This document shows positions 1 through 64,000 of a DNA stretch of 64,000 bases, piece by piece. The stretch spans positions 255,501-319,500 of the forward strand of contig NC_042506.1 in assembly GCF_003054445.1 (NCBI RefSeq), read 5' to 3'. Source of the stretch: Pichia kudriavzevii. Its lineage: Eukaryota; Ascomycota; Pichiomycetes; Pichiales; Pichiaceae. The position numbers were made by a program, and so were the translations under genes. The notes beneath the pieces were generated by a model. That model was not told where the DNA came from. It saw only the letters and a list, made by a program, of their open reading frames with translations, and did no database searches. Within the stretch, counting starts at the first letter, position 1. Each line of letters starts with the position of its first letter.

Positions 1-79
1 CTACCAAGTCTACCAAGCCAACAAACACAGAGACAGCCCACCAGTTTAAATTGGAAAGCATTGCCCCTTCTCATTGACT

Positions 80-2542
80 ATGCGTGTACACAACCCAAGG
101 CACCGCCCTTCTCTTTCATTGGCGCCGAATATGGAACCAGCAGACTCAACGGCCTCGATCATTCAAGAGTCGCAAAACCCAACTGATGATGCCTTGAAAT
201 TGGTGATTGTCTGTGTTGGCTTGCCCGCTCGTGGTAAGAGCTATATTACGAAGAAATTACAGCGTTATTTAAATTGGATGCAATATAATACAAAGATTTT
301 CAATGTCGGTAACATGAGAAGGCAACTTAAAGTCACGCCCAGCAAATACCCAATCCAAGGGCCAACCGTCGACCATTCTACACCAATACCCAACCTGACT
401 CCATCTCCTTGTATATCCAAAAACCATTCATTTACAACCCCCGAAAGAGAACACCGTCCAAGTGTTGACGAGAATGATAAACATGATGGGAATGACGATG
501 TTGGCACATTACATGATTCAAGTATATTTGACCATTCCAACAAGGAAAACTTCCAAATGCGAGAGCAATGGGCAAAGGAGACATTGGATCAACTGTTGGA
601 TTACTTATTATCCGATGATGGGAATGTTGGTATTTTCGATGCTACCAACACTACAAAGGCCAGAAGGAAATGGATTGTTGAAACAATCAATAAGAGGACA
701 AAGGGATCTGTGAAAATATTATTCTTGGAATCCATATGCACCGATACCGAACTCATTGAGAAAAATATTAGGTTAAAATTAAGTGGACCAGATTATAAAA
801 AAATGGATCCCGAGAAGGCCCTATTAGATTTTAGGAAGAGACTATATAATTATGAAAAAGTTTATGAAACTATAGACGAATCTGAAGAATTAGAAAATGA
901 GAAATTCGACATTCAATACGTTAAAATTATAAATGCCGGTAAAAAGGTTATTTCTTATAATATCAGTGGATATTTGGCATCTCAATGTGTTTTTTTCCTA
1001 TTAAATTTCAACTTGACAGATCGTCAAATATGGTTGACTGCAAATGGTGAATCCATTGACAACGTTCAAAATAAACTTGGTGGTGACTCGGATTTGACCA
1101 AATCGGGCATTGCATTTGCTAAGGCTTTACCAAAATTCATATCTCAAAAAAGACAAGAATTCAAATTGAGGCAATATAATAAAGAGTTTATTAATGATAC
1201 AAGTACATTTAAAACTAATCCAAACCTAACCAACAAAAGTTTTAATATATATACTTCAACTTTAAAACGAACAATTGAAACTGCCCACTATTTTCCAAAG
1301 GATGAATATTTTTTCAAGAGTTTTAAAATATTGAATGATTTAGGCTGTGGTATATTTGAATCAATTACAGAAGACGATTTCCGATACTTACATCCCGATG
1401 AATATATGGCATCTCTAGAAAACAAGTTGTCTTATAGGTACCCTGGTTTAGGTGGGGAATCGTACCTTGATGTTATCAGTAGAGTTAGACCTATCATTGT
1501 TGAAATTGAAAGATTAAGAGATCATGTGTTGATTATATCCCATAGAGTCATTATTAGAGTTTTATTATGCTATTATATGAATCTCAATAAGGAGATGTTG
1601 ACCGAATTAGATGTTCAACATAATTATGTTTATTGTGTCGAACCAAAACCTTATGGCTTAGATTTGAAAATTTGGCAATATGAAGAATTGACAAATATGT
1701 TTATTGAAGTCGATGTTGCTGAAATAATGAAAAGAAAACGTAAACGTAAATCTTTAGTAGTGAATGATGTTGAAAGATTAAGAAGATTATTAATCAGGCA
1801 TAGCGCCACAATCAACTATGATTCCGATGATATACTAACAACAGAGAGAAGCGATAATGGCGATTCAAGTGACGAAGAAACCGAATCCGAAACTGAATCT
1901 GAAGAAAACTCGACCGATTCCGTGTCCAGAATAAATTCAAGGAATTCTCCATTACAGAGAAGAACTTTATCTGAAAAGTCGGAATCTCAGCCTTATGAAT
2001 TTGCTAAAGCCAGTAGTACCGATTTGAAGGCATTAGCACAAGTTAACAATCTTAAAACAAAGTCCTTAAGTAATGCAAGTCTTCAGTCATTAGGTAGTGG
2101 GAATCAGCAGAGTTGCACAAGTTTATCAAGTCTAACCAACTTAAGGAAACATTTAAGGGGTAGCTCCTCCGACTTGAGAAGCTTGCCAGCACAAGCAAAC
2201 AAAGGTATACAATTCCATTCCCCAACAAGTCCGATTTTGACTCCATCATTAACCCCGGCAATAACTTTATCAAGGAAAAATTCCTATAAACATATCAAAA
2301 AGCCAAGCATTGACTGGGATTTATTTGATCACAATGTTGAGACAGACGAAAATTTATTGGTCAATAGTCACCGTAATAGTGGTACAAGCATGCATTCCAA
2401 GTTACAATTAAGTGAATCTGCTAGTAGTGGTACTAGTAGCACGACCCCTGCTTCCACTGTTTTGGATGCAGAGGTCGATTTGATTATGTCCAATCCACAA
2501 TTACTGGATAGGATCCTTCAAAGACTGAATTCGGCCTCCTAA
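80..2542 (+). CDS. PFK26: 6-phosphofructo-2-kinase (PFK26-type), phosphatase half degenerate
   Basis: Makes fructose-2,6-bisphosphate, the cytosolic activator of phosphofructokinase, from fructose-6-phosphate and ATP. The kinase P-loop GLPARGKS is at residues 47-54. A polar insertion of about 65 residues follows the N-terminal kinase strand, then the rest of the 6PF2K domain, a phosphoglycerate-mutase-like bisphosphatase domain (about residues 315-530) and a long Ser/Thr-rich tail. The length of 820 aa is close to S. cerevisiae Pfk26 (827). The bisphosphatase catalytic motif, normally RHGE, reads ANGE at residues 321-324, so the phosphatase should be inactive. S. cerevisiae Pfk26 also lacks this His (known of the family). 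The frame extends 2 codons further up only through TTG at 74, so ATG 80 is taken; ATG 131 is an alternative. Only 79 bases of upstream sequence are visible. Confidence 0.93.
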   Translation: MRVHNPRHRPSLSLAPNMEPADSTASIIQESQNPTDDALKLVIVCVGLPARGKSYITKKLQRYLNWMQYNTKIFNVGNMRRQLKVTPSKYPIQGPTVDHSTPIPNLTPSPCISKNHSFTTPEREHRPSVDENDKHDGNDDVGTLHDSSIFDHSNKENFQMREQWAKETLDQLLDYLLSDDGNVGIFDATNTTKARRKWIVETINKRTKGSVKILFLESICTDTELIEKNIRLKLSGPDYKKMDPEKALLDFRKRLYNYEKVYETIDESEELENEKFDIQYVKIINAGKKVISYNISGYLASQCVFFLLNFNLTDRQIWLTANGESIDNVQNKLGGDSDLTKSGIAFAKALPKFISQKRQEFKLRQYNKEFINDTSTFKTNPNLTNKSFNIYTSTLKRTIETAHYFPKDEYFFKSFKILNDLGCGIFESITEDDFRYLHPDEYMASLENKLSYRYPGLGGESYLDVISRVRPIIVEIERLRDHVLIISHRVIIRVLLCYYMNLNKEMLTELDVQHNYVYCVEPKPYGLDLKIWQYEELTNMFIEVDVAEIMKRKRKRKSLVVNDVERLRRLLIRHSATINYDSDDILTTERSDNGDSSDEETESETESEENSTDSVSRINSRNSPLQRRTLSEKSESQPYEFAKASSTDLKALAQVNNLKTKSLSNASLQSLGSGNQQSCTSLSSLTNLRKHLRGSSSDLRSLPAQANKGIQFHSPTSPILTPSLTPAITLSRKNSYKHIKKPSIDWDLFDHNVETDENLLVNSHRNSGTSMHSKLQLSESASSGTSSTTPASTVLDAEVDLIMSNPQLLDRILQRLNSAS

Positions 2543-2794
2543 TATATTTCGCTTTTATATAGTGCAGCTATAAGTAGATTACCTGTGTATAAAATATGAG
2601 TTGCATCTAATTACAGCTGCAGATACGGAAGGGGAAGAATTCGTGCCTCGCTGTGTACATATGTAAATGCGTCAAGATGAATTCTTTCCAACATTGAGCA
2701 TGAGTTAAATCTGCTTCTCCGCAACTTCAGAGCAAAGTGACATTTGTCCAGCAAAATTCCAGTTGGCCATAAGTTTGAGAGAGATAGAACACAA

Positions 2795-3991
2795 ATGGAG
2801 GCTTATTGTAGACTCATAGATCAATTGCAGGAAATAGTGAGGGAAAACTTACAGAAAATCCAGGACGTATCTGCCAGGGGTCCAAATGATTTGAATACGG
2901 CACCAGACGTATCGAAGAGAATTATGATGTTTGAATCAGATGCCAGAAAAATATACGACAATCTCTATAAGAGAAGTGATGAAGAAGACAACGGATGCAA
3001 GCCATGGAAGAAATATCCTTACTATTTTCAGACTGTAAACGTCTCTATCCTAGCAATGAATAAAATGTTAACACATGCAATATCCGGAGGCTCGATCGAA
3101 ATAATGGGAATGCTCCTCGGGTACCATCATGAATCGCAACTATATGTCTTGGACTGTTATCCTTTGCCGGTACAAGGTACAGAATCTAGAGTAAATCCAC
3201 AAAATGATTCATACGAATTCATGCTTGGATACTTGACCAAATTACAAGAAAATGGTCTCAAGAAGGAACACGTAATAGGATGGTACCATTCGCATCCTGG
3301 ATTTGGATGTTGGTTGAGTGGAATAGATGTCCAGACACAGAAATTACATCAGGGGTTCGAAGATCCCTATGTTGCGATTGTAATTGATCCTATAAAAAGC
3401 CTCAAAGATGGATACATCAATATTGGGGCATTTAGAACCTTTTATGACGGAAATAAACCAGATACTACCGAAAGTTCGGAGCTAGGATGGCATTCCAAAG
3501 AGTACTACCCATTGGATGTTAAGTTATTTGTCAATGAAAATGACCAAATTTTATTGGACTCGTTGGACGGTGGTCAACGAAGTTATGCAAGTTTAACTGT
3601 GCCCCATGATGACAGAAATGATAAATTGACCAGAAATGATGATAGGTTTGAGCTGGATTCAAACTATGTTTCCTTGAAAGTATGGAAGAAAATGAATTCA
3701 TTGTTGGATTCGAAGAGTTTTGAAAACGAAAAAAATTCAGTTGAAGATGTAACTGAACAGACTTCAACTTATAGTGGAGATGTCAAGATGGGATTCAACG
3801 AACTCATGACGGATCCAGCTAGTTCAGCTCCAAGTGGTCACTTAAATGCTGCAAATATTAATGAAACTGTAGATACACCTGACTTGGAAAAACTAAATAT
3901 TGCCAAAACAGCTGTTGAAATGGATCTGATTACAATACAAGAGCTAAAAAAACTTTTGGTAAAGGATGTACAGAAGAGAATATTTAGGTGA
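2795..3991 (+). CDS. RRI1: COP9 signalosome subunit 5 (JAMM deneddylase, Rri1/Csn5)
   Basis: Metalloprotease subunit that removes Nedd8/Rub1 from cullins in the COP9 signalosome. The MPN/JAMM motif is complete: Glu102 in IEIMGMLLG, then HSHPGFGCWLSGID with His165, His167 and Asp178 as zinc ligands and catalytic residues. The segments PVQGTESRVNPQ and AFRTF are also typical of CSN5. From this start the protein is 398 aa (human 334, S. cerevisiae 440). The open frame continues to 2744 only through a TTG codon and is closed by TGA at 2738; ATG 2795 is the first in-frame ATG. Several short uORFs precede it. The gene converges on the kinase gene, with 122 bases between their stops. Confidence 0.9.
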   Translation: MEAYCRLIDQLQEIVRENLQKIQDVSARGPNDLNTAPDVSKRIMMFESDARKIYDNLYKRSDEEDNGCKPWKKYPYYFQTVNVSILAMNKMLTHAISGGSIEIMGMLLGYHHESQLYVLDCYPLPVQGTESRVNPQNDSYEFMLGYLTKLQENGLKKEHVIGWYHSHPGFGCWLSGIDVQTQKLHQGFEDPYVAIVIDPIKSLKDGYINIGAFRTFYDGNKPDTTESSELGWHSKEYYPLDVKLFVNENDQILLDSLDGGQRSYASLTVPHDDRNDKLTRNDDRFELDSNYVSLKVWKKMNSLLDSKSFENEKNSVEDVTEQTSTYSGDVKMGFNELMTDPASSAPSGHLNAANINETVDTPDLEKLNIAKTAVEMDLITIQELKKLLVKDVQKRIFR

Positions 3992-4113
3992 TACTTTTTT
4001 TGGTTGATGGTTTTAGTAAGAAATTAATATAAACCCAAGGTTGCAATTAACTAAATAGGAAAAAAAATAAAATATTGTAATCTTCAAATAACTCAACCGC
4101 CTAACATAATTAT

Positions 4114-5448
4114 CTATTGCTGACTTCTAGAGTTTTCGCTCTCTTTTCGCTCTTCCTCTTCTTGGTATTGACGTATTTGGTCCTTTGATTCTTGTGCTAT
4201 CCTAACTAGATTTTGGAAGGTAGTGGTTAATTCTTTACTTTTCAAGCGTTGCAGTGACTCTGATCCTGATACCTGAGAGGTGGTTGTTGGTGGTGATGAC
4301 AGATTAGAAGGCATACCACTGTGACCTGCATCTTTCAACTCTTTGAAATGTTCAATTAACCGGTTATCTTTAGTGTTGCCACAAAATTCAAAATCAGAAG
4401 CATCGTCCTCCTCCAATTCGGTATCCTGACTTGTAGTAGCAGATGCTGCACGTAATTGCCTCAACTTTTCCAACTTGTTCTTCATAATAACTAACCGAAC
4501 AGCTCTACGTAATCTAGCATGAGCGTTGAAACCTTCTTGGATATTAGAAATAATGTTCTGGCCTTCTGTACCTTCTTTGCCCTTGAAATGATTTTTGATC
4601 CATGGATGATTTAAAAGGTCTTTCGCAGAAGGTCTTCTCCTATTATCAATATCTAGTGATTTAATAATAAAATCCTTCGCCTCATCAGAAATACACGACC
4701 AATACTTTTCATGGAAAACCACAAAATTGTTGGTTCTTACTTCATCCAAAAAGTCCTGTGGGTTTTGTGCACGTATTGGTGAATACCCTCCAATCAGTGT
4801 GTATGCCACTACACCTAGGGACCAAATATCGCAGCTCAATGTGTAGCCTCCTTGCCCTAGTCCATATAGTTCGCCGTACCCTTCACTCGCATAAATCTCT
4901 GGTGCAATATACCCAAACGATCCTGCAACACCTGTAAGCTTTTCATGAGAGTTGGTCTGTTTGGAAACACCAAAATCTGCCAGTACAATTGGTGATTTCT
5001 CGTCAATTGTTAAATATAGAACATTTTCGGGTTTGATATCTCTGTGGGCGATTCCCCTTTCATGGAGGTATGCTATCGCATCTAATAACTGGTAAATAAT
5101 ATCGCATGCATCATATTCAGTAAATGAAGTTTTCTCAATTAATCTGTCAAATAGTTCGCCGCCAGTTGCCAATTGTGTTACAATATAAAAGTTATGTTTG
5201 GTTTGGAATGAGTCAATCAACTCAACAATATGTGGATGCCGGACAGAACTCAATAAATTAACTTCACGTTCAACAACTTCTAAATGACCATGTAGCCTAG
5301 ACTTCAAGATGATCTTAACAGCTACCTCTCTGCCCGTTGATTTTTGAATCGCTTTACGAACCGTCCCAAAGGATCCAGCACCTAGAGTTTCCAGAAAATC
5401 ATAATCCTTTTTCTTGGAGAAAACATTGAGGAGATCGGGTATGCCCAT
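4114..5448 (-). CDS. CMK1: Calcium/calmodulin-dependent protein kinase (Cmk1/Cmk2 type)
   Basis: Ser/Thr kinase of the CaMK group, cytosolic, activated by Ca2+/calmodulin. Kinase landmarks in order: glycine loop GAGSFGTV, VAVKIILKS with the catalytic Lys, HRDIKPENVLY, DFGVSK, and APEIY. The C-terminal segment after the kinase core (HARLRRAVRLVIMKNKLEKL) is a basic amphipathic stretch typical of the autoinhibitory/calmodulin-binding helix. At 444 aa it matches Cmk1/Cmk2 (446/447 aa). The frame runs 7 codons further up to a TTG; ATG at 5448 gives MGIPDLLNVFSKKKDY directly before the kinase domain. I cannot tell whether it corresponds more to CMK1 or CMK2. The C-terminal tail is Glu/Ser-rich and poorly conserved. 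Confidence 0.9.
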   Translation of the reverse strand: MGIPDLLNVFSKKKDYDFLETLGAGSFGTVRKAIQKSTGREVAVKIILKSRLHGHLEVVEREVNLLSSVRHPHIVELIDSFQTKHNFYIVTQLATGGELFDRLIEKTSFTEYDACDIIYQLLDAIAYLHERGIAHRDIKPENVLYLTIDEKSPIVLADFGVSKQTNSHEKLTGVAGSFGYIAPEIYASEGYGELYGLGQGGYTLSCDIWSLGVVAYTLIGGYSPIRAQNPQDFLDEVRTNNFVVFHEKYWSCISDEAKDFIIKSLDIDNRRRPSAKDLLNHPWIKNHFKGKEGTEGQNIISNIQEGFNAHARLRRAVRLVIMKNKLEKLRQLRAASATTSQDTELEEDDASDFEFCGNTKDNRLIEHFKELKDAGHSGMPSNLSSPPTTTSQVSGSESLQRLKSKELTTTFQNLVRIAQESKDQIRQYQEEEERKESENSRSQQ

Positions 5449-5670
5449 AGTATTCACAATATTTATCAAGCCTGTTTACGCTTTGTATATGAAGCAGTGT
5501 GCGTCCGTTCAAGAGATTGACATCAAAATCAAACAAACATGTGTTTATTGACACACAAAGGAGGCGCAGCGGTTGCCATACTTCCTCTGGGGAGTGGTTG
5601 AAATTTGGCTTGATTTTTTTTTCCGCTACATAGATTCTCCCCGGGATATATAATTTTAGATCTCCTTACT

Positions 5671-5709
5671 ATGTCAGTATTAGAGTTACAAGCAGAAGGA
5701 GATAACTAG
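5671..5709 (+). promoter_or_regulatory. In-frame uORF abutting the DCS1 start
   Basis: ATG at 5671 opens a 12-codon reading frame (MSVLELQAEGDN) closed by TAG at 5707-5709. The DCS1 ATG follows directly at 5710 in the same frame. Termination next to a start suggests translational control by reinitiation or leaky scanning. Read-through to an N-terminally extended protein is a less likely alternative. The function is inferred; only the arrangement is seen. Confidence 0.5.
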
Positions 5710-6603
5710 ATGACAGCTGAAAACATTGTCAGACAATTTCAGTATACAAGGGTGTTAGAGGAAGACCCGCTTCTTAAGAGGGTGGTTCTCTTAGGAAAAA
5801 TTGGAGATGCAGACGCCATTCTTACACTTGAGAAAACATACTTTACTAATATAACGAAACCAGGAGACTATTTAGTGGAGGTTTCAGAAATTGCAAATAA
5901 CGATGTCTATCATTGGGGAAGTACTCTCACCAAACCAGATTCTTTTGAAAACCCATCGTGTAAGTACAACCTGATATACCCTGCAACTGAAACTCATATT
6001 CGTAAATATGAAAAGGCCACATTACACATGGTAAGGGAGACCCCTGAAGCTTATGAGAGAATTGTCAAACCTTACGTTGAATCTATGAAGGGAGATAGAT
6101 TACAGTGGGTAAGGAATATATTGTACAACGGGGCTGAAGCTGAACGTATTCTGTTTAAGAATGACGATTACATTATTTTACCCGACATGAAGTGGGATGG
6201 GAAAGACATTGGTTCCTTGTATTGTTGTTGTATCGTATACGAAGCTAATATCTCTTCCGTTAGAGATTTAAACGAGTCGCATATCGATTACTTAAAGAAA
6301 ATCCGTGAGAGTATTCTTACCGAAATTCCAAAGGTCTACAAAAGCCACGGGCTTTTACGGGACAGTTTAAGGCTTTACGTTCATTATCAGCCATCTTACT
6401 ACCACTTCCATATACACGTGGTTAACAGCAACTTTTTTGGCCTTGCCAACTCTATGTTGGTTGGCAAAGCAATTCTATTAGACGATATAATTGATAATCT
6501 TTATTTTCTTGGGGATAAAGGATATGGGCAAAAGACTCTCTGCTACCAAATGAAAGAAACCCATGCACTTTGGAACCTTGGTATGAAAGAGTATAGCCAG
6601 TAG
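5710..6603 (+). CDS. DCS1: Scavenger mRNA decapping enzyme (DcpS family)
   Basis: HIT-family pyrophosphatase that hydrolyses m7GpppN cap fragments left after 3'-to-5' mRNA decay. The HIT triad HFHIH is at residues 232-236, within YQPSYYHFHIHVV. ILPDMKWDG and VRETPEAYERIVKPY are other DcpS blocks. The length is 297 aa against about 350 in S. cerevisiae Dcs1; the C-terminal tail is shorter. ATG 5710 is chosen because MTAENIVRQFQYTRVL aligns with the Dcs1 N-terminus. A 12-codon in-frame uORF ends immediately before this ATG. S. cerevisiae has a regulatory paralog, Dcs2, so orthology to one or the other is open. Confidence 0.9.
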   Translation: MTAENIVRQFQYTRVLEEDPLLKRVVLLGKIGDADAILTLEKTYFTNITKPGDYLVEVSEIANNDVYHWGSTLTKPDSFENPSCKYNLIYPATETHIRKYEKATLHMVRETPEAYERIVKPYVESMKGDRLQWVRNILYNGAEAERILFKNDDYIILPDMKWDGKDIGSLYCCCIVYEANISSVRDLNESHIDYLKKIRESILTEIPKVYKSHGLLRDSLRLYVHYQPSYYHFHIHVVNSNFFGLANSMLVGKAILLDDIIDNLYFLGDKGYGQKTLCYQMKETHALWNLGMKEYSQ

Positions 6604-6791
6604 GTACGATAAGTACCACTTCATAACTATGTAACAAACCATATTGTAATATATAAATATAACCAAAATGTTTTTGCGAAAACGAAATGCGGCAGAAATA
6701 CACATGTTGACAATTTTGGAATATACGAGATGAATAGCATTGTACATTATCTAAGTGCACTTCAAACAGTGAACAGAAGGAATTTTCAGCT

Positions 6792-8513
6792 ATGTGGAAG
6801 AGAGGATATCATCAACCCGTTGGAAGTGATGGGAGAGGTTCTAGTGATTTCCTCTTTGACGCAGATTACATAGATTACCAAAATGATGTTTGTAATCTCA
6901 GCGCCAATAATTTGAATGGAACTACAAGTAATGATTCCAATACATCCAAAGGCAAAGATAGGAGCAGTTCTGCCTCTTCATCTTCGGGAAAGGGATTTTT
7001 TAGAAGTTTAATGAGCCATGGTGATTCATCACCCAAAAAAGCTTCAGCTGCTCAAAGAGCTCGACTAGATAGGTTTGAACAATCGCAAAGTGTGTACCCC
7101 AAGTCATTCTTAGATTCAGCTATTGAAAATTCCAAACTACGTTCAATGTCCCCTGATAGGGCCTCGATAAATTCGCAACGTTCTAATAGCTCATTGTCTA
7201 TTCAGAGAACACCATCGAACACATTATCGAAATTGGGCTTGACAAAATTGACTCCTAAAAGGGCATCAGATAGTCCATTTGTCGATTCTGATGAGGATTG
7301 GAATGATACACTAGATGATATCAATGATACAATTGATGGCAACGGAAAAACCTCTGGACAGTTTCCAGGCAGAAACGATGTTACTGCAAGTTTAAAAATG
7401 GAAAACATGTCACTAGATGGCCTCTCTTTGATGGAAAGAGATGCTAAAGTTGACAAAAACTATCCATTTTTAAGGGCAGATTATCAGGAGATCATGGCAG
7501 ATCCTTTTTCTATTTTAACTTCTCAACAGGCACCGAAAAAGGATATGATCAAATATAACAAGATCGTAAAAGAGTTTCTTAAACCAACCTTTGAGGTTTC
7601 TGAGTTGAAGAAACAAACTTGGGGAGGAATACCAGCGTCTTTACGTGCGCTTGTATGGCCAATCCTTGTTGGGTATTTATCTACAAATAAGAACACAAGG
7701 GAATCAGCATTGACACGAAAGCGTAAGGAGTATGGAAACAGTATAAGTAGACTGTTCAGAGGGGATAAAGATCAATCCATATGGCATCAAATCAAAATTG
7801 ATGTTTTGCGTACAAATCCAAGTATACCATTATATTCATTTGAAGCAACACATAGATCACTAGAGAAAATATTATATCTTTGGGCTATTAGGCATCCTGC
7901 CAGTGGATACGTTCAAGGTATTAACGATTTGGTGACGCCTTTCTTTCATGTTTTTCTACAGCATTACCTTGCCGGTAATGTAGATGTCGATACTTTTGAT
8001 CCTCAATGTATGCCAAAGGAATTGCTAAATATAATAGAAGCAGATACATACTGGTGTTTCACCAAAGTGCTAGATACCATTCAAGACAACTACATTCATG
8101 AACAACCAGGAATAATCAGGCAAATAACAGAGTTGAAGAATTTGATCAAGAGAGACGAACCTTCATTGAATGCACATTTTGAGAAGGAGCATCTGGATTT
8201 CATCCAGTTTTCATTCAGATGGATGAATTGTATGCTTATGAGAGAGTTCAAACTGAATTTGATTATTCGAATGTGGGACACGTACTTGAGTGATTTCCCC
8301 ACAGGGTTCAGCCAGTTCCATGTCTATGTCTGCTGTGCATTTTTGAGGCGATTTAGTAACTATCTCATGGATATGGAATTCCAAGATATCATTATGTTTT
8401 TACAGGACACATCCAAAAACGAAGATTGGACAGAGGATGACATTGAAATGATGTTGAGTGAAGCTTATGTTTGGCAATCACTCTATGAAAATGCATCGGC
8501 ACACTTGAAATAG
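6792..8513 (+). CDS. GYP1: Rab GTPase-activating protein, TBC domain (Gyp1 type)
   Basis: Golgi GAP for Ypt1/Sec4-class Rab GTPases. The N-terminal ~270 residues are Ser-rich and probably disordered, followed by a TBC domain of about 270 residues starting at QTWGGIPASLRALVWP. The dual catalytic fingers are visible: Arg340 in IKIDVLRTNPS and Gln375 in YVQGIND. The protein is 573 aa (S. cerevisiae Gyp1 637). The start is an ordinary ATG preceded by an in-frame-free AT-rich leader. It converges on the methylene-THF dehydrogenase gene with 73 bases between stops. Confidence 0.9.
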   Translation: MWKRGYHQPVGSDGRGSSDFLFDADYIDYQNDVCNLSANNLNGTTSNDSNTSKGKDRSSSASSSSGKGFFRSLMSHGDSSPKKASAAQRARLDRFEQSQSVYPKSFLDSAIENSKLRSMSPDRASINSQRSNSSLSIQRTPSNTLSKLGLTKLTPKRASDSPFVDSDEDWNDTLDDINDTIDGNGKTSGQFPGRNDVTASLKMENMSLDGLSLMERDAKVDKNYPFLRADYQEIMADPFSILTSQQAPKKDMIKYNKIVKEFLKPTFEVSELKKQTWGGIPASLRALVWPILVGYLSTNKNTRESALTRKRKEYGNSISRLFRGDKDQSIWHQIKIDVLRTNPSIPLYSFEATHRSLEKILYLWAIRHPASGYVQGINDLVTPFFHVFLQHYLAGNVDVDTFDPQCMPKELLNIIEADTYWCFTKVLDTIQDNYIHEQPGIIRQITELKNLIKRDEPSLNAHFEKEHLDFIQFSFRWMNCMLMREFKLNLIIRMWDTYLSDFPTGFSQFHVYVCCAFLRRFSNYLMDMEFQDIIMFLQDTSKNEDWTEDDIEMMLSEAYVWQSLYENASAHLK

Positions 8514-8586
8514 AGAAAAGTTGTAGAGATAATGTAAATCTATAAAAATAAATTGGCATTACATTTTTTTAATTATAATAATTAGC

Positions 8587-9477
8587 TCATAGACCAGATT
8601 GCTGCTTTGCTGTTTGGAGTAAATTGGATAGAACCATAACGACGGTCATCGGACCTACCCCGCCAGGAACAGGGGTGATTTTGGATGCAACTTGAGAACA
8701 TGTTTCATAGTCGACATCGCCAACCATCCGTTGACCCGACTTTTTTGATTCGTCCCGTATGTAGTTGGTACCAACATCGATAATGACGCATCCAGGTTTA
8801 ACGTCGTCGCCGTGGATGAAACCAGCCTTACCAACAGCAGAAACGATGATGTCGGCGTTCTTCAAGAAAAACTTAAACTGTTCTGGTGTAGACTTGGAGT
8901 GCAAAGTTGTAACGGTTGCACCTCTCTTCTCCAGCAACTTACCCATTGGACCACCCACAATATCAGATCTACCGCAAACAACTGCGTTTTTGCCTTCCAA
9001 TTGAACATTTTCATGTTCTAACATATACATAATACCCTTGGGGGTACATGGAACTAGCTTTAGTTTTGAGTTTTTCTTGAACACAGCAGCAATATTCAGC
9101 TCGGAAAACCCATCAACATCCTTCTCGACTTTGACGGCGTTTGTTATTGCCTCCTCATCCAGTTGGTCAGGCAATGGCAACTGGACCAAGATACCATGAA
9201 CAGATACATCGTTATTTAGACCCTCCAGTTTCTCCAACATTTCCTTCTGAGAAATTCCAGCATCATACTTGACTAGCTCCCCTTCAATCCCCGCATCTGC
9301 ACATGACTTCAACTTCATCCGCACGTAGGTAGAGGAGTCTGGACGGTCACCAACCTGAATAATGACAATTTTTGGCTGAAACCTAGGATGGGCGATCTTC
9401 AAAGTGGTGATCTCCTCTTGAATCTTTGCTCTTAGTTCTGCTGAAATTGCCTTCCCATCTATCTTATCCGCAACCAT
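8587..9477 (-). CDS. Stand-alone methylene-THF dehydrogenase / methenyl-THF cyclohydrolase
   Basis: One-carbon enzyme interconverting 5,10-methylene-, methenyl- and 10-formyl-THF. The 296 residues cover exactly the dehydrogenase/cyclohydrolase (FolD-type) module. Key positions are Tyr51 and Lys55 (YVRMK), Gln99 in GILVQLPLP, Asp122 in EKDVDG, PCTPKG, the dinucleotide loop CGRSDIVGGP at 168-177, and PVPGGVGPMT near the C-terminus. A normal stop follows PVPGG by about 25 residues, and no 10-formyl-THF synthetase domain lies downstream. In S. cerevisiae this module is fused to the synthetase in Ade3 and Mis1, while Mtd1 is a different, monofunctional NAD enzyme. No N-terminal targeting sequence is evident, so it is probably cytosolic. 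Confidence 0.87.
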   Translation of the reverse strand: MVADKIDGKAISAELRAKIQEEITTLKIAHPRFQPKIVIIQVGDRPDSSTYVRMKLKSCADAGIEGELVKYDAGISQKEMLEKLEGLNNDVSVHGILVQLPLPDQLDEEAITNAVKVEKDVDGFSELNIAAVFKKNSKLKLVPCTPKGIMYMLEHENVQLEGKNAVVCGRSDIVGGPMGKLLEKRGATVTTLHSKSTPEQFKFFLKNADIIVSAVGKAGFIHGDDVKPGCVIIDVGTNYIRDESKKSGQRMVGDVDYETCSQVASKITPVPGGVGPMTVVMVLSNLLQTAKQQSGL

Positions 9478-10586
9478 TGTCTGTATATGTCGGTACCTTT
9501 GCCGTGTCTTCTTTTCGTTATCTTCTTTGTATAACGACCTTCTTCATCACATGCAATCAACTCCTTCACGAAATAAAAAAAATTAAAAAATTAAAAAAAA
9601 AATTCAACTTTACCTTAATTCCCCAAACGCACTCTCATCTTAATAATTGTTTCGCGGATTATGTGAAGAAGAGGAAATGAGATGGGAGTTCAAGAAACAC
9701 AGTCAACTTTAAAGGAGGTAAACACTGAGCCTTTTGAAGAAAGATATAACTTGTACTATATCCATTTCCTGTAGAATCTGTCAAGCATTAGAAGAGCGTC
9801 TTGCTTTGTTATTTAGGTTCCCTCTGGAATTTGTTTTGTTTTAGCCAAATAGCTAGATCAAACTTACAGTTTCCCCCAACAATAAAGGAAACTGATAAGT
9901 TCTAATTGGGTGAAGTCACAAATAATCTTGTCAAACCCCCAAAACTGATCAGAATTGATGCATTCAGTTGAGAAACAGCTTAAGCAATCACCAATAGCAA
10001 ATGTCTAATGGTGATATTGCCATTGTGATAGTTGCAGGGAGTGTCTCTTGGAGCTATAAAAAAAAAGAAAAAAAAAAGAAACCTCCCAAAGCTAAAAATA
10101 TTTTCTTTTGCTTTGCTTTGTCCGAGAAGATGGATTTATGTTTCAAGAAGTTGCATCAATTGGCGTTTGCAAAATCAAAGGAGTCTCCCGTATTGTTCTT
10201 TGGATACGCCTACATGAAAAAAAAAAGTTAAAGATTTCTGGTAAAGTAGTAAATAACTCTTGCGTATATACGACATCATGGCCAGGGTAGGTATCTGAAC
10301 TAATAGCGTATACATACATCACGAGAAATATAAACTTCAGTTCACTCTTTTTCCCCTCCATTCTATGACTGACGGTCCGTTTACAGATGGGGCTCTAAAT
10401 GAAAATTGCCTCATGTTGTCCCAATCGGGAAAATAATATGCACCTAGAATTTCGGTTCCGAAAAGAAACAACTTCCATAGGCGGCCGTCCCGCATTAGAG
10501 TCCTAAAGCTAATCTTAGTGGGGCTAACCGCCCTGCATAGAGTCTGTTCTCTTCCTGCCCAACTTTAAACAACTATACATGGTCAC
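9478..10586. other. Divergent intergenic region, no supported gene
   Basis: About 1.1 kb between the methylene-THF dehydrogenase start and the first MFS gene. It holds A-rich tracts (9570-9600, 10058-10082, 10217-10228) and several short ORFs of 60-84 codons. These are low in complexity (Lys runs) and overlap one another in different frames, so I call none of them a gene. A TTCCGAAA motif at 10456-10463 recurs upstream of the second MFS gene. Confidence 0.6.
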
Positions 10587-12251
10587 ATGAAGGTGTGGAC
10601 ATCGTTACCATTTGTGAGAGATCCCATGCAAGGTATTACTTCCGCAGAAAACGGCAAGTGTGGGCTTGGGCGAGAATGCGAACTTGAGCAGGATGGTGAT
10701 TGTAATTACGACTATGACTACGACGATGAAGACACCAAAGAAACCAAACAAGCAGATAACAATGGAGATTTAGTTAGAGAATCTCTAAAGAATCAGCCAG
10801 GGGATAACTGGGAACTTGAAAAATACCGTTCTATAGATGAAGATGATCATACCATATTGACGCATCGTGAACGTGTTGTCATGGCGTTGACCTTATCACT
10901 CATTGGTCTTTGTTCGGCTATGTCTATGCCTATCTATTGGACGGCCCTTACAGAACTAGAGCGTGAGTTCCATACCACTGAAAGCAAAATCAATTACACT
11001 GTGACTGCATACCTCTGTTTCCAAGCGGTTGCACCTGTTTTCGTCTCTTCATTCTCTGATATCTGGGGCAGGCGACCAGTCATTCTTGTTTGTATAACGG
11101 CGGGTCTTTGCACCAATGTTGGGTTGGCTGTTTCTAGGACCTACTGGTTGATTGTCTTTCTCCGTTGTGTTTTGGCATCTTCTTTGGCACCGTTAGTAAG
11201 TATAACAGCTGCTTCAGTTGGTGACTTCACGACCAGGAGAAACAGGGGCAGTTTGACTGGATTGACAACAGGTTTCACATTAATAGGACAAGGTATAGCT
11301 CCTTTCTTAGGTGCCGTTATGGACACCGCTTGGGGGTGGCCTGCAATTTTCTGGTTCTCCGCCGCCTTTAATGGTACAATACTGTTGCTATCGTTTGTCT
11401 TGGTTCCTGAAACGCATCGTGGTTATGTCGGGAATTTGGGCATCAAACCCAAGTCTTTCATCCATTACAGTCCCTATCTCTTGTATTTGGGGAGCAGATT
11501 GGAACCTTATGATGAAAATAAAGTAGCTAAAAGAAATCACAAGTATCAACCTTGGAAGCCGTTGATGTTGTCCTATAAACCCGATATTTTGTCTATCTTG
11601 CTGCCATGTTCTATTCTATTTGCTTTATGGACTATATCTCAAACCACATTATCTGTTCATTTCAGTAAGGTTTATCATATGCGCGTTATCATCATTGGAG
11701 TCTGCTTCTTTGCACCTGGTATGGCCTCTATTTTTGGAACTGTGATCTCGGGAAGAGTTTTGGATTATCTTTATCGGAAAAGGAAAGCTGTATACGATGC
11801 AACATACAAAGATTTGGCACCTCAAGACAGATCACCGTTTAATATAGTCAAAGTCAGACTGCTGACTATTCCTTTTGCCGGGTTGTTTGCTGCGATGGCT
11901 TCAATTGTTTTTGGGTGGTGTATGGATAAACACACCAACATAGCGCCAATTTTAATCATGAGTTTTCTCATCACTTTTTTTGTTATGTTCCCACTAAATA
12001 CTGCTGTTACTGTCTTGATTGACATGTATCCTCAAATTGCAGGTGGTGCAACAGCTTTAAACAACCTGTTCCGTTGTGGTATGAGTGCTATCTTTGTTTC
12101 ATGTCTAAATATGATGGAAGATAAAATGACAGTCGGCGGCACCTACACCTTTATGGCTGCAATTTCACTACTATTTCTTACGGTAGTTTTGAGGTTAATC
12201 ATTGGAAATGAGGATACAATTACCAAACCTAAAAATTTATCTGAAGATTAG
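10587..12251 (+). CDS. MFS drug:H+ antiporter-like transporter, copy A
   Basis: Major facilitator, DHA1-like (12 helices), probably plasma membrane. An acidic N-terminal tail of about 85 residues precedes the first helix. The loop motif between helices 2 and 3 reads SDIWGRRP, and the motif-C-like stretch GFTLIGQGIAPFLGAV is in helix 5. A central cytosolic loop separates the two six-helix halves. The length, 554 aa, suits the family (Qdr/Aqr1/Dtr1 group). The substrate cannot be read from sequence; export of weak acids, drugs or polyamines is typical of relatives. It forms a direct tandem with the next gene, with two near-identical DNA blocks. Confidence 0.85.
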   Translation: MKVWTSLPFVRDPMQGITSAENGKCGLGRECELEQDGDCNYDYDYDDEDTKETKQADNNGDLVRESLKNQPGDNWELEKYRSIDEDDHTILTHRERVVMALTLSLIGLCSAMSMPIYWTALTELEREFHTTESKINYTVTAYLCFQAVAPVFVSSFSDIWGRRPVILVCITAGLCTNVGLAVSRTYWLIVFLRCVLASSLAPLVSITAASVGDFTTRRNRGSLTGLTTGFTLIGQGIAPFLGAVMDTAWGWPAIFWFSAAFNGTILLLSFVLVPETHRGYVGNLGIKPKSFIHYSPYLLYLGSRLEPYDENKVAKRNHKYQPWKPLMLSYKPDILSILLPCSILFALWTISQTTLSVHFSKVYHMRVIIIGVCFFAPGMASIFGTVISGRVLDYLYRKRKAVYDATYKDLAPQDRSPFNIVKVRLLTIPFAGLFAAMASIVFGWCMDKHTNIAPILIMSFLITFFVMFPLNTAVTVLIDMYPQIAGGATALNNLFRCGMSAIFVSCLNMMEDKMTVGGTYTFMAAISLLFLTVVLRLIIGNEDTITKPKNLSED

Positions 12252-12801
12252 TGTCATTCAACCAGATCTTTTTTTTTTTTTTGTCAAATTACCTTAACTT
12301 GTTAACTAGCCACATATCGATTGGAGAGAAGAGGGGAGGAGGCAGAGTTCAGAATCATCATATTTATTCTACCGACTTCAACTATTTGAGAACGTGGGTC
12401 CTTCAAACTTGAGAAAACAGAAACATCTCTTAAACGATATATAGCTTTGAGATGGACCTAATTACCTTCTTCCAGTGGATGCTCTAAGAAAAGATAACGA
12501 CTTCAGGGTTACAGCGTGGCTAAAAATCGACCCTAGATTATTTTTAAATTATTCCGAGATGTCACATTATACCAGTTTCCCAGATAGTTTAGAGAAATTC
12601 CGGAAATTTTTTCGCACTTATCCGATGGGTGGGCTACGGAAGTATTTTTTCCGAAACAATTATTAAGATCATCCCATCAGAAAAGGGCCCTTTAGATATA
12701 CATATATTTATATTGAAGTACACCCACTTGTGATAAAACATCGGGTACTATGAGGCTTGCTTAATCCTTCCATTACCTTTTCCCAACGACAATGGAAAAT
12801 C
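12252..12801. other. Intergenic region between the two MFS copies
   Basis: 550 bases. It begins with a T-run (12267-12282) that may serve 3'-end formation of copy A. Further down lie CGG-type sequences: TTCCGGAA near 12598-12605 and TTCCGAAA at 12649-12656, the latter also present upstream of copy A. An ORF at 12475-12666 starts with a non-ATG codon and has no recognisable similarity, so it is not called. Two uORFs sit just before the copy B start. Confidence 0.5.
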
Positions 12802-14424
12802 ATGTCTATCTCATCTTTTGATCAAAGCACGCTAACTACTCTATCATCTGATGACAATCATAATGTGGCACCACCACAACAATTCAATACTCTACGTGCA
12901 CCAAAAACACACCCTATATACGATGAAGATGTCACCGACGATAATTCGTTGGTTGAAAAATATGAGTCAGATGAAGACCTTGATGACTTGCAGAAATATA
13001 TCTCTATAAAGGAAGATGAGCGCACAATACTGACACACCGTGAGCGGACCGTCATGGCATTGACATTATCAGTAATTGGTCTATGCTCGGCTATGTCTAT
13101 GCCTATCTATTGGACGGCCCTTACAGAACTAGAGCGTGAGTTCCATACCACTGAAAGCAAAATCAATTACACTGTGACTGCGTACCTCTGTTTCCAAGCG
13201 GTTGCACCTGTTTTCGTCTCTTCATTCTCTGATATCTGGGGCAGACGCCCTGTGATGATGGGCTGCCTTATTGGAGGTATTTGCACTAATGTTGGAATAG
13301 CTGTTTCTAGAACCTACTGGTTGATTGTGTTTCTCCGTTGTGTTTTGGCGTCTTTTTTGGCACCATTGGTGAGTATAACGACAGCATCCGTTGGTGACTT
13401 CACAACCAGGAGGAACAGGGGCAGTTTGACTAGTCTGACAGCAGGTTTCACGTTGATTGGACAAGGATTTGCACCATTTATTGGTGCCGTTATGGATACT
13501 GCTTGGGGTTGGCCTGCAATTTTCTGGTTCTCTGCTGCATTCAATGGTTTAATCTTACTAATTCTATTTTTCTTGGCCCCCGAAACACATCGTGGTTATG
13601 TTGGGGATTTAAGTGTCAGACCTAAGCATTTCATTCATAGAAGCCCATACTTGATCTATTTAGGTGATAGAATAAAACCATATGATAAAAGTAAAGTTGA
13701 AAAAAGAATCCATAAGTACCAACCATGGAAACCGTTGATGTTGACCTATAAGTTCAATATTTTGTCTATTTTAGTTCCATGCTCTATTTTATTTGCTCTG
13801 TGGACTATATCACAAACTACACTATCTGTTCACTTAAGTAAAGATTACCACAAATCTGTGATTATCATAGGTCTTTGTTTTTTTGCCCCAGGGTTTGCAT
13901 GCATTTTGGGAACACTTACAGAAGGTAAGATTCTTGACTATTTATACAAAACAAAAAAAGCTGTTCACGACGAGACTTATAAAGACGTCCATCCAAAGAA
14001 GAAACCACCATTTAACATTCTTAAAGTTAGACTACTGACCATTCCTTTTGCTGGCTTATTTATTGCGATAGCTTCAATTGTTTTTGGATGGTGTATGGAC
14101 AAGCACACCAGTATTGCACCAATTTTAGTCATGAGTTTTCTCATCACGTTTTTTGCAATGTTTCCTTTAAACATTGCTGCTACAGTTTTAGTTGATATGT
14201 ACCCACAATTTTCGGGTGGTGCAACAGCTTTAAACAACCTTTTTCGTTGTGGTATGAGTGCTATCTTTGTTTCATGTCTAAACATGATGGAAGATAAAAT
14301 GACAGTCGGCGGCACCTACACCTTTATGGCTGCAATTTCATTACTTTTCATTTTCTTAATCTTGAACTTGATCCATAGGAGTGAAAAAATATCGGCCAAT
14401 GCCGCCCTTAGTTCAAAAGTTTAG
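12802..14424 (+). CDS. MFS drug:H+ antiporter-like transporter, copy B
   Basis: Paralog of the gene ending at 12251, with the same 12-helix plan, the SDIWGRRP loop motif and GFTLIGQGFAPFIGAV. The acidic N-terminal tail differs from copy A, as does the C-terminus. The frame extends 15 codons upstream only through a TTG; ATG 12802 gives 540 aa. A 9-codon ORF from ATG 12792 overlaps this start in another frame and could lower translation. The DNA blocks at 13088-13244 and 14215-14340 are nearly identical to copy A while the flanks have diverged. That pattern points to gene conversion after an older duplication. Substrate unknown. Confidence 0.85.
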   Translation: MSISSFDQSTLTTLSSDDNHNVAPPQQFNTLRAPKTHPIYDEDVTDDNSLVEKYESDEDLDDLQKYISIKEDERTILTHRERTVMALTLSVIGLCSAMSMPIYWTALTELEREFHTTESKINYTVTAYLCFQAVAPVFVSSFSDIWGRRPVMMGCLIGGICTNVGIAVSRTYWLIVFLRCVLASFLAPLVSITTASVGDFTTRRNRGSLTSLTAGFTLIGQGFAPFIGAVMDTAWGWPAIFWFSAAFNGLILLILFFLAPETHRGYVGDLSVRPKHFIHRSPYLIYLGDRIKPYDKSKVEKRIHKYQPWKPLMLTYKFNILSILVPCSILFALWTISQTTLSVHLSKDYHKSVIIIGLCFFAPGFACILGTLTEGKILDYLYKTKKAVHDETYKDVHPKKKPPFNILKVRLLTIPFAGLFIAIASIVFGWCMDKHTSIAPILVMSFLITFFAMFPLNIAATVLVDMYPQFSGGATALNNLFRCGMSAIFVSCLNMMEDKMTVGGTYTFMAAISLLFIFLILNLIHRSEKISANAALSSKV

Positions 14425-14689
14425 TTGTATATGCCTAATCACCCTCAAGCATTATATACATTTATAGATCTTTTCTACGCTTTGAAAACATAGCTTTGCT
14501 TTTTTTGGCCTCTCGTGTTGATTGTTTACATGATATTTGTGTTTGAATTCCAAATTCCCTCAATGGGAATTCATTTTAGCAAGGGCGAGAAATACTGAAC
14601 TTAAAATGCTGCTTCAACAGGTTTGTTAACTTTACCCGCCTGAATTTTCATCCTCTTCCCTCATTTATTTCACTTTATCCATATTAGGA

Positions 14690-16201
14690 ATGTCTCTGTT
14701 ACGTTTCCTGAGTATTTTTGTTGGCTTGTTTGCAGTGTTATTATCAACATTTAAATTTGGCTCTTTTATGGATACTTCAACGACAATCAACGAGTCTACA
14801 CGTTTGCAAAATTATTACGTAGAGAAGCAGCTCTCCTATTTGCACGATAACATGAATAATATAAACATGAATACACAGGATACTCTAGATCTAGACGGAA
14901 AAGGTCTAGAAAGAAGTGATGAAGTCTTTAGACTACTGACATTTAACACCTGGGGCTTAAAATATGTTTCAAAGTTTAGGAGAGAAAGATTAACAGCAAT
15001 TGCAGAACGGTTAGCGGGACTCAAAAATAACGAGTTCCCCAGTTACAATAGTGATGGGGATAATGATGACTATGATATTGTTGCACTACAAGAAATTTGG
15101 ACAAAGGAGGATTGGGATTACATAGATCGAATCTGTGCATCTAAATTCCCATTTCGTAGGTGGTTTTCATCAGGTATATTATCAGGGCCCGGTTTAGCAA
15201 TATTATCCAAATATCCTATAAAGAAAACATCATTATATAGATTTCCAGTTAATGGTCGACCTTCTGCTTTTTTTAGAGGCGACTGGTATGTTGGAAAAAG
15301 TGTGGCAGTAACGATTTTGAAGTTGAACAACGGCTCCACTATTGCCTTGTTGAACTCGCACATGCATGCGCCATATGCAAAGTCCGGAGATGCAGCCTAT
15401 GAAACCCATAGGGCATGCCAAGCATGGGAAATTGCCAATATAGTAAATGATCTTAAAAGTGCTGGACATGCAGTTATTTTAGTTGGAGATCTAAATTCTA
15501 GACCTGGATCTATACCTTATGAAATATTGCAAAAAGAAGCGGGATTGGCTGATAGTTGGGAGGTTATAAATGGAGAAACAGATCTAGAATTGGTTAAGGC
15601 AATGCAACCATGGGAGCAAATAGTAAGGGCTGCCACTACTTGTGATTCGATTTTGAATACCTGGAGAGCTGATAGAAACCCTGACGAAGCATGCCGTTTG
15701 GACTATGCCTTAATTGATAAGAACCTATTGCATCCGGTTGAAGCTAGTGTCAAATTCACAGAAAAAATTCCAAATGTTGGCTCTTATTCTGATCATTTTG
15801 CCTATTCCGTGAACTTGCGACTGAATAAAGAACCATTGAGTAAAATAACTGCAACTGAGTGTCCCAATAATGGCTTGCTAGGACTGTATCTTAAATTTAG
15901 GAACCTAGTAAACAACTACATTCAAACGACTTTAGAATGGCAAAGACAGTGGAGGTTATGGCATTTCGTCCTCTCTATGTTTATCGCTATAGCCTTCATT
16001 CCAGTAATTATAGTGGTTTCTTATCGTGCACCATGGTCTTCGGTCCTTTTCTACTTTTTTGGATGTATCATCTTCTCTACTGGTCTAGTCAATGGTATGA
16101 TCTCGTTTTTGTTTGGGCGTTATGAGCTTCGAAATCTACGTGAAGTTATCTTTGAAATTGATGACCGTACAAATTTCCTTAAACATGTCATCCAATGCTG
16201 A
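14690..16201 (+). CDS. ISC1: Inositol phosphosphingolipid phospholipase C (neutral sphingomyelinase family)
   Basis: Hydrolyses inositol phosphosphingolipids to ceramide species; the S. cerevisiae enzyme acts at ER and mitochondrial membranes. The endonuclease/exonuclease/phosphatase fold runs from LLTFNTWGLK (about residue 82). Catalytic Glu135 is in LQEIW, followed by the P-loop-like GDWYVGKS ending at Ser204, GDLNSRP, and the Asp368-His369 pair in SDHFAYS. Two hydrophobic helices at about residues 425-445 and 450-475 are the C-terminal membrane anchor of the family. One more hydrophobic stretch lies at residues 3-22. The length is 503 aa against 477 in S. cerevisiae. The ATG is unambiguous. 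Confidence 0.93.
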   Translation: MSLLRFLSIFVGLFAVLLSTFKFGSFMDTSTTINESTRLQNYYVEKQLSYLHDNMNNINMNTQDTLDLDGKGLERSDEVFRLLTFNTWGLKYVSKFRRERLTAIAERLAGLKNNEFPSYNSDGDNDDYDIVALQEIWTKEDWDYIDRICASKFPFRRWFSSGILSGPGLAILSKYPIKKTSLYRFPVNGRPSAFFRGDWYVGKSVAVTILKLNNGSTIALLNSHMHAPYAKSGDAAYETHRACQAWEIANIVNDLKSAGHAVILVGDLNSRPGSIPYEILQKEAGLADSWEVINGETDLELVKAMQPWEQIVRAATTCDSILNTWRADRNPDEACRLDYALIDKNLLHPVEASVKFTEKIPNVGSYSDHFAYSVNLRLNKEPLSKITATECPNNGLLGLYLKFRNLVNNYIQTTLEWQRQWRLWHFVLSMFIAIAFIPVIIVVSYRAPWSSVLFYFFGCIIFSTGLVNGMISFLFGRYELRNLREVIFEIDDRTNFLKHVIQC

Positions 16202-16546
16202 CCTGCTGTCAATCTGTATCTATTGTACCGATATTTATATCCTTAACTCACACTTGTAACAGACTATTTAATCAATGTCCCCCTAAGACTTGAGATCCCT
16301 AATTACATGGTTGTGCATGAGATGAAAGTCTTTCCCAATCTGTGGAATCCCCACATTTTTACGAAAGAGCGCAAGGGGGCTCGGTGGATAAGAGTGAGAA
16401 TATGCACCAAGTTAATTATTGTTGGACTTGCCAGTTTTGTCCTTTTTTGCCCTTAATAAACTTGTTGACAAAGGGTGGTGTTGAAGGCAATCGACAAATA
16501 ACAATTCTGTCTATCATCGATACCACTGTTAGGGGTTTGAACTATA
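16202..16546. other. Intergenic region ISC1-ATG26
   Basis: 345 bases holding the ISC1 3' end and the ATG26 promoter. I see no gene, tRNA or repeat in it. Short ORFs reading into ATG26 in other frames lack similarity. Confidence 0.5.
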
Positions 16547-19500
16547 ATGGAAGAGACAAACATCAGAGCCTCAGGCAAAATGCTGAATAAAGATGAGACC
16601 AAACTGGCGGATAGACTAGCCAAAACTGACTCACAGTTGTACAAAATAAAAAGCCCCATACAATTGCCTATCAAATATGCCCTACCAGCACGTAAACTTT
16701 TTGTTAATGCTATTGATCTGACCAGAGATATCAGTGCTGGTTTTGAAGGAAAAACTAGAAATAGTTCTGGAGATATCCCCCACAGCGAAAAGAAGACCTC
16801 AAAGGCAAAAGACGGAGAATATAATGGAAGTGAGACAAACGTACTAGGGTCTGATGATGAGTACATTGCAGATGATGATTATATTCTCAAAGATTCTTAT
16901 AAAAGCTGGAGCCCTTTGAGAAAGTACAAATCACCATTGGCTGATTTGGGCTTAGGTGATGATGTGAAGAAGGTAGGTGCTTCATCACAGTGGCTTCTTC
17001 GAAAGTCTGTGCATCCTATTAAGACAGCTGGAAAAGTAGTTGTGAAACCTCTTCCAAAACCAAAGGGTAAACTTATTGACGGAAACAAAAGTATCGATGG
17101 CATCTCCAAGAGCTTTGCTGGCTATCTGGCAACTGCTAGTATGTATGCTGGATTTCAAGACATTGAAAATGAAAGCAGAGAAATGGAAACGAATACAACG
17201 GAGCCAGATGGCTCATCTATAGGAAACAGTGAAGCTTCTCCTAGTGTTCAAGGTGGGAACTCAGAAGATGGATGCAGTCAACACCAGTTACTAGACCATG
17301 TCGCCTCTAAAATAAATGAAGTTGTTACCCTTAAGGATAATGATTCGAATATCGATCAATTGGAATCCATTGTTTCGGATGATGGTAGTTCCGTATGTTA
17401 CTCGAAGTCTGACTCCACTATTCCAATACCCACATTTAAAGACGAAACTATAAGGGAGAAAGAACCCGTTAAGCCTCGTCGGAACCTGTCAGTTTTTGAA
17501 CTTTCAGTTGTTAAGAGGGTAACTTATGGTGCAGGCACTGATGGGGATGCAGACTTTCTGGTTAAACGGGCAGAGGCTATCACTGAGAAGCTGAAGAATG
17601 TCTTTGGCATTAATGATAACGAAGAATTTCTGGGCGACTATCCGTGCTGGCTAATGGGAGATGTTTTATTACAAGGTCACCTATATACCACCACTTACAA
17701 TATCTTGTTTTTTGCATTTTTGCCTAAAAAGAGAAAAGATGCTGAAATTAAAAGTGGTGCTCTCTCGATAGCTTCCTTTCATTCTCTAAGACTTCATAGA
17801 AAGTGGGTAATTATCAGAGAGAATACATTTTCCATTTATTCATCTCCAACCGAATTGTACTTTCCAGAGCTAGTTATTGACCTGAGAACCGCTCTGCGAG
17901 CAGAAGTATATGGGAACTCAAAAACTGGAGATCCTTTAACTCCTGTATGGATCAGGATTGTTACCGAAAATAGAACACATTGGTTCCAAGCTGAAAACCA
18001 TGATGTGGCTAGGTCTTGGGTAACTACTTTGAAAAAACAAATATTCTCCTCTAGAAACAAAGGTGACCAGGTTGCCATCAAAATTCCCTTGCAAAATTTA
18101 GTTGATATTGAGTTAACTTCAATAGTAGGTGTAGCAAAGAACTTGAGAATCAAGGTTATTGAAAACAACGAATCTTTTGCTATTGACGATTACTATCTTA
18201 TGTTTTTTTCTGATGGTGAGAGAGCAATTAGAGATATCAAACAAGCCGTTGAGAATGCAGGTGTACAAGTATGCACGGATATTGACCAAGAAACTTTAGA
18301 TTATTCAGATCTTATTAAATCTAAAATGGAATTATTAAAACATTCTGCTTCTGCAGTGGAGTCTACTAACTTCAAACCTAAAAAGAGAAACGGGATATTA
18401 AAAGGCATCAAGTCCGCTTTATTATCTTCAGATGAAGAGAGTGAAGTGGATACTGATACTGACTATGTTGATGATGATGATGCTAATGATGATGATGATG
18501 ACAACAACAACAACAACAACGAAGCATCGATTCTGGAACCAGATTCAAGCGATAACATCACCAAAGTAGAAGGTCTTGGTAAACTATCTAGAAGGTTTAT
18601 ACCTTCGAGGTTCCAAAGTAGGGCTAAATCCAACGACACTAAATCTACTATACATCCGTTGCAAGATGAAAGAATGAATAATGATAGCAAACTAGCTGAA
18701 TGGGGGGATGATGATGAGGTCACAGAAAGAAAATGGTCCCTGAAGTCAATGGTTCAGAATGTCACATCATTTGGACATGGTCTAATTTTTGCAGGACCAC
18801 CCACGCATTATTTAGAAAGTGAATTGGCCCTTGAAGGTGGAGATACGTATTTCCTGAACAACAAAAAATCAAGAGATCAAGCCCAAAAGAGATTTATCAA
18901 AAGGTTTTCTTTAAGTGGTACTGAAAAGTTGGTATCTACTTATCACCTATATTTAATGAAAGGCTTACCAAGTTACGGAAAACTGTATATTGGTACTCAA
19001 AATGTATGCTTTAGATCTACTGTTGTTGGTTCGAATACTGTTATGATCCTTCCTTTTACCGACATTGAAAACATTCATAAGGAAAGTGGATTTAGGTTTG
19101 GTTATTGTGGTTTGGTTATTGTTATCAGAGGGCATGAAGAACTGTTTTTTGAATTTTCAGCTAATGAGTATAGGGATGACTGTGAACTTCAATTACTAAA
19201 ACAGCTTGACATATTTAAAAACTATTCAAGTGGGACTGGATCTCCCGATTGCAGTTTTGAGTCAGAGAATTCTTGTATCAGCTCTGCAAAGCTTAAAATG
19301 TTCGAGAATAAGTTGAATGAAGGAATGGGTGTCAGTGTGCCAATTATTATTGAGGATCACCCAATTGACAAGTTACAATTGAAATCGATGAAAGTCTATA
19401 GATTTACGTTGTTGACTATTGGTTCAAGAGGTGACGTTCAACCGTATATTGCTTTAGGGAAATCTTTATTAGAGGAAGGCCATAAGGTCAAGATTGTTAC

Positions 19501-20758
19501 TCACGAAGAGTTTAAAGATTGGATTTTGAATCATGGTATCGAATTTGGTGCTATTGCTGGCGATCCTTCAGAACTAATGGCACTGATGGTTTCTAACCCA
19601 TCAATCAATTATTCCTTTATAAAAGAAGCCAGATCTAAATTCCGAGCATGGATTGACGATTTATTGCTTTCTTCATGGAATGCTTGCCAAGATGCAGACG
19701 TTTTGATTGAGTCGCCTTCATCTATAAGTGGAATTCATATTGCAGAAAAGTTACAAATCCCTTATTTTAGAGCATTTACAATGCCATGGACAAGAACGAG
19801 GGCTTACCCTCATGCCTTCTTAGTTCCAGATCAAAAGCTAGGTGGATCCTATAATTATATGACACATGTTGCTTTTGAAAATGGTTATTGGAGAGGTACA
19901 AGCTACCAGGTGAACAAGTGGAGGGTCAAAACTTTAGGCTTGCCAAAGACAAACTTGAATGCCATGCATCAAAATAGTGTTCCGTTTTTGTACAATATAT
20001 CTCCAGTGGTATTTCCACCTTCTGTAGATTTTCCGGAATGGGTAAAGGTGACGGGCTATTGGTTTCTTGATGAAAAAACTGATTATACACCACCCGAAGC
20101 CCTCATTGCTTTCATTAAAAAAGCCAGAGATGATAACAAAAAGCTGGTGTATATTGGGTTTGGCTCAATTGTTGTTGAGGATCCAACAGAGCTGACGCGT
20201 GCAGTGGTAGAAGCTGTGCTGGCAAGTGATGTTCGTTGTATTTTAAACAAAGGCTGGTCAGAGAGACTGGGTTCCAAAAACAGTAAGGAGATTGAAATGG
20301 AGCTACCTCGTGAAATCTATAATTCTGGTAATATTCCTCATGATTGGCTTTTTACCCAAATTGATGCGGCGGTTCATCATGGGGGTTCCGGTACTACTGG
20401 TGCATCGTTGAGATTTGGATTACCCACTATTGTTAAACCATTTTTCGGAGACCAAAAGTTTTATGCAGGAAGAGTGGAAGATCTTGGCTGTGGTGTCTCC
20501 CTCAAATCTCTGGATAGCAAGGCTCTTTCTAAGGCTATAAGAGAAGTCACTACGAATAGTAGAATCATTGATCGTGCCAAAGCTGTAGGAGAGTTGATAA
20601 GGTCTGAAAACGGAGTCAAAACAGCAATTGATAACATTTATGTCTTAATGGAATATGCTAAAAGGTTAAGTATTGCAAAGCATAAACATGGGGATGATGT
20701 TGATGACGAGAGGGAAGATGAAAATGTAGAAATGGACGGTTCCTGGCTACTGGTCTAA
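16547..20758 (+). CDS. ATG26: Sterol 3-beta-glucosyltransferase (Atg26/Ugt51)
   Basis: Transfers glucose from UDP-glucose to ergosterol; in methylotrophic yeasts it is needed for pexophagy. Domain order: disordered N-terminus, GRAM (about 335-395), PH (about 403-500), an acidic low-complexity linker with Asp and Asn runs coded by GAT and AAC repeats (about 18470-18520), a second GRAM (about 778-880), and the GT-B glycosyltransferase from LLTIGSRGDVQPYIALG (about 953) onward. The donor-binding motif VHHGGSGTTGASLRFG lies near residue 1275. At 1403 aa it is longer than S. cerevisiae (1198), the extra length being mostly linker. It converges with MET2, 210 bases between stops. Confidence 0.95.
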   Translation: MEETNIRASGKMLNKDETKLADRLAKTDSQLYKIKSPIQLPIKYALPARKLFVNAIDLTRDISAGFEGKTRNSSGDIPHSEKKTSKAKDGEYNGSETNVLGSDDEYIADDDYILKDSYKSWSPLRKYKSPLADLGLGDDVKKVGASSQWLLRKSVHPIKTAGKVVVKPLPKPKGKLIDGNKSIDGISKSFAGYLATASMYAGFQDIENESREMETNTTEPDGSSIGNSEASPSVQGGNSEDGCSQHQLLDHVASKINEVVTLKDNDSNIDQLESIVSDDGSSVCYSKSDSTIPIPTFKDETIREKEPVKPRRNLSVFELSVVKRVTYGAGTDGDADFLVKRAEAITEKLKNVFGINDNEEFLGDYPCWLMGDVLLQGHLYTTTYNILFFAFLPKKRKDAEIKSGALSIASFHSLRLHRKWVIIRENTFSIYSSPTELYFPELVIDLRTALRAEVYGNSKTGDPLTPVWIRIVTENRTHWFQAENHDVARSWVTTLKKQIFSSRNKGDQVAIKIPLQNLVDIELTSIVGVAKNLRIKVIENNESFAIDDYYLMFFSDGERAIRDIKQAVENAGVQVCTDIDQETLDYSDLIKSKMELLKHSASAVESTNFKPKKRNGILKGIKSALLSSDEESEVDTDTDYVDDDDANDDDDDNNNNNNEASILEPDSSDNITKVEGLGKLSRRFIPSRFQSRAKSNDTKSTIHPLQDERMNNDSKLAEWGDDDEVTERKWSLKSMVQNVTSFGHGLIFAGPPTHYLESELALEGGDTYFLNNKKSRDQAQKRFIKRFSLSGTEKLVSTYHLYLMKGLPSYGKLYIGTQNVCFRSTVVGSNTVMILPFTDIENIHKESGFRFGYCGLVIVIRGHEELFFEFSANEYRDDCELQLLKQLDIFKNYSSGTGSPDCSFESENSCISSAKLKMFENKLNEGMGVSVPIIIEDHPIDKLQLKSMKVYRFTLLTIGSRGDVQPYIALGKSLLEEGHKVKIVTHEEFKDWILNHGIEFGAIAGDPSELMALMVSNPSINYSFIKEARSKFRAWIDDLLLSSWNACQDADVLIESPSSISGIHIAEKLQIPYFRAFTMPWTRTRAYPHAFLVPDQKLGGSYNYMTHVAFENGYWRGTSYQVNKWRVKTLGLPKTNLNAMHQNSVPFLYNISPVVFPPSVDFPEWVKVTGYWFLDEKTDYTPPEALIAFIKKARDDNKKLVYIGFGSIVVEDPTELTRAVVEAVLASDVRCILNKGWSERLGSKNSKEIEMELPREIYNSGNIPHDWLFTQIDAAVHHGGSGTTGASLRFGLPTIVKPFFGDQKFYAGRVEDLGCGVSLKSLDSKALSKAIREVTTNSRIIDRAKAVGELIRSENGVKTAIDNIYVLMEYAKRLSIAKHKHGDDVDDEREDENVEMDGSWLLV

Positions 20759-20968
20759 GAGACATCACCATTTCTCTTTAACTTCATCTCAAATTCTATT
20801 TTTCTGATTTTTTCAATTAATATCCGGCTAGCGTTATTTATAGATGTGTATAAAAAATGTACATGCTTACACAACCTGGGATGAAAGCTTTGTTGAAAAG
20901 TTAAATCGTTTTGTTGAAAAATCTTAAGATAGCTATGATCTTAGTCTGTCATAAATTACTCCATTCCA

Positions 20969-22474
20969 TTACCATTGAGCGACATCTTCGGCCTCGCCAA
21001 AGACACTTTCCTTAACTTCATCTATTGTGTCATTCCAATCTTCAAAGTTACCCTCTCTGCACATTATCTCCTTCAAGTTTTCACGTTCAAACGTGAGCAA
21101 AAGCTCATTGATTTCATTGAATTCCAAAAGAAATGCGTCATGGCCTTCTGGGGAATCAATTTTTACTAGTCTTGCATTGGGCATATTTTTAGCAATGAAT
21201 ATCTGTTCACTCAGAGTAAACAAAGCATCAGAACTTATTCCCACTATTAATGCCGGCTGTTTCCTAGATTGCAATGATATTGCCGTGTCATTGTTATACT
21301 CAGGCCTATCACGACCAACATCATGTGTGTCCAACTTCCTGGTGATTGCAATATAGCAATTAGCGTCGAAACGAGACACAAATTTATTTGCTTGGTATCG
21401 GAGGTAGGACTGCGCTGAAAAATAGTGCTGGGGTAATCTACGAGAGCGTGATCGTGGTTTGGTTGACATTGAAGCAGAATCACTCGCTATTTTTGATGAC
21501 AAAGTTGAGCCGTTGGTTTCTTCTATGCTTGTGCTTGAAAGGAAAGAACTTGATCGACTCGACCTGTATGATTCAAACGATTTTTTCCTGCTGGCACCTT
21601 CATTGTGTATCTTCCAGTTCACTTCTCTTTCGTGCTGTTCGTTTTCATCTTCAACAGCAGATGTTTGTTCCTTATCTTTTAAAGATAAATTAGCAACATT
21701 GGGCAGATTTGTTGTACTTTTTAATCTTTGCTTTTCACTTGGAGCTTCTCTCCCGAATCTTGATTCAAAAGAATTCCTTGACCTATAGGTCAATAAAGCA
21801 GACATTCTTGCTGCTCCTAACCCGGTATTTGGCGGATCCCCCAGTGGATAATAACCATCGTCATATTTTGGGTCATTGTATATGCATTGGCGTTGAGCTT
21901 CACCCCAAGAAATGCACCACGCAGAGTGTTTTGCACTAGTCGCCAAAGCAACCAAATTTTTCACAAACTTTCCCCCGTCCACAAACGTCCATTCTAATGC
22001 TAACATACCACCCATTGAACCTCCAATACAAATAGCACATTCCTTCACCCCCAAAGAATCCAAAACCATTTTATGGATTCGAACGTCGTCTCTAACTGTG
22101 CATAATGGGAATTCTGGGCCATATCTCTCTTCCCCATATTCGTAATCTGTAGTCATCGGAGATGCAGAACCATAGGGAGAGCCTAAGGAATTGAGGCAAA
22201 TAATGAAAAACCTGGTTGGATCAAAAGCTTTGCCTCTACCAAACAATGGCCCCCACCAATCGGCTGCGTCTGCTGATCCTGTCAATGCATGGCATATTAT
22301 CATACAATTATTACCTTGATCGTTCAATTTACCCCATGACTTATATGCAACAGGAACTTTATACAGAATATCACCACATTCTAATTCAAACTCTGGTATT
22401 TCAACTATTGTTTGGCCTTGGACGATCTTGCTGAACGGATTCTCTGGCTGGGAATCCACAACCTTGTATCCCAT
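20969..22474 (-). CDS. MET2: Homoserine O-acetyltransferase
   Basis: First committed step of methionine biosynthesis: homoserine plus acetyl-CoA to O-acetylhomoserine. Alpha/beta-hydrolase fold with the oxyanion/substrate block CHALTGSADAADWWGP, nucleophile Ser in GGSMGG (about residue 154), and the Asp and His of the triad in VGISSDALF and EGHDAFLLEF. A polar Ser/Arg-rich insertion of about 100 residues splits the hydrolase fold, as in other fungal Met2. 501 aa against 486 in S. cerevisiae. A Gcn4-type TGACTCA site lies about 150 bases upstream in the promoter shared with the next divergent gene. Confidence 0.95.
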   Translation of the reverse strand: MGYKVVDSQPENPFSKIVQGQTIVEIPEFELECGDILYKVPVAYKSWGKLNDQGNNCMIICHALTGSADAADWWGPLFGRGKAFDPTRFFIICLNSLGSPYGSASPMTTDYEYGEERYGPEFPLCTVRDDVRIHKMVLDSLGVKECAICIGGSMGGMLALEWTFVDGGKFVKNLVALATSAKHSAWCISWGEAQRQCIYNDPKYDDGYYPLGDPPNTGLGAARMSALLTYRSRNSFESRFGREAPSEKQRLKSTTNLPNVANLSLKDKEQTSAVEDENEQHEREVNWKIHNEGASRKKSFESYRSSRSSSFLSSTSIEETNGSTLSSKIASDSASMSTKPRSRSRRLPQHYFSAQSYLRYQANKFVSRFDANCYIAITRKLDTHDVGRDRPEYNNDTAISLQSRKQPALIVGISSDALFTLSEQIFIAKNMPNARLVKIDSPEGHDAFLLEFNEINELLLTFERENLKEIMCREGNFEDWNDTIDEVKESVFGEAEDVAQW

Positions 22475-22621
22475 TATTTCAAAGTATCTTTAACTAAATT
22501 CCCACTATAGTTCAACCTTTTAGGAAATTTTCTCTCATCAATAGATAAACTTTCATAGATATGCTCAACTTTCCTTCCCGCAAACATATATAAATGAAAT
22601 TTGAGACGAATGTGAACTCGC

Positions 22622-22628
22622 TGACTCA
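22622..22628. promoter_or_regulatory. Gcn4-type site upstream of MET2
   Basis: TGACTCA within CTGACTCAG, 148 bases before the MET2 start. This is the consensus for Gcn4, which activates amino-acid biosynthesis genes in yeasts (known). Function here is inferred from position. Confidence 0.45.
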
Positions 22629-22794
22629 GTAATTTCTAGAAATTGAAGAAATTGACGTGGAATGCGAAAATCCCAAAAGAAGAGCTGCTGAAAAGATATC
22701 AGCAAAATTTATGCACGTATGTATATCAGGGTTTAGTTTGACACGTTCAAACTGAAACGCTTACTCACAGGGACCTAAATCTGCTTAAAGGGGA

Positions 22795-23862
22795 ATGAAG
22801 GATGTACAATTAGGAAGGACCACTGTTAAAGGCGGGTTGTTTACACAGGATGTTGAGAAAAAACTGGAACAGATGTACGATTCCCACAACTTTGTAAATA
22901 GAATCGATGTGGTGGTGAAAAAGGCTGAATTGGAAAGTGCTGGTGCAGATTATATGAAGTCAATAACATGTGAAAGCATAGAATTCATGGCGAACCTTTT
23001 CCAGCTGCTCAAATATATACTTGCGTTTGAACCTATCGAGAGACAATATTTCAAACTGATTTCCACAGATACAGACATAATGGATGAAAATAGCATATGT
23101 ATTCATCGGGGGAAACTAACTTTGAAGCTGAAGAAGGAGTCATACTTAAAATCTGGATTTCAATTTAAACTATCGACTGCTTCACGCGGCAACAGAAATG
23201 TTGTCAGCCAAATGTACATTCATACCTTTGATTTGGTCAACTTTGAGGAAAATATAAAAAAAAACATCCAAAACTATGTGCGTCTGTTATGGTTTGCGGA
23301 GAATATAGATTCTAAGAATTACGTGTATAATCTAACATGTGAGTCGGACGGATTCGATTACCAAAACTCTATTTTAACTTTAGAAAACATGAATATCGAG
23401 GCTCAGCTGAAAAAAGCTACAATCACAACGAAAATAATGATAGATTGCGTTTTTCCAAATCTTGATATTGTCCAAAATGAGGAACAACTACAAGATATTG
23501 CTGAGTGGATAACTTTAAGCTCTATAGGTGGCACGGTACAGCAGTACAGGGATGTTGACCCGTACATTTCATCCTACTTTGCGAGACTAGATGCAAAGGA
23601 TTCGGTGGATTTGGCTGTGATGACAATGGAGGAAACTTTGATAACGTCAGCTTTACATGCTAAAATAATGCAACATTTGATAAATAACTTTAGTTGGTTT
23701 GCATTTGGTTCATATGGAGTCAAAAATGTAACAAAGGCTTATGAAAACAGCGGAGAGCATATCATCGCTGATGATGGGTCAAATGATATTCTGTTGTTTT
23801 TCAGTGAAGGGAGCTATGCGGTTTGGGATACCACAGATGGTGGTGATCCTCATATTTTATGA
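22795..23862 (+). CDS. Probable RNase P/MRP subunit, Rpp40-like
   Basis: A 355-aa soluble protein with no strong catalytic motif. Its C-terminal third resembles the end of human RPP40 as I remember it. The resemblance is a WITLSSIGG block, a stretch rich in small and aromatic residues around NFSWFAFGSYGV, then a Gly/Asp segment with NDILLFFSEGSYAVWDTTDG close to the C-terminus. Human RPP40 is 363 aa, a good length match. S. cerevisiae RNase P has no subunit called Rpp40, so this would be a retained or diverged component. The assignment rests on eye-alignment only and needs a profile search. Divergent from MET2 (320 bases) and convergent with MDL1 (96 bases). Confidence 0.4.
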   Translation: MKDVQLGRTTVKGGLFTQDVEKKLEQMYDSHNFVNRIDVVVKKAELESAGADYMKSITCESIEFMANLFQLLKYILAFEPIERQYFKLISTDTDIMDENSICIHRGKLTLKLKKESYLKSGFQFKLSTASRGNRNVVSQMYIHTFDLVNFEENIKKNIQNYVRLLWFAENIDSKNYVYNLTCESDGFDYQNSILTLENMNIEAQLKKATITTKIMIDCVFPNLDIVQNEEQLQDIAEWITLSSIGGTVQQYRDVDPYISSYFARLDAKDSVDLAVMTMEETLITSALHAKIMQHLINNFSWFAFGSYGVKNVTKAYENSGEHIIADDGSNDILLFFSEGSYAVWDTTDGGDPHIL

Positions 23863-23958
23863 GCCTAAATTTATATATGTACAACTAAAAAAACGGTTAA
23901 CCAAAACTTATCTAAATAACTAGTTCAGTAAATTGGGGAATTAACCAGAAAAAGCAAA

Positions 23959-26226
23959 TCAACTTCTTCCTACAGAATCGAGCTCTCCGGTGACAGTTTT
24001 ACCTTCTACGGTATCTGCTTCTTCCTCGTTCAACTCAGCCTCAGTGTTATCCCCTTTAGGAGACTTATTTAATAGTTTGTTGAGCTCGCTTTGTTTATCC
24101 TTGATCATATCACTGAAGTCTCCGTCAGCGACTATGACACCATGTTGGGAAAACACAATCACCCTGTTACTAGTTTGAATGGTACTTAGTCTATGGGCAA
24201 TAGATATCGTGGTCAACCCAGCTTGGTGTCTCAATTCTAGCGTTTTTTTGATGGCTTCCTCTGAATGTGCATCCAACGCTGAGGTGGCCTCGTCAAGCAC
24301 CAGTATATTCGGTCCCAATAATATCTCCCCATCATCACCAACCAACTCTAAGTCTTTCAAATGATCAATGACACATTCAGAAACCTTTGAACCCAATAGT
24401 AGAGTTCTTGCTAACGCAATCCTTTGCTTTTGACCCCCGCTTAATTGCGCTCCCTTCGGACCAATAATTGTATTTAACTTGTCGGGGAAGTTGTCAATAA
24501 AACTTGAACAGTTTGCTAGTTGACATACTTTTGCAATGTCGCTTTCGCTAGCATCCCTTTTACCATAAGTGATATTTTCTCTCAATGTACCTGAGAAAAG
24601 CATTGGTTCTTGTTGTACAATTCCAACTTGTTCTCTGAAATTGGCCAAGCTTAATTCCGTAATATCGTTACCGTTAACAATTATTTTACCGCTATTTGGC
24701 TCATAATATCTGAGCAATAGTTGAGTCACTGTACTCTTACCGCATCCAGATGGACCAACTAGACAAACATGATCACCTTTCTTTAGAGTCAAATTCAATT
24801 TATTGAAAACTTGGTGATTTTTTCTAGTCGGATAATGAAAATCAATGTCTTTGAAAACAATATCGCCATCAGCAGAGGCCTTTTTTCCAGCATGAGGATC
24901 AATATCGGGTTGTAATTTTAGTAATTCGAAAACTCTTTCTGATGCCCCAACACCTTTCATCAATTCTGAATAAAAGTTTGAAAGCGAATAGACACTTGAA
25001 GCACTATAAATAGTGTACATTAAGTATGAGGAAAGCTCACCTAAAGTCAGGTCACCTTGTCGTACCATCCATACACCAACAGAAAGTAAATAAATTAAAA
25101 ACGTATTTCCTATGAAACCATTTGCAGAGTAAAAATATCCATTCAACCTGCCCTCATGAACGGATAATTTATACAATTTTGTGACCTCTTTCTTAAACTT
25201 GGAGACTTCGTATCCCTCATTGTTGAAACTTTGGATTGTTTTTACAAAATTGAATTGCTCCTCTGAAATTTTGGTCAAAGCGCCTAATTGTGTTTGGATT
25301 TCTTTGGAAACTTTCTTGACTCTTCTACCAAATACCAGAGCAATAAATGCCAAAACAGGAAATATCAACAGCATGTAGCCGGTCAACTTTGCAGAAATTG
25401 CGAGCATCATGGTGAAACCGACTATTCCACTAATAGTCGATCTTAAACCATCGGAAACGTTCTGAGTTACGGAACGAGTCACAATGGTTGAATCATTGAC
25501 CAAACGAGAAATCAAATCTCCGGTTTTGTATTTGTCCCAGAATTTAGATGATTGAAGGAAGATATTTCTCTCGATATCTACACGTAACCTGGCCATTATT
25601 CTCTCACCAACTTTTCTAAGAAGAACTATTCTACCGAAGTTTGCTAGGGAACCAACTGCAAAAATGCAAATCAACGATCCGTAGAATACGTTTGTAGGGA
25701 CTTGATATGATAAGATCTGGATGGAATCTGATAGTGGAGAGCCAATAGCTCCCAAAGTATCGGTTTCCTCGATTTTTGCAGTGTCAATAATCTTACCCAT
25801 AATGGAAGGAAATAACATACTGACAGAAGAACTAATGATTAGGCACGAGGTCGCAAATGCTAGGATCTTCCATTCATTTCTAAGTAGTTTTAGTAACTCC
25901 AAAACTTCCTTGACTGACCCTTTCTTGGTTATTTTTTGTGGTTTGTCAGAAGTCTTCTCCAAACGTGACTGCTGTGATTTTTCACTCGTAGATTCATACC
26001 TAATGGCAACTTGGTTAAACCCAACGCTTCGCTTTAATGCTGTTTTTTTAAAATTGTCTATAATATAAGGTCTATTGAAACCTGTAGAGAAACTCATGTT
26101 AGAAGACAAAGCCACCAATCGACCTTGAAGGGATCTTGTTATGGTCCTATTCCTAGTCAATGGTAGTGAACCTTTCAGCATTTTCACATTGACCCCTGCC
26201 CTTGCTTGCAGGCCAAGAAGACTCAT
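23959..26226 (-). CDS. MDL1: Mitochondrial ABC half-transporter (Mdl1 type, peptide exporter)
   Basis: Half-size ABC exporter of the mitochondrial inner membrane. The Arg/Ser-rich N-terminus (about 90 residues, few acids) fits a mitochondrial presequence. The transmembrane domain covers about 110-430. The nucleotide-binding domain shows Walker A GPSGCGKST, the Q-loop in VGIVQQEPMLFSG, signature LSGGQ at 595-599, Walker B ILVLDEATSALD with Asp645-Glu646, and H-loop IAHR. Signature and Walker B are 46 residues apart where about 20 is usual, so roughly 26 residues are inserted. The C-terminal tail is Glu/Asp-rich. The sequence fits MDL1 (695 aa in S. cerevisiae) better than MDL2, but this is by eye. 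Confidence 0.88.
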   Translation of the reverse strand: MSLLGLQARAGVNVKMLKGSLPLTRNRTITRSLQGRLVALSSNMSFSTGFNRPYIIDNFKKTALKRSVGFNQVAIRYESTSEKSQQSRLEKTSDKPQKITKKGSVKEVLELLKLLRNEWKILAFATSCLIISSSVSMLFPSIMGKIIDTAKIEETDTLGAIGSPLSDSIQILSYQVPTNVFYGSLICIFAVGSLANFGRIVLLRKVGERIMARLRVDIERNIFLQSSKFWDKYKTGDLISRLVNDSTIVTRSVTQNVSDGLRSTISGIVGFTMMLAISAKLTGYMLLIFPVLAFIALVFGRRVKKVSKEIQTQLGALTKISEEQFNFVKTIQSFNNEGYEVSKFKKEVTKLYKLSVHEGRLNGYFYSANGFIGNTFLIYLLSVGVWMVRQGDLTLGELSSYLMYTIYSASSVYSLSNFYSELMKGVGASERVFELLKLQPDIDPHAGKKASADGDIVFKDIDFHYPTRKNHQVFNKLNLTLKKGDHVCLVGPSGCGKSTVTQLLLRYYEPNSGKIIVNGNDITELSLANFREQVGIVQQEPMLFSGTLRENITYGKRDASESDIAKVCQLANCSSFIDNFPDKLNTIIGPKGAQLSGGQKQRIALARTLLLGSKVSECVIDHLKDLELVGDDGEILLGPNILVLDEATSALDAHSEEAIKKTLELRHQAGLTTISIAHRLSTIQTSNRVIVFSQHGVIVADGDFSDMIKDKQSELNKLLNKSPKGDNTEAELNEEEADTVEGKTVTGELDSVGRS

Positions 26227-26591
26227 AGTAGACTATAAATACTGGAAAAAGAAGGATGTACAGGTTACTGAATCTTTCTATGCTTCCAGCGGTGATAACG
26301 GACAACTTATTATAGTGGATGTTCTCGTATTTCCAGTTGTGGCTACACGGAATGAAAAACCTCGGTGTCTGATACAGTCTCTGTTTTTTTTTTTTACGCA
26401 TTCACATTACGTGCCACCATTAGAAGCATACTAAATCATAGGGTATATTGTCTGCCTCAACTCCAGGACCAATCGGGTCAACCAAGTTAACTGCTTGTCC
26501 AGGGTCTAAAAAATTTGTTATAAGGAGATAAACATTCTATGGTAATCGTGACTGAAGAGGTAAATAAAACAGTCCAAGTCTCTATAAAAAC

Positions 26592-27272
26592 TCAGGATAA
26601 TTGTTTATGAACGAGTGACAGTAGTTGTGGGAAAATAATATCGGAACTATTACCTGAAACTACATGATAAACACCCTTCTGTTCATAATACTCTCTAATT
26701 GGTTCCAATTCAGAGAAATATTTATCTAATCTAACCTTGAAGGTTTCCGGGTTGTCATCTGGTCTCTTGTATAGCGGTTCACCAGTAATATCATCTTTAA
26801 AAGGTACTTTTGGTGGATTATATTGTAGGTTATATACCCTACCTGAAGAATGGACCCATCTGTTTGCAATTCTATCTAAGATTATCTCAGGTGGAACATT
26901 CAACTCAACAACAAAGTTGATCTCTGCATTATGGGGACGCAAAACTGGCTCTAAAGCCTGTGCTTGACCTACTGTTCTTGGGAAACCATCAAACAAAAAG
27001 GAGGTTTTGCCATCCAACCAGTTGTTTTTGTTCAATTCATTCTGGACTAGGGACGCCATAAAAGAATCTGGAAGCAACTGGCCTTTAGCAATTGAATCTT
27101 TTGCGATTTCTCCTATCTTTGAGTTAGCTGCTATTTCCCTTCTTAACACATCCCCTGTGGACAGTGAATGGATTTGCGGAAACTTGGACAATAATCTAGA
27201 TGTTAGGGTGCCTTTTCCAGATCCAGGTGCACCCATAATTACCATCCTTAGAGACTTTGAAGTAGATGACAT
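26592..27272 (-). CDS. ADK2: Mitochondrial GTP:AMP phosphotransferase (adenylate kinase 3 type)
   Basis: Matrix nucleoside monophosphate kinase that recycles AMP with GTP. P-loop GAPGSGKGT near residue 14, AMP-binding STGDVLRREI, the FDGFPRT block, and a LID reading RWVHSSGRVYNLQYNPPK without zinc cysteines. At 226 aa it is equal to S. cerevisiae Adk2 (225). The C-terminus ends in SLVHKQLS. The N-terminus is short with few basic residues, as in Adk2, whose presequence is uncleaved. Confidence 0.93.
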   Translation of the reverse strand: MSSTSKSLRMVIMGAPGSGKGTLTSRLLSKFPQIHSLSTGDVLRREIAANSKIGEIAKDSIAKGQLLPDSFMASLVQNELNKNNWLDGKTSFLFDGFPRTVGQAQALEPVLRPHNAEINFVVELNVPPEIILDRIANRWVHSSGRVYNLQYNPPKVPFKDDITGEPLYKRPDDNPETFKVRLDKYFSELEPIREYYEQKGVYHVVSGNSSDIIFPQLLSLVHKQLS

Positions 27273-27590
27273 TTTTGGATGTTTGTGCCTGTGTCTATAT
27301 GGAGGGAAAGTGTTCTGATACTTATATATGAAAAAAACTACAATAACGGAGCTCTGTGGGGTCTAAATAAACAAATCTCTGATCCTCACTTCTAGATATA
27401 CCCATTTTTCATCCCAAATTAGATTACATTATTTTCTAGTAGAATAATTACCATTGTGTAATTGCTTTATTAAGTATAATCAACTCAATAGCAAACTGCT
27501 TGTTATATTCGTAACCTGCAAATAGAAAGGATAGCATAGATTAAAAGAGTTCTAGGCATACAAAAAGAATCTTAGCAGGGTAAAAAATTA
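27273..27590. other. Intergenic region ADK2-tRNA-Ser
   Basis: 318 bases, AT-rich; ADK2 promoter and the 3' flank of the minus-strand tRNA-Ser gene. No gene or repeat seen. Confidence 0.5.
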
Positions 27591-27628
27591 CGTCACAGAC
27601 AGGATTCGAACCTGCGCAGGCAAAGCCC

Positions 27629-27665
<37 letters not shown>

Positions 27666-27672
27666 CTGGGAC
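27591..27672 (-). tRNA. tRNA-Ser(GCU)
   Basis: 82 bases reading from 27672 down. Acceptor strand GTCCCAG, D-arm TCCGAGTGGTTAAGGA, anticodon arm CCGCC-CTGCTAA-GGCGG with anticodon GCT, a long type-II variable arm, and T-arm GCAGG-TTCGAAT-CCTGT with a good B box. It is close to S. cerevisiae tRNA-Ser(GCU). The 3' acceptor strand is CTGTGAC, giving one C4:U69 mismatch where the S. cerevisiae gene pairs C with G. No intron. On the minus strand the 3' flank runs from 27590 downward; the plus strand there reads TAAAAAATTA at 27581-27590, i.e. a T-run terminator. Confidence 0.92.
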
Positions 27673-28596
27673 GAGTACATACACAAATACGTTGCTGGTG
27701 GTACTTACTTTAGAATCTCATTTTGGCCTACTTATATCTTATATATTCTATATTTCTATTCTCTGAGACCATTTATGGGATGTTTCCTCTTTATATAGTT
27801 ATTGTTTGATCTAAAAAAAATACTCTGAGGGTTTTAGTTACCCTCTAGAGCATTTGCCTAACCTTCTGCGATCTTCTTCAACCTTCCATACGATTAACCA
27901 AATTAGGAAATAGAGAGATAGTCCTCTATTTGATCTCTTACATATACTGAAGGGGATATTACAAAATGTGTTGCAAACGAAGAAAGTGCCAGTTGATAGA
28001 CGATAAAATACTGATGTTAAGGTTTCGATTTTAGAATAGGGGAGTTAAAAAGGGTCAAGTATCCAGAGTAGGAAGCATAGAGAGTCAGTCCCGTTGATCA
28101 CGTAGAGCATAGCCATAGAGAAACCGTCGGAGACACTGTCATTGACATAAATTAACTATTATTTATCAATGAACTATGACAGAACTTGTATAGTAAAAAA
28201 ATGAAAACCTAACACGTAATACGCTCATACAGAAATCTGATTTACATAAAAGGGTAGCAACTGTGATTAATTATAGGTTGCAGGCGGGAAATATATAAGA
28301 CAAACAATATTCTGTAATATAGAATTGATATAGCTGATATGGCTCCTAATCGAGAGAAAGCGGAGAAGACGGAGTAAGAGAAAAATCTGTTTTTACTACT
28401 ACTACGACTAACTGTTATCACGCCCATTGCGTACTTACTGGTACGTGTATTATATTTATAATTATCATTGCCATAAACGATATTAAAGCTATTGAAAAGA
28501 TTAGTGATTAATCCTAAAAAACTTCAACCGTCGAAACATCCTAAATTAGGATATAGCTTTGACAGAGCACTCATGAACCTGTTATCCTTCAAGGAA
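27673..28596. other. Gene-free tRNA-flanking region
   Basis: About 920 bases between divergently placed tRNA genes, AT-rich, without an ORF that looks real. A perfect inverted repeat TCCTA-AAT-TAGGA sits near 28538-28550, and GGGT-TTTAGTT-ACCC near 27829-27843. Such pol III neighbourhoods are common landing zones for yeast retrotransposons, but I find no recognisable LTR ends or target-site duplication. Confidence 0.5.
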
Positions 28597-28680
28597 GCAT
28601 AAGTGGCCGAGCGGTCTAAGGCGACAGACTCAAGTTCTGTTACTCGTAAGAGTGCGCAGGTTCGAACCCTGTCTTATGCA
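28597..28680 (+). tRNA. tRNA-Leu(CAA), intronless
   Basis: 84 bases. Acceptor GCATAAG pairs fully with CTTATGC and is followed by A73. D-arm GCC...GGC, anticodon arm ACAGA-CTCAAGT-TCTGT with anticodon CAA, long variable arm ACTC-GTAA-GAGT, T-arm GCAGG-TTCGAAC-CCTGT. The anticodon loop is uninterrupted; the S. cerevisiae Leu(CAA) genes carry an intron there. It decodes UUG. It ends 12 bases before the Phe gene. Confidence 0.95.
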
Positions 28681-28692
28681 TTCCTATCTTTT

Positions 28693-28764
28693 GCGGGCTT
28701 AGCTCAGTGGGAGAGCGCCAGACTGAAGATCTGGAGGCCCTGTGTTCGATCCACAGAGCTCGCA
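28693..28764 (+). tRNA. tRNA-Phe(GAA), intronless
   Basis: 72 bases. Acceptor GCGGGCT pairs with AGCTCGC (one G-U), D-arm GCTCAGTGGGAGAGC, anticodon arm CCAGA-CTGAAGA-TCTGG with anticodon GAA, T-arm CTGTG-TTCGATC-CACAG, A73. No intron, unlike the S. cerevisiae Phe genes. A TTTTTTT run at about 28770-28776 is the likely pol III terminator. Confidence 0.96.
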
Positions 28765-29062
28765 TTAATTTTTTTAAACAGCATTGGTTTTTATTTTGTT
28801 CGGGAGATGAAGAGGAAGTCATGACTTCAGGTTTTCAACTGTTGTTGGTGACGCCCGTTTCCTTGTAGCTGTTATCCATTGTGATGTTTTGAGAATTTTT
28901 GTTTTCTTTACATTTGGGAATAAAATAAGGGAATAAATAAAGGATAATGATATATATATGGGAATATATAAATAAATATAAGGTCGTTAAAACGTTATGA
29001 GTGTTTTTTATTTTAAAGAAAAAATATTGGGAAGGGACACAAACTAGACGTGGGCATCAAGC

Positions 29063-30433
29063 TTAAGCCTTGTTTAAGTTTTCAACTAATTCCTTGTACT
29101 TTTGAGTGGAGAAGGACTTTGGTCTTTCAATGGCCATACCTAAACCTCTGTCAATGATCAATTGAGGTAAGACACCAAATGCTCTAGCAACACCAAACAA
29201 GACAGTGTAGTAAGATTCTTGGGTCAAGCCGTAATATTGTAACAAGATACCAGAGTGGGAGTCGACATTAGGCCATGGGTTCTTGGTCTTACCTTGTTCA
29301 GCGAGAACCTTTGGAGCAACTTCGTAAATGTTGGAGACCAACTTGAACATGTCGTAATCTGGCATGTGCTTTAGAGCAAATTCTCTTTGAGCGGTATATC
29401 TTGGATCGGTCTTTCTTAAAACTGCATGACCATAACCTGGAACAACTCTACCAGCGTTCAAGGTCTTCCACAAGTATTCTTCGATTTTTTCCTTGTTGAA
29501 AATGTCATCACCTAATTCCTTCTTCATACCAACTAACCATTCCAAAACTTCTTGGTTAGCTCTACCATGTAGTGGACCTGCTAAACCATTCATACCTGCC
29601 GCCAAGGACAAGTATGGAGAAGATAAAGCAGAACCAACCAAATGGGTGGTATGAGCAGAGACATTACCACCTTCATGATCGGAATGGATAGACAAGTATA
29701 ATCTCATCAATTCAACAAATTCCTTATTATCACCAAAACCTAACATGTTGGCAAAGTTATGGGAGTAATCAAGAGAAGCATTGACAGGAGCAACCTTACC
29801 ATCCTTAAAGACATTTCTGTAAATCTTTGCAGCAACATTAGGTAATTTTGCCAACAAGTCAATGGAATCTTCATAAGTGTATTTCCAGTATTCCTTCTTA
29901 TTGACACCATCAGCATAAGCCTTCGCGAATTTGGATTCTGATTCTAAAGCATTGATTGCAATAGAGAATTGGGCCATTGGGTGTAAAGTTGTTGGACAAG
30001 TATCCAACAAGTCTTCAACATGCTTTGGTAAAGCAGATCTAGAAGCCAATTCAGCAGAGAATGCCTTAGTTTGAGCAAGAGTTGGGACTTCACCAGTTAA
30101 TAATAACCAGAATAAAGCTTCTGGTAATGGTTCACTACTACCTTCAGCCTTTGGCAATTCCTTTTGAATATCTGGAATAGTCTTACCTCTGAATCTGATA
30201 CCTTCAACAGGGTCCAAAACAGAACCTTCCCAAACTAAACCCTTGATACCTCTCATACCACCGTATGCTTGTTCAAGGAGAACTTCGCCAATAACGGTCT
30301 TACCGTGCTTTGACTTCAACTCCTTGACTTCTGCCTGCCAGCCAGGTAACAATTCAGCAAATCTTTCCTTTAAGGTTGGTTCAGCAGTAGAGTAGGCTCT
30401 AGTTGCGGATCTTGCGAAATTTCTAAGAGACAT
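29063..30433 (-). CDS. CIT1: Mitochondrial citrate synthase
   Basis: Condenses oxaloacetate and acetyl-CoA at the entry of the TCA cycle. The N-terminus [16 protein letters not shown] is a classic Arg/Ser presequence for the matrix. The C-terminus ends NLNKA, with no peroxisomal SKL-type signal, so this is the CIT1 rather than the CIT2 type. Catalytic residues: His in GPLHGRANQ (about 288), His in GYGHAVL (about 335) and Asp in PNVDSHSG (about 390). [11 protein letters not shown] is the conserved substrate block. At 456 aa the length is usual. Codon choice is strongly biased, as expected for a highly expressed gene. Its upstream region contains poly(G)/poly(C) tracts. Confidence 0.97.
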
Positions 30434-31315
30434 GATTATAAAAAATTGGATTTATTGTTTCTTGCTTTTCCTTAAATGGAGACAGAACAATTCAAAACAA
30501 ATTAAAAGAAACAAGAAAGGCAAAGAGAAGAAAAAGAGACAACAACAACAACAATTATAAGAGAATGACAATCCAACATCCAAGGAGGAAGATGAGAGAT
30601 TAAATCCACCACGAGAGGAATTGCAGGAATTGCAGGGGGGGGGGGAAGCACTTCCAGATAAGGAATTTTTCAAACATATAGTAAACCTCCATTTTTGTAC
30701 ATAGTTGACGTTTCTCTCTTAGGTAAATGCTAACAGTGTCATGCCGAGGACGGGTCATGGGAAAAAGACAATGGGTAATGCGACTCTCTCCCGTGTGAGG
30801 ATGGCCTCTTTCGGAATTTCCACGGTGAGTGACTGTGTAGGGGGGGGGGGGAAGAAGGAGAAGGGGAAGGGGAAGCAATTGTCGGATCCGAGAAGTCGCG
30901 ACACGGACAAGTCGTCAAGAGTAGGCCAAAAGTCGTTGCTGGTATTTTTTTTACCATGGTGTTTCTGAAAAAAAAATAAAAAAAATAAAAAGGCCGCGTA
31001 GGGTTTGTATTTTAAAACTGTTTTAGGAAAACGGGACGACGACGCGACGCGACGGTGGAGGAGTGTAGGTTTCTGGGGGGGGGGGGGAAAAAAGATATCG
31101 ATATCGATATCGATGTCGACGCGACGGTGTAGTGCGTATGAGGGTGGGTTTCCCCCTTTTTGGCAGTTGTGAGAAAGAAAGAAGGGGCAACCACAACATG
31201 GGATGGAATTATTACAATTGATGTTGCGCTGAGCATTTCTAATAGGGATGAATCTAATGTGGTTGTACAATTGCATAAAGGGCTAGATAAAGAGTCAGAT
31301 AAAGATCCAGATACA
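30434..31315. other. CIT1-MMS2 divergent promoter region with poly(G) runs
   Basis: About 880 bases. Three uninterrupted G-runs on the plus strand: 30635-30645 (11), 30840-30851 (12) and 31075-31087 (13). A short ATCGAT tandem at 31095-31112 and CGACG-rich repeats at 31034-31054 lie close by. Long overlapping ORFs here are low in complexity and without similarity, so I call none. A fourth, longer G-run follows MMS2. Confidence 0.7.
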
Positions 31316-31729
31316 ATGTCTATACCACGTAATTTCAAGCTTCTTGAAGAATTGGAGAAGGGTGAAAAAGGTCTCGGAGCTGATGCATGTTCTTATGGTT
31401 TAGCAGATCCCAACGATATCACAATGACCACATGGAACGCCACCATTCTGGGTCCGCCAAACTCCGTCCATGAAAACAGAATATACTCCCTGCAGGTGGT
31501 GTGTGGTGAAAGTTATCCAGATGCTCCGCCAAAGGTGCAGTTTCTCTCAAAGATCAATCTACCCTGTGTCGATCAACGTAATGGCGAAGTTATTCAATCG
31601 AAATTCCCAACTCTTAATAGATGGCAGCGCTCGTATTCTATTGAAATACTTCTCTTGGACCTGAGAAAGACAATGGCAGAGCCGGCCAATAAGAAACTCC
31701 CGCAGCCAAAGGAAGGCGAAACTTTCTAG
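31316..31729 (+). CDS. MMS2: Ubiquitin-conjugating enzyme variant Mms2 (UEV)
   Basis: Partner of Ubc13 in making Lys63-linked ubiquitin chains on PCNA for error-free post-replication repair. From ATG 31316 it is 137 aa, exactly the length of S. cerevisiae Mms2, and nearly every block matches: PRNFKLLEELEKGEKGLG, SYGLADPNDITMT, TILGPPNSVHENRIYSL, and the end PANKKLPQPKEGETF. As expected for a UEV, there is no active-site Cys in the E2 position. The frame is open 52 codons further up but starts only at TTG and has no counterpart in the family, so that extension is rejected. Confidence 0.95.
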   Translation: MSIPRNFKLLEELEKGEKGLGADACSYGLADPNDITMTTWNATILGPPNSVHENRIYSLQVVCGESYPDAPPKVQFLSKINLPCVDQRNGEVIQSKFPTLNRWQRSYSIEILLLDLRKTMAEPANKKLPQPKEGETF

Positions 31730-31803
31730 TTGAGACTTTCACTCTTTAAGGACTTGTTTAAGATGAACAACAAACAACGGACAGCTTGAACAAGCAACAA
31801 GGA

Positions 31804-31826
31804 GGGGGGGGGGGGGGGGGGGGGGG
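31804..31826. repeat. Poly(G) tract of 23
   Basis: Uninterrupted run of 23 G on the plus strand in the short region between the MMS2 and SOM1 stops. Such runs are unstable in replication, can form G-quadruplexes and are prone to sequencing error in length. Confidence 0.9.
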
Positions 31827-31970
31827 TTATTTGGACACTCAACACAGGAAAAGTCGAATAAGTTCATCAAGGTAGAGAAAGGGTAGAAAGGAGAGAATGG
31901 AACAAGATTAAAAAAAAAAAAGAAAGAAGTAGTCTACATTAAATCATTGTCCTTTTCCTTGTTATACCTG

Positions 31971-32342
31971 TTATACATGTCTCTCATAATACGCTTGCAT
32001 CTTCTCTTGAAGGACAGAATCTGCTCTTAAGAAATCTTGGATTTCGTCATTTATCGTGTAGGTATTGTCACTCCGACTAGTCACCTCAATGTCTCTGTAA
32101 ACTCCCTCCTTTAATCCATGCTTTGGCTGCAGCCTGTACCCAACAACCTCGCCGTTCCGTGTTTCCAAACACCTTAGGAAAACCCTCTTGAAGGGCAGAC
32201 ATATCACCCGGTTCCCGTCATAAGTACACTGGTTTTGAATTAATTGGTACAAACTGCAGTTAGGTGGTATTTCTTCACTCCTCATAACTGGGAATAGCTT
32301 CTCAATCTCTCCTCGTGTATAGACAGGCAGTGCCGGCGCCAT
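31971..32342 (-). CDS. SOM1: Mitochondrial inner membrane peptidase subunit Som1
   Basis: Small subunit of the Imp1/Imp2 protease that removes intermembrane-space sorting signals. The conserved core is CSLYQLIQNQC followed by VICLPFKRVFLRC, giving the Cys pattern and the C-x-PFKR block of Som1. 123 aa, longer than the 74 aa of S. cerevisiae, with an added C-terminal part rich in charged residues. The start MAPALPVYTRGE resembles the S. cerevisiae MAPPTT start. Divergent from PCM1 with 298 bases between starts, a region with repeated ATATAC/CATATA sequence at 32355-32405. Confidence 0.85.
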   Translation of the reverse strand: MAPALPVYTRGEIEKLFPVMRSEEIPPNCSLYQLIQNQCTYDGNRVICLPFKRVFLRCLETRNGEVVGYRLQPKHGLKEGVYRDIEVTSRSDNTYTINDEIQDFLRADSVLQEKMQAYYERHV

Positions 32343-32640
32343 CTCTCGTCACTATATATCCATATATTCACATATATTCACATATATACATATACATATA
32401 CGTATACACTCAGTAATTCCAATGTGCCATCTGCGTATCCCCTTGTAAATTTTTATGCTTCTTTACTGGGAAAAATCAATTCTCATGCCCCGTGGCTCGC
32501 CATTGCTATTCTTAACACCCTATACGGTGTCACCTCCGTACAACACTGGATTATGGTACAATCACTCTCCTGCACACGTTCTCCACGATCATCTCCATCA
32601 TCTGCTGGTGCTTAAGGTAGGAAAAACGTAACCAACACCA

Positions 32641-34242
32641 ATGTCTGCCCCATTCTCTGAAATCCAGCCAATTTACTCAAAGTACCCACCACCTGCTTCT
32701 CCCAAATTCCAGTATGGGACGGCCGGTTTCAGGATGCTTGCATCAAAACTGGACTCTGTCATGGTGGCAGTGGCCACCCTCTCGGTGATCCGCTCCTTCT
32801 CCCTTCAGGGGAAAACAGTCGGTGTAATGATCACTGCATCCCACAACCCGCCTCAAGATAACGGCGTCAAAGTTGTGGACCCATTTGGTGATATGTTGCC
32901 ACAGGATTGGGAACCTTTAGCTACAAGTTTAGCTAATTGTACCAACTTCGACGAGTTTGAAAGCATACTCAACCCTTTGTGGAAGAAATACAACCCCAAT
33001 GGCAAGAATAAGGCCAATATCGTTATAGCGAGGGATACAAGAGAGAGCGGCAGTCATTTGCTAGATATTTGTACCCAGTTGTTTGAGTCAATACCTGAGT
33101 TTGTCAATTGTACAAATTTTGGTGTCTTAACCACTCCCCAACTACATTACATTACCAGGGCTTTTAACGACCCATCCTTTGGCGAACCTACCGAAGAGGG
33201 GTACTATAAGAAATTGAATGAATCTTTGCTTAGATTGTTGGAAATTAATGAATTGAACGCTTCGGACCTTACTAATGTGGTGGTTGATTGTGCAAATGGG
33301 GTTGGTGCTCTCAAGCTCGAGCAATTCTTGGAAAAATCAGCAGTTGCTAGCAAGTTTAAAGTGGTCAATGATAACACAGAGGATCCACAGCAACTCAACG
33401 TTAAATGTGGTGCAGACTACGTCAAGACAAACCAACGGTTGCCTGCCAACATTAGTGAAGCAGTTGCATCCGCTCCTAACACCCTATGCGCATCATTTGA
33501 TGGTGACGCAGATAGGCTTGTTTGCTATTACCAAGGTGACGGATTCGTGCTCTTCGATGGCGACAAGATAGCGATTTTATTATCAAGTATGATTTCAAAA
33601 TTGTTATCTCAGTTATCTGTCGATTTGAAAGTGGGTATAATTCAAACGGCATATGCCAACGGCGCTTCTACTTCTTATATCGTAGAAGAACTCGGATTAC
33701 CTTCCATTTGTGCCAAAACCGGTGTCAAGCATTTGCACCATGAAGCTCTCAAATTTGATATCGGTATCTATTTTGAAGCAAATGGTCATGGTACAGTCTT
33801 GTTTAGCGATAATTTCAGAGACAAGATTTCAAAGATCAACCATCCTGCGGCAGAATCACTGCTATTGTTGAACGACTTAATCAACCAAACTGTAGGTGAC
33901 GCCTTGAGTGATTTACTAGCAGTTGTGGCTTCGTTGTGTATTCTAAAGCAATCCAACAACGACTGGTCTAGAACATACAAAGACCTCCCTAATAAACTAG
34001 CAAAAGTCGTTGTTAAAGATAGAAATGCCTTTGTCACTACAGATGCAGAGAGAAGGTTGATTGAGCCAAATGCCATCCAACCGAAAATAGACCAACTTGT
34101 CAGTACGGTAAAATTAGGAAGATCTTTTGTTAGACCCAGTGGCACTGAGGATGCCGTCCGTGTCTATGCTGAGGCGTCAACAATTGAAGAATGTGAGTAC
34201 TTGACTAACGCCGTTGTCAAACTCGTTGCGGAATACTCGTGA
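32641..34242 (+). CDS. PCM1: Phosphoacetylglucosamine mutase
   Basis: Converts GlcNAc-6-phosphate to GlcNAc-1-phosphate for UDP-GlcNAc, needed for chitin, GPI anchors and N-glycans. Markers: the phosphoserine loop TASHNPPQDNGVKV, metal-binding loop FDGDADR, sugar-binding ANGHGTV, and phosphate-binding RPSGTEDAVRVYAEA near the C-terminus. The N-terminal FQYGTAGFRM is also typical of the family. 533 aa against 557 in S. cerevisiae. The ATG has no upstream alternative in frame. Confidence 0.95.
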   Translation: MSAPFSEIQPIYSKYPPPASPKFQYGTAGFRMLASKLDSVMVAVATLSVIRSFSLQGKTVGVMITASHNPPQDNGVKVVDPFGDMLPQDWEPLATSLANCTNFDEFESILNPLWKKYNPNGKNKANIVIARDTRESGSHLLDICTQLFESIPEFVNCTNFGVLTTPQLHYITRAFNDPSFGEPTEEGYYKKLNESLLRLLEINELNASDLTNVVVDCANGVGALKLEQFLEKSAVASKFKVVNDNTEDPQQLNVKCGADYVKTNQRLPANISEAVASAPNTLCASFDGDADRLVCYYQGDGFVLFDGDKIAILLSSMISKLLSQLSVDLKVGIIQTAYANGASTSYIVEELGLPSICAKTGVKHLHHEALKFDIGIYFEANGHGTVLFSDNFRDKISKINHPAAESLLLLNDLINQTVGDALSDLLAVVASLCILKQSNNDWSRTYKDLPNKLAKVVVKDRNAFVTTDAERRLIEPNAIQPKIDQLVSTVKLGRSFVRPSGTEDAVRVYAEASTIEECEYLTNAVVKLVAEYS

Positions 34243-34562
34243 CTAAAGTAAATCTAGAACTTCACCTTTCTATACAAGTAGATGTCAATGAAACTTTAAT
34301 AGTGCATTGTTGTAGAACCCTTCACCTCTAGAGCTCTGACGCGTTTTCGCCAGCAAAAACATGCAATTACGCGTGTACTTGCCTAGTCTAGATTTCTGGT
34401 ATGAAAATATTTCTTTCATGGACATGCCCGCTGGTCCTGTAAGGAACATCATTATCTACAGTTTCTTATTGTGATAAAGGAGGATATCTTTAACTTATTC
34501 AGCACGGCACTACGTGCACGATCTACTTCTGCACCTCCAAAGTATATCAACTTTATTCAACA
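34243..34562. other. Intergenic region PCM1-CDC25
   Basis: 320 bases containing the PCM1 3' end and the CDC25 promoter and leader. No separate gene. An ORF starting at 34514 is mostly the CDC25 intron read in another frame. Confidence 0.55.
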
Positions 34563-37500
34563 ATGAGTATGTATCTACCCCTCTCACCGTTTCGCATCTC
34601 TCCATCCCCCCATGTTGGTTACTGCTTGATCTAGTTACTAACCCTTTTTGGACCTATTCTGACATACAGACATTAGTGAGAGATCACCAGAGTCTAGAAA
34701 TACATCTCCTCTGCGATTGGAATCGCAGGGCAAGAAGCAGTTGTCAATGGACGTCCCCACTCTGGTGGAAAAGGAACACCGGGTTTCCAAAGTGGACTTT
34801 TCGTATCTTGTATCACAACTATCTCCGTCTCCCGGTGCCTGGTCTCCACCGAGAAAATCGAGCCAACCTGACCTTGAGGAGTTCATAGACATGGACAACG
34901 AGTCAACCCATTCTGAGAAGTTCGAGTATAAGGGAGAAACAGTGCACGGTATCCTGGAACATGCACGAACAAGAAGCGCTGATTCAAAACATTCAAGTAT
35001 ATCATTGAACAATTCCATATTGTCAATCAAGAATGAATCGCACAACACATCCTCCTCTTTCCTTAATTCATCCGTACCCACCAATGACATCCTAAATAAT
35101 TCTTCTTTCAATGAACCATTTGTAGAGCAAAATCAAGTTGAGGATCATACACCAATAGTACACCAACAACAACACTTTGATGATTCCACGCCTGTTCCAG
35201 CTAGACGCCAAACAATAGATAACGATGATTTGAAGCTATCCAGTGAAGTCATAACGAATATATTCGCTGAAGATTCAATGACCATGCTAGAGCCAGAGTC
35301 GAAAAATCAAAGCCGTATCCAAAGTACAACATCTTCAATTTATAGTGCTCTACCAAATAGAATCCAAAGTACTACATCTTCTATGTATTCTGAAATTCCT
35401 GGTCACAAATCTGTAGATATTACCGACGGACTGAAAAAATTTAGGATATCCTCTATGAAACCACAGTTGCACAAACATACCAGTCAACCGCTTGAAAACC
35501 TAGAAGAAGTTAATGAAGAAGTGGAATTTCAAGATAATGTCACTTCCAAGTATGATTCACTAGTGGATGATCAGCCTTTGGATTTTACCTCTCCCACTCC
35601 TTCAGTTGGACAACCAACATTTCCACCTAATACAGCACCTAGAGTGTCGGTACTAGATCAATCCATTTACAAAAATAAAGGTGAACCAGCTCAGTCGAAG
35701 ACCTTATCATCAGTTCAATCACAGCAAAATATTGAAAAAATGATGGATAAAACTGGATCTTCCAAAACTGAATTATTTGATAATTATGAGATGACTGAAG
35801 AAAGTAGAAGAGATGAAACAGAAGACGAAGATGAAGATACCTCCGCTCTTTTTGTTACTGCTATTTATGCATTCAATGCAGATAGCTTGGAATCGGAGAA
35901 TGACTCCTCAATCTGTCTATCGTTTGATCAGGATGAAATAGCGTTTACCTATAATTTAGATGATTCGGGATGGGGTGAGGTAACGTTGTTGTCTTCACTA
36001 AAACGGGGTTGGGTTCCAATGAACTATTTCAAATCCACCGTAACTTCTGGTATTCAGGACATTGAATTAAAAAGCTTATCACCTAGAGACCTTGCAGAAA
36101 CCCGGGCTCCATTAAAGTTACTACTGAAACATGCTGGTACATTTTTATTGAACCCTCAGTCAAAACCTGTATACATCAATGGTGAACTACGTGGATATAC
36201 CTTTGATGTTGAGTGCTTTAATGGAATGACCGATGGTGTCCGAAAACTGTTAATTGACACCAACTGTATTTCAAGATCGAATTCGGTTGTTCAATCGAAA
36301 CCAGTCGTTAGAAAAATGAGAAAAAAACTCTTACGTGGTTGGGCCGACCTTATCGGTAAGGGCAAAGATTACATGGGGACTATAGCAAGTTCCAAGATTG
36401 AATATTTGCAACTCCTCACATTTCATTTATTGCAAAAGGCTATCACGTTTTTAGATATTTGGAGATTAGAACAGGAGAGGTTGGACGAGGAAACTCAGCA
36501 ACTACCTCAAAGAGTGGATAAAAACAGAACAACTCTTGCCTGGGATTCGTTTGAGTCCGTTAACTTGAACATCCTATACCTCGAAAAGCCTCCGATTCTT
36601 TCTTACAGAATTAACGAAATCTACAATCAACTAATAACCTATTTTTGCTTAATTGCCGGAAGAATTGATTTGGTCGAACATAATCCAAAGAGTTTTCAAG
36701 TTGTTGCAACTGTTACAGGGCACATTAATCTGTTAATCAATGAGTATTTTTTTATCATTAAACTCTTGAAAAGTACAATGAACGAACAAGATAGCGAGAA
36801 AAGGTTATCCATGAATTTAACTAAATATGGGAAGCTGACATCAAATATGAATTTGAAAACACAGATGAAAAAACTTGATTTGCAGACAGAAAAGTTGAGA
36901 CAAATGGTCGAAGAATTGAATACGTACATCAAGATATTGCATGATTCTGCCAAAAAAGAGATGTTCAACAGAGGAACTAATTTCAATGCTACCGAAGTCA
37001 ACAATAATTTGTATTTCTATTCTCGGGAGGGTGGTGCTGTCGTTGTGTGTGCATGTAAAATGATTGAACTGTGTTCTAGCATATACTACATAATGAAGAA
37101 TTCAATAAGCTTTGACGATTCAATGCTGCTACCTCAAAGCAGAAGATATCCAAATTACCTCAAAATGAGTGTTACGCCTGAAGAGTTTATTAAAAAGTGC
37201 TCTTCTGCACTAGCTAATGACTCTAATATTCAAAAACAAGTGAGTAAGTATAAGAGAGAATCAATTGCGTTGAATTCCAAGCCTGAAAAACTGAGAGAGA
37301 ATGTCAATCGAGTCAGTCAACAATACTCTATCTTTAAGATGGGTAATTCGACTGATGTGCAACTAAGTTCTGCAGGTCTAGACTTTTTGTCTCACATTAA
37401 TTCTGATGAACAATCGAACTTTTTAGCCGATGACCTTGAGACAGACTTACAGGCCACAGAGCTTTCAGACTTAGAATTCAATGTTGAAAGCGAACTTATT

Positions 37501-39321
37501 AGAAGTCAGACGGATGGCAAAATTATTGGTGCTTCCTTCAGAGCGTTGGTTTATTTATTGACGGATGAGAGTAATCCACCTGATTATTTTTTTATCAATG
37601 CTTTCTTTTTGACTTTTAGGATTTTTGCGGACAGTACTCAGTTATTGGAGGCTTTAATCAGAAGGTTTGATGTGAATGATGACTACAAAAACAGATTGAA
37701 TGATGGCACAGGAAAATTCACTGAGATCAAGGTGATGAATAAAAGAAAGCTAGTGGCTAAAAGCTTTAGATTTTGGCTTGAAAGTTATTGGAATTCAAAG
37801 AATGATTATTCTTTGTTAGCTCCACTAATGAACTTTTTCAATGAAGGTATGAAGAACTTCCTACCTATTGAGAGCTATCAGTTACTAGTCACAGCGTCTA
37901 AATTAATTGGGAACCCACCAATAGAAAATAATGACGACAGGTTGAACTTTTACAACAACTTTTCCAATAACGAACAATTACTACCAAGAAAGATTTCTTC
38001 AAAATTGCACCAAAAAACATTGAAAAATATGTCTCTTGGTGCCAATCCTAATGGTTTGCTTACTGAGATTGAAGCATATAACGCTTTTTTGGATGATGTT
38101 GAAACTTATGACCTCGAAAAGATCGACGAAGCTCCGATTGAAAATAATTCACGTCTTTCGTTGAGCTTAAACTTAAACATCGAACTAAAGAATTCAGGCT
38201 CTAATTCTGTATTATTGACTCCGCAACAAATTTCGATGATCAGAATGATAATCATGTCGTACCGCCGTATGTTAGGAACTCACTGGTATAAGAAGCATAT
38301 TGAAAATCAATTTGAGCCACTGGACACCAAAACCTTAATTGATTCATGGTGGAGTGCTTCCCAAGAAAGTTGGAAAATTCTAAATGACGACCTTACTTTA
38401 CTCAATTTTAACGGTTTAGAAATAGCTAAGCAATTGACTCTTATTGAATCCAAACTTTTTTGCTCTATTCAAGTAGGTGAGCTACTGAATCAAAATTTCA
38501 CGACCAAAAAGTTACATCTTAATTTATCACCAAATATTCAGAAATCAATTTTGTTTACCAACCTGCTATCTGATTACGTTATTGAGAGTATTTTAAAACC
38601 AGACTTGAAAATGAGGCAACGGATCCATGCATTCAAATGTTGGTTGAAAATCTCGATTTCATGTCTCTATTTGAGGAACTTCAATTCGTTAGCCTCTATT
38701 ATGACTTCATTACAAAGTTTTCTAATTACACGTATATCAGCAATCTGGGAAGGACTTACAGAGAAATATAAAGAATTGTTCCATTATCTTGCATCGATCA
38801 TTCACCCAAACAAAAACTATAGTGCTTATCGTGACAGACTGCGTGATTTTTTGTCCACGAACGAGCAAGATAATATTGACATTCCAATAGTTCCTTATCT
38901 TTCTTTATTCTTACAAGACTTGACGTTTATTGTCGACGGTAATCCAAATTATCGTACAAATAGCAAATCATTTTTAGATGAGAAATTGATTAATATAGAT
39001 AAGTATCTGAAGATCACAAGAATTGTTAGTGACATTCAAGCATTGCAGATTTCTTATAAAGATGTTGGTGAGTTAGGTCAATTGTATAATGACAAGAATA
39101 CTGATATCATTCGATCTGAGACAATCAAAAACCTGAAGGAACAATTAGGTGGTACTGATAATATGATATCATTTGCCGACATGTTTGACATTTACGGGGT
39201 CCCAATTTTACAGGAATTGATTTTACTGGAAATTTGGAAAGTAAAGCAGACAAATGCACGAGACGACGATAGAAGTTGGAAATTGAGTTGTGCAATTCAA
39301 CCAAGAGACCTAAACGGTTAA
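34563..39321 (+). CDS. CDC25: Ras guanine nucleotide exchange factor Cdc25 (spliced)
   Basis: Activates Ras by GDP release, upstream of adenylate cyclase/PKA; membrane-associated. Proposed structure: exon 1 is 34563-34566 (ATGA), the intron 34567-34669, exon 2 34670-39321, giving 1551 aa starting MNISERSPESRNTSPL. Without splicing, the frame opens only at TTG 34717 or ATG 34747. Domains: a disordered Ser/Thr-rich N-terminus with two similar RIQSTTSS-I/M-YS segments, SH3 at about 394-456 (ALFVTAIYAFNAD to GWVPMNYF), RasGEF-N from about 951, and the catalytic RasGEF from about 1259 to 1520. S. cerevisiae Cdc25 is 1589 aa. A paralog Sdc25 exists there, but CDC25 is the simpler call. Confidence 0.92.
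34567..34669 (+). other. Spliceosomal intron of CDC25
   Basis: 103 bases: 5' splice site GTATGT at 34567, branch site TACTAAC at 34636-34642 (branch A at 34641), pyrimidine-rich stretch, and 3' splice site ACATACAG ending at 34669, 28 bases past the branch. Splicing joins ATGA to ACATTAG and keeps the CDC25 frame open with no stop. Confidence 0.88.
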
Positions 39322-39490
39322 TTCAATATTTTTCATTCTTTTTTTTTTTTGAGCTTTCTTTATACGCTTTTTTTGTAACAATTATTATAATTTATTAAAT
39401 ATGGACCTAAAATGTTCTGAAGTTCTAATATGAAGAAATGTACATATGAATAATAACTAGATAAAGAATGAGGTGAAAGTTAACACTGGC

Positions 39491-41833
39491 TTATTTTTTA
39501 GATTCACCAATGTAATTGATAGCAGAACCAGCCTTAAAGAAAGCGACTTGATCAGCGGACATCGTGTGCTTGCAATCAATGACAAATTGCTCACCACTCT
39601 TCTTGGTGACTTTCATTTGAATGACTCCACCATTATCTCCATTCTTGGCAACCATGTCCTTCAAGTTGAGTGTTTTTAGAATATCACCAGAGGATAGTTT
39701 GTCATAGTCAGCTTCATCGGCAAATGTCAAAGGTAACATACCTTGTTTCTTCAAATTAGTTTCATGAATCCGTGCAAAAGATTTAGTTAGGATGATTTTA
39801 CCGCCTAAAAATCTTGGTTGTAACGCAGCATGTTCTCTTGCTGAACCTTCACCATAGTTGTGCTCAGCAACAACGATCCAAGGTCTGTTTTCCTCCTTCC
39901 ACTTGAACATCAAATCTGGAATAGAGAATTTACTTCCATCTAAATCATAAGCTGTGTTAACTTCGCCAGTCTCCTTATTGACTGCACCAATAAGAGTATT
40001 GTTTGCAATATTAGACAAATGGCCTTTATACTTTAACCACGCACCAGCAGCAGAAATATGATCGGTAGTACATTTACCCTCAACTTTCAAGATAACAGTA
40101 GTTTCTACTTCTTCTCCGTTCCATTTATCAAATGGCTCTAACAACTCTAAACGATCAGAGTCGGAGGATACAGAAATTTCTACTTCTGGTTTTGGTTGAG
40201 GTTCTAACTCAGGATAGAATTCTTCTCTACCTTTGATGAAACCTTGAGATGGTAAATCTTCACCATTTGGTGGCTGAAATTTGAAATCCTCACCATTTGG
40301 CAACTTGATAGAGTCTTTCAAAGGATTAAAACCCATTTCACCTGAGTAGATAACAGCAGTAACAATGTCCGGTGAAGTCAAGAAGTTCATTGTCTTTCTG
40401 TTTCCGTCATTTCTGGCCTTGAAGTTTCTGTTGAAAGATGTGAAAATAACGTTTTCTCCACTAGGAGCATCGGATCCTCTGTCCCATTGACCAATACATG
40501 GACCACAGGCATTAGCCAACACAATGGCATCGTTCTTCTCAAAAGTATCAATCAAGCCATCTCTCTCCATAGTAGCTCTGATTTGTTCAGAACCAGGGGT
40601 GACAAAAAAAGGTATCTTGGGTTTTAGACCAACTTTTTCTGCCTGCTTGATGATTGAAACTGCTCTAGTCATATCTTGATAAGAGGAGTTCGTACATGAG
40701 CCAATCAATCCTGCTGATACTTCATTTGGCCATTGGTTCTCTTTAGTTACTGCTTTTAACTCTGATATTTTGGTGGATAAATCTGGTGTAAATGGACCAT
40801 TAACTGATGGCTCTAAAGTATTTAAATCAATTTCGATGATTTGATCATACTCTGCACCTTCATCAGCTCTCAAGAAGCCGTACTGGTTATTTACGTCTCT
40901 TGCAAGGTCTGCAATTGGACCTCTACCAGTTGCAGTTAAGTATTTATGATGTGCTTCTTGCATGGGGAATGTTGAAGTAGTTGCGCCAATTTCAGCACCC
41001 ATGTTACAGATGGTTGCCATACCAGTACACGATAATGTTTTAACACCGTCACCAAAATATTCAACAATATAACCAGTACCACCTCTAACGGTCAGCTGGC
41101 CAGCCAAGTGGGTAATAACATCCTTCGGAGAGGTCCAGCCATTCAATTCACCGGTTAGTTTGACTCCTAAAATCTTCGGTGCTTTTAATTCCCAGGGGGT
41201 CCCGGTTAAAGCGTCAACAGCATCTGCACCACCGACACCAATTGCAATAGCACCCAAACCACCCGCATTTGGAGTGTGAGAGTCAGTGCCCAACATCATC
41301 AAACCAGGAACTGAAAAATTTTCCAAAACAATTTGGTGGATGATACCAGAACCTGGACCCCAAAATTGAATACCAAACTTTTCTCCACATGATTGCAAGA
41401 AATCAAAAACCTCTTTGTTTGTTGAGATAGAAGCCTTTAGATCAGTATCTGCACCCTCTTTACCGACAATTAAGTGATCACAGTGAATCGATGCCGGAAC
41501 AGCTGTTGATTTCATACCACATGTAATGAATTGCAAAAGTGCCATTTGAGCTGATGCATCTTGCATTGCGACTCTGTCAGGGTTAAGTTTCAAATATTGT
41601 AAACCTCTAATGTCTCTTACATTAGATGCAATTTCTTCTGGATTGACAAGATGGGAATACAAGATTTTCTCAGCTAAGGTTAAAGGCTGACCATTCAAGA
41701 CCTTTTGAACCTGTTCTAAATTTCTCAGGAGTTTAGCATATGGTGGAGTTCTAGATTCAAATCCTGCTGGTGCAACTGGTATAGAGCTGGCAGTCGCAAA
41801 TTTACGAACGGACCTTCTGGCATGAGCAAGCAT
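39491..41833 (-). CDS. ACO2: Aconitase/homoaconitase, mitochondrial (Aco2 type)
   Basis: [4Fe-4S] hydratase; S. cerevisiae Aco2 contributes to the homocitrate-to-homoaconitate step of lysine synthesis and has weak aconitase activity. Blocks such as PPYAKLLRNLEQ, LSCTGMATICNMGAEIG, SIKLPNGEDFKFQPPNG and AEHNYGEGSAREHAAL follow Aco2 rather than Aco1. Cluster ligands are in GSCTNSSYQD and ACGPCIGQW. The ATG at 41833 starts MLAHARRSVRKFATA, a good matrix presequence, and gives 780 aa (Aco2 789). The frame extends 24 codons more only through TTG. No ACO1 gene is in this window. Confidence 0.92.
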   Translation of the reverse strand: MLAHARRSVRKFATASSIPVAPAGFESRTPPYAKLLRNLEQVQKVLNGQPLTLAEKILYSHLVNPEEIASNVRDIRGLQYLKLNPDRVAMQDASAQMALLQFITCGMKSTAVPASIHCDHLIVGKEGADTDLKASISTNKEVFDFLQSCGEKFGIQFWGPGSGIIHQIVLENFSVPGLMMLGTDSHTPNAGGLGAIAIGVGGADAVDALTGTPWELKAPKILGVKLTGELNGWTSPKDVITHLAGQLTVRGGTGYIVEYFGDGVKTLSCTGMATICNMGAEIGATTSTFPMQEAHHKYLTATGRGPIADLARDVNNQYGFLRADEGAEYDQIIEIDLNTLEPSVNGPFTPDLSTKISELKAVTKENQWPNEVSAGLIGSCTNSSYQDMTRAVSIIKQAEKVGLKPKIPFFVTPGSEQIRATMERDGLIDTFEKNDAIVLANACGPCIGQWDRGSDAPSGENVIFTSFNRNFKARNDGNRKTMNFLTSPDIVTAVIYSGEMGFNPLKDSIKLPNGEDFKFQPPNGEDLPSQGFIKGREEFYPELEPQPKPEVEISVSSDSDRLELLEPFDKWNGEEVETTVILKVEGKCTTDHISAAGAWLKYKGHLSNIANNTLIGAVNKETGEVNTAYDLDGSKFSIPDLMFKWKEENRPWIVVAEHNYGEGSAREHAALQPRFLGGKIILTKSFARIHETNLKKQGMLPLTFADEADYDKLSSGDILKTLNLKDMVAKNGDNGGVIQMKVTKKSGEQFVIDCKHTMSADQVAFFKAGSAINYIGESKK

Positions 41834-42284
41834 CCTGTTATGTAAAAGGGGGGCAATTCCGTAAACAAGCTTATTAGAAAAGTGTAAGTTGGAGAAAAAA
41901 TACAAAAAGTCAAATCAAGATTGAAAAAGTCATCAATGAAGAAAAATCAACTTGGTCTGAGTCATCAAAAGGAGCGGAATTGGTGAAAAATCTTTGTTTG
42001 CTTTTCTAATTCAACAGAAGAGCTAATAGTTTCAATCCTTGATTGGCAAACTTGATGGTCAAGCCATATCCCAGATCCTGATGATAAATAGGGATAATCT
42101 ATCACCTTGTAATGTGGATTAAATGGTTGTTTGCTTGACATGGCTGCACTTGCCAATACTTGAACGTACGGTTTCAGTTCTATTTATGCACATTGCCGCT
42201 TTTCCTAATCCAGTAAAAACGGACAAATACAAAAGAGGCAATTTTAGAATCGCGGCAAATTCAGAAATTCTGAAGAAGCGTCCT
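41834..42284. other. ACO2 promoter region
   Basis: 451 bases between ACO2 and ELG1. A CCAAT box (minus strand, 42042-42046) lies about 210 bases before ACO2 and could bind the Hap2/3/4/5 complex. Two short ATG-initiated ORFs on opposite strands (42142 down to 41965, 58 aa; 42123 up to 42320, 65 aa) have no similarity I recognise and are left uncalled. Confidence 0.4.
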
Positions 42285-44093
42285 TCATTGGAAAACGTCC
42301 ATTGGAAAAATATCAAATAATCTTGGTTGGTTATTTTCTATTCTTTCTTGCTCCTTATTTGCCATCTCTGAGATAAAGGGAAGTACTTCAGCAGCCAGAG
42401 TAGACTTAGGCAAATAGGTAAATACGTTGGTTGGATGTCTTTTGTTATAGTTTTCACCGCTCGAATATCTGCATGATTTAGAACGTTTACCATGAGTGAA
42501 ATATTTACTTGAGTAAAACTCAAGACAAGAGTTTTTGTCTTCATTGAAATCGTCTCTAAGGGGTTTAACTTTTATAGTGTTTGTGAAATAGGCAATGTCC
42601 GATTCATATGATAGTTTTTTCAACCGAGAAAGTAACTTTATTTTTTTCCTCTTGGTGTTTGTTTCGTTTTTCGTCACATCAATCAAACCCACGTTTGAAT
42701 TTTGCGTTGGTATCGTATACGAGAAAAACTGTAATTGCATTATTGCGCTTCTTAGACTGAGTTTTGAAAACCGATCAATAATCGCATTATCAAGACGTAA
42801 ACCTCTTGATAATGCAATGAAATCAATATAGTGTGATAAGTCTAGTTCAGAAATCGATTCTAAGGTGTAGATGGTAGATTCGTTGATTATCCTATCAGGG
42901 ATTGCCTTCAAACTAGTAGTAGTTAGCACTACAGGACGATATGAACAAGCTAACAAATTAGTCACACAAGACCAGAAATCTTTGTCATCTTCATTTATCA
43001 GATCAACATCATCAAATAGTATAATTGAGTTGCTCTGTTCCAAATTTGTAGTTGTCCCAATCTGATTCAGTCTGAATTCCAAATTTTTCTTTGACCTAGA
43101 TTCATTTGAGCTAAACTCGAAAACATGGCCATTTAACTGTTCAATTATCGAGTATACCAGGGTAGTTTTACCACAACCGACTGGTCCTTCCAGGATAAGA
43201 CAAGGAACATCTTCTTTGGAATCACCATCATCATCAGAAGAATAAACGATAAAATCATCTTTAGTGGAATTTGCGCCCCTCTTTAGCTTAAGCATTCTTT
43301 TATTTGAGTCGACAGATTTAAGTGTAAGGAAGGCATTGGAAATCCAGTTGAATATGTCGGAGCTAATGTACTCTTTCTGTAGGTTTTCTGAATGACAGGT
43401 TGGTCTATATAAATCACACCATTGTGAAACCGTGTTGTTGGAGGTATTCGATCTATAATCATTTTGAAAGAATTTTGTAAATCTGTTATCAAATTGAAGA
43501 TGCTGGTATTTTTGAAAAATCTCATCTGACGGCAGTATGGATGTTTTCGTAATATTACAAGTAGGCCTATCATTCCTTGTTTCCTTTGAAAGAGAGGAGA
43601 CGACAAAAAGACTAAACTCAGAAGGCTCTATCACTGGAAGTGATGGTTGGTTTTTCTTTTGATTCGGAATTTCGACAATTAGAGGTCTTCTGAGTAATTC
43701 CTCTTCTATCGGATCTATATTTTTATTGATGAATTGATCTCGAGTAAGCCATGGTAATTCCAGTTGCTTTTCGATAGTTAATTTCGGCGCCAACTTCTGC
43801 CTTTTTAATTTATCTTTAACTTCAAGGAAAAACGGGTGGGAGGTGTTCTTTGCATGTACACGTTCTCGCTTAGAATATCTCAACGTGACAAAGAAACTCG
43901 GACGCGTTGATGTTCTAGGTTTTTTGGTCTGTTTTCTGTTTTGATGTTTGGAGAAGTTGCCAGTTAAAAGGGATAAGGCGTTAACTTTGTTGACATTGCG
44001 ACTAGTAGAAGGAGTGATGATTTCAGATTCGAACTTCATCGGGTCTTTATCCTTGTATCCCAGTAGAAGTTGTGCTGCCGTCAATTTTTTCAT
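42285..44093 (-). CDS. ELG1: Elg1-type alternative clamp loader subunit
   Basis: AAA+ large subunit that with Rfc2-5 unloads PCNA from chromatin; nuclear. The N-terminal half is basic and poorly conserved. WCDLYRP is the short motif preceding the AAA domain in RFC1-type proteins. Walker A GPVGCGKTT starts near residue 302, followed by FEFSSNESRSKKN and Walker B SIILFDDVDLI. VVLTTTS is sensor 1. C-terminal part helical. 602 aa from the ATG at 44093 (S. cerevisiae 791), so this is a short member. The frame extends upstream 16 codons only via TTG. Rad24 and Ctf18 are alternatives, but the VxLTTTSLK/LxSRGL pattern and the FEFSSNESRS block favour Elg1. Confidence 0.8.
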   Translation of the reverse strand: MKKLTAAQLLLGYKDKDPMKFESEIITPSTSRNVNKVNALSLLTGNFSKHQNRKQTKKPRTSTRPSFFVTLRYSKRERVHAKNTSHPFFLEVKDKLKRQKLAPKLTIEKQLELPWLTRDQFINKNIDPIEEELLRRPLIVEIPNQKKNQPSLPVIEPSEFSLFVVSSLSKETRNDRPTCNITKTSILPSDEIFQKYQHLQFDNRFTKFFQNDYRSNTSNNTVSQWCDLYRPTCHSENLQKEYISSDIFNWISNAFLTLKSVDSNKRMLKLKRGANSTKDDFIVYSSDDDGDSKEDVPCLILEGPVGCGKTTLVYSIIEQLNGHVFEFSSNESRSKKNLEFRLNQIGTTTNLEQSNSIILFDDVDLINEDDKDFWSCVTNLLACSYRPVVLTTTSLKAIPDRIINESTIYTLESISELDLSHYIDFIALSRGLRLDNAIIDRFSKLSLRSAIMQLQFFSYTIPTQNSNVGLIDVTKNETNTKRKKIKLLSRLKKLSYESDIAYFTNTIKVKPLRDDFNEDKNSCLEFYSSKYFTHGKRSKSCRYSSGENYNKRHPTNVFTYLPKSTLAAEVLPFISEMANKEQERIENNQPRLFDIFPMDVFQ

Positions 44094-44595
44094 GTCTTGA
44101 TAGTTGACTAAGAAATAAAAGAGAAGATTTGTCAATATCAATGCTAGGAAAGACGAAAATTTGAAGCGTGTGCGACGCGATGTTTGGAGTGTTTTTAATT
44201 AATGGCTCAGCGCATCTATCAAGAAAACAACCAGAGTTAATGATAACATCAAAGACCATGAGGTGTATCAGCAGATCTTTATGCATAGTTTGAAGCATGT
44301 AGGCATATTCACAGATGTATGAAGTGCCCATAATATGAAATAGAAAGGAGTGAAAAACTCATTGGGGGAAATAACACCGGACTCCTCAAAAGGGAGAATT
44401 TTCGTTTTCGGGTAAAGGAGCAGAAACACGTTAATAATAAAACCAAAAAAAAAAAATACACCATAAGCTGAGCCCCATTTGAAAAATATTTATGTTAAAA
44501 GGGGACTCGGTGTTAAGGATACCTTGCAAGTTTGTAAGTGCAACACTGTTTCTTTCTAGCTTGCAAGACAATTACTAGAGTAGAGGCTTTTTACT
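44094..44595. other. Divergent promoter region ELG1 / DUF2075 gene
   Basis: 502 bases. GACGCGA at 44174-44180 is a partial MluI cell-cycle box, which would suit a replication gene such as ELG1. AGGGG stress-response-type motifs occur at about 44499-44503 and an A-run at 44444-44457 lies before the DUF2075 gene. No gene seen; a 94-codon frame on the minus strand starts from non-ATG sequence and overlaps ELG1. Confidence 0.4.
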
Positions 44596-45843
44596 ATGAA
44601 AAGGGGTAACGAAGACGACATTTACAAGGAACATCAAGGGGAGTACATCGATAGACTATGTGAGGTGTCACTGTCGGAGGAACAGGAGAAAGTTAGAGAT
44701 GTTATAATTGACTTCTGCAAGCAAACATTAGTTGGTTATCAAGATGGAGATAAGGCCAAGGTGTTTATAGTTGAAGGTGGGGCGGGGACAGGCAAAAGTG
44801 TTGTTATGAACACTGTATTCAACGAGATGCAGAGACTGACAAGGCAAGTCAAAGTGGACGGACTTAAAGACGAGGACCATTACCTTTTGGTTAACCATCC
44901 AGAGATGATCCGTTTATATTTGCGTATTTCAAAGAGATATCCTTATTTAAGGAAGGGTGATGTTGACAGACCCACCAGTTTTGTCAATAGGGCCGACAAG
45001 AAAGGCAAGGCAGGCGTGGTTATCGTTGATGAAGCACACCTTTTAGCAACTTGTAAAAATTCGTGGAAAGGATGGAGATACGAGAACCATTTAATTGAAA
45101 TCTTGAAAAGGGCCAAAGCTGTTGTTCTAGTCTATGACCATCGGCAATGTTTAAGGACCGACCAATGGTGGGACAAGGACACCATGACACAACTGCTCAC
45201 CAGCGAGGGTATCGAATACAGCAAGGCCGAGCTGAAGGTCCAATGGAGAATGCAAAGTGAGGCTGTCTGTGAATGGGCACGTAAGTTCTGTTATGAGAAG
45301 GTGCAAGGATGGCCCGTCAAAGAAGCCAAGGAAGCGGGCTTTGATTTCCGTTATTTTGACAATGCCCAGAAGATGTACGAGAAAATCGTTGAAATGGATA
45401 AGAGATGTGGTAGTAGCAGGATAATCAGTACATACGATTCACCATACAGGATCAGTGGGGGCAAGACGTATTATGTTGATGGGCGGGGTGGATTCCACCA
45501 GCCTTGGGATAAATATGTTGGTGGGCCCGATGTTCCACCATGGAGTGTTAGAGATACCATCCATGAGGTGGGGAGTTGTTACACCGTCCAAGGTATTGAT
45601 CTCGAATACGCTGGTGTTATTGTAGGTAAATCTGTTGTTGTTGTTGAAAATCCTGACAAGAGCATGCATATAGAGGTTGATGTCTCTCAATACTGTGATA
45701 ATGCAGGGGTAGCGAAAAGGAACGGTCAATATCCATCTCCGCGTGCCGTGGAAGACATTATTCGGAACTCACTCTATGTGCTACTCACTCGGGGGAGGAA
45801 AGGGTTATATGTGTATGTGGAGAGGTTTGCAAGGAGAAAATAG
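44596..45843 (+). CDS. Bacterial-type DUF2075 (Schlafen-like helicase/ATPase), candidate horizontal acquisition
   Basis: A 415-aa P-loop NTPase with superfamily-1 helicase motifs in the arrangement of the bacterial DUF2075 family. Walker A EGGAGTGKS is at 60-68, Walker B VVIVDEAH with Asp145-Glu146, motif III-like VVLVYDHRQ, QWRMQ at 216-220, TVQGIDLEYAGVIVG from 330, and motif VI LLTRGRKGLYVYV at 396-408. The last two are the hallmark of DUF2075 proteins. I know no S. cerevisiae counterpart. The gene is intact, has no intron, and uses more G/C at third positions in its opening codons than its neighbours. No targeting signal; biochemical role unknown in eukaryotes, with nucleic-acid-dependent ATPase activity inferred. 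Confidence 0.82.
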   Translation: MKRGNEDDIYKEHQGEYIDRLCEVSLSEEQEKVRDVIIDFCKQTLVGYQDGDKAKVFIVEGGAGTGKSVVMNTVFNEMQRLTRQVKVDGLKDEDHYLLVNHPEMIRLYLRISKRYPYLRKGDVDRPTSFVNRADKKGKAGVVIVDEAHLLATCKNSWKGWRYENHLIEILKRAKAVVLVYDHRQCLRTDQWWDKDTMTQLLTSEGIEYSKAELKVQWRMQSEAVCEWARKFCYEKVQGWPVKEAKEAGFDFRYFDNAQKMYEKIVEMDKRCGSSRIISTYDSPYRISGGKTYYVDGRGGFHQPWDKYVGGPDVPPWSVRDTIHEVGSCYTVQGIDLEYAGVIVGKSVVVVENPDKSMHIEVDVSQYCDNAGVAKRNGQYPSPRAVEDIIRNSLYVLLTRGRKGLYVYVERFARRK

Positions 45844-46532
45844 TACCATGTTTTCCAACCAGTTCAAATTGATATATTAATGAGTAGTTTCTATATATTG
45901 TCAAGGGTGTGACTAAGAATGTTGTTTCAAGAGAGGATCCTGTTTCCAGGGTGTCGCTATTTTGGTGCTGGCTACATCTGAACCACTCTATTGGTAGCGT
46001 CAGCGAGAAGTTACCCTTACCACCCCCCCTTCCCCCCTTGTAAAAAAAAAAGAGACAGCAAAACGCGCTCCATTTTCCCCATCGGGTAGCACCTTACGGA
46101 CATATATTCTCGCCAGCATAATAGCGCAGGAGATATCGGTCACTCGCGGGGATAACGCTCACACTTCTTCTACCTTTCTCCATCTTGAGCCTTCTTTTCA
46201 CGATGCGATTCGCTGTCGGGGAGCAGCATATAGGGAAAAAGTTAACTGGAAACAACTTAGGCCCTTACAAGGAGCTCTGCATATCAGAATGTAAGAAAAT
46301 GTACAACAATGAAAATCTTTCCTCCATTACTATTCCCGTTATTCTCCAACTTCTTTCATCTATATATTACTTCTTAAAGCCACTTCTCTCTCTCCCCCCC
46401 TCCATTTCAACGTCGAATGTAAACCACTTGACTCCCTTCTTTCCTCTTTTCTTCTTTCTCCTCCCCCCGGTAATCCCTGTATTAGTCAAAGCTAATTTAT
46501 AGAGAATTTCTGCTATTTACGAAAAAACCAAC
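45844..46532. other. FET3 promoter and leader region
   Basis: 689 bases with C-runs at 46023-46029, 46032-46037 and about 46395-46401 and 46465-46470, a pyrimidine-rich leader, and an A-run at 46042-46050. A CACCC core (minus strand, near 45949-45953) is compatible with an Aft-type iron site but is too short to claim. An ORF at 46185-46502 begins with a non-ATG codon and is rejected. Confidence 0.45.
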
Positions 46533-48431
46533 ATGAAATTCTTGTCCTCATTGGCTATTGCTGGCTTGGCTTCAACTGTTTTCGCCAAGGAACATTACTA
46601 TCATTGGAATGTTACTTATGTCTCCGGTAATCCGGACGGTCTCTTGGAAGTCGATGATATAGTGGGTTGTAATGGTGAATATCCTTGGCCCGAAATCAGA
46701 GTTGAGAAAGGTGACCGTGTTGTTGTTGAGGTTTACAATGGTCTTGACAATGCAAACACTTCTGTCCATTTTCACGGGCTGTTCCAACATGGAACAAACC
46801 AGTACGACGGTGTTCCAGGTCTAACCCAGTGTCAGATTGTGCCAGGTCAAACTTTAATTTACAATTTCACGGTTCCAGATCAAGTTGGTACTTATTGGTA
46901 CCATTCTCACTCCAACGGTCAATACATGGATGGTATGAGGGGTGCATTTATTATTGAGGATCCTGACGATCCTTATAAGGCAAACTATACCCAAGAGAAA
47001 ACCATTGCCTTGGCAGAATGGTACCATGATAACATTTTCACCTTAACTGAATCATTTTTGGATTTATACAACCCAACCGGTGCTGAACCAATTCCTCAAA
47101 ACTTATTAATGAACCACTTTATGAATGCTACTATTGAAGTAGAGCCTGATACTGATTACTTGTTCAGAATAATCAATATGGGAGGTTTTGTTTCCCAATA
47201 TTTCTGGATCGAAGATCACGATATGACCGTTATTGCTGTTGATGGAGTCTATGTTAAACCAAACACTACTGATATGATTTATATCACTGCTGCTCAGAGA
47301 TATGATGTTCTTGTTCACACTAAAAATCAAACCACTAAGAACTTTGCAATTATGCAGAAGTTTGATGATACTATGCTTGATGTCATCCCTGACGAGCTCC
47401 TTTTGAATGTCACCAATAACTTACAATATAATAAAGATGCAGATTGGCCCGAAGAAAGTATCGTTGAGGAATTGGATTTCCTTGATGATTTCTGGTTAAC
47501 ACCACTTGAAGATTATGAAAACTACGATTCTTATGATCATCAAATCACCATCGATGTCGTTATGGACAATCTATTGAATGGTGTCAATTATGCTTTCTTC
47601 AATAACATCACTTATGTTGCTCCAAAAGTTAACACTCTAGGTACCGTTTTATCTGCAAACACTTCAGAGCTTGCACTAAACTCTGAAATATATGGCTCTA
47701 ACACTCATGCTATTGTTTTACAAAAGGATGAAATTGTTGAAGTCGTCTTAAATAACAATGATACCGGTAAGCATCCTTTCCATTTACACGGCCACGTTTT
47801 TGAAGTCTATCAAAGAGGCCCTGATTATGGTGATGAGGATGAGCCTGTTCCCTACAATGAATCAGCACCATATACACCAAGAGAAAAATCGCTATTCAGA
47901 GATACTCTTTATGTTAACCCACAATCACACTTTGTTATCCGTTTCAAGGCAGACAACCCTGGTGTCTGGTTCTTCCATTGTCACATTGATTGGCATTTGC
48001 TTCAAGGTTTAGCTCTTACTTTTGTTGAAGATCCTGTTGGTATCAGAGAAAAGGAAGCAGATTTGGGTGAAACATGGAAAGAAACCTGTGAAGCTTGTGG
48101 CGGCTACACAGGAAATGCTGCTAATAACACTGACTTCTTAGACTTACATGGTGAAAATGTTCAACCAAAGGACCTACCTGCGGGTTTCACAGCTAGGGGT
48201 ATTGTTGCATTGGTGTTTTCTTGTGTTGCTGGTGTTCTTGGTTGTGTGACAATTTTCATTTACGGTATGGCTGATATTCCAAACATCGAAGAAAGAGTCG
48301 TTAAGGATTTGAACATCGATGAAAGACAACTTCTTGCTGAATTCGATGAAGATGAGGATGAAGCAGTAAGTTCAACAGGTTCAACCGATCCTAAATTCCC
48401 TGATACTGTCACCCACACTTTGGAAAAGTAG
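46533..48431 (+). CDS. FET3: Multicopper ferroxidase of high-affinity iron uptake
   Basis: Plasma-membrane oxidase that converts Fe(II) to Fe(III) for the Ftr1 permease. A cleavable signal peptide (MKFLSSLAIAGLASTVFA) is followed by three cupredoxin domains with copper motifs HFHGLF (His79, His81), YWYHSH, HPFHLHGHVFEV and WFFHCHIDWHLLQGL. Iron-path acids known from S. cerevisiae Fet3 are kept in VEPDT, DTMLDVIP and NDTGKHPF. Many N-glycosylation sequons, one transmembrane helix near residues 553-575 and an acidic cytosolic tail complete the typical type I topology. 632 aa (S. cerevisiae 636). No FTR1 gene is adjacent. Confidence 0.96.
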   Translation: MKFLSSLAIAGLASTVFAKEHYYHWNVTYVSGNPDGLLEVDDIVGCNGEYPWPEIRVEKGDRVVVEVYNGLDNANTSVHFHGLFQHGTNQYDGVPGLTQCQIVPGQTLIYNFTVPDQVGTYWYHSHSNGQYMDGMRGAFIIEDPDDPYKANYTQEKTIALAEWYHDNIFTLTESFLDLYNPTGAEPIPQNLLMNHFMNATIEVEPDTDYLFRIINMGGFVSQYFWIEDHDMTVIAVDGVYVKPNTTDMIYITAAQRYDVLVHTKNQTTKNFAIMQKFDDTMLDVIPDELLLNVTNNLQYNKDADWPEESIVEELDFLDDFWLTPLEDYENYDSYDHQITIDVVMDNLLNGVNYAFFNNITYVAPKVNTLGTVLSANTSELALNSEIYGSNTHAIVLQKDEIVEVVLNNNDTGKHPFHLHGHVFEVYQRGPDYGDEDEPVPYNESAPYTPREKSLFRDTLYVNPQSHFVIRFKADNPGVWFFHCHIDWHLLQGLALTFVEDPVGIREKEADLGETWKETCEACGGYTGNAANNTDFLDLHGENVQPKDLPAGFTARGIVALVFSCVAGVLGCVTIFIYGMADIPNIEERVVKDLNIDERQLLAEFDEDEDEAVSSTGSTDPKFPDTVTHTLEK

Positions 48432-48601
48432 TTAATTTAAGAGTACATATATAACGTTTTCTATTTTTTTTCGCCTCTACAGTTTGTTTCGTTTTAATTT
48501 TCTCCTTTACTTAGGCTTTTTAACCTTAGTTTGATTCCACCTTGAACCCTCAATCGGTTCATGCAGGTGACTTTGCTTTTAGAAAATTGTAAGGAACCAC
48601 T

Positions 48602-49984
48602 TCATACTATACTTGTTTCTATTATCTTCTCAAACAAGGTGAAAATCAAGATGCTAGCGGTACTACCAATGACAAACCATTTGTCGAACCAATCATTCAT
48701 AAAATCAACGTCCAATGAATCTAAAGTCATCTTTAGCCCACTCCACTCTTGCTCATTTATCCATAACTTCGTTAGGTGGATGGGGAGCTTAGTGTTGAGC
48801 ATCAATGCTGTTGATATCACATATATACCAGTCATTTCACATAGGACCAAGGGAATTAATTCTTGGTATAGTTCGTCTAGTATGGCAACGCTCTCATTGT
48901 ATACCTGGAGTTTGTTGACAATCTCGAGACCAACTAGCTTTTTCTTGACTAACCTTAGGTTTTTAAAAGTAATTAATACATTCTGAATTGACATTAAAAA
49001 AAAAGAGACTGAAATGAGAAAATTTATTATCATTGTGATTTGTTCACCATTGTATCCTAAAATATGTGCAATCGTGGATGCCAATAGATCGCCGTTACCA
49101 TCAATTTCACCTTTTTTCTTCTGAACAATATTCATCATAAATTGAATCACTCGTATTATCCCATATCCTATTTTGTAAATACTATATATCCAGGTAGTAT
49201 AGGTGACGAGTGCACCAATTCCTTTGTCACCGTTTTTTATGTTCACAAGTTCTCGACTTAAGCTTTCAGCTTTTATTAGGTCAACATTTTCAGACTTTAA
49301 TTCCCTAATCAACTCTTCCTCTTTTCCACTCAATAGAAGCTCGTGTATTCCATGAAACCACTCATACATCTCCCTTAATGACATCACACACCCAATACCA
49401 TTCAAAATGGACAAACAACAAATACCAAATAGAGAAACTAAGTACAAAGATAATTGTAAATAGGTGCCTGACATCTCTTTGCTTGTGGCCAAATAAACGA
49501 CAACCAAGACTAGGATCCATGCTAAAATCACCTTACTGTAATCAACAAGATTTGTGTTGTTTGGAGTTGGCTGTATCCATTTATAAAGAATGTATACGGG
49601 TATCACATAAACTAATCCGATTGTTAATAATACCAAAGTGATGTAACAATCTAGATGTCGAATGGAAAAATCGCAGAATCTTAAAATATCAAAAAGGAAC
49701 AAGCCAATCAGTTGTACCGACAACGACATGATCACATCAATTGCAATAATAACAAACCTGCTTTCTCCATAAACTTTTATAGAATCGATCTGGTTATTAA
49801 CCACGTGATGATCGATGTGTAATATCTGCAAATTTCGATTTGTTAACGATGCAAGACGTGCATTGTTTGTTGTGTAAATCAAAGGTAATATGATGGGACG
49901 GATGAATTTTTCACTAAGTTGGTAGCTCAGAATATGAGAGAATACTAAAAAGATAGTACTTGCCACCTTGTAAAGGAAAGCCAT
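48602..49984 (-). CDS. GPHR / ABA-GPCR-like nine-helix membrane protein
   Basis: Polytopic protein of 460 aa resembling Golgi pH regulator (GPHR; plant GTG1/2), an anion channel of Golgi or ER membranes in other organisms. The match is in the pattern of four blocks: N-terminal helices; GICCLSILNGIGCVMSL, where GPHR has its LSGFGAVN segment; MIINFLISVSFFLMSIQNV; and LVLCEMTGIYVISTALML followed by FMNDWFDKWFVIGSTASI near the C-terminus. A charged central loop of about 70 residues (EEELIRELKSENVD onward) separates the two halves, as in GPHR. I recall no clear S. cerevisiae counterpart. Converges on FET3 with 170 bases between stops. Confidence 0.72.
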   Translation of the reverse strand: MAFLYKVASTIFLVFSHILSYQLSEKFIRPIILPLIYTTNNARLASLTNRNLQILHIDHHVVNNQIDSIKVYGESRFVIIAIDVIMSLSVQLIGLFLFDILRFCDFSIRHLDCYITLVLLTIGLVYVIPVYILYKWIQPTPNNTNLVDYSKVILAWILVLVVVYLATSKEMSGTYLQLSLYLVSLFGICCLSILNGIGCVMSLREMYEWFHGIHELLLSGKEEELIRELKSENVDLIKAESLSRELVNIKNGDKGIGALVTYTTWIYSIYKIGYGIIRVIQFMMNIVQKKKGEIDGNGDLLASTIAHILGYNGEQITMIINFLISVSFFLMSIQNVLITFKNLRLVKKKLVGLEIVNKLQVYNESVAILDELYQELIPLVLCEMTGIYVISTALMLNTKLPIHLTKLWINEQEWSGLKMTLDSLDVDFMNDWFDKWFVIGSTASILIFTLFEKIIETSIV

Positions 49985-50108
49985 TGGCCCAAAACGGTAT
50001 TATTACAGGGGGACAATGTATATGTGTATATATAGATACAAAGCGCAAGTTAAGTAGTGTTGATTTCATCTGAAATTCAATTTTTGAACCGCGTTGTTAA
50101 TTGATTCT

Positions 50109-50897
50109 TCAGTTGACGATTTTTTCATAGAGCCAGTCATTGATTGTACTCCATTTATCTTTGAATATGTTTCCCTGAGAGAAATCAACATTGGATTCGA
50201 GTAGTTGGAACTGGAATCTTCCATTTTGGATTGCTAGGTCAAGATTATCTTCCATATCTTCACTTGATATGGTGCCTTTGGATAGTGACTTATCCACTTT
50301 ACTTAATCCACGTTGTTTTATGTCATGAATTTTACCAATTTCAGTCTCTAACATTTCTTTAATTTTTGTACTCTTCTTGGATGTAAATAAATCATTTTTA
50401 TTGCAGAAAACTAGCATATCGATACCATTTGGTCTGCTTTCGGAAACGTTCAATATTTCTAACAAATCTTCAGCAACATCATGGCATGCTTTCGCATCAA
50501 ACGTACTTGAATCAATCAAATAAATAATACCTTTAATATCTGCAAGGTGCTCCTCGAAAAAGGGGGTAAGATATAGACTCTTCAACTTTTTATTAGCAGG
50601 GAAATCAATAACGTATATATCTTGAAATGTTTTCTCTCCAGCAAATTTCTCATCCACTTTCAATTCACCCTCTTGTGGTTCTAATGAACTAACTGTTAGT
50701 AATGGAAGTGTGCCTTCCTTTAATAGATGAAACAAATTCGTTTTCCCACTACCTTGTTGCCCACAAATCAAAAACTTCTTTTTATTGGAGGTGATCAGAG
50801 AATGTCTCTTCATCAGATATCCTCCAAGAGCAAGAAGAAAGATAGTAATAATTAGCGGAACTAGAATGGACGTTTCCTTGTGAAGTGCTTGGTTCAT
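50109..50897 (-). CDS. SRP102: SRP receptor beta subunit
   Basis: ER-membrane GTPase that anchors the SRP receptor alpha subunit (Srp101). One N-terminal transmembrane helix (about residues 12-29), then an Arf-like GTPase domain: G1 GQQGSGKTN near residue 46, IYVIDFPAN in the G3 position (DFPA in place of DxxG, as in Srp102), and CNKNDLF as G4. 262 aa against 244 in S. cerevisiae. It sits downstream of the GPHR-like gene's promoter on the same strand with about 125 bases between. Confidence 0.9.
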   Translation of the reverse strand: MNQALHKETSILVPLIITIFLLALGGYLMKRHSLITSNKKKFLICGQQGSGKTNLFHLLKEGTLPLLTVSSLEPQEGELKVDEKFAGEKTFQDIYVIDFPANKKLKSLYLTPFFEEHLADIKGIIYLIDSSTFDAKACHDVAEDLLEILNVSESRPNGIDMLVFCNKNDLFTSKKSTKIKEMLETEIGKIHDIKQRGLSKVDKSLSKGTISSEDMEDNLDLAIQNGRFQFQLLESNVDFSQGNIFKDKWSTINDWLYEKIVN

Positions 50898-51253
50898 GCT
50901 TGTGTATGAAGTTTACCAATAAAAGGTTTTTTGCAAACTAACCGATATCAAAAGTGGTGCAATTTAAGAACTTTCTCAATATTGGTGAAATTTAAGTACC
51001 CTCACACACATATTACGATTATAAACACTTATTCATTTTTTTGATTTAAAGCTGGGGCCTGTTTTATGTGAAGAAAATCTCTATCCTGGTATTCTAATAT
51101 AAATAGGTATATAAATGTATATACATAGTAAGGTAAAAAATGAAAAGTAGAGAAGCAAGAAGTAAATAAAAAGAGTGAAAGAGAAAAATAAACAAATTAA
51201 CTCGTTAAAAAAAAAGAGATAAAGTAACAGTTTCTTGATGATTACTATACTAA
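50898..51253. other. Intergenic region SRP102-permease
   Basis: 356 AT-rich bases, SRP102 promoter and the 3' flank of the permease. No gene or repeat seen beyond A-rich tracts at 51200-51220. Confidence 0.5.
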
Positions 51254-52897
51254 TTATGAATCTATTGTTTTTCCTGTGGTTTCTATATTTTCTTCGGAGA
51301 CAGAATCAATCTTATCTCCCGATGAACCTGATTGGGTATCTGCAGATTCATCCACATCAACATTTCCAAGTGGGCCCTTGAACCATTTCTTAGCATCAAT
51401 TGCATACCAGCCACCTGCACCTATAAATACAGCACCTAAGATAACCACTGTATAGTTCATATTCTCCTTGTTAACAGGCATGTAGTTAGGGAATATGAAC
51501 ACAATCGAAAGGAAAACAGTCCATGTGACACCATATAACATGACGAATTTAGATAATTTTCCCATATGAAATGGACCTCGTGGAACACCCATTTTTTCTC
51601 TATTCAGAGCAAATAAGAATAAAACAATAATATAAGACCAATCTGTGCAGATTGCACAAGCTGAGAAGATGGCATTCATAGCAATATTAGAACCTAAATT
51701 GATCAAAACAAGTAACGAGTTGATCAGACAAATCAACCAGACACATCTCAAAGGTGCCTTGGTTCTTGGGTCTAGGTTATACCAGAAATTGGAGTATGGT
51801 AGACCTCCATCTCTGGCGAAGGACCACAAACCTCTAGCAGTATAGCACATTGCAACGGCACCACAGAACCAAATAACCACAAAAGCTAATGATAGATATG
51901 CAATAGCACCGGTTTTACCCATAGCAATGTGATATATTTCAACAATTGGCTGACCAGATCCGGTGTTCAAAATACGATCTAAATCAGTGCCCATAGTTAG
52001 CGTAATCACAATAACTAGAACCCAACCGAGAACAGCGGTAGTAGTCAATGCCGAGGCAATTGCAAGAGGCGTCAAATAAGCTGCATTATAAGCTTCCTCA
52101 GACATTCTGGACGTAGCATCATAACATGTCATGACCCAAGAAACTTGTAAGAATCCAAACAAAAAGGCCCACCCATCTGCATCCCAGCCAGTCGAATTGA
52201 TAACTTGGCCAAATGTATATTGTCTAGTATTGAATTCAGGACATTTTGCAAGCAAGGTGACGATTAAACCAATCGTTGCGCCAATATTAACAAAACAGTA
52301 ATATTTGGTAACGCTGGCCAACACTGAGCCAGGCAAAGAGTTGATAGCACCATGAGAAAGTATAACTAAGATTGCAACAGCTGTGATATGTCCTCTGGAT
52401 GGATTATATGTGTAGTCAGAAGCCATTTGGATAACATTCATTAATAGAGTTGCCGCTCCAAAATCGGTGGAACAACATCCTGTAATTGCACCTGTAAAAT
52501 ATAGCCATGCATCGATCCAACAAAGCAATGGAACGTATTTCTTTGGGGTGACATGTGTAATAACATAGTACATACCACCAGAGGTTGGGAAACATGAAGT
52601 GATTTCTGCCACTGACCATGCGATACAGAGACAACCCAAACAACCTGCAAACCAACACCAAACGGCACATGCTGGACCACCAGCCCATAATGGGTAAAGA
52701 TAAGTGATTGAAATTGTTCCCATCAAACCAGAAATGGAAAGGGCAAATGAAAATGAAGAGAGGAAGTCATAGGTTCTATTGAACTCTTGCTTATAACCCA
52801 ACTCAGCAAGAACCTGTTCATCTTTATTAACATTGGCATTACCTGACTCTAAAGTACTTGAACCCAGTGGATTGATTTTTTTGAGAAGACCTGACAT
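51254..52897 (-). CDS. UGA4-like amino acid/GABA permease, copy A
   Basis: APC-superfamily transporter of the ACT group (Uga4, Hnm1, Tpo5, Bio5 relatives), 12 helices, 547 aa. Diagnostic stretches are LGYKQEFNR before helix 1, SFALSISGLMGTIS, YPLWAGGPACAVWCWF, SVAEITSCFPTSGGMYY and ARDGGLPYS. The N- and C-tails are polar and cytosolic. GABA, choline, polyamines or biotin precursors are all possible substrates; GABA-type is only the closest overall look. It forms a direct tandem with the next gene, with long DNA blocks identical to it (offset 2360 bases). Confidence 0.85.
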   Translation of the reverse strand: MSGLLKKINPLGSSTLESGNANVNKDEQVLAELGYKQEFNRTYDFLSSFSFALSISGLMGTISITYLYPLWAGGPACAVWCWFAGCLGCLCIAWSVAEITSCFPTSGGMYYVITHVTPKKYVPLLCWIDAWLYFTGAITGCCSTDFGAATLLMNVIQMASDYTYNPSRGHITAVAILVILSHGAINSLPGSVLASVTKYYCFVNIGATIGLIVTLLAKCPEFNTRQYTFGQVINSTGWDADGWAFLFGFLQVSWVMTCYDATSRMSEEAYNAAYLTPLAIASALTTTAVLGWVLVIVITLTMGTDLDRILNTGSGQPIVEIYHIAMGKTGAIAYLSLAFVVIWFCGAVAMCYTARGLWSFARDGGLPYSNFWYNLDPRTKAPLRCVWLICLINSLLVLINLGSNIAMNAIFSACAICTDWSYIIVLFLFALNREKMGVPRGPFHMGKLSKFVMLYGVTWTVFLSIVFIFPNYMPVNKENMNYTVVILGAVFIGAGGWYAIDAKKWFKGPLGNVDVDESADTQSGSSGDKIDSVSEENIETTGKTIDS

Positions 52898-53583
52898 TGT
52901 TTGAATTTTGTAGTTCTAGCTCGAATCCAGTATTACTCTATAGAGAGGGTCCCCAATTATCTATAGACGAGGGAGTTTGTTAAATACCATGTGAAAGAAG
53001 AGACTAGGGTCCCTTAGTTTGGTAGTTTATTCAGATTTACACGCAATTCAATTCGTCTTCTCGCCATGGATGCCTCCGACCAATAGAATTTCTCAAGTCG
53101 CAATATGCCATTTTCACATGCACATACTAAATGCAACCATAAGACAAATAGTGTGGTGTGAGGGTGTTTCCTAGAATTTTAAGGTTTACCAAGGCCAACG
53201 CAGTCACATGGAGAATAGTAGTCCAAGAGAAATCAACTTTGGAGACAACATAGCAGCTGAAGAAAAAGAGTAGATGAACCATGGCCATATTTATATCAAA
53301 CTAAGGGTGTTGATAAAACAGGCTCTGAATCCTACCAAATTCATGCAACTAAATGGTAAAGTGGGGAAAAGTGTCTCTTGGTGGAAACCAAGTAGAAGAC
53401 GCCGCATTTCACCTTCCTATTTAGGTATCCTGTTCCAGTAGTTGCGAAATTTACCTGCCGTGTTAGGAAGGTTGTTTCCTCTTCCTTTTTTTTCCACTCT
53501 CTTAAATGTAGTGGCAGAAACAAAAATGCGGCTCAGCATAGTATATCGAATACGGTTATTATAAATTCTATTTATACAAACAA
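52898..53583. other. Intergenic region between permease copies
   Basis: 686 bases: promoter of copy A and 3' flank of copy B. No GATAAG cluster like that upstream of copy B is visible. A 60-codon minus-strand ORF at 53341-53523 has no similarity and is not called. Confidence 0.45.
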
Positions 53584-55269
53584 TCAATTACCCTTATCTG
53601 GACTTTCCATGATGGCCACCTTGATCCTATTTGACTTTACAGGATCAGAACCAGCAGATCCCATTTCATAGTCTTCACTTCTAACCTCGATTCCGTAGGA
53701 GGAATCATCGTCAGCGTCAATATTAGCCTTTGGTCCAATAAACCATTTCTTAGCATCAATTGCATACCAGCCACCTGCACCTATAAATACAGCACCTAAG
53801 ATAACCACTGTATAGTTCATATTCTCCTTGTTAACAGGCATGTAGTTAGGAAACACAAAAACAATCGAGACAAATAAGGTCCAAATACATGAATACATCA
53901 TAACAGGTTTGGACAATTTTCCCATATGGAATGGACCTCTTGGAACACCCATTTTCTCCCTATTTAAACTGAAGAAGAAAATAGCGATAATGTAAGACCA
54001 ATCTGTGCAGATTGCACAAGCTGAGAAGATGGCATTCATAGCAATAGTGGAACCTAAATTGATCAAAACAAGTAACGAGTTGATCAGACAAATCAACCAG
54101 ACACATCTCAAAGGTGCCTTGGTTCTTGGGTCTAGGTTATACCAGAAATTGGAGTATGGTAGACCTCCATCTCTGGCGAAGGACCACAAACCTCTAGCAG
54201 TATAGCACATTGCAACGGCACCACAGAACCATAGGACAACAAAAGACAAGGACAAGTATGCAATAGCACCGGTTTTACCCATAGCAATGTGATATATTTC
54301 AACAATTGGCTGACCAGATCCGGTGTTCAAAATACGATCTAAATCAGTGCCCATAGTTAGCGTAATCACAATAACTAGAACCCAACCGAGAACAGCGGTA
54401 GTAGTCAATGCCGAGGCAATTGCAAGAGGCGTCATGTAAGCTGCATTGTGAACTTCTTCAGACATCCTGGACGTAGCATCGTAACTGGTCATGACCCAAG
54501 AAACCTGTAAGAATCCAAACAAAAAGGCCCACCCATCTGCATCCCAGCCAGTCGAATTGATAACTTGGCCAAATGTATATTCCCTAGTATTAAATTCAGG
54601 ACATTTAGCCAATAAGGTTACAATTAAGCCAATTGTTGCACCAATGTTAACAATACAGTAGTATTTAGTAACACTTGATAATACTGATCCTGGCAACGAA
54701 TTGATTGCACCATGTGTTAAAATAACCAAAATTGCAACAGCTGTAATGTGTCCTCTTGAAGGAGTATAAGTATAATCGGAAGCCATTTGTACGATATTAA
54801 TCAACAAAGTTGCCGCTCCAAAATCAGTGGAACAGCACCCTGTAATTGCACCGGTAAAATATAGCCAAGCATCGATCCAACATACTAGTGGAACGTATTT
54901 CTTAGGTACAACGTGGGTGATGACATAGTACATACCACCAGAGGTTGGGAAACATGAAGTGATTTCTGCCACTGACCATGCGATACAGAGACAACCCATG
55001 GCACCAACAAACCAACACCAAACGGCACATGCTGGACCACCAGCCCATAATGGATAAAGGTAAGTAATTGAAATTGTTCCCATCAAACCGGAAATAGAGA
55101 GAGCAAATGAAAAAGTGGATAAAAATCCATAGTTCCTATCGAATTCTTGCTTATATCCTAAATTTGCCAACCCATTCGCATCTTCTTTGTCTTGAATCGA
55201 AGGCGCATCGTTAGAAAGAACGGACTTGATTGTCTGTAAAGTTTTCTGACCTTTAAGTTCTTCAGTCAT
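53584..55269 (-). CDS. UGA4-like amino acid/GABA permease, copy B
   Basis: Paralog of the gene at 51254-52897, 561 aa, same ACT-type signature (LGYKQEFDR, YPLWAGGPACAVWCWF, FPTSGGMYY, ARDGGLPYS). It diverges from copy A mainly in the first 45 and last 45 residues and in short internal segments. Intervening DNA is identical over stretches of 100-180 bases. Its promoter carries several GATAAG/CTTATC sites, the element bound by nitrogen-regulatory GATA factors in yeast. This suits an amino-nitrogen permease. The C-terminal tail is rich in acidic and Ser residues. Confidence 0.86.
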   Translation of the reverse strand: MTEELKGQKTLQTIKSVLSNDAPSIQDKEDANGLANLGYKQEFDRNYGFLSTFSFALSISGLMGTISITYLYPLWAGGPACAVWCWFVGAMGCLCIAWSVAEITSCFPTSGGMYYVITHVVPKKYVPLVCWIDAWLYFTGAITGCCSTDFGAATLLINIVQMASDYTYTPSRGHITAVAILVILTHGAINSLPGSVLSSVTKYYCIVNIGATIGLIVTLLAKCPEFNTREYTFGQVINSTGWDADGWAFLFGFLQVSWVMTSYDATSRMSEEVHNAAYMTPLAIASALTTTAVLGWVLVIVITLTMGTDLDRILNTGSGQPIVEIYHIAMGKTGAIAYLSLSFVVLWFCGAVAMCYTARGLWSFARDGGLPYSNFWYNLDPRTKAPLRCVWLICLINSLLVLINLGSTIAMNAIFSACAICTDWSYIIAIFFFSLNREKMGVPRGPFHMGKLSKPVMMYSCIWTLFVSIVFVFPNYMPVNKENMNYTVVILGAVFIGAGGWYAIDAKKWFIGPKANIDADDDSSYGIEVRSEDYEMGSAGSDPVKSNRIKVAIMESPDKGN

Positions 55270-55648
55270 TTCTTTGCTTGGTAGTTATATTGACAGGAGC
55301 AAGGTGAAGGTTTTCTTCTCTTTTTCTTACTTAGCGTCTCTGGATTAGTTTGTGGTATTTCAAAAATAGGAAGAGAAAATAACAGTCAGCATTTCCCTTT
55401 AAATACCAAATGATTGCAAGAGCAGACTATTAAGATCTTGATGAAACTTAATTCTTATTTTGTCGAAAAAATCCTAGGAGATTAGATGGGGAGGACAAAA
55501 GTGCTCAATGGGGTAAATATCATGGAACTACCCAAAAGGGCAGGCGGACCCCTCCTTTCTTCATCAACGATGCCTGACATAAAAAGCTGGTGCGCATCAC
55601 TTATAACTAATAGACTCGAACTGATTGAGTGATTTACCTCTCCTGTTT

Positions 55649-55885
55649 CTTATCAGTAAAACTGATTCTTATCTCATCAATGCACTCATTCTTATCAGTA
55701 CAAAATGCAACTATTTTCATTAGCCCAAATCTCAAAGCTAAATTTTATTCAGCCTAACGCGAATAGGAGAATTGAAGTAAACTAAAAAGAAAAAAAAACA
55801 GAAACTTTTCAAACAAAATTTGGGCAAGATGGCAAGATGGCAAGATGGCACGTGACCCGTACTTCCCGATTTAGCTATAGATAAG
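55649..55885. promoter_or_regulatory. GATA-factor site cluster upstream of permease copy B
   Basis: CTTATC at 55649-55654, 55668-55673 and 55691-55696, plus GATAAG at 55880-55885. GATAAG is the core of the element bound by Gln3, Gat1 and Dal80 (known); S. cerevisiae UGA4 is controlled this way. Three sites within 50 bases, 380-430 bases before the start, support nitrogen-catabolite control. Confidence 0.5.
55823..55850. repeat. Octamer tandem repeat next to an E-box
   Basis: GGCAAGAT repeated three times (55823-55846) plus a half unit GGCA, running into CACGTG at 55849-55854. The hexamer is the Cbf1/Pho4 type E-box. It sits about 220 bases before PIB2. Confidence 0.75.
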
Positions 55886-56072
55886 AACATGGAATAAAGT
55901 CAATTGATTTGCTGCTTCTGGTGTATCGAAGATTGTCGATATTTCTGATATCAGATTATCGATTGTTTCAATTTATTATCTGTTTGGTGCTTCTCTAACA
56001 ACTAAATGAATTGACTGTGCCTCTTAAAGTAGACTCCATATACACCATTGCCACATAGACACTTCCACTCAC

Positions 56073-57938
56073 ATGATCAAACCCGTGCAGCCCAATCCAG
56101 AGGTATCGCCGCCCACAAATAACAGCATCTTATCTCCCAAAGTGGAGGTCGATTCGAAACTTAGCTTGAATGATCCAGATAACAATTTAAACACTTCCTC
56201 TAGCTCAAGAAAATCAACATCTTCCAGCGAGTGTACCTCTAGAAAATGCCCCAAACAGCCATTGACACCTTCTTCTGCATTATATGAGGGGGATGATGAT
56301 GTCAAGTCTCTAGTTTATAGTGATAAGGATAGCACCAACATACACAATACTCCACCTAGAGAAAACACCACAACTGACTCGCTTTCAAAGGACAACAGTG
56401 GTACCATCATTGACAATGTGTCATCCACTCCTAATTCTGAGAAAGTAATCAATTCAAGAAGGTTTTCTTTCAATAAAAGGCCCGTCAGTTTCTCCTCTAA
56501 ATTACAAAGAAAGTCCTCTCAGATATCCTTTATAAACAACTATCCCCCTCAGAGGTGCGATTCAATTAAGAGAGATATAGACCACTCTAAATTCTATTCA
56601 AAGTTCAAGGGCATAATGAAAGACAAGGACGAATTACCTGATTCTGCAATTAACGACCTTTCCTTTGAGTACAACTACGATGAAAAGATTAGGGCACCTA
56701 GGATGTCCGTGGTTTCCTTCATTTCCAAAGCTTCAAGTATAAACAGTCAGCAACAAAACCATTTTAATGCTACGAGACAAACATCAGCACCTGTGTTGTT
56801 GAAAACTCGTACATCATCTTCAAATCATACACTTGAAAGTCTGTCAGAGGAGGCGTCCTACCAGCCTGCTTCATTTGATTTGACAAAACAGTTGCGTCAT
56901 TTGTCTATTGGCGAAGATGCTGAAAAAGTACGTGACGAAATAAATACCCCATTTAGTGATGCTTATACATATAACATCACTAAAACAAAATCACGCATAT
57001 CTAACTCATCTTCAAACGTTTCACCGACAAAGGAAAAAGCAAGTTTCCTCAGTCATGAAGAAAAACCTCCAAAACAAATTGAAGCTCCGACAAGACTTGC
57101 AAAAGACTATATTCCCCCTGTTTTGAGGCCTATACCCACCACCTCACTTGTTCAGATAGATTTAGCGGAGCAAAATGACTCGACTAAAGCGAAGAGTATT
57201 GACCATGTAGAAACCACACCAATAATGCTTAACTCCAATGTGGAGCTAAACACCCCTCCATCATCTTCATCGACTTTGGATAGTGGTACCAAATGTGGGC
57301 CCAAAAAAGGTAAAGTGCATTATCAGCTTTTCACACAGCTTTCCAACCGAGAATTGCCAAAAACACCAGTTTTGAAGACCACTCTTGGGGAGAATCCTAG
57401 TATATCGGAGGCGCTACTTACGGCTTCGGTGACCAATTCATCTTTTTATTTACCTAAAAAGACTCCATCAAACTTGGAGCCTTCACATTCACACTGGAAA
57501 CCAAACTGTGCTGTTAGTGCCTGTGAAAGTTGCGGCAGCTCTTTCAATTTATTTCATCGAAAGCACCACTGTCGCCATTGTGGAGGGATATTTTGCTCTA
57601 ACTGTTTGGGACAATTTGCTAATTTGAACTTGCTAGGTAATTTTGAGAAACCTGAGTTGCTTGTGCGTTCTGCTTTGTTATCCCCCATACAATCAACGGA
57701 AACTTGTGCTACATTTGGCTCAAATAAAACCTTCTCACAACGAGAATCATCCCAAAGGTACTCTGCGTTTTGCAAAGTATGCCCCGAATGTTCAAAGCTT
57801 TGGATACAATTTTTAGCCTCAGATGAAGATTATGAAGGAAAAATTCTTCTTGAGCATGGTGGATCCACTGCTTCTGCAAACTTAAGAAAAGAAAGCTTGA
57901 ATGCTGTTCCATCCGATTGGAATTGGAGTTCGTTTTGA
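56073..57938 (+). CDS. PIB2: FYVE protein Pib2, TORC1 regulator
   Basis: Vacuolar/endosomal PI3P-binding protein needed for glutamine activation of TORC1. The N-terminal ~480 residues are Ser/Asn/Thr-rich. A FYVE zinc finger follows at about 483-575 with CESCGSS, RKHHCRHCGG and FCSNC; its WxxD leader reads WKPN. A segment of about 45 residues extends the finger before the last CPEC pair. The protein ends in VPSDWNWSSF, the tail motif that Pib2 needs to activate TORC1, which makes the assignment firm. 621 aa against 635 in S. cerevisiae. Confidence 0.93.
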   Translation: MIKPVQPNPEVSPPTNNSILSPKVEVDSKLSLNDPDNNLNTSSSSRKSTSSSECTSRKCPKQPLTPSSALYEGDDDVKSLVYSDKDSTNIHNTPPRENTTTDSLSKDNSGTIIDNVSSTPNSEKVINSRRFSFNKRPVSFSSKLQRKSSQISFINNYPPQRCDSIKRDIDHSKFYSKFKGIMKDKDELPDSAINDLSFEYNYDEKIRAPRMSVVSFISKASSINSQQQNHFNATRQTSAPVLLKTRTSSSNHTLESLSEEASYQPASFDLTKQLRHLSIGEDAEKVRDEINTPFSDAYTYNITKTKSRISNSSSNVSPTKEKASFLSHEEKPPKQIEAPTRLAKDYIPPVLRPIPTTSLVQIDLAEQNDSTKAKSIDHVETTPIMLNSNVELNTPPSSSSTLDSGTKCGPKKGKVHYQLFTQLSNRELPKTPVLKTTLGENPSISEALLTASVTNSSFYLPKKTPSNLEPSHSHWKPNCAVSACESCGSSFNLFHRKHHCRHCGGIFCSNCLGQFANLNLLGNFEKPELLVRSALLSPIQSTETCATFGSNKTFSQRESSQRYSAFCKVCPECSKLWIQFLASDEDYEGKILLEHGGSTASANLRKESLNAVPSDWNWSSF

Positions 57939-59178
57939 ATTTTTTTGTTTACCCTATTAAAGGTTCTTCTTGGCTGTAACGTAAGCATTGACAATCATAC
58001 CTTTTTTTGCAAGGATCCTTTTACATTTATATATCCGTTTACAGATTTCCTATGTATTTTCACATATTGCCATCAGGGAACTTGAGTGCAAAGTCTTTGT
58101 TTATCATGACTTATTGAATAGATTGAAAACCATCACATTCGTTTCTGGTATATATTTTGAGCTTTGGGTGTAAACAGGGGTAGCAACTTTTGTTAACTCA
58201 AGTTGATCCATATAAAGAGCCTCTTTAGTACTTTATGGAAAAGATTCATTGACAAGGTTTCTTTTAAGACTCCAGAAATACACCCTAGTTTAGAGTTCCA
58301 AGATATAAGGAAGTAACTATCCCAATGGATTTGAGTTTAAAGCATGCGTTTTTTTTTTACTTGTCCAATGGCTACCTATGGAATTGACTATACTAATCTT
58401 CTACAATGGCTTATCAAGTCTTTCATATATTTCTATATTTTTTTATAAAGTTCATTAGACATGGTTTCTATTTTTATAAACGTTTGATAGATTCAGTTCT
58501 TAAAATTGTATCAACGAATTGCACGGAGGCATTATGGAGTGAAGTTACTGTCCGTCTCCAACAGAGGTTTATAAGGAAACTGATTTTAAAATACTTTTGA
58601 GTAGATAGTGTCTATGTTTGTTGCTTTTTAAAAGCTGGTTTATCATATAGAAGGATCGGGTACTGATATAGAACATACCAGGTCGTTTTAGAAATATTCC
58701 AAGGAATATTAGTCATATGAAGACTAAACTTATCTTATTTGCATTTGACTACTTTTTCTGTTATTGTATACCACATTTGAACTAGTTTATTAAAATGGAT
58801 GTAATGACACAACTGGAAAAAGACAAGCTATTCTAAGCATACCTTGTAGTTTATGTTGAAAAAAAAACCTATACCTTGTCATCGCCATTTACTAAATCTG
58901 TGTTTATTACTAAAATGGATACTGACTCGGGAGAAGACAGATTACAGCCAAATACCAATGGATATTGTTTCAATGCAAGCATGTATATCCCAAAATTTAT
59001 GCAGGTGTATGCATCAAGGACTTTGGATTATACCAACTACTTCAGTTTCTCATTCCTGTCTAGGACCTCTTTGGATTCTAAGCTTAATTTAAACATGTAT
59101 ACAACAAAGAGATAAAAAAAGTATTATTTACGAACATTCGTATAATAGAAGAAGCTAAATGGGGAACGAATGATAAAA
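57939..59178. other. Gene-poor region PIB2-SEC23
   Basis: 1.24 kb, very AT-rich, between two convergent genes where only terminators would be expected. Two ATG-initiated ORFs of 64-65 codons (58406-58600; 58915-59115) have no recognisable similarity. No tRNA or repeat seen. It could hold a non-coding RNA or a decayed gene; I see nothing to support either. Confidence 0.4.
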
Positions 59179-61530
59179 TTATGCACTGTGATTAACCACC
59201 AACTTGGCTAAATGCGTAAAGAATGTACGTAAAGAAACATCTTCGGTATGAACAACGGTCCCAGAATCGCCACCAAAGTTACCCATCTGTCCACCGCCAG
59301 AAATTTTACCATCATTTTCTGAAGGGTTTAATTTGGAGTAAAGGAAACGAGCTTGGGACTTACCCTCATCACATGTGACATATCTTGGTAACGGAAATCT
59401 GTCCGCAATGAGTGCTGCAGCTTCTTCCTTTGCACCATCAATCATTTCGTAAACACCAGGATATTCATCTCTAGGGTAATTGGCATCTCTCCACTCTGCT
59501 GCAATATTACCAAAGTAAATGACTGTGTAAAAGAACGCATCTAACAAAAGAACAGAATCAGGGGTTAACGAAGCAGAGTCCAATAAAACAGGTTCAGGCT
59601 CAGAACCATCTGCCTTAAATCTAACCAAGGTTGGTTGAATCATAACCAAGGAGTCTCTAACATCTGCCCTTAATAGAGTATGGTGGTAGAATGCGGTTTC
59701 GTCAGGTGAACAGTTAAATACTTGTAGGAACTGCGATCTTCTTAGATGATAAATAAACTGTGGTAATAACGAGAATTTATGAGACAATCTGAAACTCGAG
59801 GCATCGTTTTTGGCATAATCACCGAATGCCGAACATAACTTAACCAAAGATTTGTCGATCCATCTTAGCAAATCTGAATATTCACCTCCATTTTCTAGCT
59901 TATAAACAACCAGCCTTGCATATAAAACAGCTGCGGCTTCCTGATCGAAGGAACTTGACAGCTCACCTTTATTAGACGTTAATCTGTTCATTGTAGTAAC
60001 TCTGGTCCTATAAGTACCGTCCGTATGTCTATACGTTGTTTGAAACTGGATGTAAACTTCAGGGACAAACTGAGATCTTTGCTCTGCGGCACCAACAGTT
60101 TGAATATCAAAAAATACAGCGTAAGTATGTTTCGGCGAGATTGAACACATCTTCCATTGGTTAGTTTTACCATCACCAACTTGAATGTCAGAGACGTTCT
60201 CACCATCTTTTTTCAGAGATTGACAATGTCCAATGACACCAGCGACTTTTAGTTTTGGAGAAGTGAAAACCTCCAACTTACCATCGAAGTATGTTAGAGG
60301 ATAGCCTTCTTCATCCTTATTAAAGGTTGCCAAAAAGGAGTTTTTAAAGATAGATGTCTGGAAAGAATCAGTAACAACCAACACACCTCCAGTTTTGTTA
60401 CTTAGGTGTCTCATTTCATAAATACCAACTTGATCATAACAACCAGCAAATATATCCACACTGAATGTTGTAGTCGAGGAGTTGTCAAAGAACTTATCGT
60501 TTGAATCTCTGTTGATACCTATTGCCTTCGTTGCAAGCTTCTTATAGAACTTAACAGCCTCTTTGTAATGTTTTGCTGAACCTTTTTCGATATCAGAGTG
60601 GGATCTTAAAGGCTCTTTCAATTCGGTACCCACAATCTGACCAGGACCAAAAGTACATGCACCTGCTGCAAACAAAGAAATTTTAGCAGCACATTGCACA
60701 TAGGAACCTTCAGCAAGACAGGACGCAATGTTGAGTGCAGAACCAGTAACTCTTAAGGCCCTATGACCTGGCTTAATGGTCCACTTGGAAACTTCCAAAG
60801 CTTCGATTGATTTGACAATCTGCGCCTTGGCGGTTTCATCGGCCAAGGGTAATAAGAACTTATTGATTGTATTGTTGATAGAACCAGATTGAAATTGTTG
60901 ACTCCAAGGTCTTGATGCATTACCTTTAATACCCAATTGTTCTTGCACATCATAAGATTTCAATTCCCTTTTACCCGAAAAGACGTATTTCTTTGAACAT
61001 GAGGTAAAACTTAATTCATGGACATTGACAACCGAGTCAAAAGTGACCAAACCAAAGAAACAACCAGGTGGATGTAAGTCGAGAGAAGCAATCAAAGTAT
61101 CTTTCAGACTCTTCAAATCTTCAGGGTCTTGACATAGATCAATGACATAAATGAAAGCAGGTGGAGGAGGAGGTTGGCTCCGATTTAGGATATATTCCAT
61201 AGTCGATGCTTGAGGCATCAATTCTATTGGAACATTATCAGCTGATATATTTTGATACTGTGGCGGAAGTTGGTTTCTATTAAAGCAAATTGGACAGGTC
61301 CAAGTTCTGTTGTTCATATCGATCTGTGAGAAAACATTCAATGCAGACCTACACTTTCTACACAGTTGTGGATCATAGTTGGCAATTGGAAGATCCTCTC
61401 TTGGTAACAAGGGGGTGTATAAACAACCAACTGGAGATGCCATATTTTCGGACTCCAACCTGGTGACAGGGAATGTGTTCCAGTTGAAGCGCACCCCGTC
61501 AATGTCCTCTATTTCATATATGTCTGCCAT
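59179..61530 (-). CDS. SEC23: COPII coat GTPase-activating subunit Sec23
   Basis: Inner-coat subunit and Sar1 GAP of ER-derived COPII vesicles. N-terminal [13 protein letters not shown], zinc finger CRKC...CPIC (about residues 58-83), the vWA-like trunk from [25 protein letters not shown] in the beta/helical part, and the gelsolin-like C-terminus with [19 protein letters not shown]. The catalytic Arg of the GAP finger lies in the [19 protein letters not shown] region typical of the family. 783 aa against 768 in S. cerevisiae. A polar 30-residue Gly/Asn segment near residues 750-765 is the main extra part. Confidence 0.96.
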
Positions 61531-62065
61531 GGGTATGGATCTCTGCTATGCTGGGTCTTGGAGGGAGGGACTTTTCAAATCCAAACAAATTCTCACACGC
61601 AATAGCAATATCTGATCAAAGCTATGGAAAATGGAAACACCAAACTCATTTTGTTAACACCTGGCAGGAGCGAATCAGTGAGAATGCGAAATTTGGTAGT
61701 ACACGCCTCATACATGAAATATAAATACTTCCCCTCCTCCTATAATATATTCTTGTGAAGATATCGACGCGTCGTCCGAGTTGGCATTTTCACCACCATC
61801 ACCACCATCACCACATTCTCCGCCTTTCTTACGACTTGAGTTACTGCCATTAGTGTAATGTCTGTGACTGGCTTCACTCGTCACGGCAACTGGTAACTAG
61901 CGATTCACAAGGGTAGATTAAAGTATATTAAAATATAAGTAGGTAAGGACGTATCCTAAGAAAAGAATAAGAAAAAATAAGAATAAAAGCATATAAAATA
62001 AAGACAGAGAAACAACAACGGACTGCTATTCACCATCAACGAGTTTATCAGCGTAGGACTGTAAA
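61531..62065. other. SEC23 upstream region with CACCAT microsatellite
   Basis: 535 bases. CACCACCAT-type repeat at 61791-61814; ACGCGT (MluI cell-cycle box) at 61767-61772, about 240 bases before SEC23. No gene seen. Confidence 0.55.
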
Positions 62066-63589
62066 TCACCACAACCCTTGCAAGATACTACCCCCACTGC
62101 TGTTGGCAATCGCCAGCCTCTTCAAAGCAACCTCTCGTTCTCTTTGAGTGTTCTCCTGTTTTTCCCTGATTGCACTTTGCAGTAACTTACCCACGTCAGC
62201 ACTGTCAACAACGACACCATTCTCAGAACATTTGGCCTTTTGTTTCAATTCATCACACAAATTGTCAATATCGAGATCCGTAAATCTAGGATTCGTTGTT
62301 ATTCTCTCCCAGATTTGTGAACATTTTATCAAGTTTCCGTTAGTGTCAGGAACTGTTTCCTCATCTTCTTTCTTATCAACAACCTTGGAACTGCCAGAAT
62401 GGATATTTTCCTTACTTGTATTTCCAGCTTGAAGAGCCAAAGGTACCTCAACCTCCTCCTCCCCTTGTGGAATTTTAAGTAATTCATCAAATGCATTGTC
62501 ATCAAAATCAACTTCAAAATCGTTACTTACAGGGTCAACAAACACAGCCGATGTTGGATCAAGCTGAAACGCAGCTGGATTCTTCGAAATGAAGTTGTTG
62601 TTGAAATCGTTAGTGGAAAGAAGAAAATCCATTTCATTTTCCCTGTTCGTTGGTATAACCGAAGGTTGCTTATTATCAAAATGCCCAAAATCAAAATTCC
62701 AATTTGGACTCTCGATATTATCTAAAGAATCAATCCCTTCATTGACTTTTCCATCATTCAGAAAAGGGGTTGAAAAATGACTTGTATCATGGTTCAACAC
62801 ATTCCCTTTAACTTGAGATGGAGGGCTCGGGAACTCTGGAGATGTAACGGAAGAGGAAGATGTCATAGACTGGCACGAACTGCCACTATACGTAGTAGGA
62901 ACATGTTTTGCATCCTTTTCTCTGGTTGGGCCATGAGAGTCCGAATACTCACTTGAAATACTCTGTCCATGTTTCTCCATCTTCCCCCTCGGAATGGGAC
63001 ACGATTTGGAACCGCAAGCAGTACTTAATTCTGTACAAAATATCTGTTCATCGTAATTATCTTTGAAGTCTGCATTGTTTAGCTTGTTAGTCAGTTCTAA
63101 GTTGCCAACACTGCTTTCCTTTGGAGTGGTCATTTTAGCCATGTAATCATTGCCAAATGATACTGGGGTATTTGAGTGAACACTTGAGCTCGATGATTCG
63201 TAGAAACTACTCTTCCCATCGTTTGAGGTATCCCAAGCCTCCGAAGAGGTATCCAATTTCACCTCAGGAGATACCGACGTGTTGGTATTAATATCAATGC
63301 CATGATTCCCATCAATACCTTGTGATCCTTTGACCTGTTTCATCAACGTCAGCACTTGGTGTCTAAGAAGTTCACTTTCATTGGCCAGCAGCATCTTCTC
63401 CTTCTCCAGCGCCTGCACCTTCTCTTCGAGTTCCTTCATTCTCTTCTCCTTCCGTTCCCTAAATGCTCTTTGGGCAGCTCTATTTTGGGCAGTTCTCTTG
63501 TTCTTTGGCTCACTTGTGAGAGCCTTGCGACCAGGCTTGCTATGTGGCTTCTCAACTGCAGCATTTTCTTGGGTCTTGGTAGAAGGCAT
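62066..63589 (-). CDS. YAP1: Oxidative-stress bZIP factor Yap1
   Basis: AP-1-like activator of antioxidant and drug-resistance genes, controlled by redox-dependent nuclear export. bZIP basic region NRAAQRAFRERK (about residues 35-46) followed by a leucine zipper. The n-CRD has C-x6-C-x4-C in CTELSTACGSKSC (about 184-196). The c-CRD has C-x21-C-x8-C starting at CSQIW and ending at KAKCSENG (about 422-453), with exactly the S. cerevisiae spacing. 507 aa from ATG 63589. An ATG at 63652 would add 21 hydrophobic/basic residues (MLLSVVCFLYKR) unlike Yap1, so the inner ATG is preferred. The frame from 63652 stays possible. A Yap1-type site lies upstream. Confidence 0.93.
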   Translation of the reverse strand: MPSTKTQENAAVEKPHSKPGRKALTSEPKNKRTAQNRAAQRAFRERKEKRMKELEEKVQALEKEKMLLANESELLRHQVLTLMKQVKGSQGIDGNHGIDINTNTSVSPEVKLDTSSEAWDTSNDGKSSFYESSSSSVHSNTPVSFGNDYMAKMTTPKESSVGNLELTNKLNNADFKDNYDEQIFCTELSTACGSKSCPIPRGKMEKHGQSISSEYSDSHGPTREKDAKHVPTTYSGSSCQSMTSSSSVTSPEFPSPPSQVKGNVLNHDTSHFSTPFLNDGKVNEGIDSLDNIESPNWNFDFGHFDNKQPSVIPTNRENEMDFLLSTNDFNNNFISKNPAAFQLDPTSAVFVDPVSNDFEVDFDDNAFDELLKIPQGEEEVEVPLALQAGNTSKENIHSGSSKVVDKKEDEETVPDTNGNLIKCSQIWERITTNPRFTDLDIDNLCDELKQKAKCSENGVVVDSADVGKLLQSAIREKQENTQREREVALKRLAIANSSGGSILQGLW

Positions 63590-63701
63590 CTTGCGTTGGT
63601 TTCTAATGGTTGTAACACGTTTGTATAGAAAACAAACAACTGATAACAACATTCAACTGAAGGGGCAAAATTGACCCCCCTCCAATACACAAACATCGTG
63701 A

Positions 63702-63708
63702 TTACTAA
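63702..63708. promoter_or_regulatory. Yap1 response element upstream of YAP1
   Basis: TTACTAA, the Yap1-binding consensus, 113 bases before the preferred YAP1 ATG (50 before the outer ATG). Suggests autoregulation (inference). Confidence 0.45.
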
Positions 63709-64000
63709 TACACCCACACAGCTAGGGAAAAAAATAAAATTCAGAGAAAAGACATGGAGATAGCGGACATATTCCTCAATTAGGGATCTGTATTAACCTT
63801 AATTATTCTGCCACTGGTAGACTCTACAGGACCTCTCTTATTGGCACCACTATAGGATAAACGGTATACCATATACAAGACAGAGACTTGGCATGCACAC
63901 CTAAGGGGACAGTCTCCCAGTGGAGAAAGCGCCTGCGTATGTGGAAAAGACTCGCCTACATCGGTCAAAGAACCCCACTTTAAAAGTTCCATATCTCTTG
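63709..64000. other. Window end, upstream of YAP1
   Basis: Remaining 292 bases, with no recognised gene. A 70-codon minus-strand ORF at 63780-63992 starts with ATG but has no similarity I can name. Confidence 0.4.

Follow-up and report, generated by a model that had tools for sequence, protein, structure and literature searches.

The Pfam family PF09848, or DUF2075, bears the present name "Schlafen group 3, DNA/RNA helicase domain", and its bacterial members are labelled DUF2075 in the sources. Among fungi it is represented by single-domain proteins, several of them annotated as YPL245W. Hall, Brachat and Dietrich reportedly listed YPL245W in 2005 among the Saccharomyces cerevisiae genes of bacterial origin. 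YPL245W is absent from the part of PMC2715888 available to us, in which no word starts with YPL, and in the available part of PMC10025432 eight of ten previously reported genes are named, YPL245W lies outside those eight, and 15 more genes are given in a table. Elsewhere, an iron-resistant mutant of S. cerevisiae is reported to express YPL245W at a lower level, and the gene is entered in a table of proteins changed during sporulation and in a table of mutations from evolved hybrids. Literature searches linking Pichia kudriavzevii to horizontal gene transfer and to genes of bacterial origin returned no papers. On the bacterial side, compact DUF2075 proteins of about 400 amino acids with a single domain occur in Acetobacter, Gluconobacter, Sporolactobacillus, Loigolactobacillus, and Brenneria, and several DUF2075 proteins of Bacillota carry an extra N-terminal GIY-YIG domain.

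The window analysed here, a stretch of 64,000 nucleotides from P. kudriavzevii taken at positions 255501–319500 of contig C1, contains an open reading frame (ORF) of this kind that runs uninterrupted from ATG to TAG and encodes 415 amino acids (P0001). It matches PF09848 over profile positions 2–353 of 354 (E 1.9e-80, 271.2 bits); given a cut-off of 24 bits, this match is far from chance. The helicase domain spans residues 55–409, and the GIY-YIG domain of the Bacillota proteins, whose helicase domain is otherwise like that of P0001, is absent. The earlier note, made from the DNA letters, had described an intact DUF2075 ATPase with whole motifs and had proposed a search with the DUF2075 profile; the translation and the match over the whole profile bear the description out, and every motif it quoted (GGAGTGKS, VIVDEAH, VYDHRQ, QWRMQ, TVQGIDLEYAGVIVG, and LLTRGRKGLYVYV) is present. 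The features are as follows.

44581..44583, + strand: in-frame TAG, five codons 5' of the ATG (sequence inspected by eye)
44596..45843, + strand: coding sequence, stop included, of the probable YPL245W-type SF1 helicase/ATPase (ORF list, translation, Pfam, homologue lists, tree)
44671..44685, + strand: Q-motif-like LSEEQ, residues 26–30, with L26 and Q30 invariant (70-row alignment)
44776..44799, + strand: Walker A GGAGTGKS, residues 61–68 (translation, 70-row alignment)
45028..45039, + strand: Walker B or DEAH box, residues 145–148 (translation, 70-row alignment)
45136..45147, + strand: motif III-like DHRQ, residues 181–184, with D181 and Q184 invariant (translation, 70-row alignment)
45241..45249, + strand: motif IV-like QWR, residues 216–218 (70-row alignment)
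45583..45600, + strand: motif V-like TVQGID, residues 330–335 (70-row alignment)
45781..45804, + strand: motif VI-like LLTRGRKG, residues 396–403, with invariant R399 (translation, 70-row alignment)

The alignment has 43 invariant columns, to which P0001, being one of the 70 rows, conforms by construction; K67, D145, E146, R218, Q332, and R399 are among the invariant residues, and the 43 columns include those that ATP binding and hydrolysis are expected to need. An open ORF with whole motifs is consistent with the earlier view that the gene is probably functional. The predicted fold is complete and confident, and the model describes a compact protein with an SF1 helicase core fold. Foldseek TM-scores for this model are low (about 0.4–0.5), and a viral structure library gave generic, uninformative helicase matches.

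The gene is present once in the genome (10.79 Mb, five contigs), as a protein search returns P0001 alone. The family profile gives one extra match above the cut-off, at 26 bits, but this ORF is UPF1 and was rejected as a second copy. On one side the gene is flanked by an AAA ATPase ORF at 42285–44141, compatible with ELG1, and on the other by a multicopper oxidase ORF at 46533–48431, compatible with FET3. According to PMC6053246, P. kudriavzevii CBS573 has 10.8 Mb in five complete chromosomes, with ends 2L, 3L, 4L, 4R, 5L, and 5R bearing a telomere repeat of 28 bp. We find 65 occurrences of this repeat in the genome, at the starts of contigs C2, C3, C4, and C5 and, in two further clusters, at positions high on C4 and C5 that are taken to be their far ends; a control pattern gave none. 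These findings identify the genome as P. kudriavzevii.

Several lines of evidence indicate that P0001 is not a lone bacterial gene in a yeast chromosome. First, a protein search gave 1337 matches, and among the best 120 rows 1–37 lie on the fungal side, row 38 is the first bacterium, and the rows are mixed thereafter. The fungi named among the matches listed include Nakaseomyces glabratus, Ambrosiozyma, Zygosaccharomyces, Lachancea, Torulaspora, Kuraishia, Kazachstania, Tetrapisispora, Maudiozyma, Saccharomyces arboricola, Saccharomycodes, Candida boidinii, Ophiostoma, and Grosmannia, and several of these matches carry the annotation YPL245W. In a profile search 49 fungal-side rows rank first, a ranking that leans to fungi because the profile was built from 15 fungal-side and 2 bacterial rows. 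Second, a tree of 112 of 174 proteins separates 59 fungal-side from 53 bacterial-side rows (SH-aLRT 100), and in a 34-row tree one branch with support of 100/100, recovered in 200 of 200 bootstrap trees, parts all fungal rows from the bacterial ones, compact proteins included. Forcing P0001 into the bacteria in that tree costs 52 log-likelihood units (p-AU 0.0019). Third, P0001 is 45–52% identical to nine Pichia-like rows (P0002–P0010, a label inferred from the tree and from the gene PCM1) and 36–42% identical to the compact bacterial proteins, with which it shares all invariant motifs.

P0001 has the single PF09848 domain, the motifs, and the side of the tree in common with S. arboricola YPL245W and other members of that family. 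It differs from most fungal relatives in an N-terminus about 30–40 residues shorter, and the upstream TAG excludes a longer one in that frame. From the S. arboricola protein it differs in sequence (40.5% identity) and in its long branch. The S. arboricola protein is 44–48% identical to bacterial proteins, and we attribute its being nearer to bacteria than to P0001 to that branch. Based on these comparisons, we consider it likely that P0001 represents the yeast YPL245W family in P. kudriavzevii and is an old yeast gene. The earlier note had taken DUF2075 for a bacterial family and proposed that P0001 came by horizontal transfer; bacterial kin do exist, but those two points are not borne out, and the protein sits among many yeast proteins. 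As to a placement within an old fungal clade inherited vertically, the grouping with yeasts stands and a bacterial grouping is rejected, whereas strictly vertical descent does not follow, the fungal distribution being patchy and the deep forks weak.

The bacterial side of the tree covers Bacillota and Pseudomonadota and includes the GIY-YIG fusions. Given this breadth, one old transfer from bacteria to fungi is the likeliest history, from which the fungal YPL245W family would have been derived and which other yeasts would share. The whole yeast family is likely of old bacterial origin, and its vertical descent within fungi is plausible. A further tree of 76 rows, in which 30 fungal and 8 other proteins were combined with 36 loci from bacteria and 2 from the outgroup, supports the fungal fork at 84/89 with a very distant outgroup. 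The outgroup loci, the distant PF09848 proteins L106 and L108, were rejected for rooting since their branches of 4.8–5.8 are too long; the root is unreliable, and the direction of transfer given above is a probable one. L107, L109–L111, L113–L115, and L135 had been set aside as weak matches to the family profile, and L136 (101.5 bits, in two pieces) was left out of the tree.

It is possible, if somewhat unlikely, that repeated moves lie behind the patchy spread, whether several from bacteria to fungi, between yeasts, from yeasts to moulds, or from fungi to bacteria. Ogataea, Komagataella, Brettanomyces, Scheffersomyces, Candida proper, and Wickerhamomyces appear in the list for PCM1 and are not named among the family matches listed, although those are the best 120 of 1337, so that missing genera are no proof of absence. 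The root position is not fixed, and Ophiostoma and Grosmannia share a long branch of uncertain place, with Ophiostoma varying between trees. The clean division of fungal from bacterial rows by one branch argues against such a history. Within the fungi, the 112- and 76-row trees place Kuraishia and Ambrosiozyma, with middling support, closer to Saccharomycetaceae than to the Pichia-like rows, and Ambrosiozyma shifts position in the 34-row tree. The ophiostomatoid copies P0058, P0063, and P0052 (Ophiostoma, Grosmannia, and one further row) are YPL245W-type proteins on the fungal side. Ophiostoma and Grosmannia live in the bark-beetle habitat, and these copies may have been acquired from yeasts that share it.

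The P. kudriavzevii member of the YPL245W family has evolved fast. Its branch from the Pichia-like ancestor in the 76-row tree is 1.44 changes per site compared with 0.35–0.60 in eight relatives, or 2.4 to 4.1 times the length of theirs. In the one gene used as a control, PCM1 (32641–34242), the summed branches are 0.32 for this genome and about 0.30–0.51 for 15 relatives; among the named PCM1 matches, the closest come from Pichia inconspicua (65%) and Pichia californica (66%). P0001 also deviates at 11 of the 93 columns with a conservation of 90% or more, the third most of the 70 rows. In particular, QFR in motif IV is changed to QWR, with a tryptophan also found in P0010, and QGF in the motif V block is changed to QGI, the family's F334 being replaced by isoleucine. 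Fast evolution together with an intact ORF suggests, at the level of sequence, that constraint has shifted rather than been lost. We find it unlikely that the copy is instead no longer needed and, under relaxed constraint, is heading toward loss of activity. The long branch and the altered conserved columns speak for such decay, but with about 1.4 changes per site accumulated, the ORF still reads through all 415 codons, the protein retains the invariant motif residues, and its predicted fold is confident and complete. Candida boidinii represents another fast lineage of the family, with P0048, P0053, P0054, and P0101 in several distinct clusters on a long common stem (0.68–0.82).

The earlier note placed DUF2075 proteins in defence and mobile-element neighbourhoods, a setting that is not typical of the compact bacterial relatives sampled. 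A profile scan of contigs found at least 521 relatives. The best 80 come mainly from Acetobacter, Gluconobacter, Komagataeibacter, and Sporolactobacillus, with Liquorilactobacillus, Brenneria, and Lonsdalea, the last two tree-dwelling, also among them. By profile search the compact gene is present in 40/49 genomes of the Acetobacter genus group, 10/15 of the Sporolactobacillus group, and 7/120 of the wider family around Acetobacter; matches to any PF09848 protein at 150 bits or more, seeds included, occur in 7/149 genomes of the Sporolactobacillus phylum and 3/142 of the Acetobacter class. Within genera the neighbours recur, at 12–15 of 25 loci in Acetobacter and at 12 and 13 of 14 in Gluconobacter. 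Across the best 80 loci one small ORF, under three Bacillales labels, is alone near the gene in being common to at least 3 of 19 genus labels, and two more distant neighbours, encoding an ABC-transporter ATPase and an aldehyde dehydrogenase, each occur in four genera. No common defence or mobile-element neighbour was found across these best 80 of at least 521 loci. Ten neighbours annotated from 5 of the 80 loci are NifU, TsaD-family, PurD, royal-jelly-type, and tRNA-editing proteins, methionine sulfoxide reductase, a PucR-type regulator, HlyIII, deformylase, and LacI, and none of the ten matches a PADLOC defence model. Thus, the compact bacterial relatives sampled do not as a rule lie in a defence or mobile context, and the ten neighbours are housekeeping or regulatory; yet 36 of 72,556 plasmid records carry relatives, and 4 of 50,697 phage records carry distant ones. 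In the acetic-acid bacteria (L019, L043, and L018 and their genera) the compact DUF2075 gene shows synteny at the level of the genus, its neighbours being NifU, TsaD-family, and PurD genes for Acetobacter and, for Gluconobacter, a tRNA-editing gene. The plasmid records H5–H24 carry DUF2075 relatives in lactic acid bacteria, Enterococcus, Streptomyces, and others, a mobile branch of the family beside the chromosomal one.

A role for P0001 itself in defence against mobile elements or viruses, comparable to that of AbiO, Nhi, or the mammalian Schlafens, seems to us very unlikely. Part of its helicase core matches AbiO (38.9 bits) and Nhi (32.7 bits), and weak part-length matches of this kind recur in nine of ten relatives tested. 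A full-length match was not found with either profile, the matched positions (179–377 of 468 in AbiO and 183–374 of 470 in Nhi) covering under half of each, and P0001 is without the nuclease region. The absence of PADLOC matches among the bacterial neighbours and the near-core presence of the compact gene in Acetobacter also speak against a role in defence. The helicase fold is shared with human SLFN11 and SLFN14, but among 16 Pfam rows with E up to 1 there is no Schlafen N-terminal (AlbA-type) nuclease half, and UvrD (21.9), HelD (19.9), and DSH9 (19.4) match the fold equally well as, or better than, the SLFN proteins. PDB sequence searches with P0001 (one row) and with profile A1 (11 rows) returned no SLFN chain, which proves nothing on kinship. 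These comparisons do not single out the Schlafens, whose closer kinship was raised earlier as an alternative: SLFN11 stands among several SF1 helicases whose Z is tied or higher, and the modelled fold of P0001 resembles Schlafen no more closely than it does UvrD, HelD, and DSH9.

A recent private transfer from a bacterium to P. kudriavzevii, as the earlier note suggested, is extremely improbable, because its signs, an identity of 36–42% to bacterial proteins and a GC3 of 0.466 (second highest, against a median of 0.358 for the 28 other window ORFs), are outweighed by the AU test, by the greater identity to the Pichia-like rows, and by a codon likelihood inside the range of the neighbours. The proposed check of GC3 and codon use was thus divided, since GC3 is indeed high while the codon likelihood is ordinary, with 6 of the 28 other ORFs lower; it covered 29 of the 31 window ORFs, 31160–31729 and 34638–35111 being left out. 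Another ORF in the window, at 30755–31276 on the minus strand (173 amino acids), has a GC3 of 0.534 and ranks last of the 29 in codon likelihood; it overlaps ORF 31160–31729 on the opposite strand and may not be a gene.

Our best guess for the YPL245W-type protein of P. kudriavzevii is a predicted ATP-driven nucleic-acid translocase. With ATP bound, the Walker A lysine, the DEAH box, and the motif VI arginine would bring its two RecA-like lobes together, and this closure would drive stepping along, or remodelling of, one nucleic-acid strand. The protein probably works alone, given that the fungal form lacks a second domain and that no constant neighbour accompanies the compact bacterial relatives. 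Furthermore, a compact relative that stands alone and is locally syntenic in most of the Acetobacter genomes searched favours a housekeeping-like nucleic-acid task over defence.

Many fermenting yeasts carry a YPL245W-type gene, as do two bark-beetle fungi. We offer as a speculation, doubtful in itself, that a stand-alone SF1 translocase is common to the sugary, acid, alcoholic fermentation habitat, where one nucleic-acid job pays, and that the P. kudriavzevii copy is being quickly remodelled towards a new use. The link is drawn from the frequency of the gene in Acetobacter, its presence in Gluconobacter, Komagataeibacter, Sporolactobacillus, Liquorilactobacillus, Brenneria, and Lonsdalea and in many fermenting yeasts, and the two bark-beetle fungi. 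If it were true, one enzyme would tie together the bacteria and fungi of the same fermentations. The analysis corrects a tempting false lead, in that a "bacterial" yeast protein belongs to an existing yeast family, and the function of that family can thus be tested in baker's yeast.
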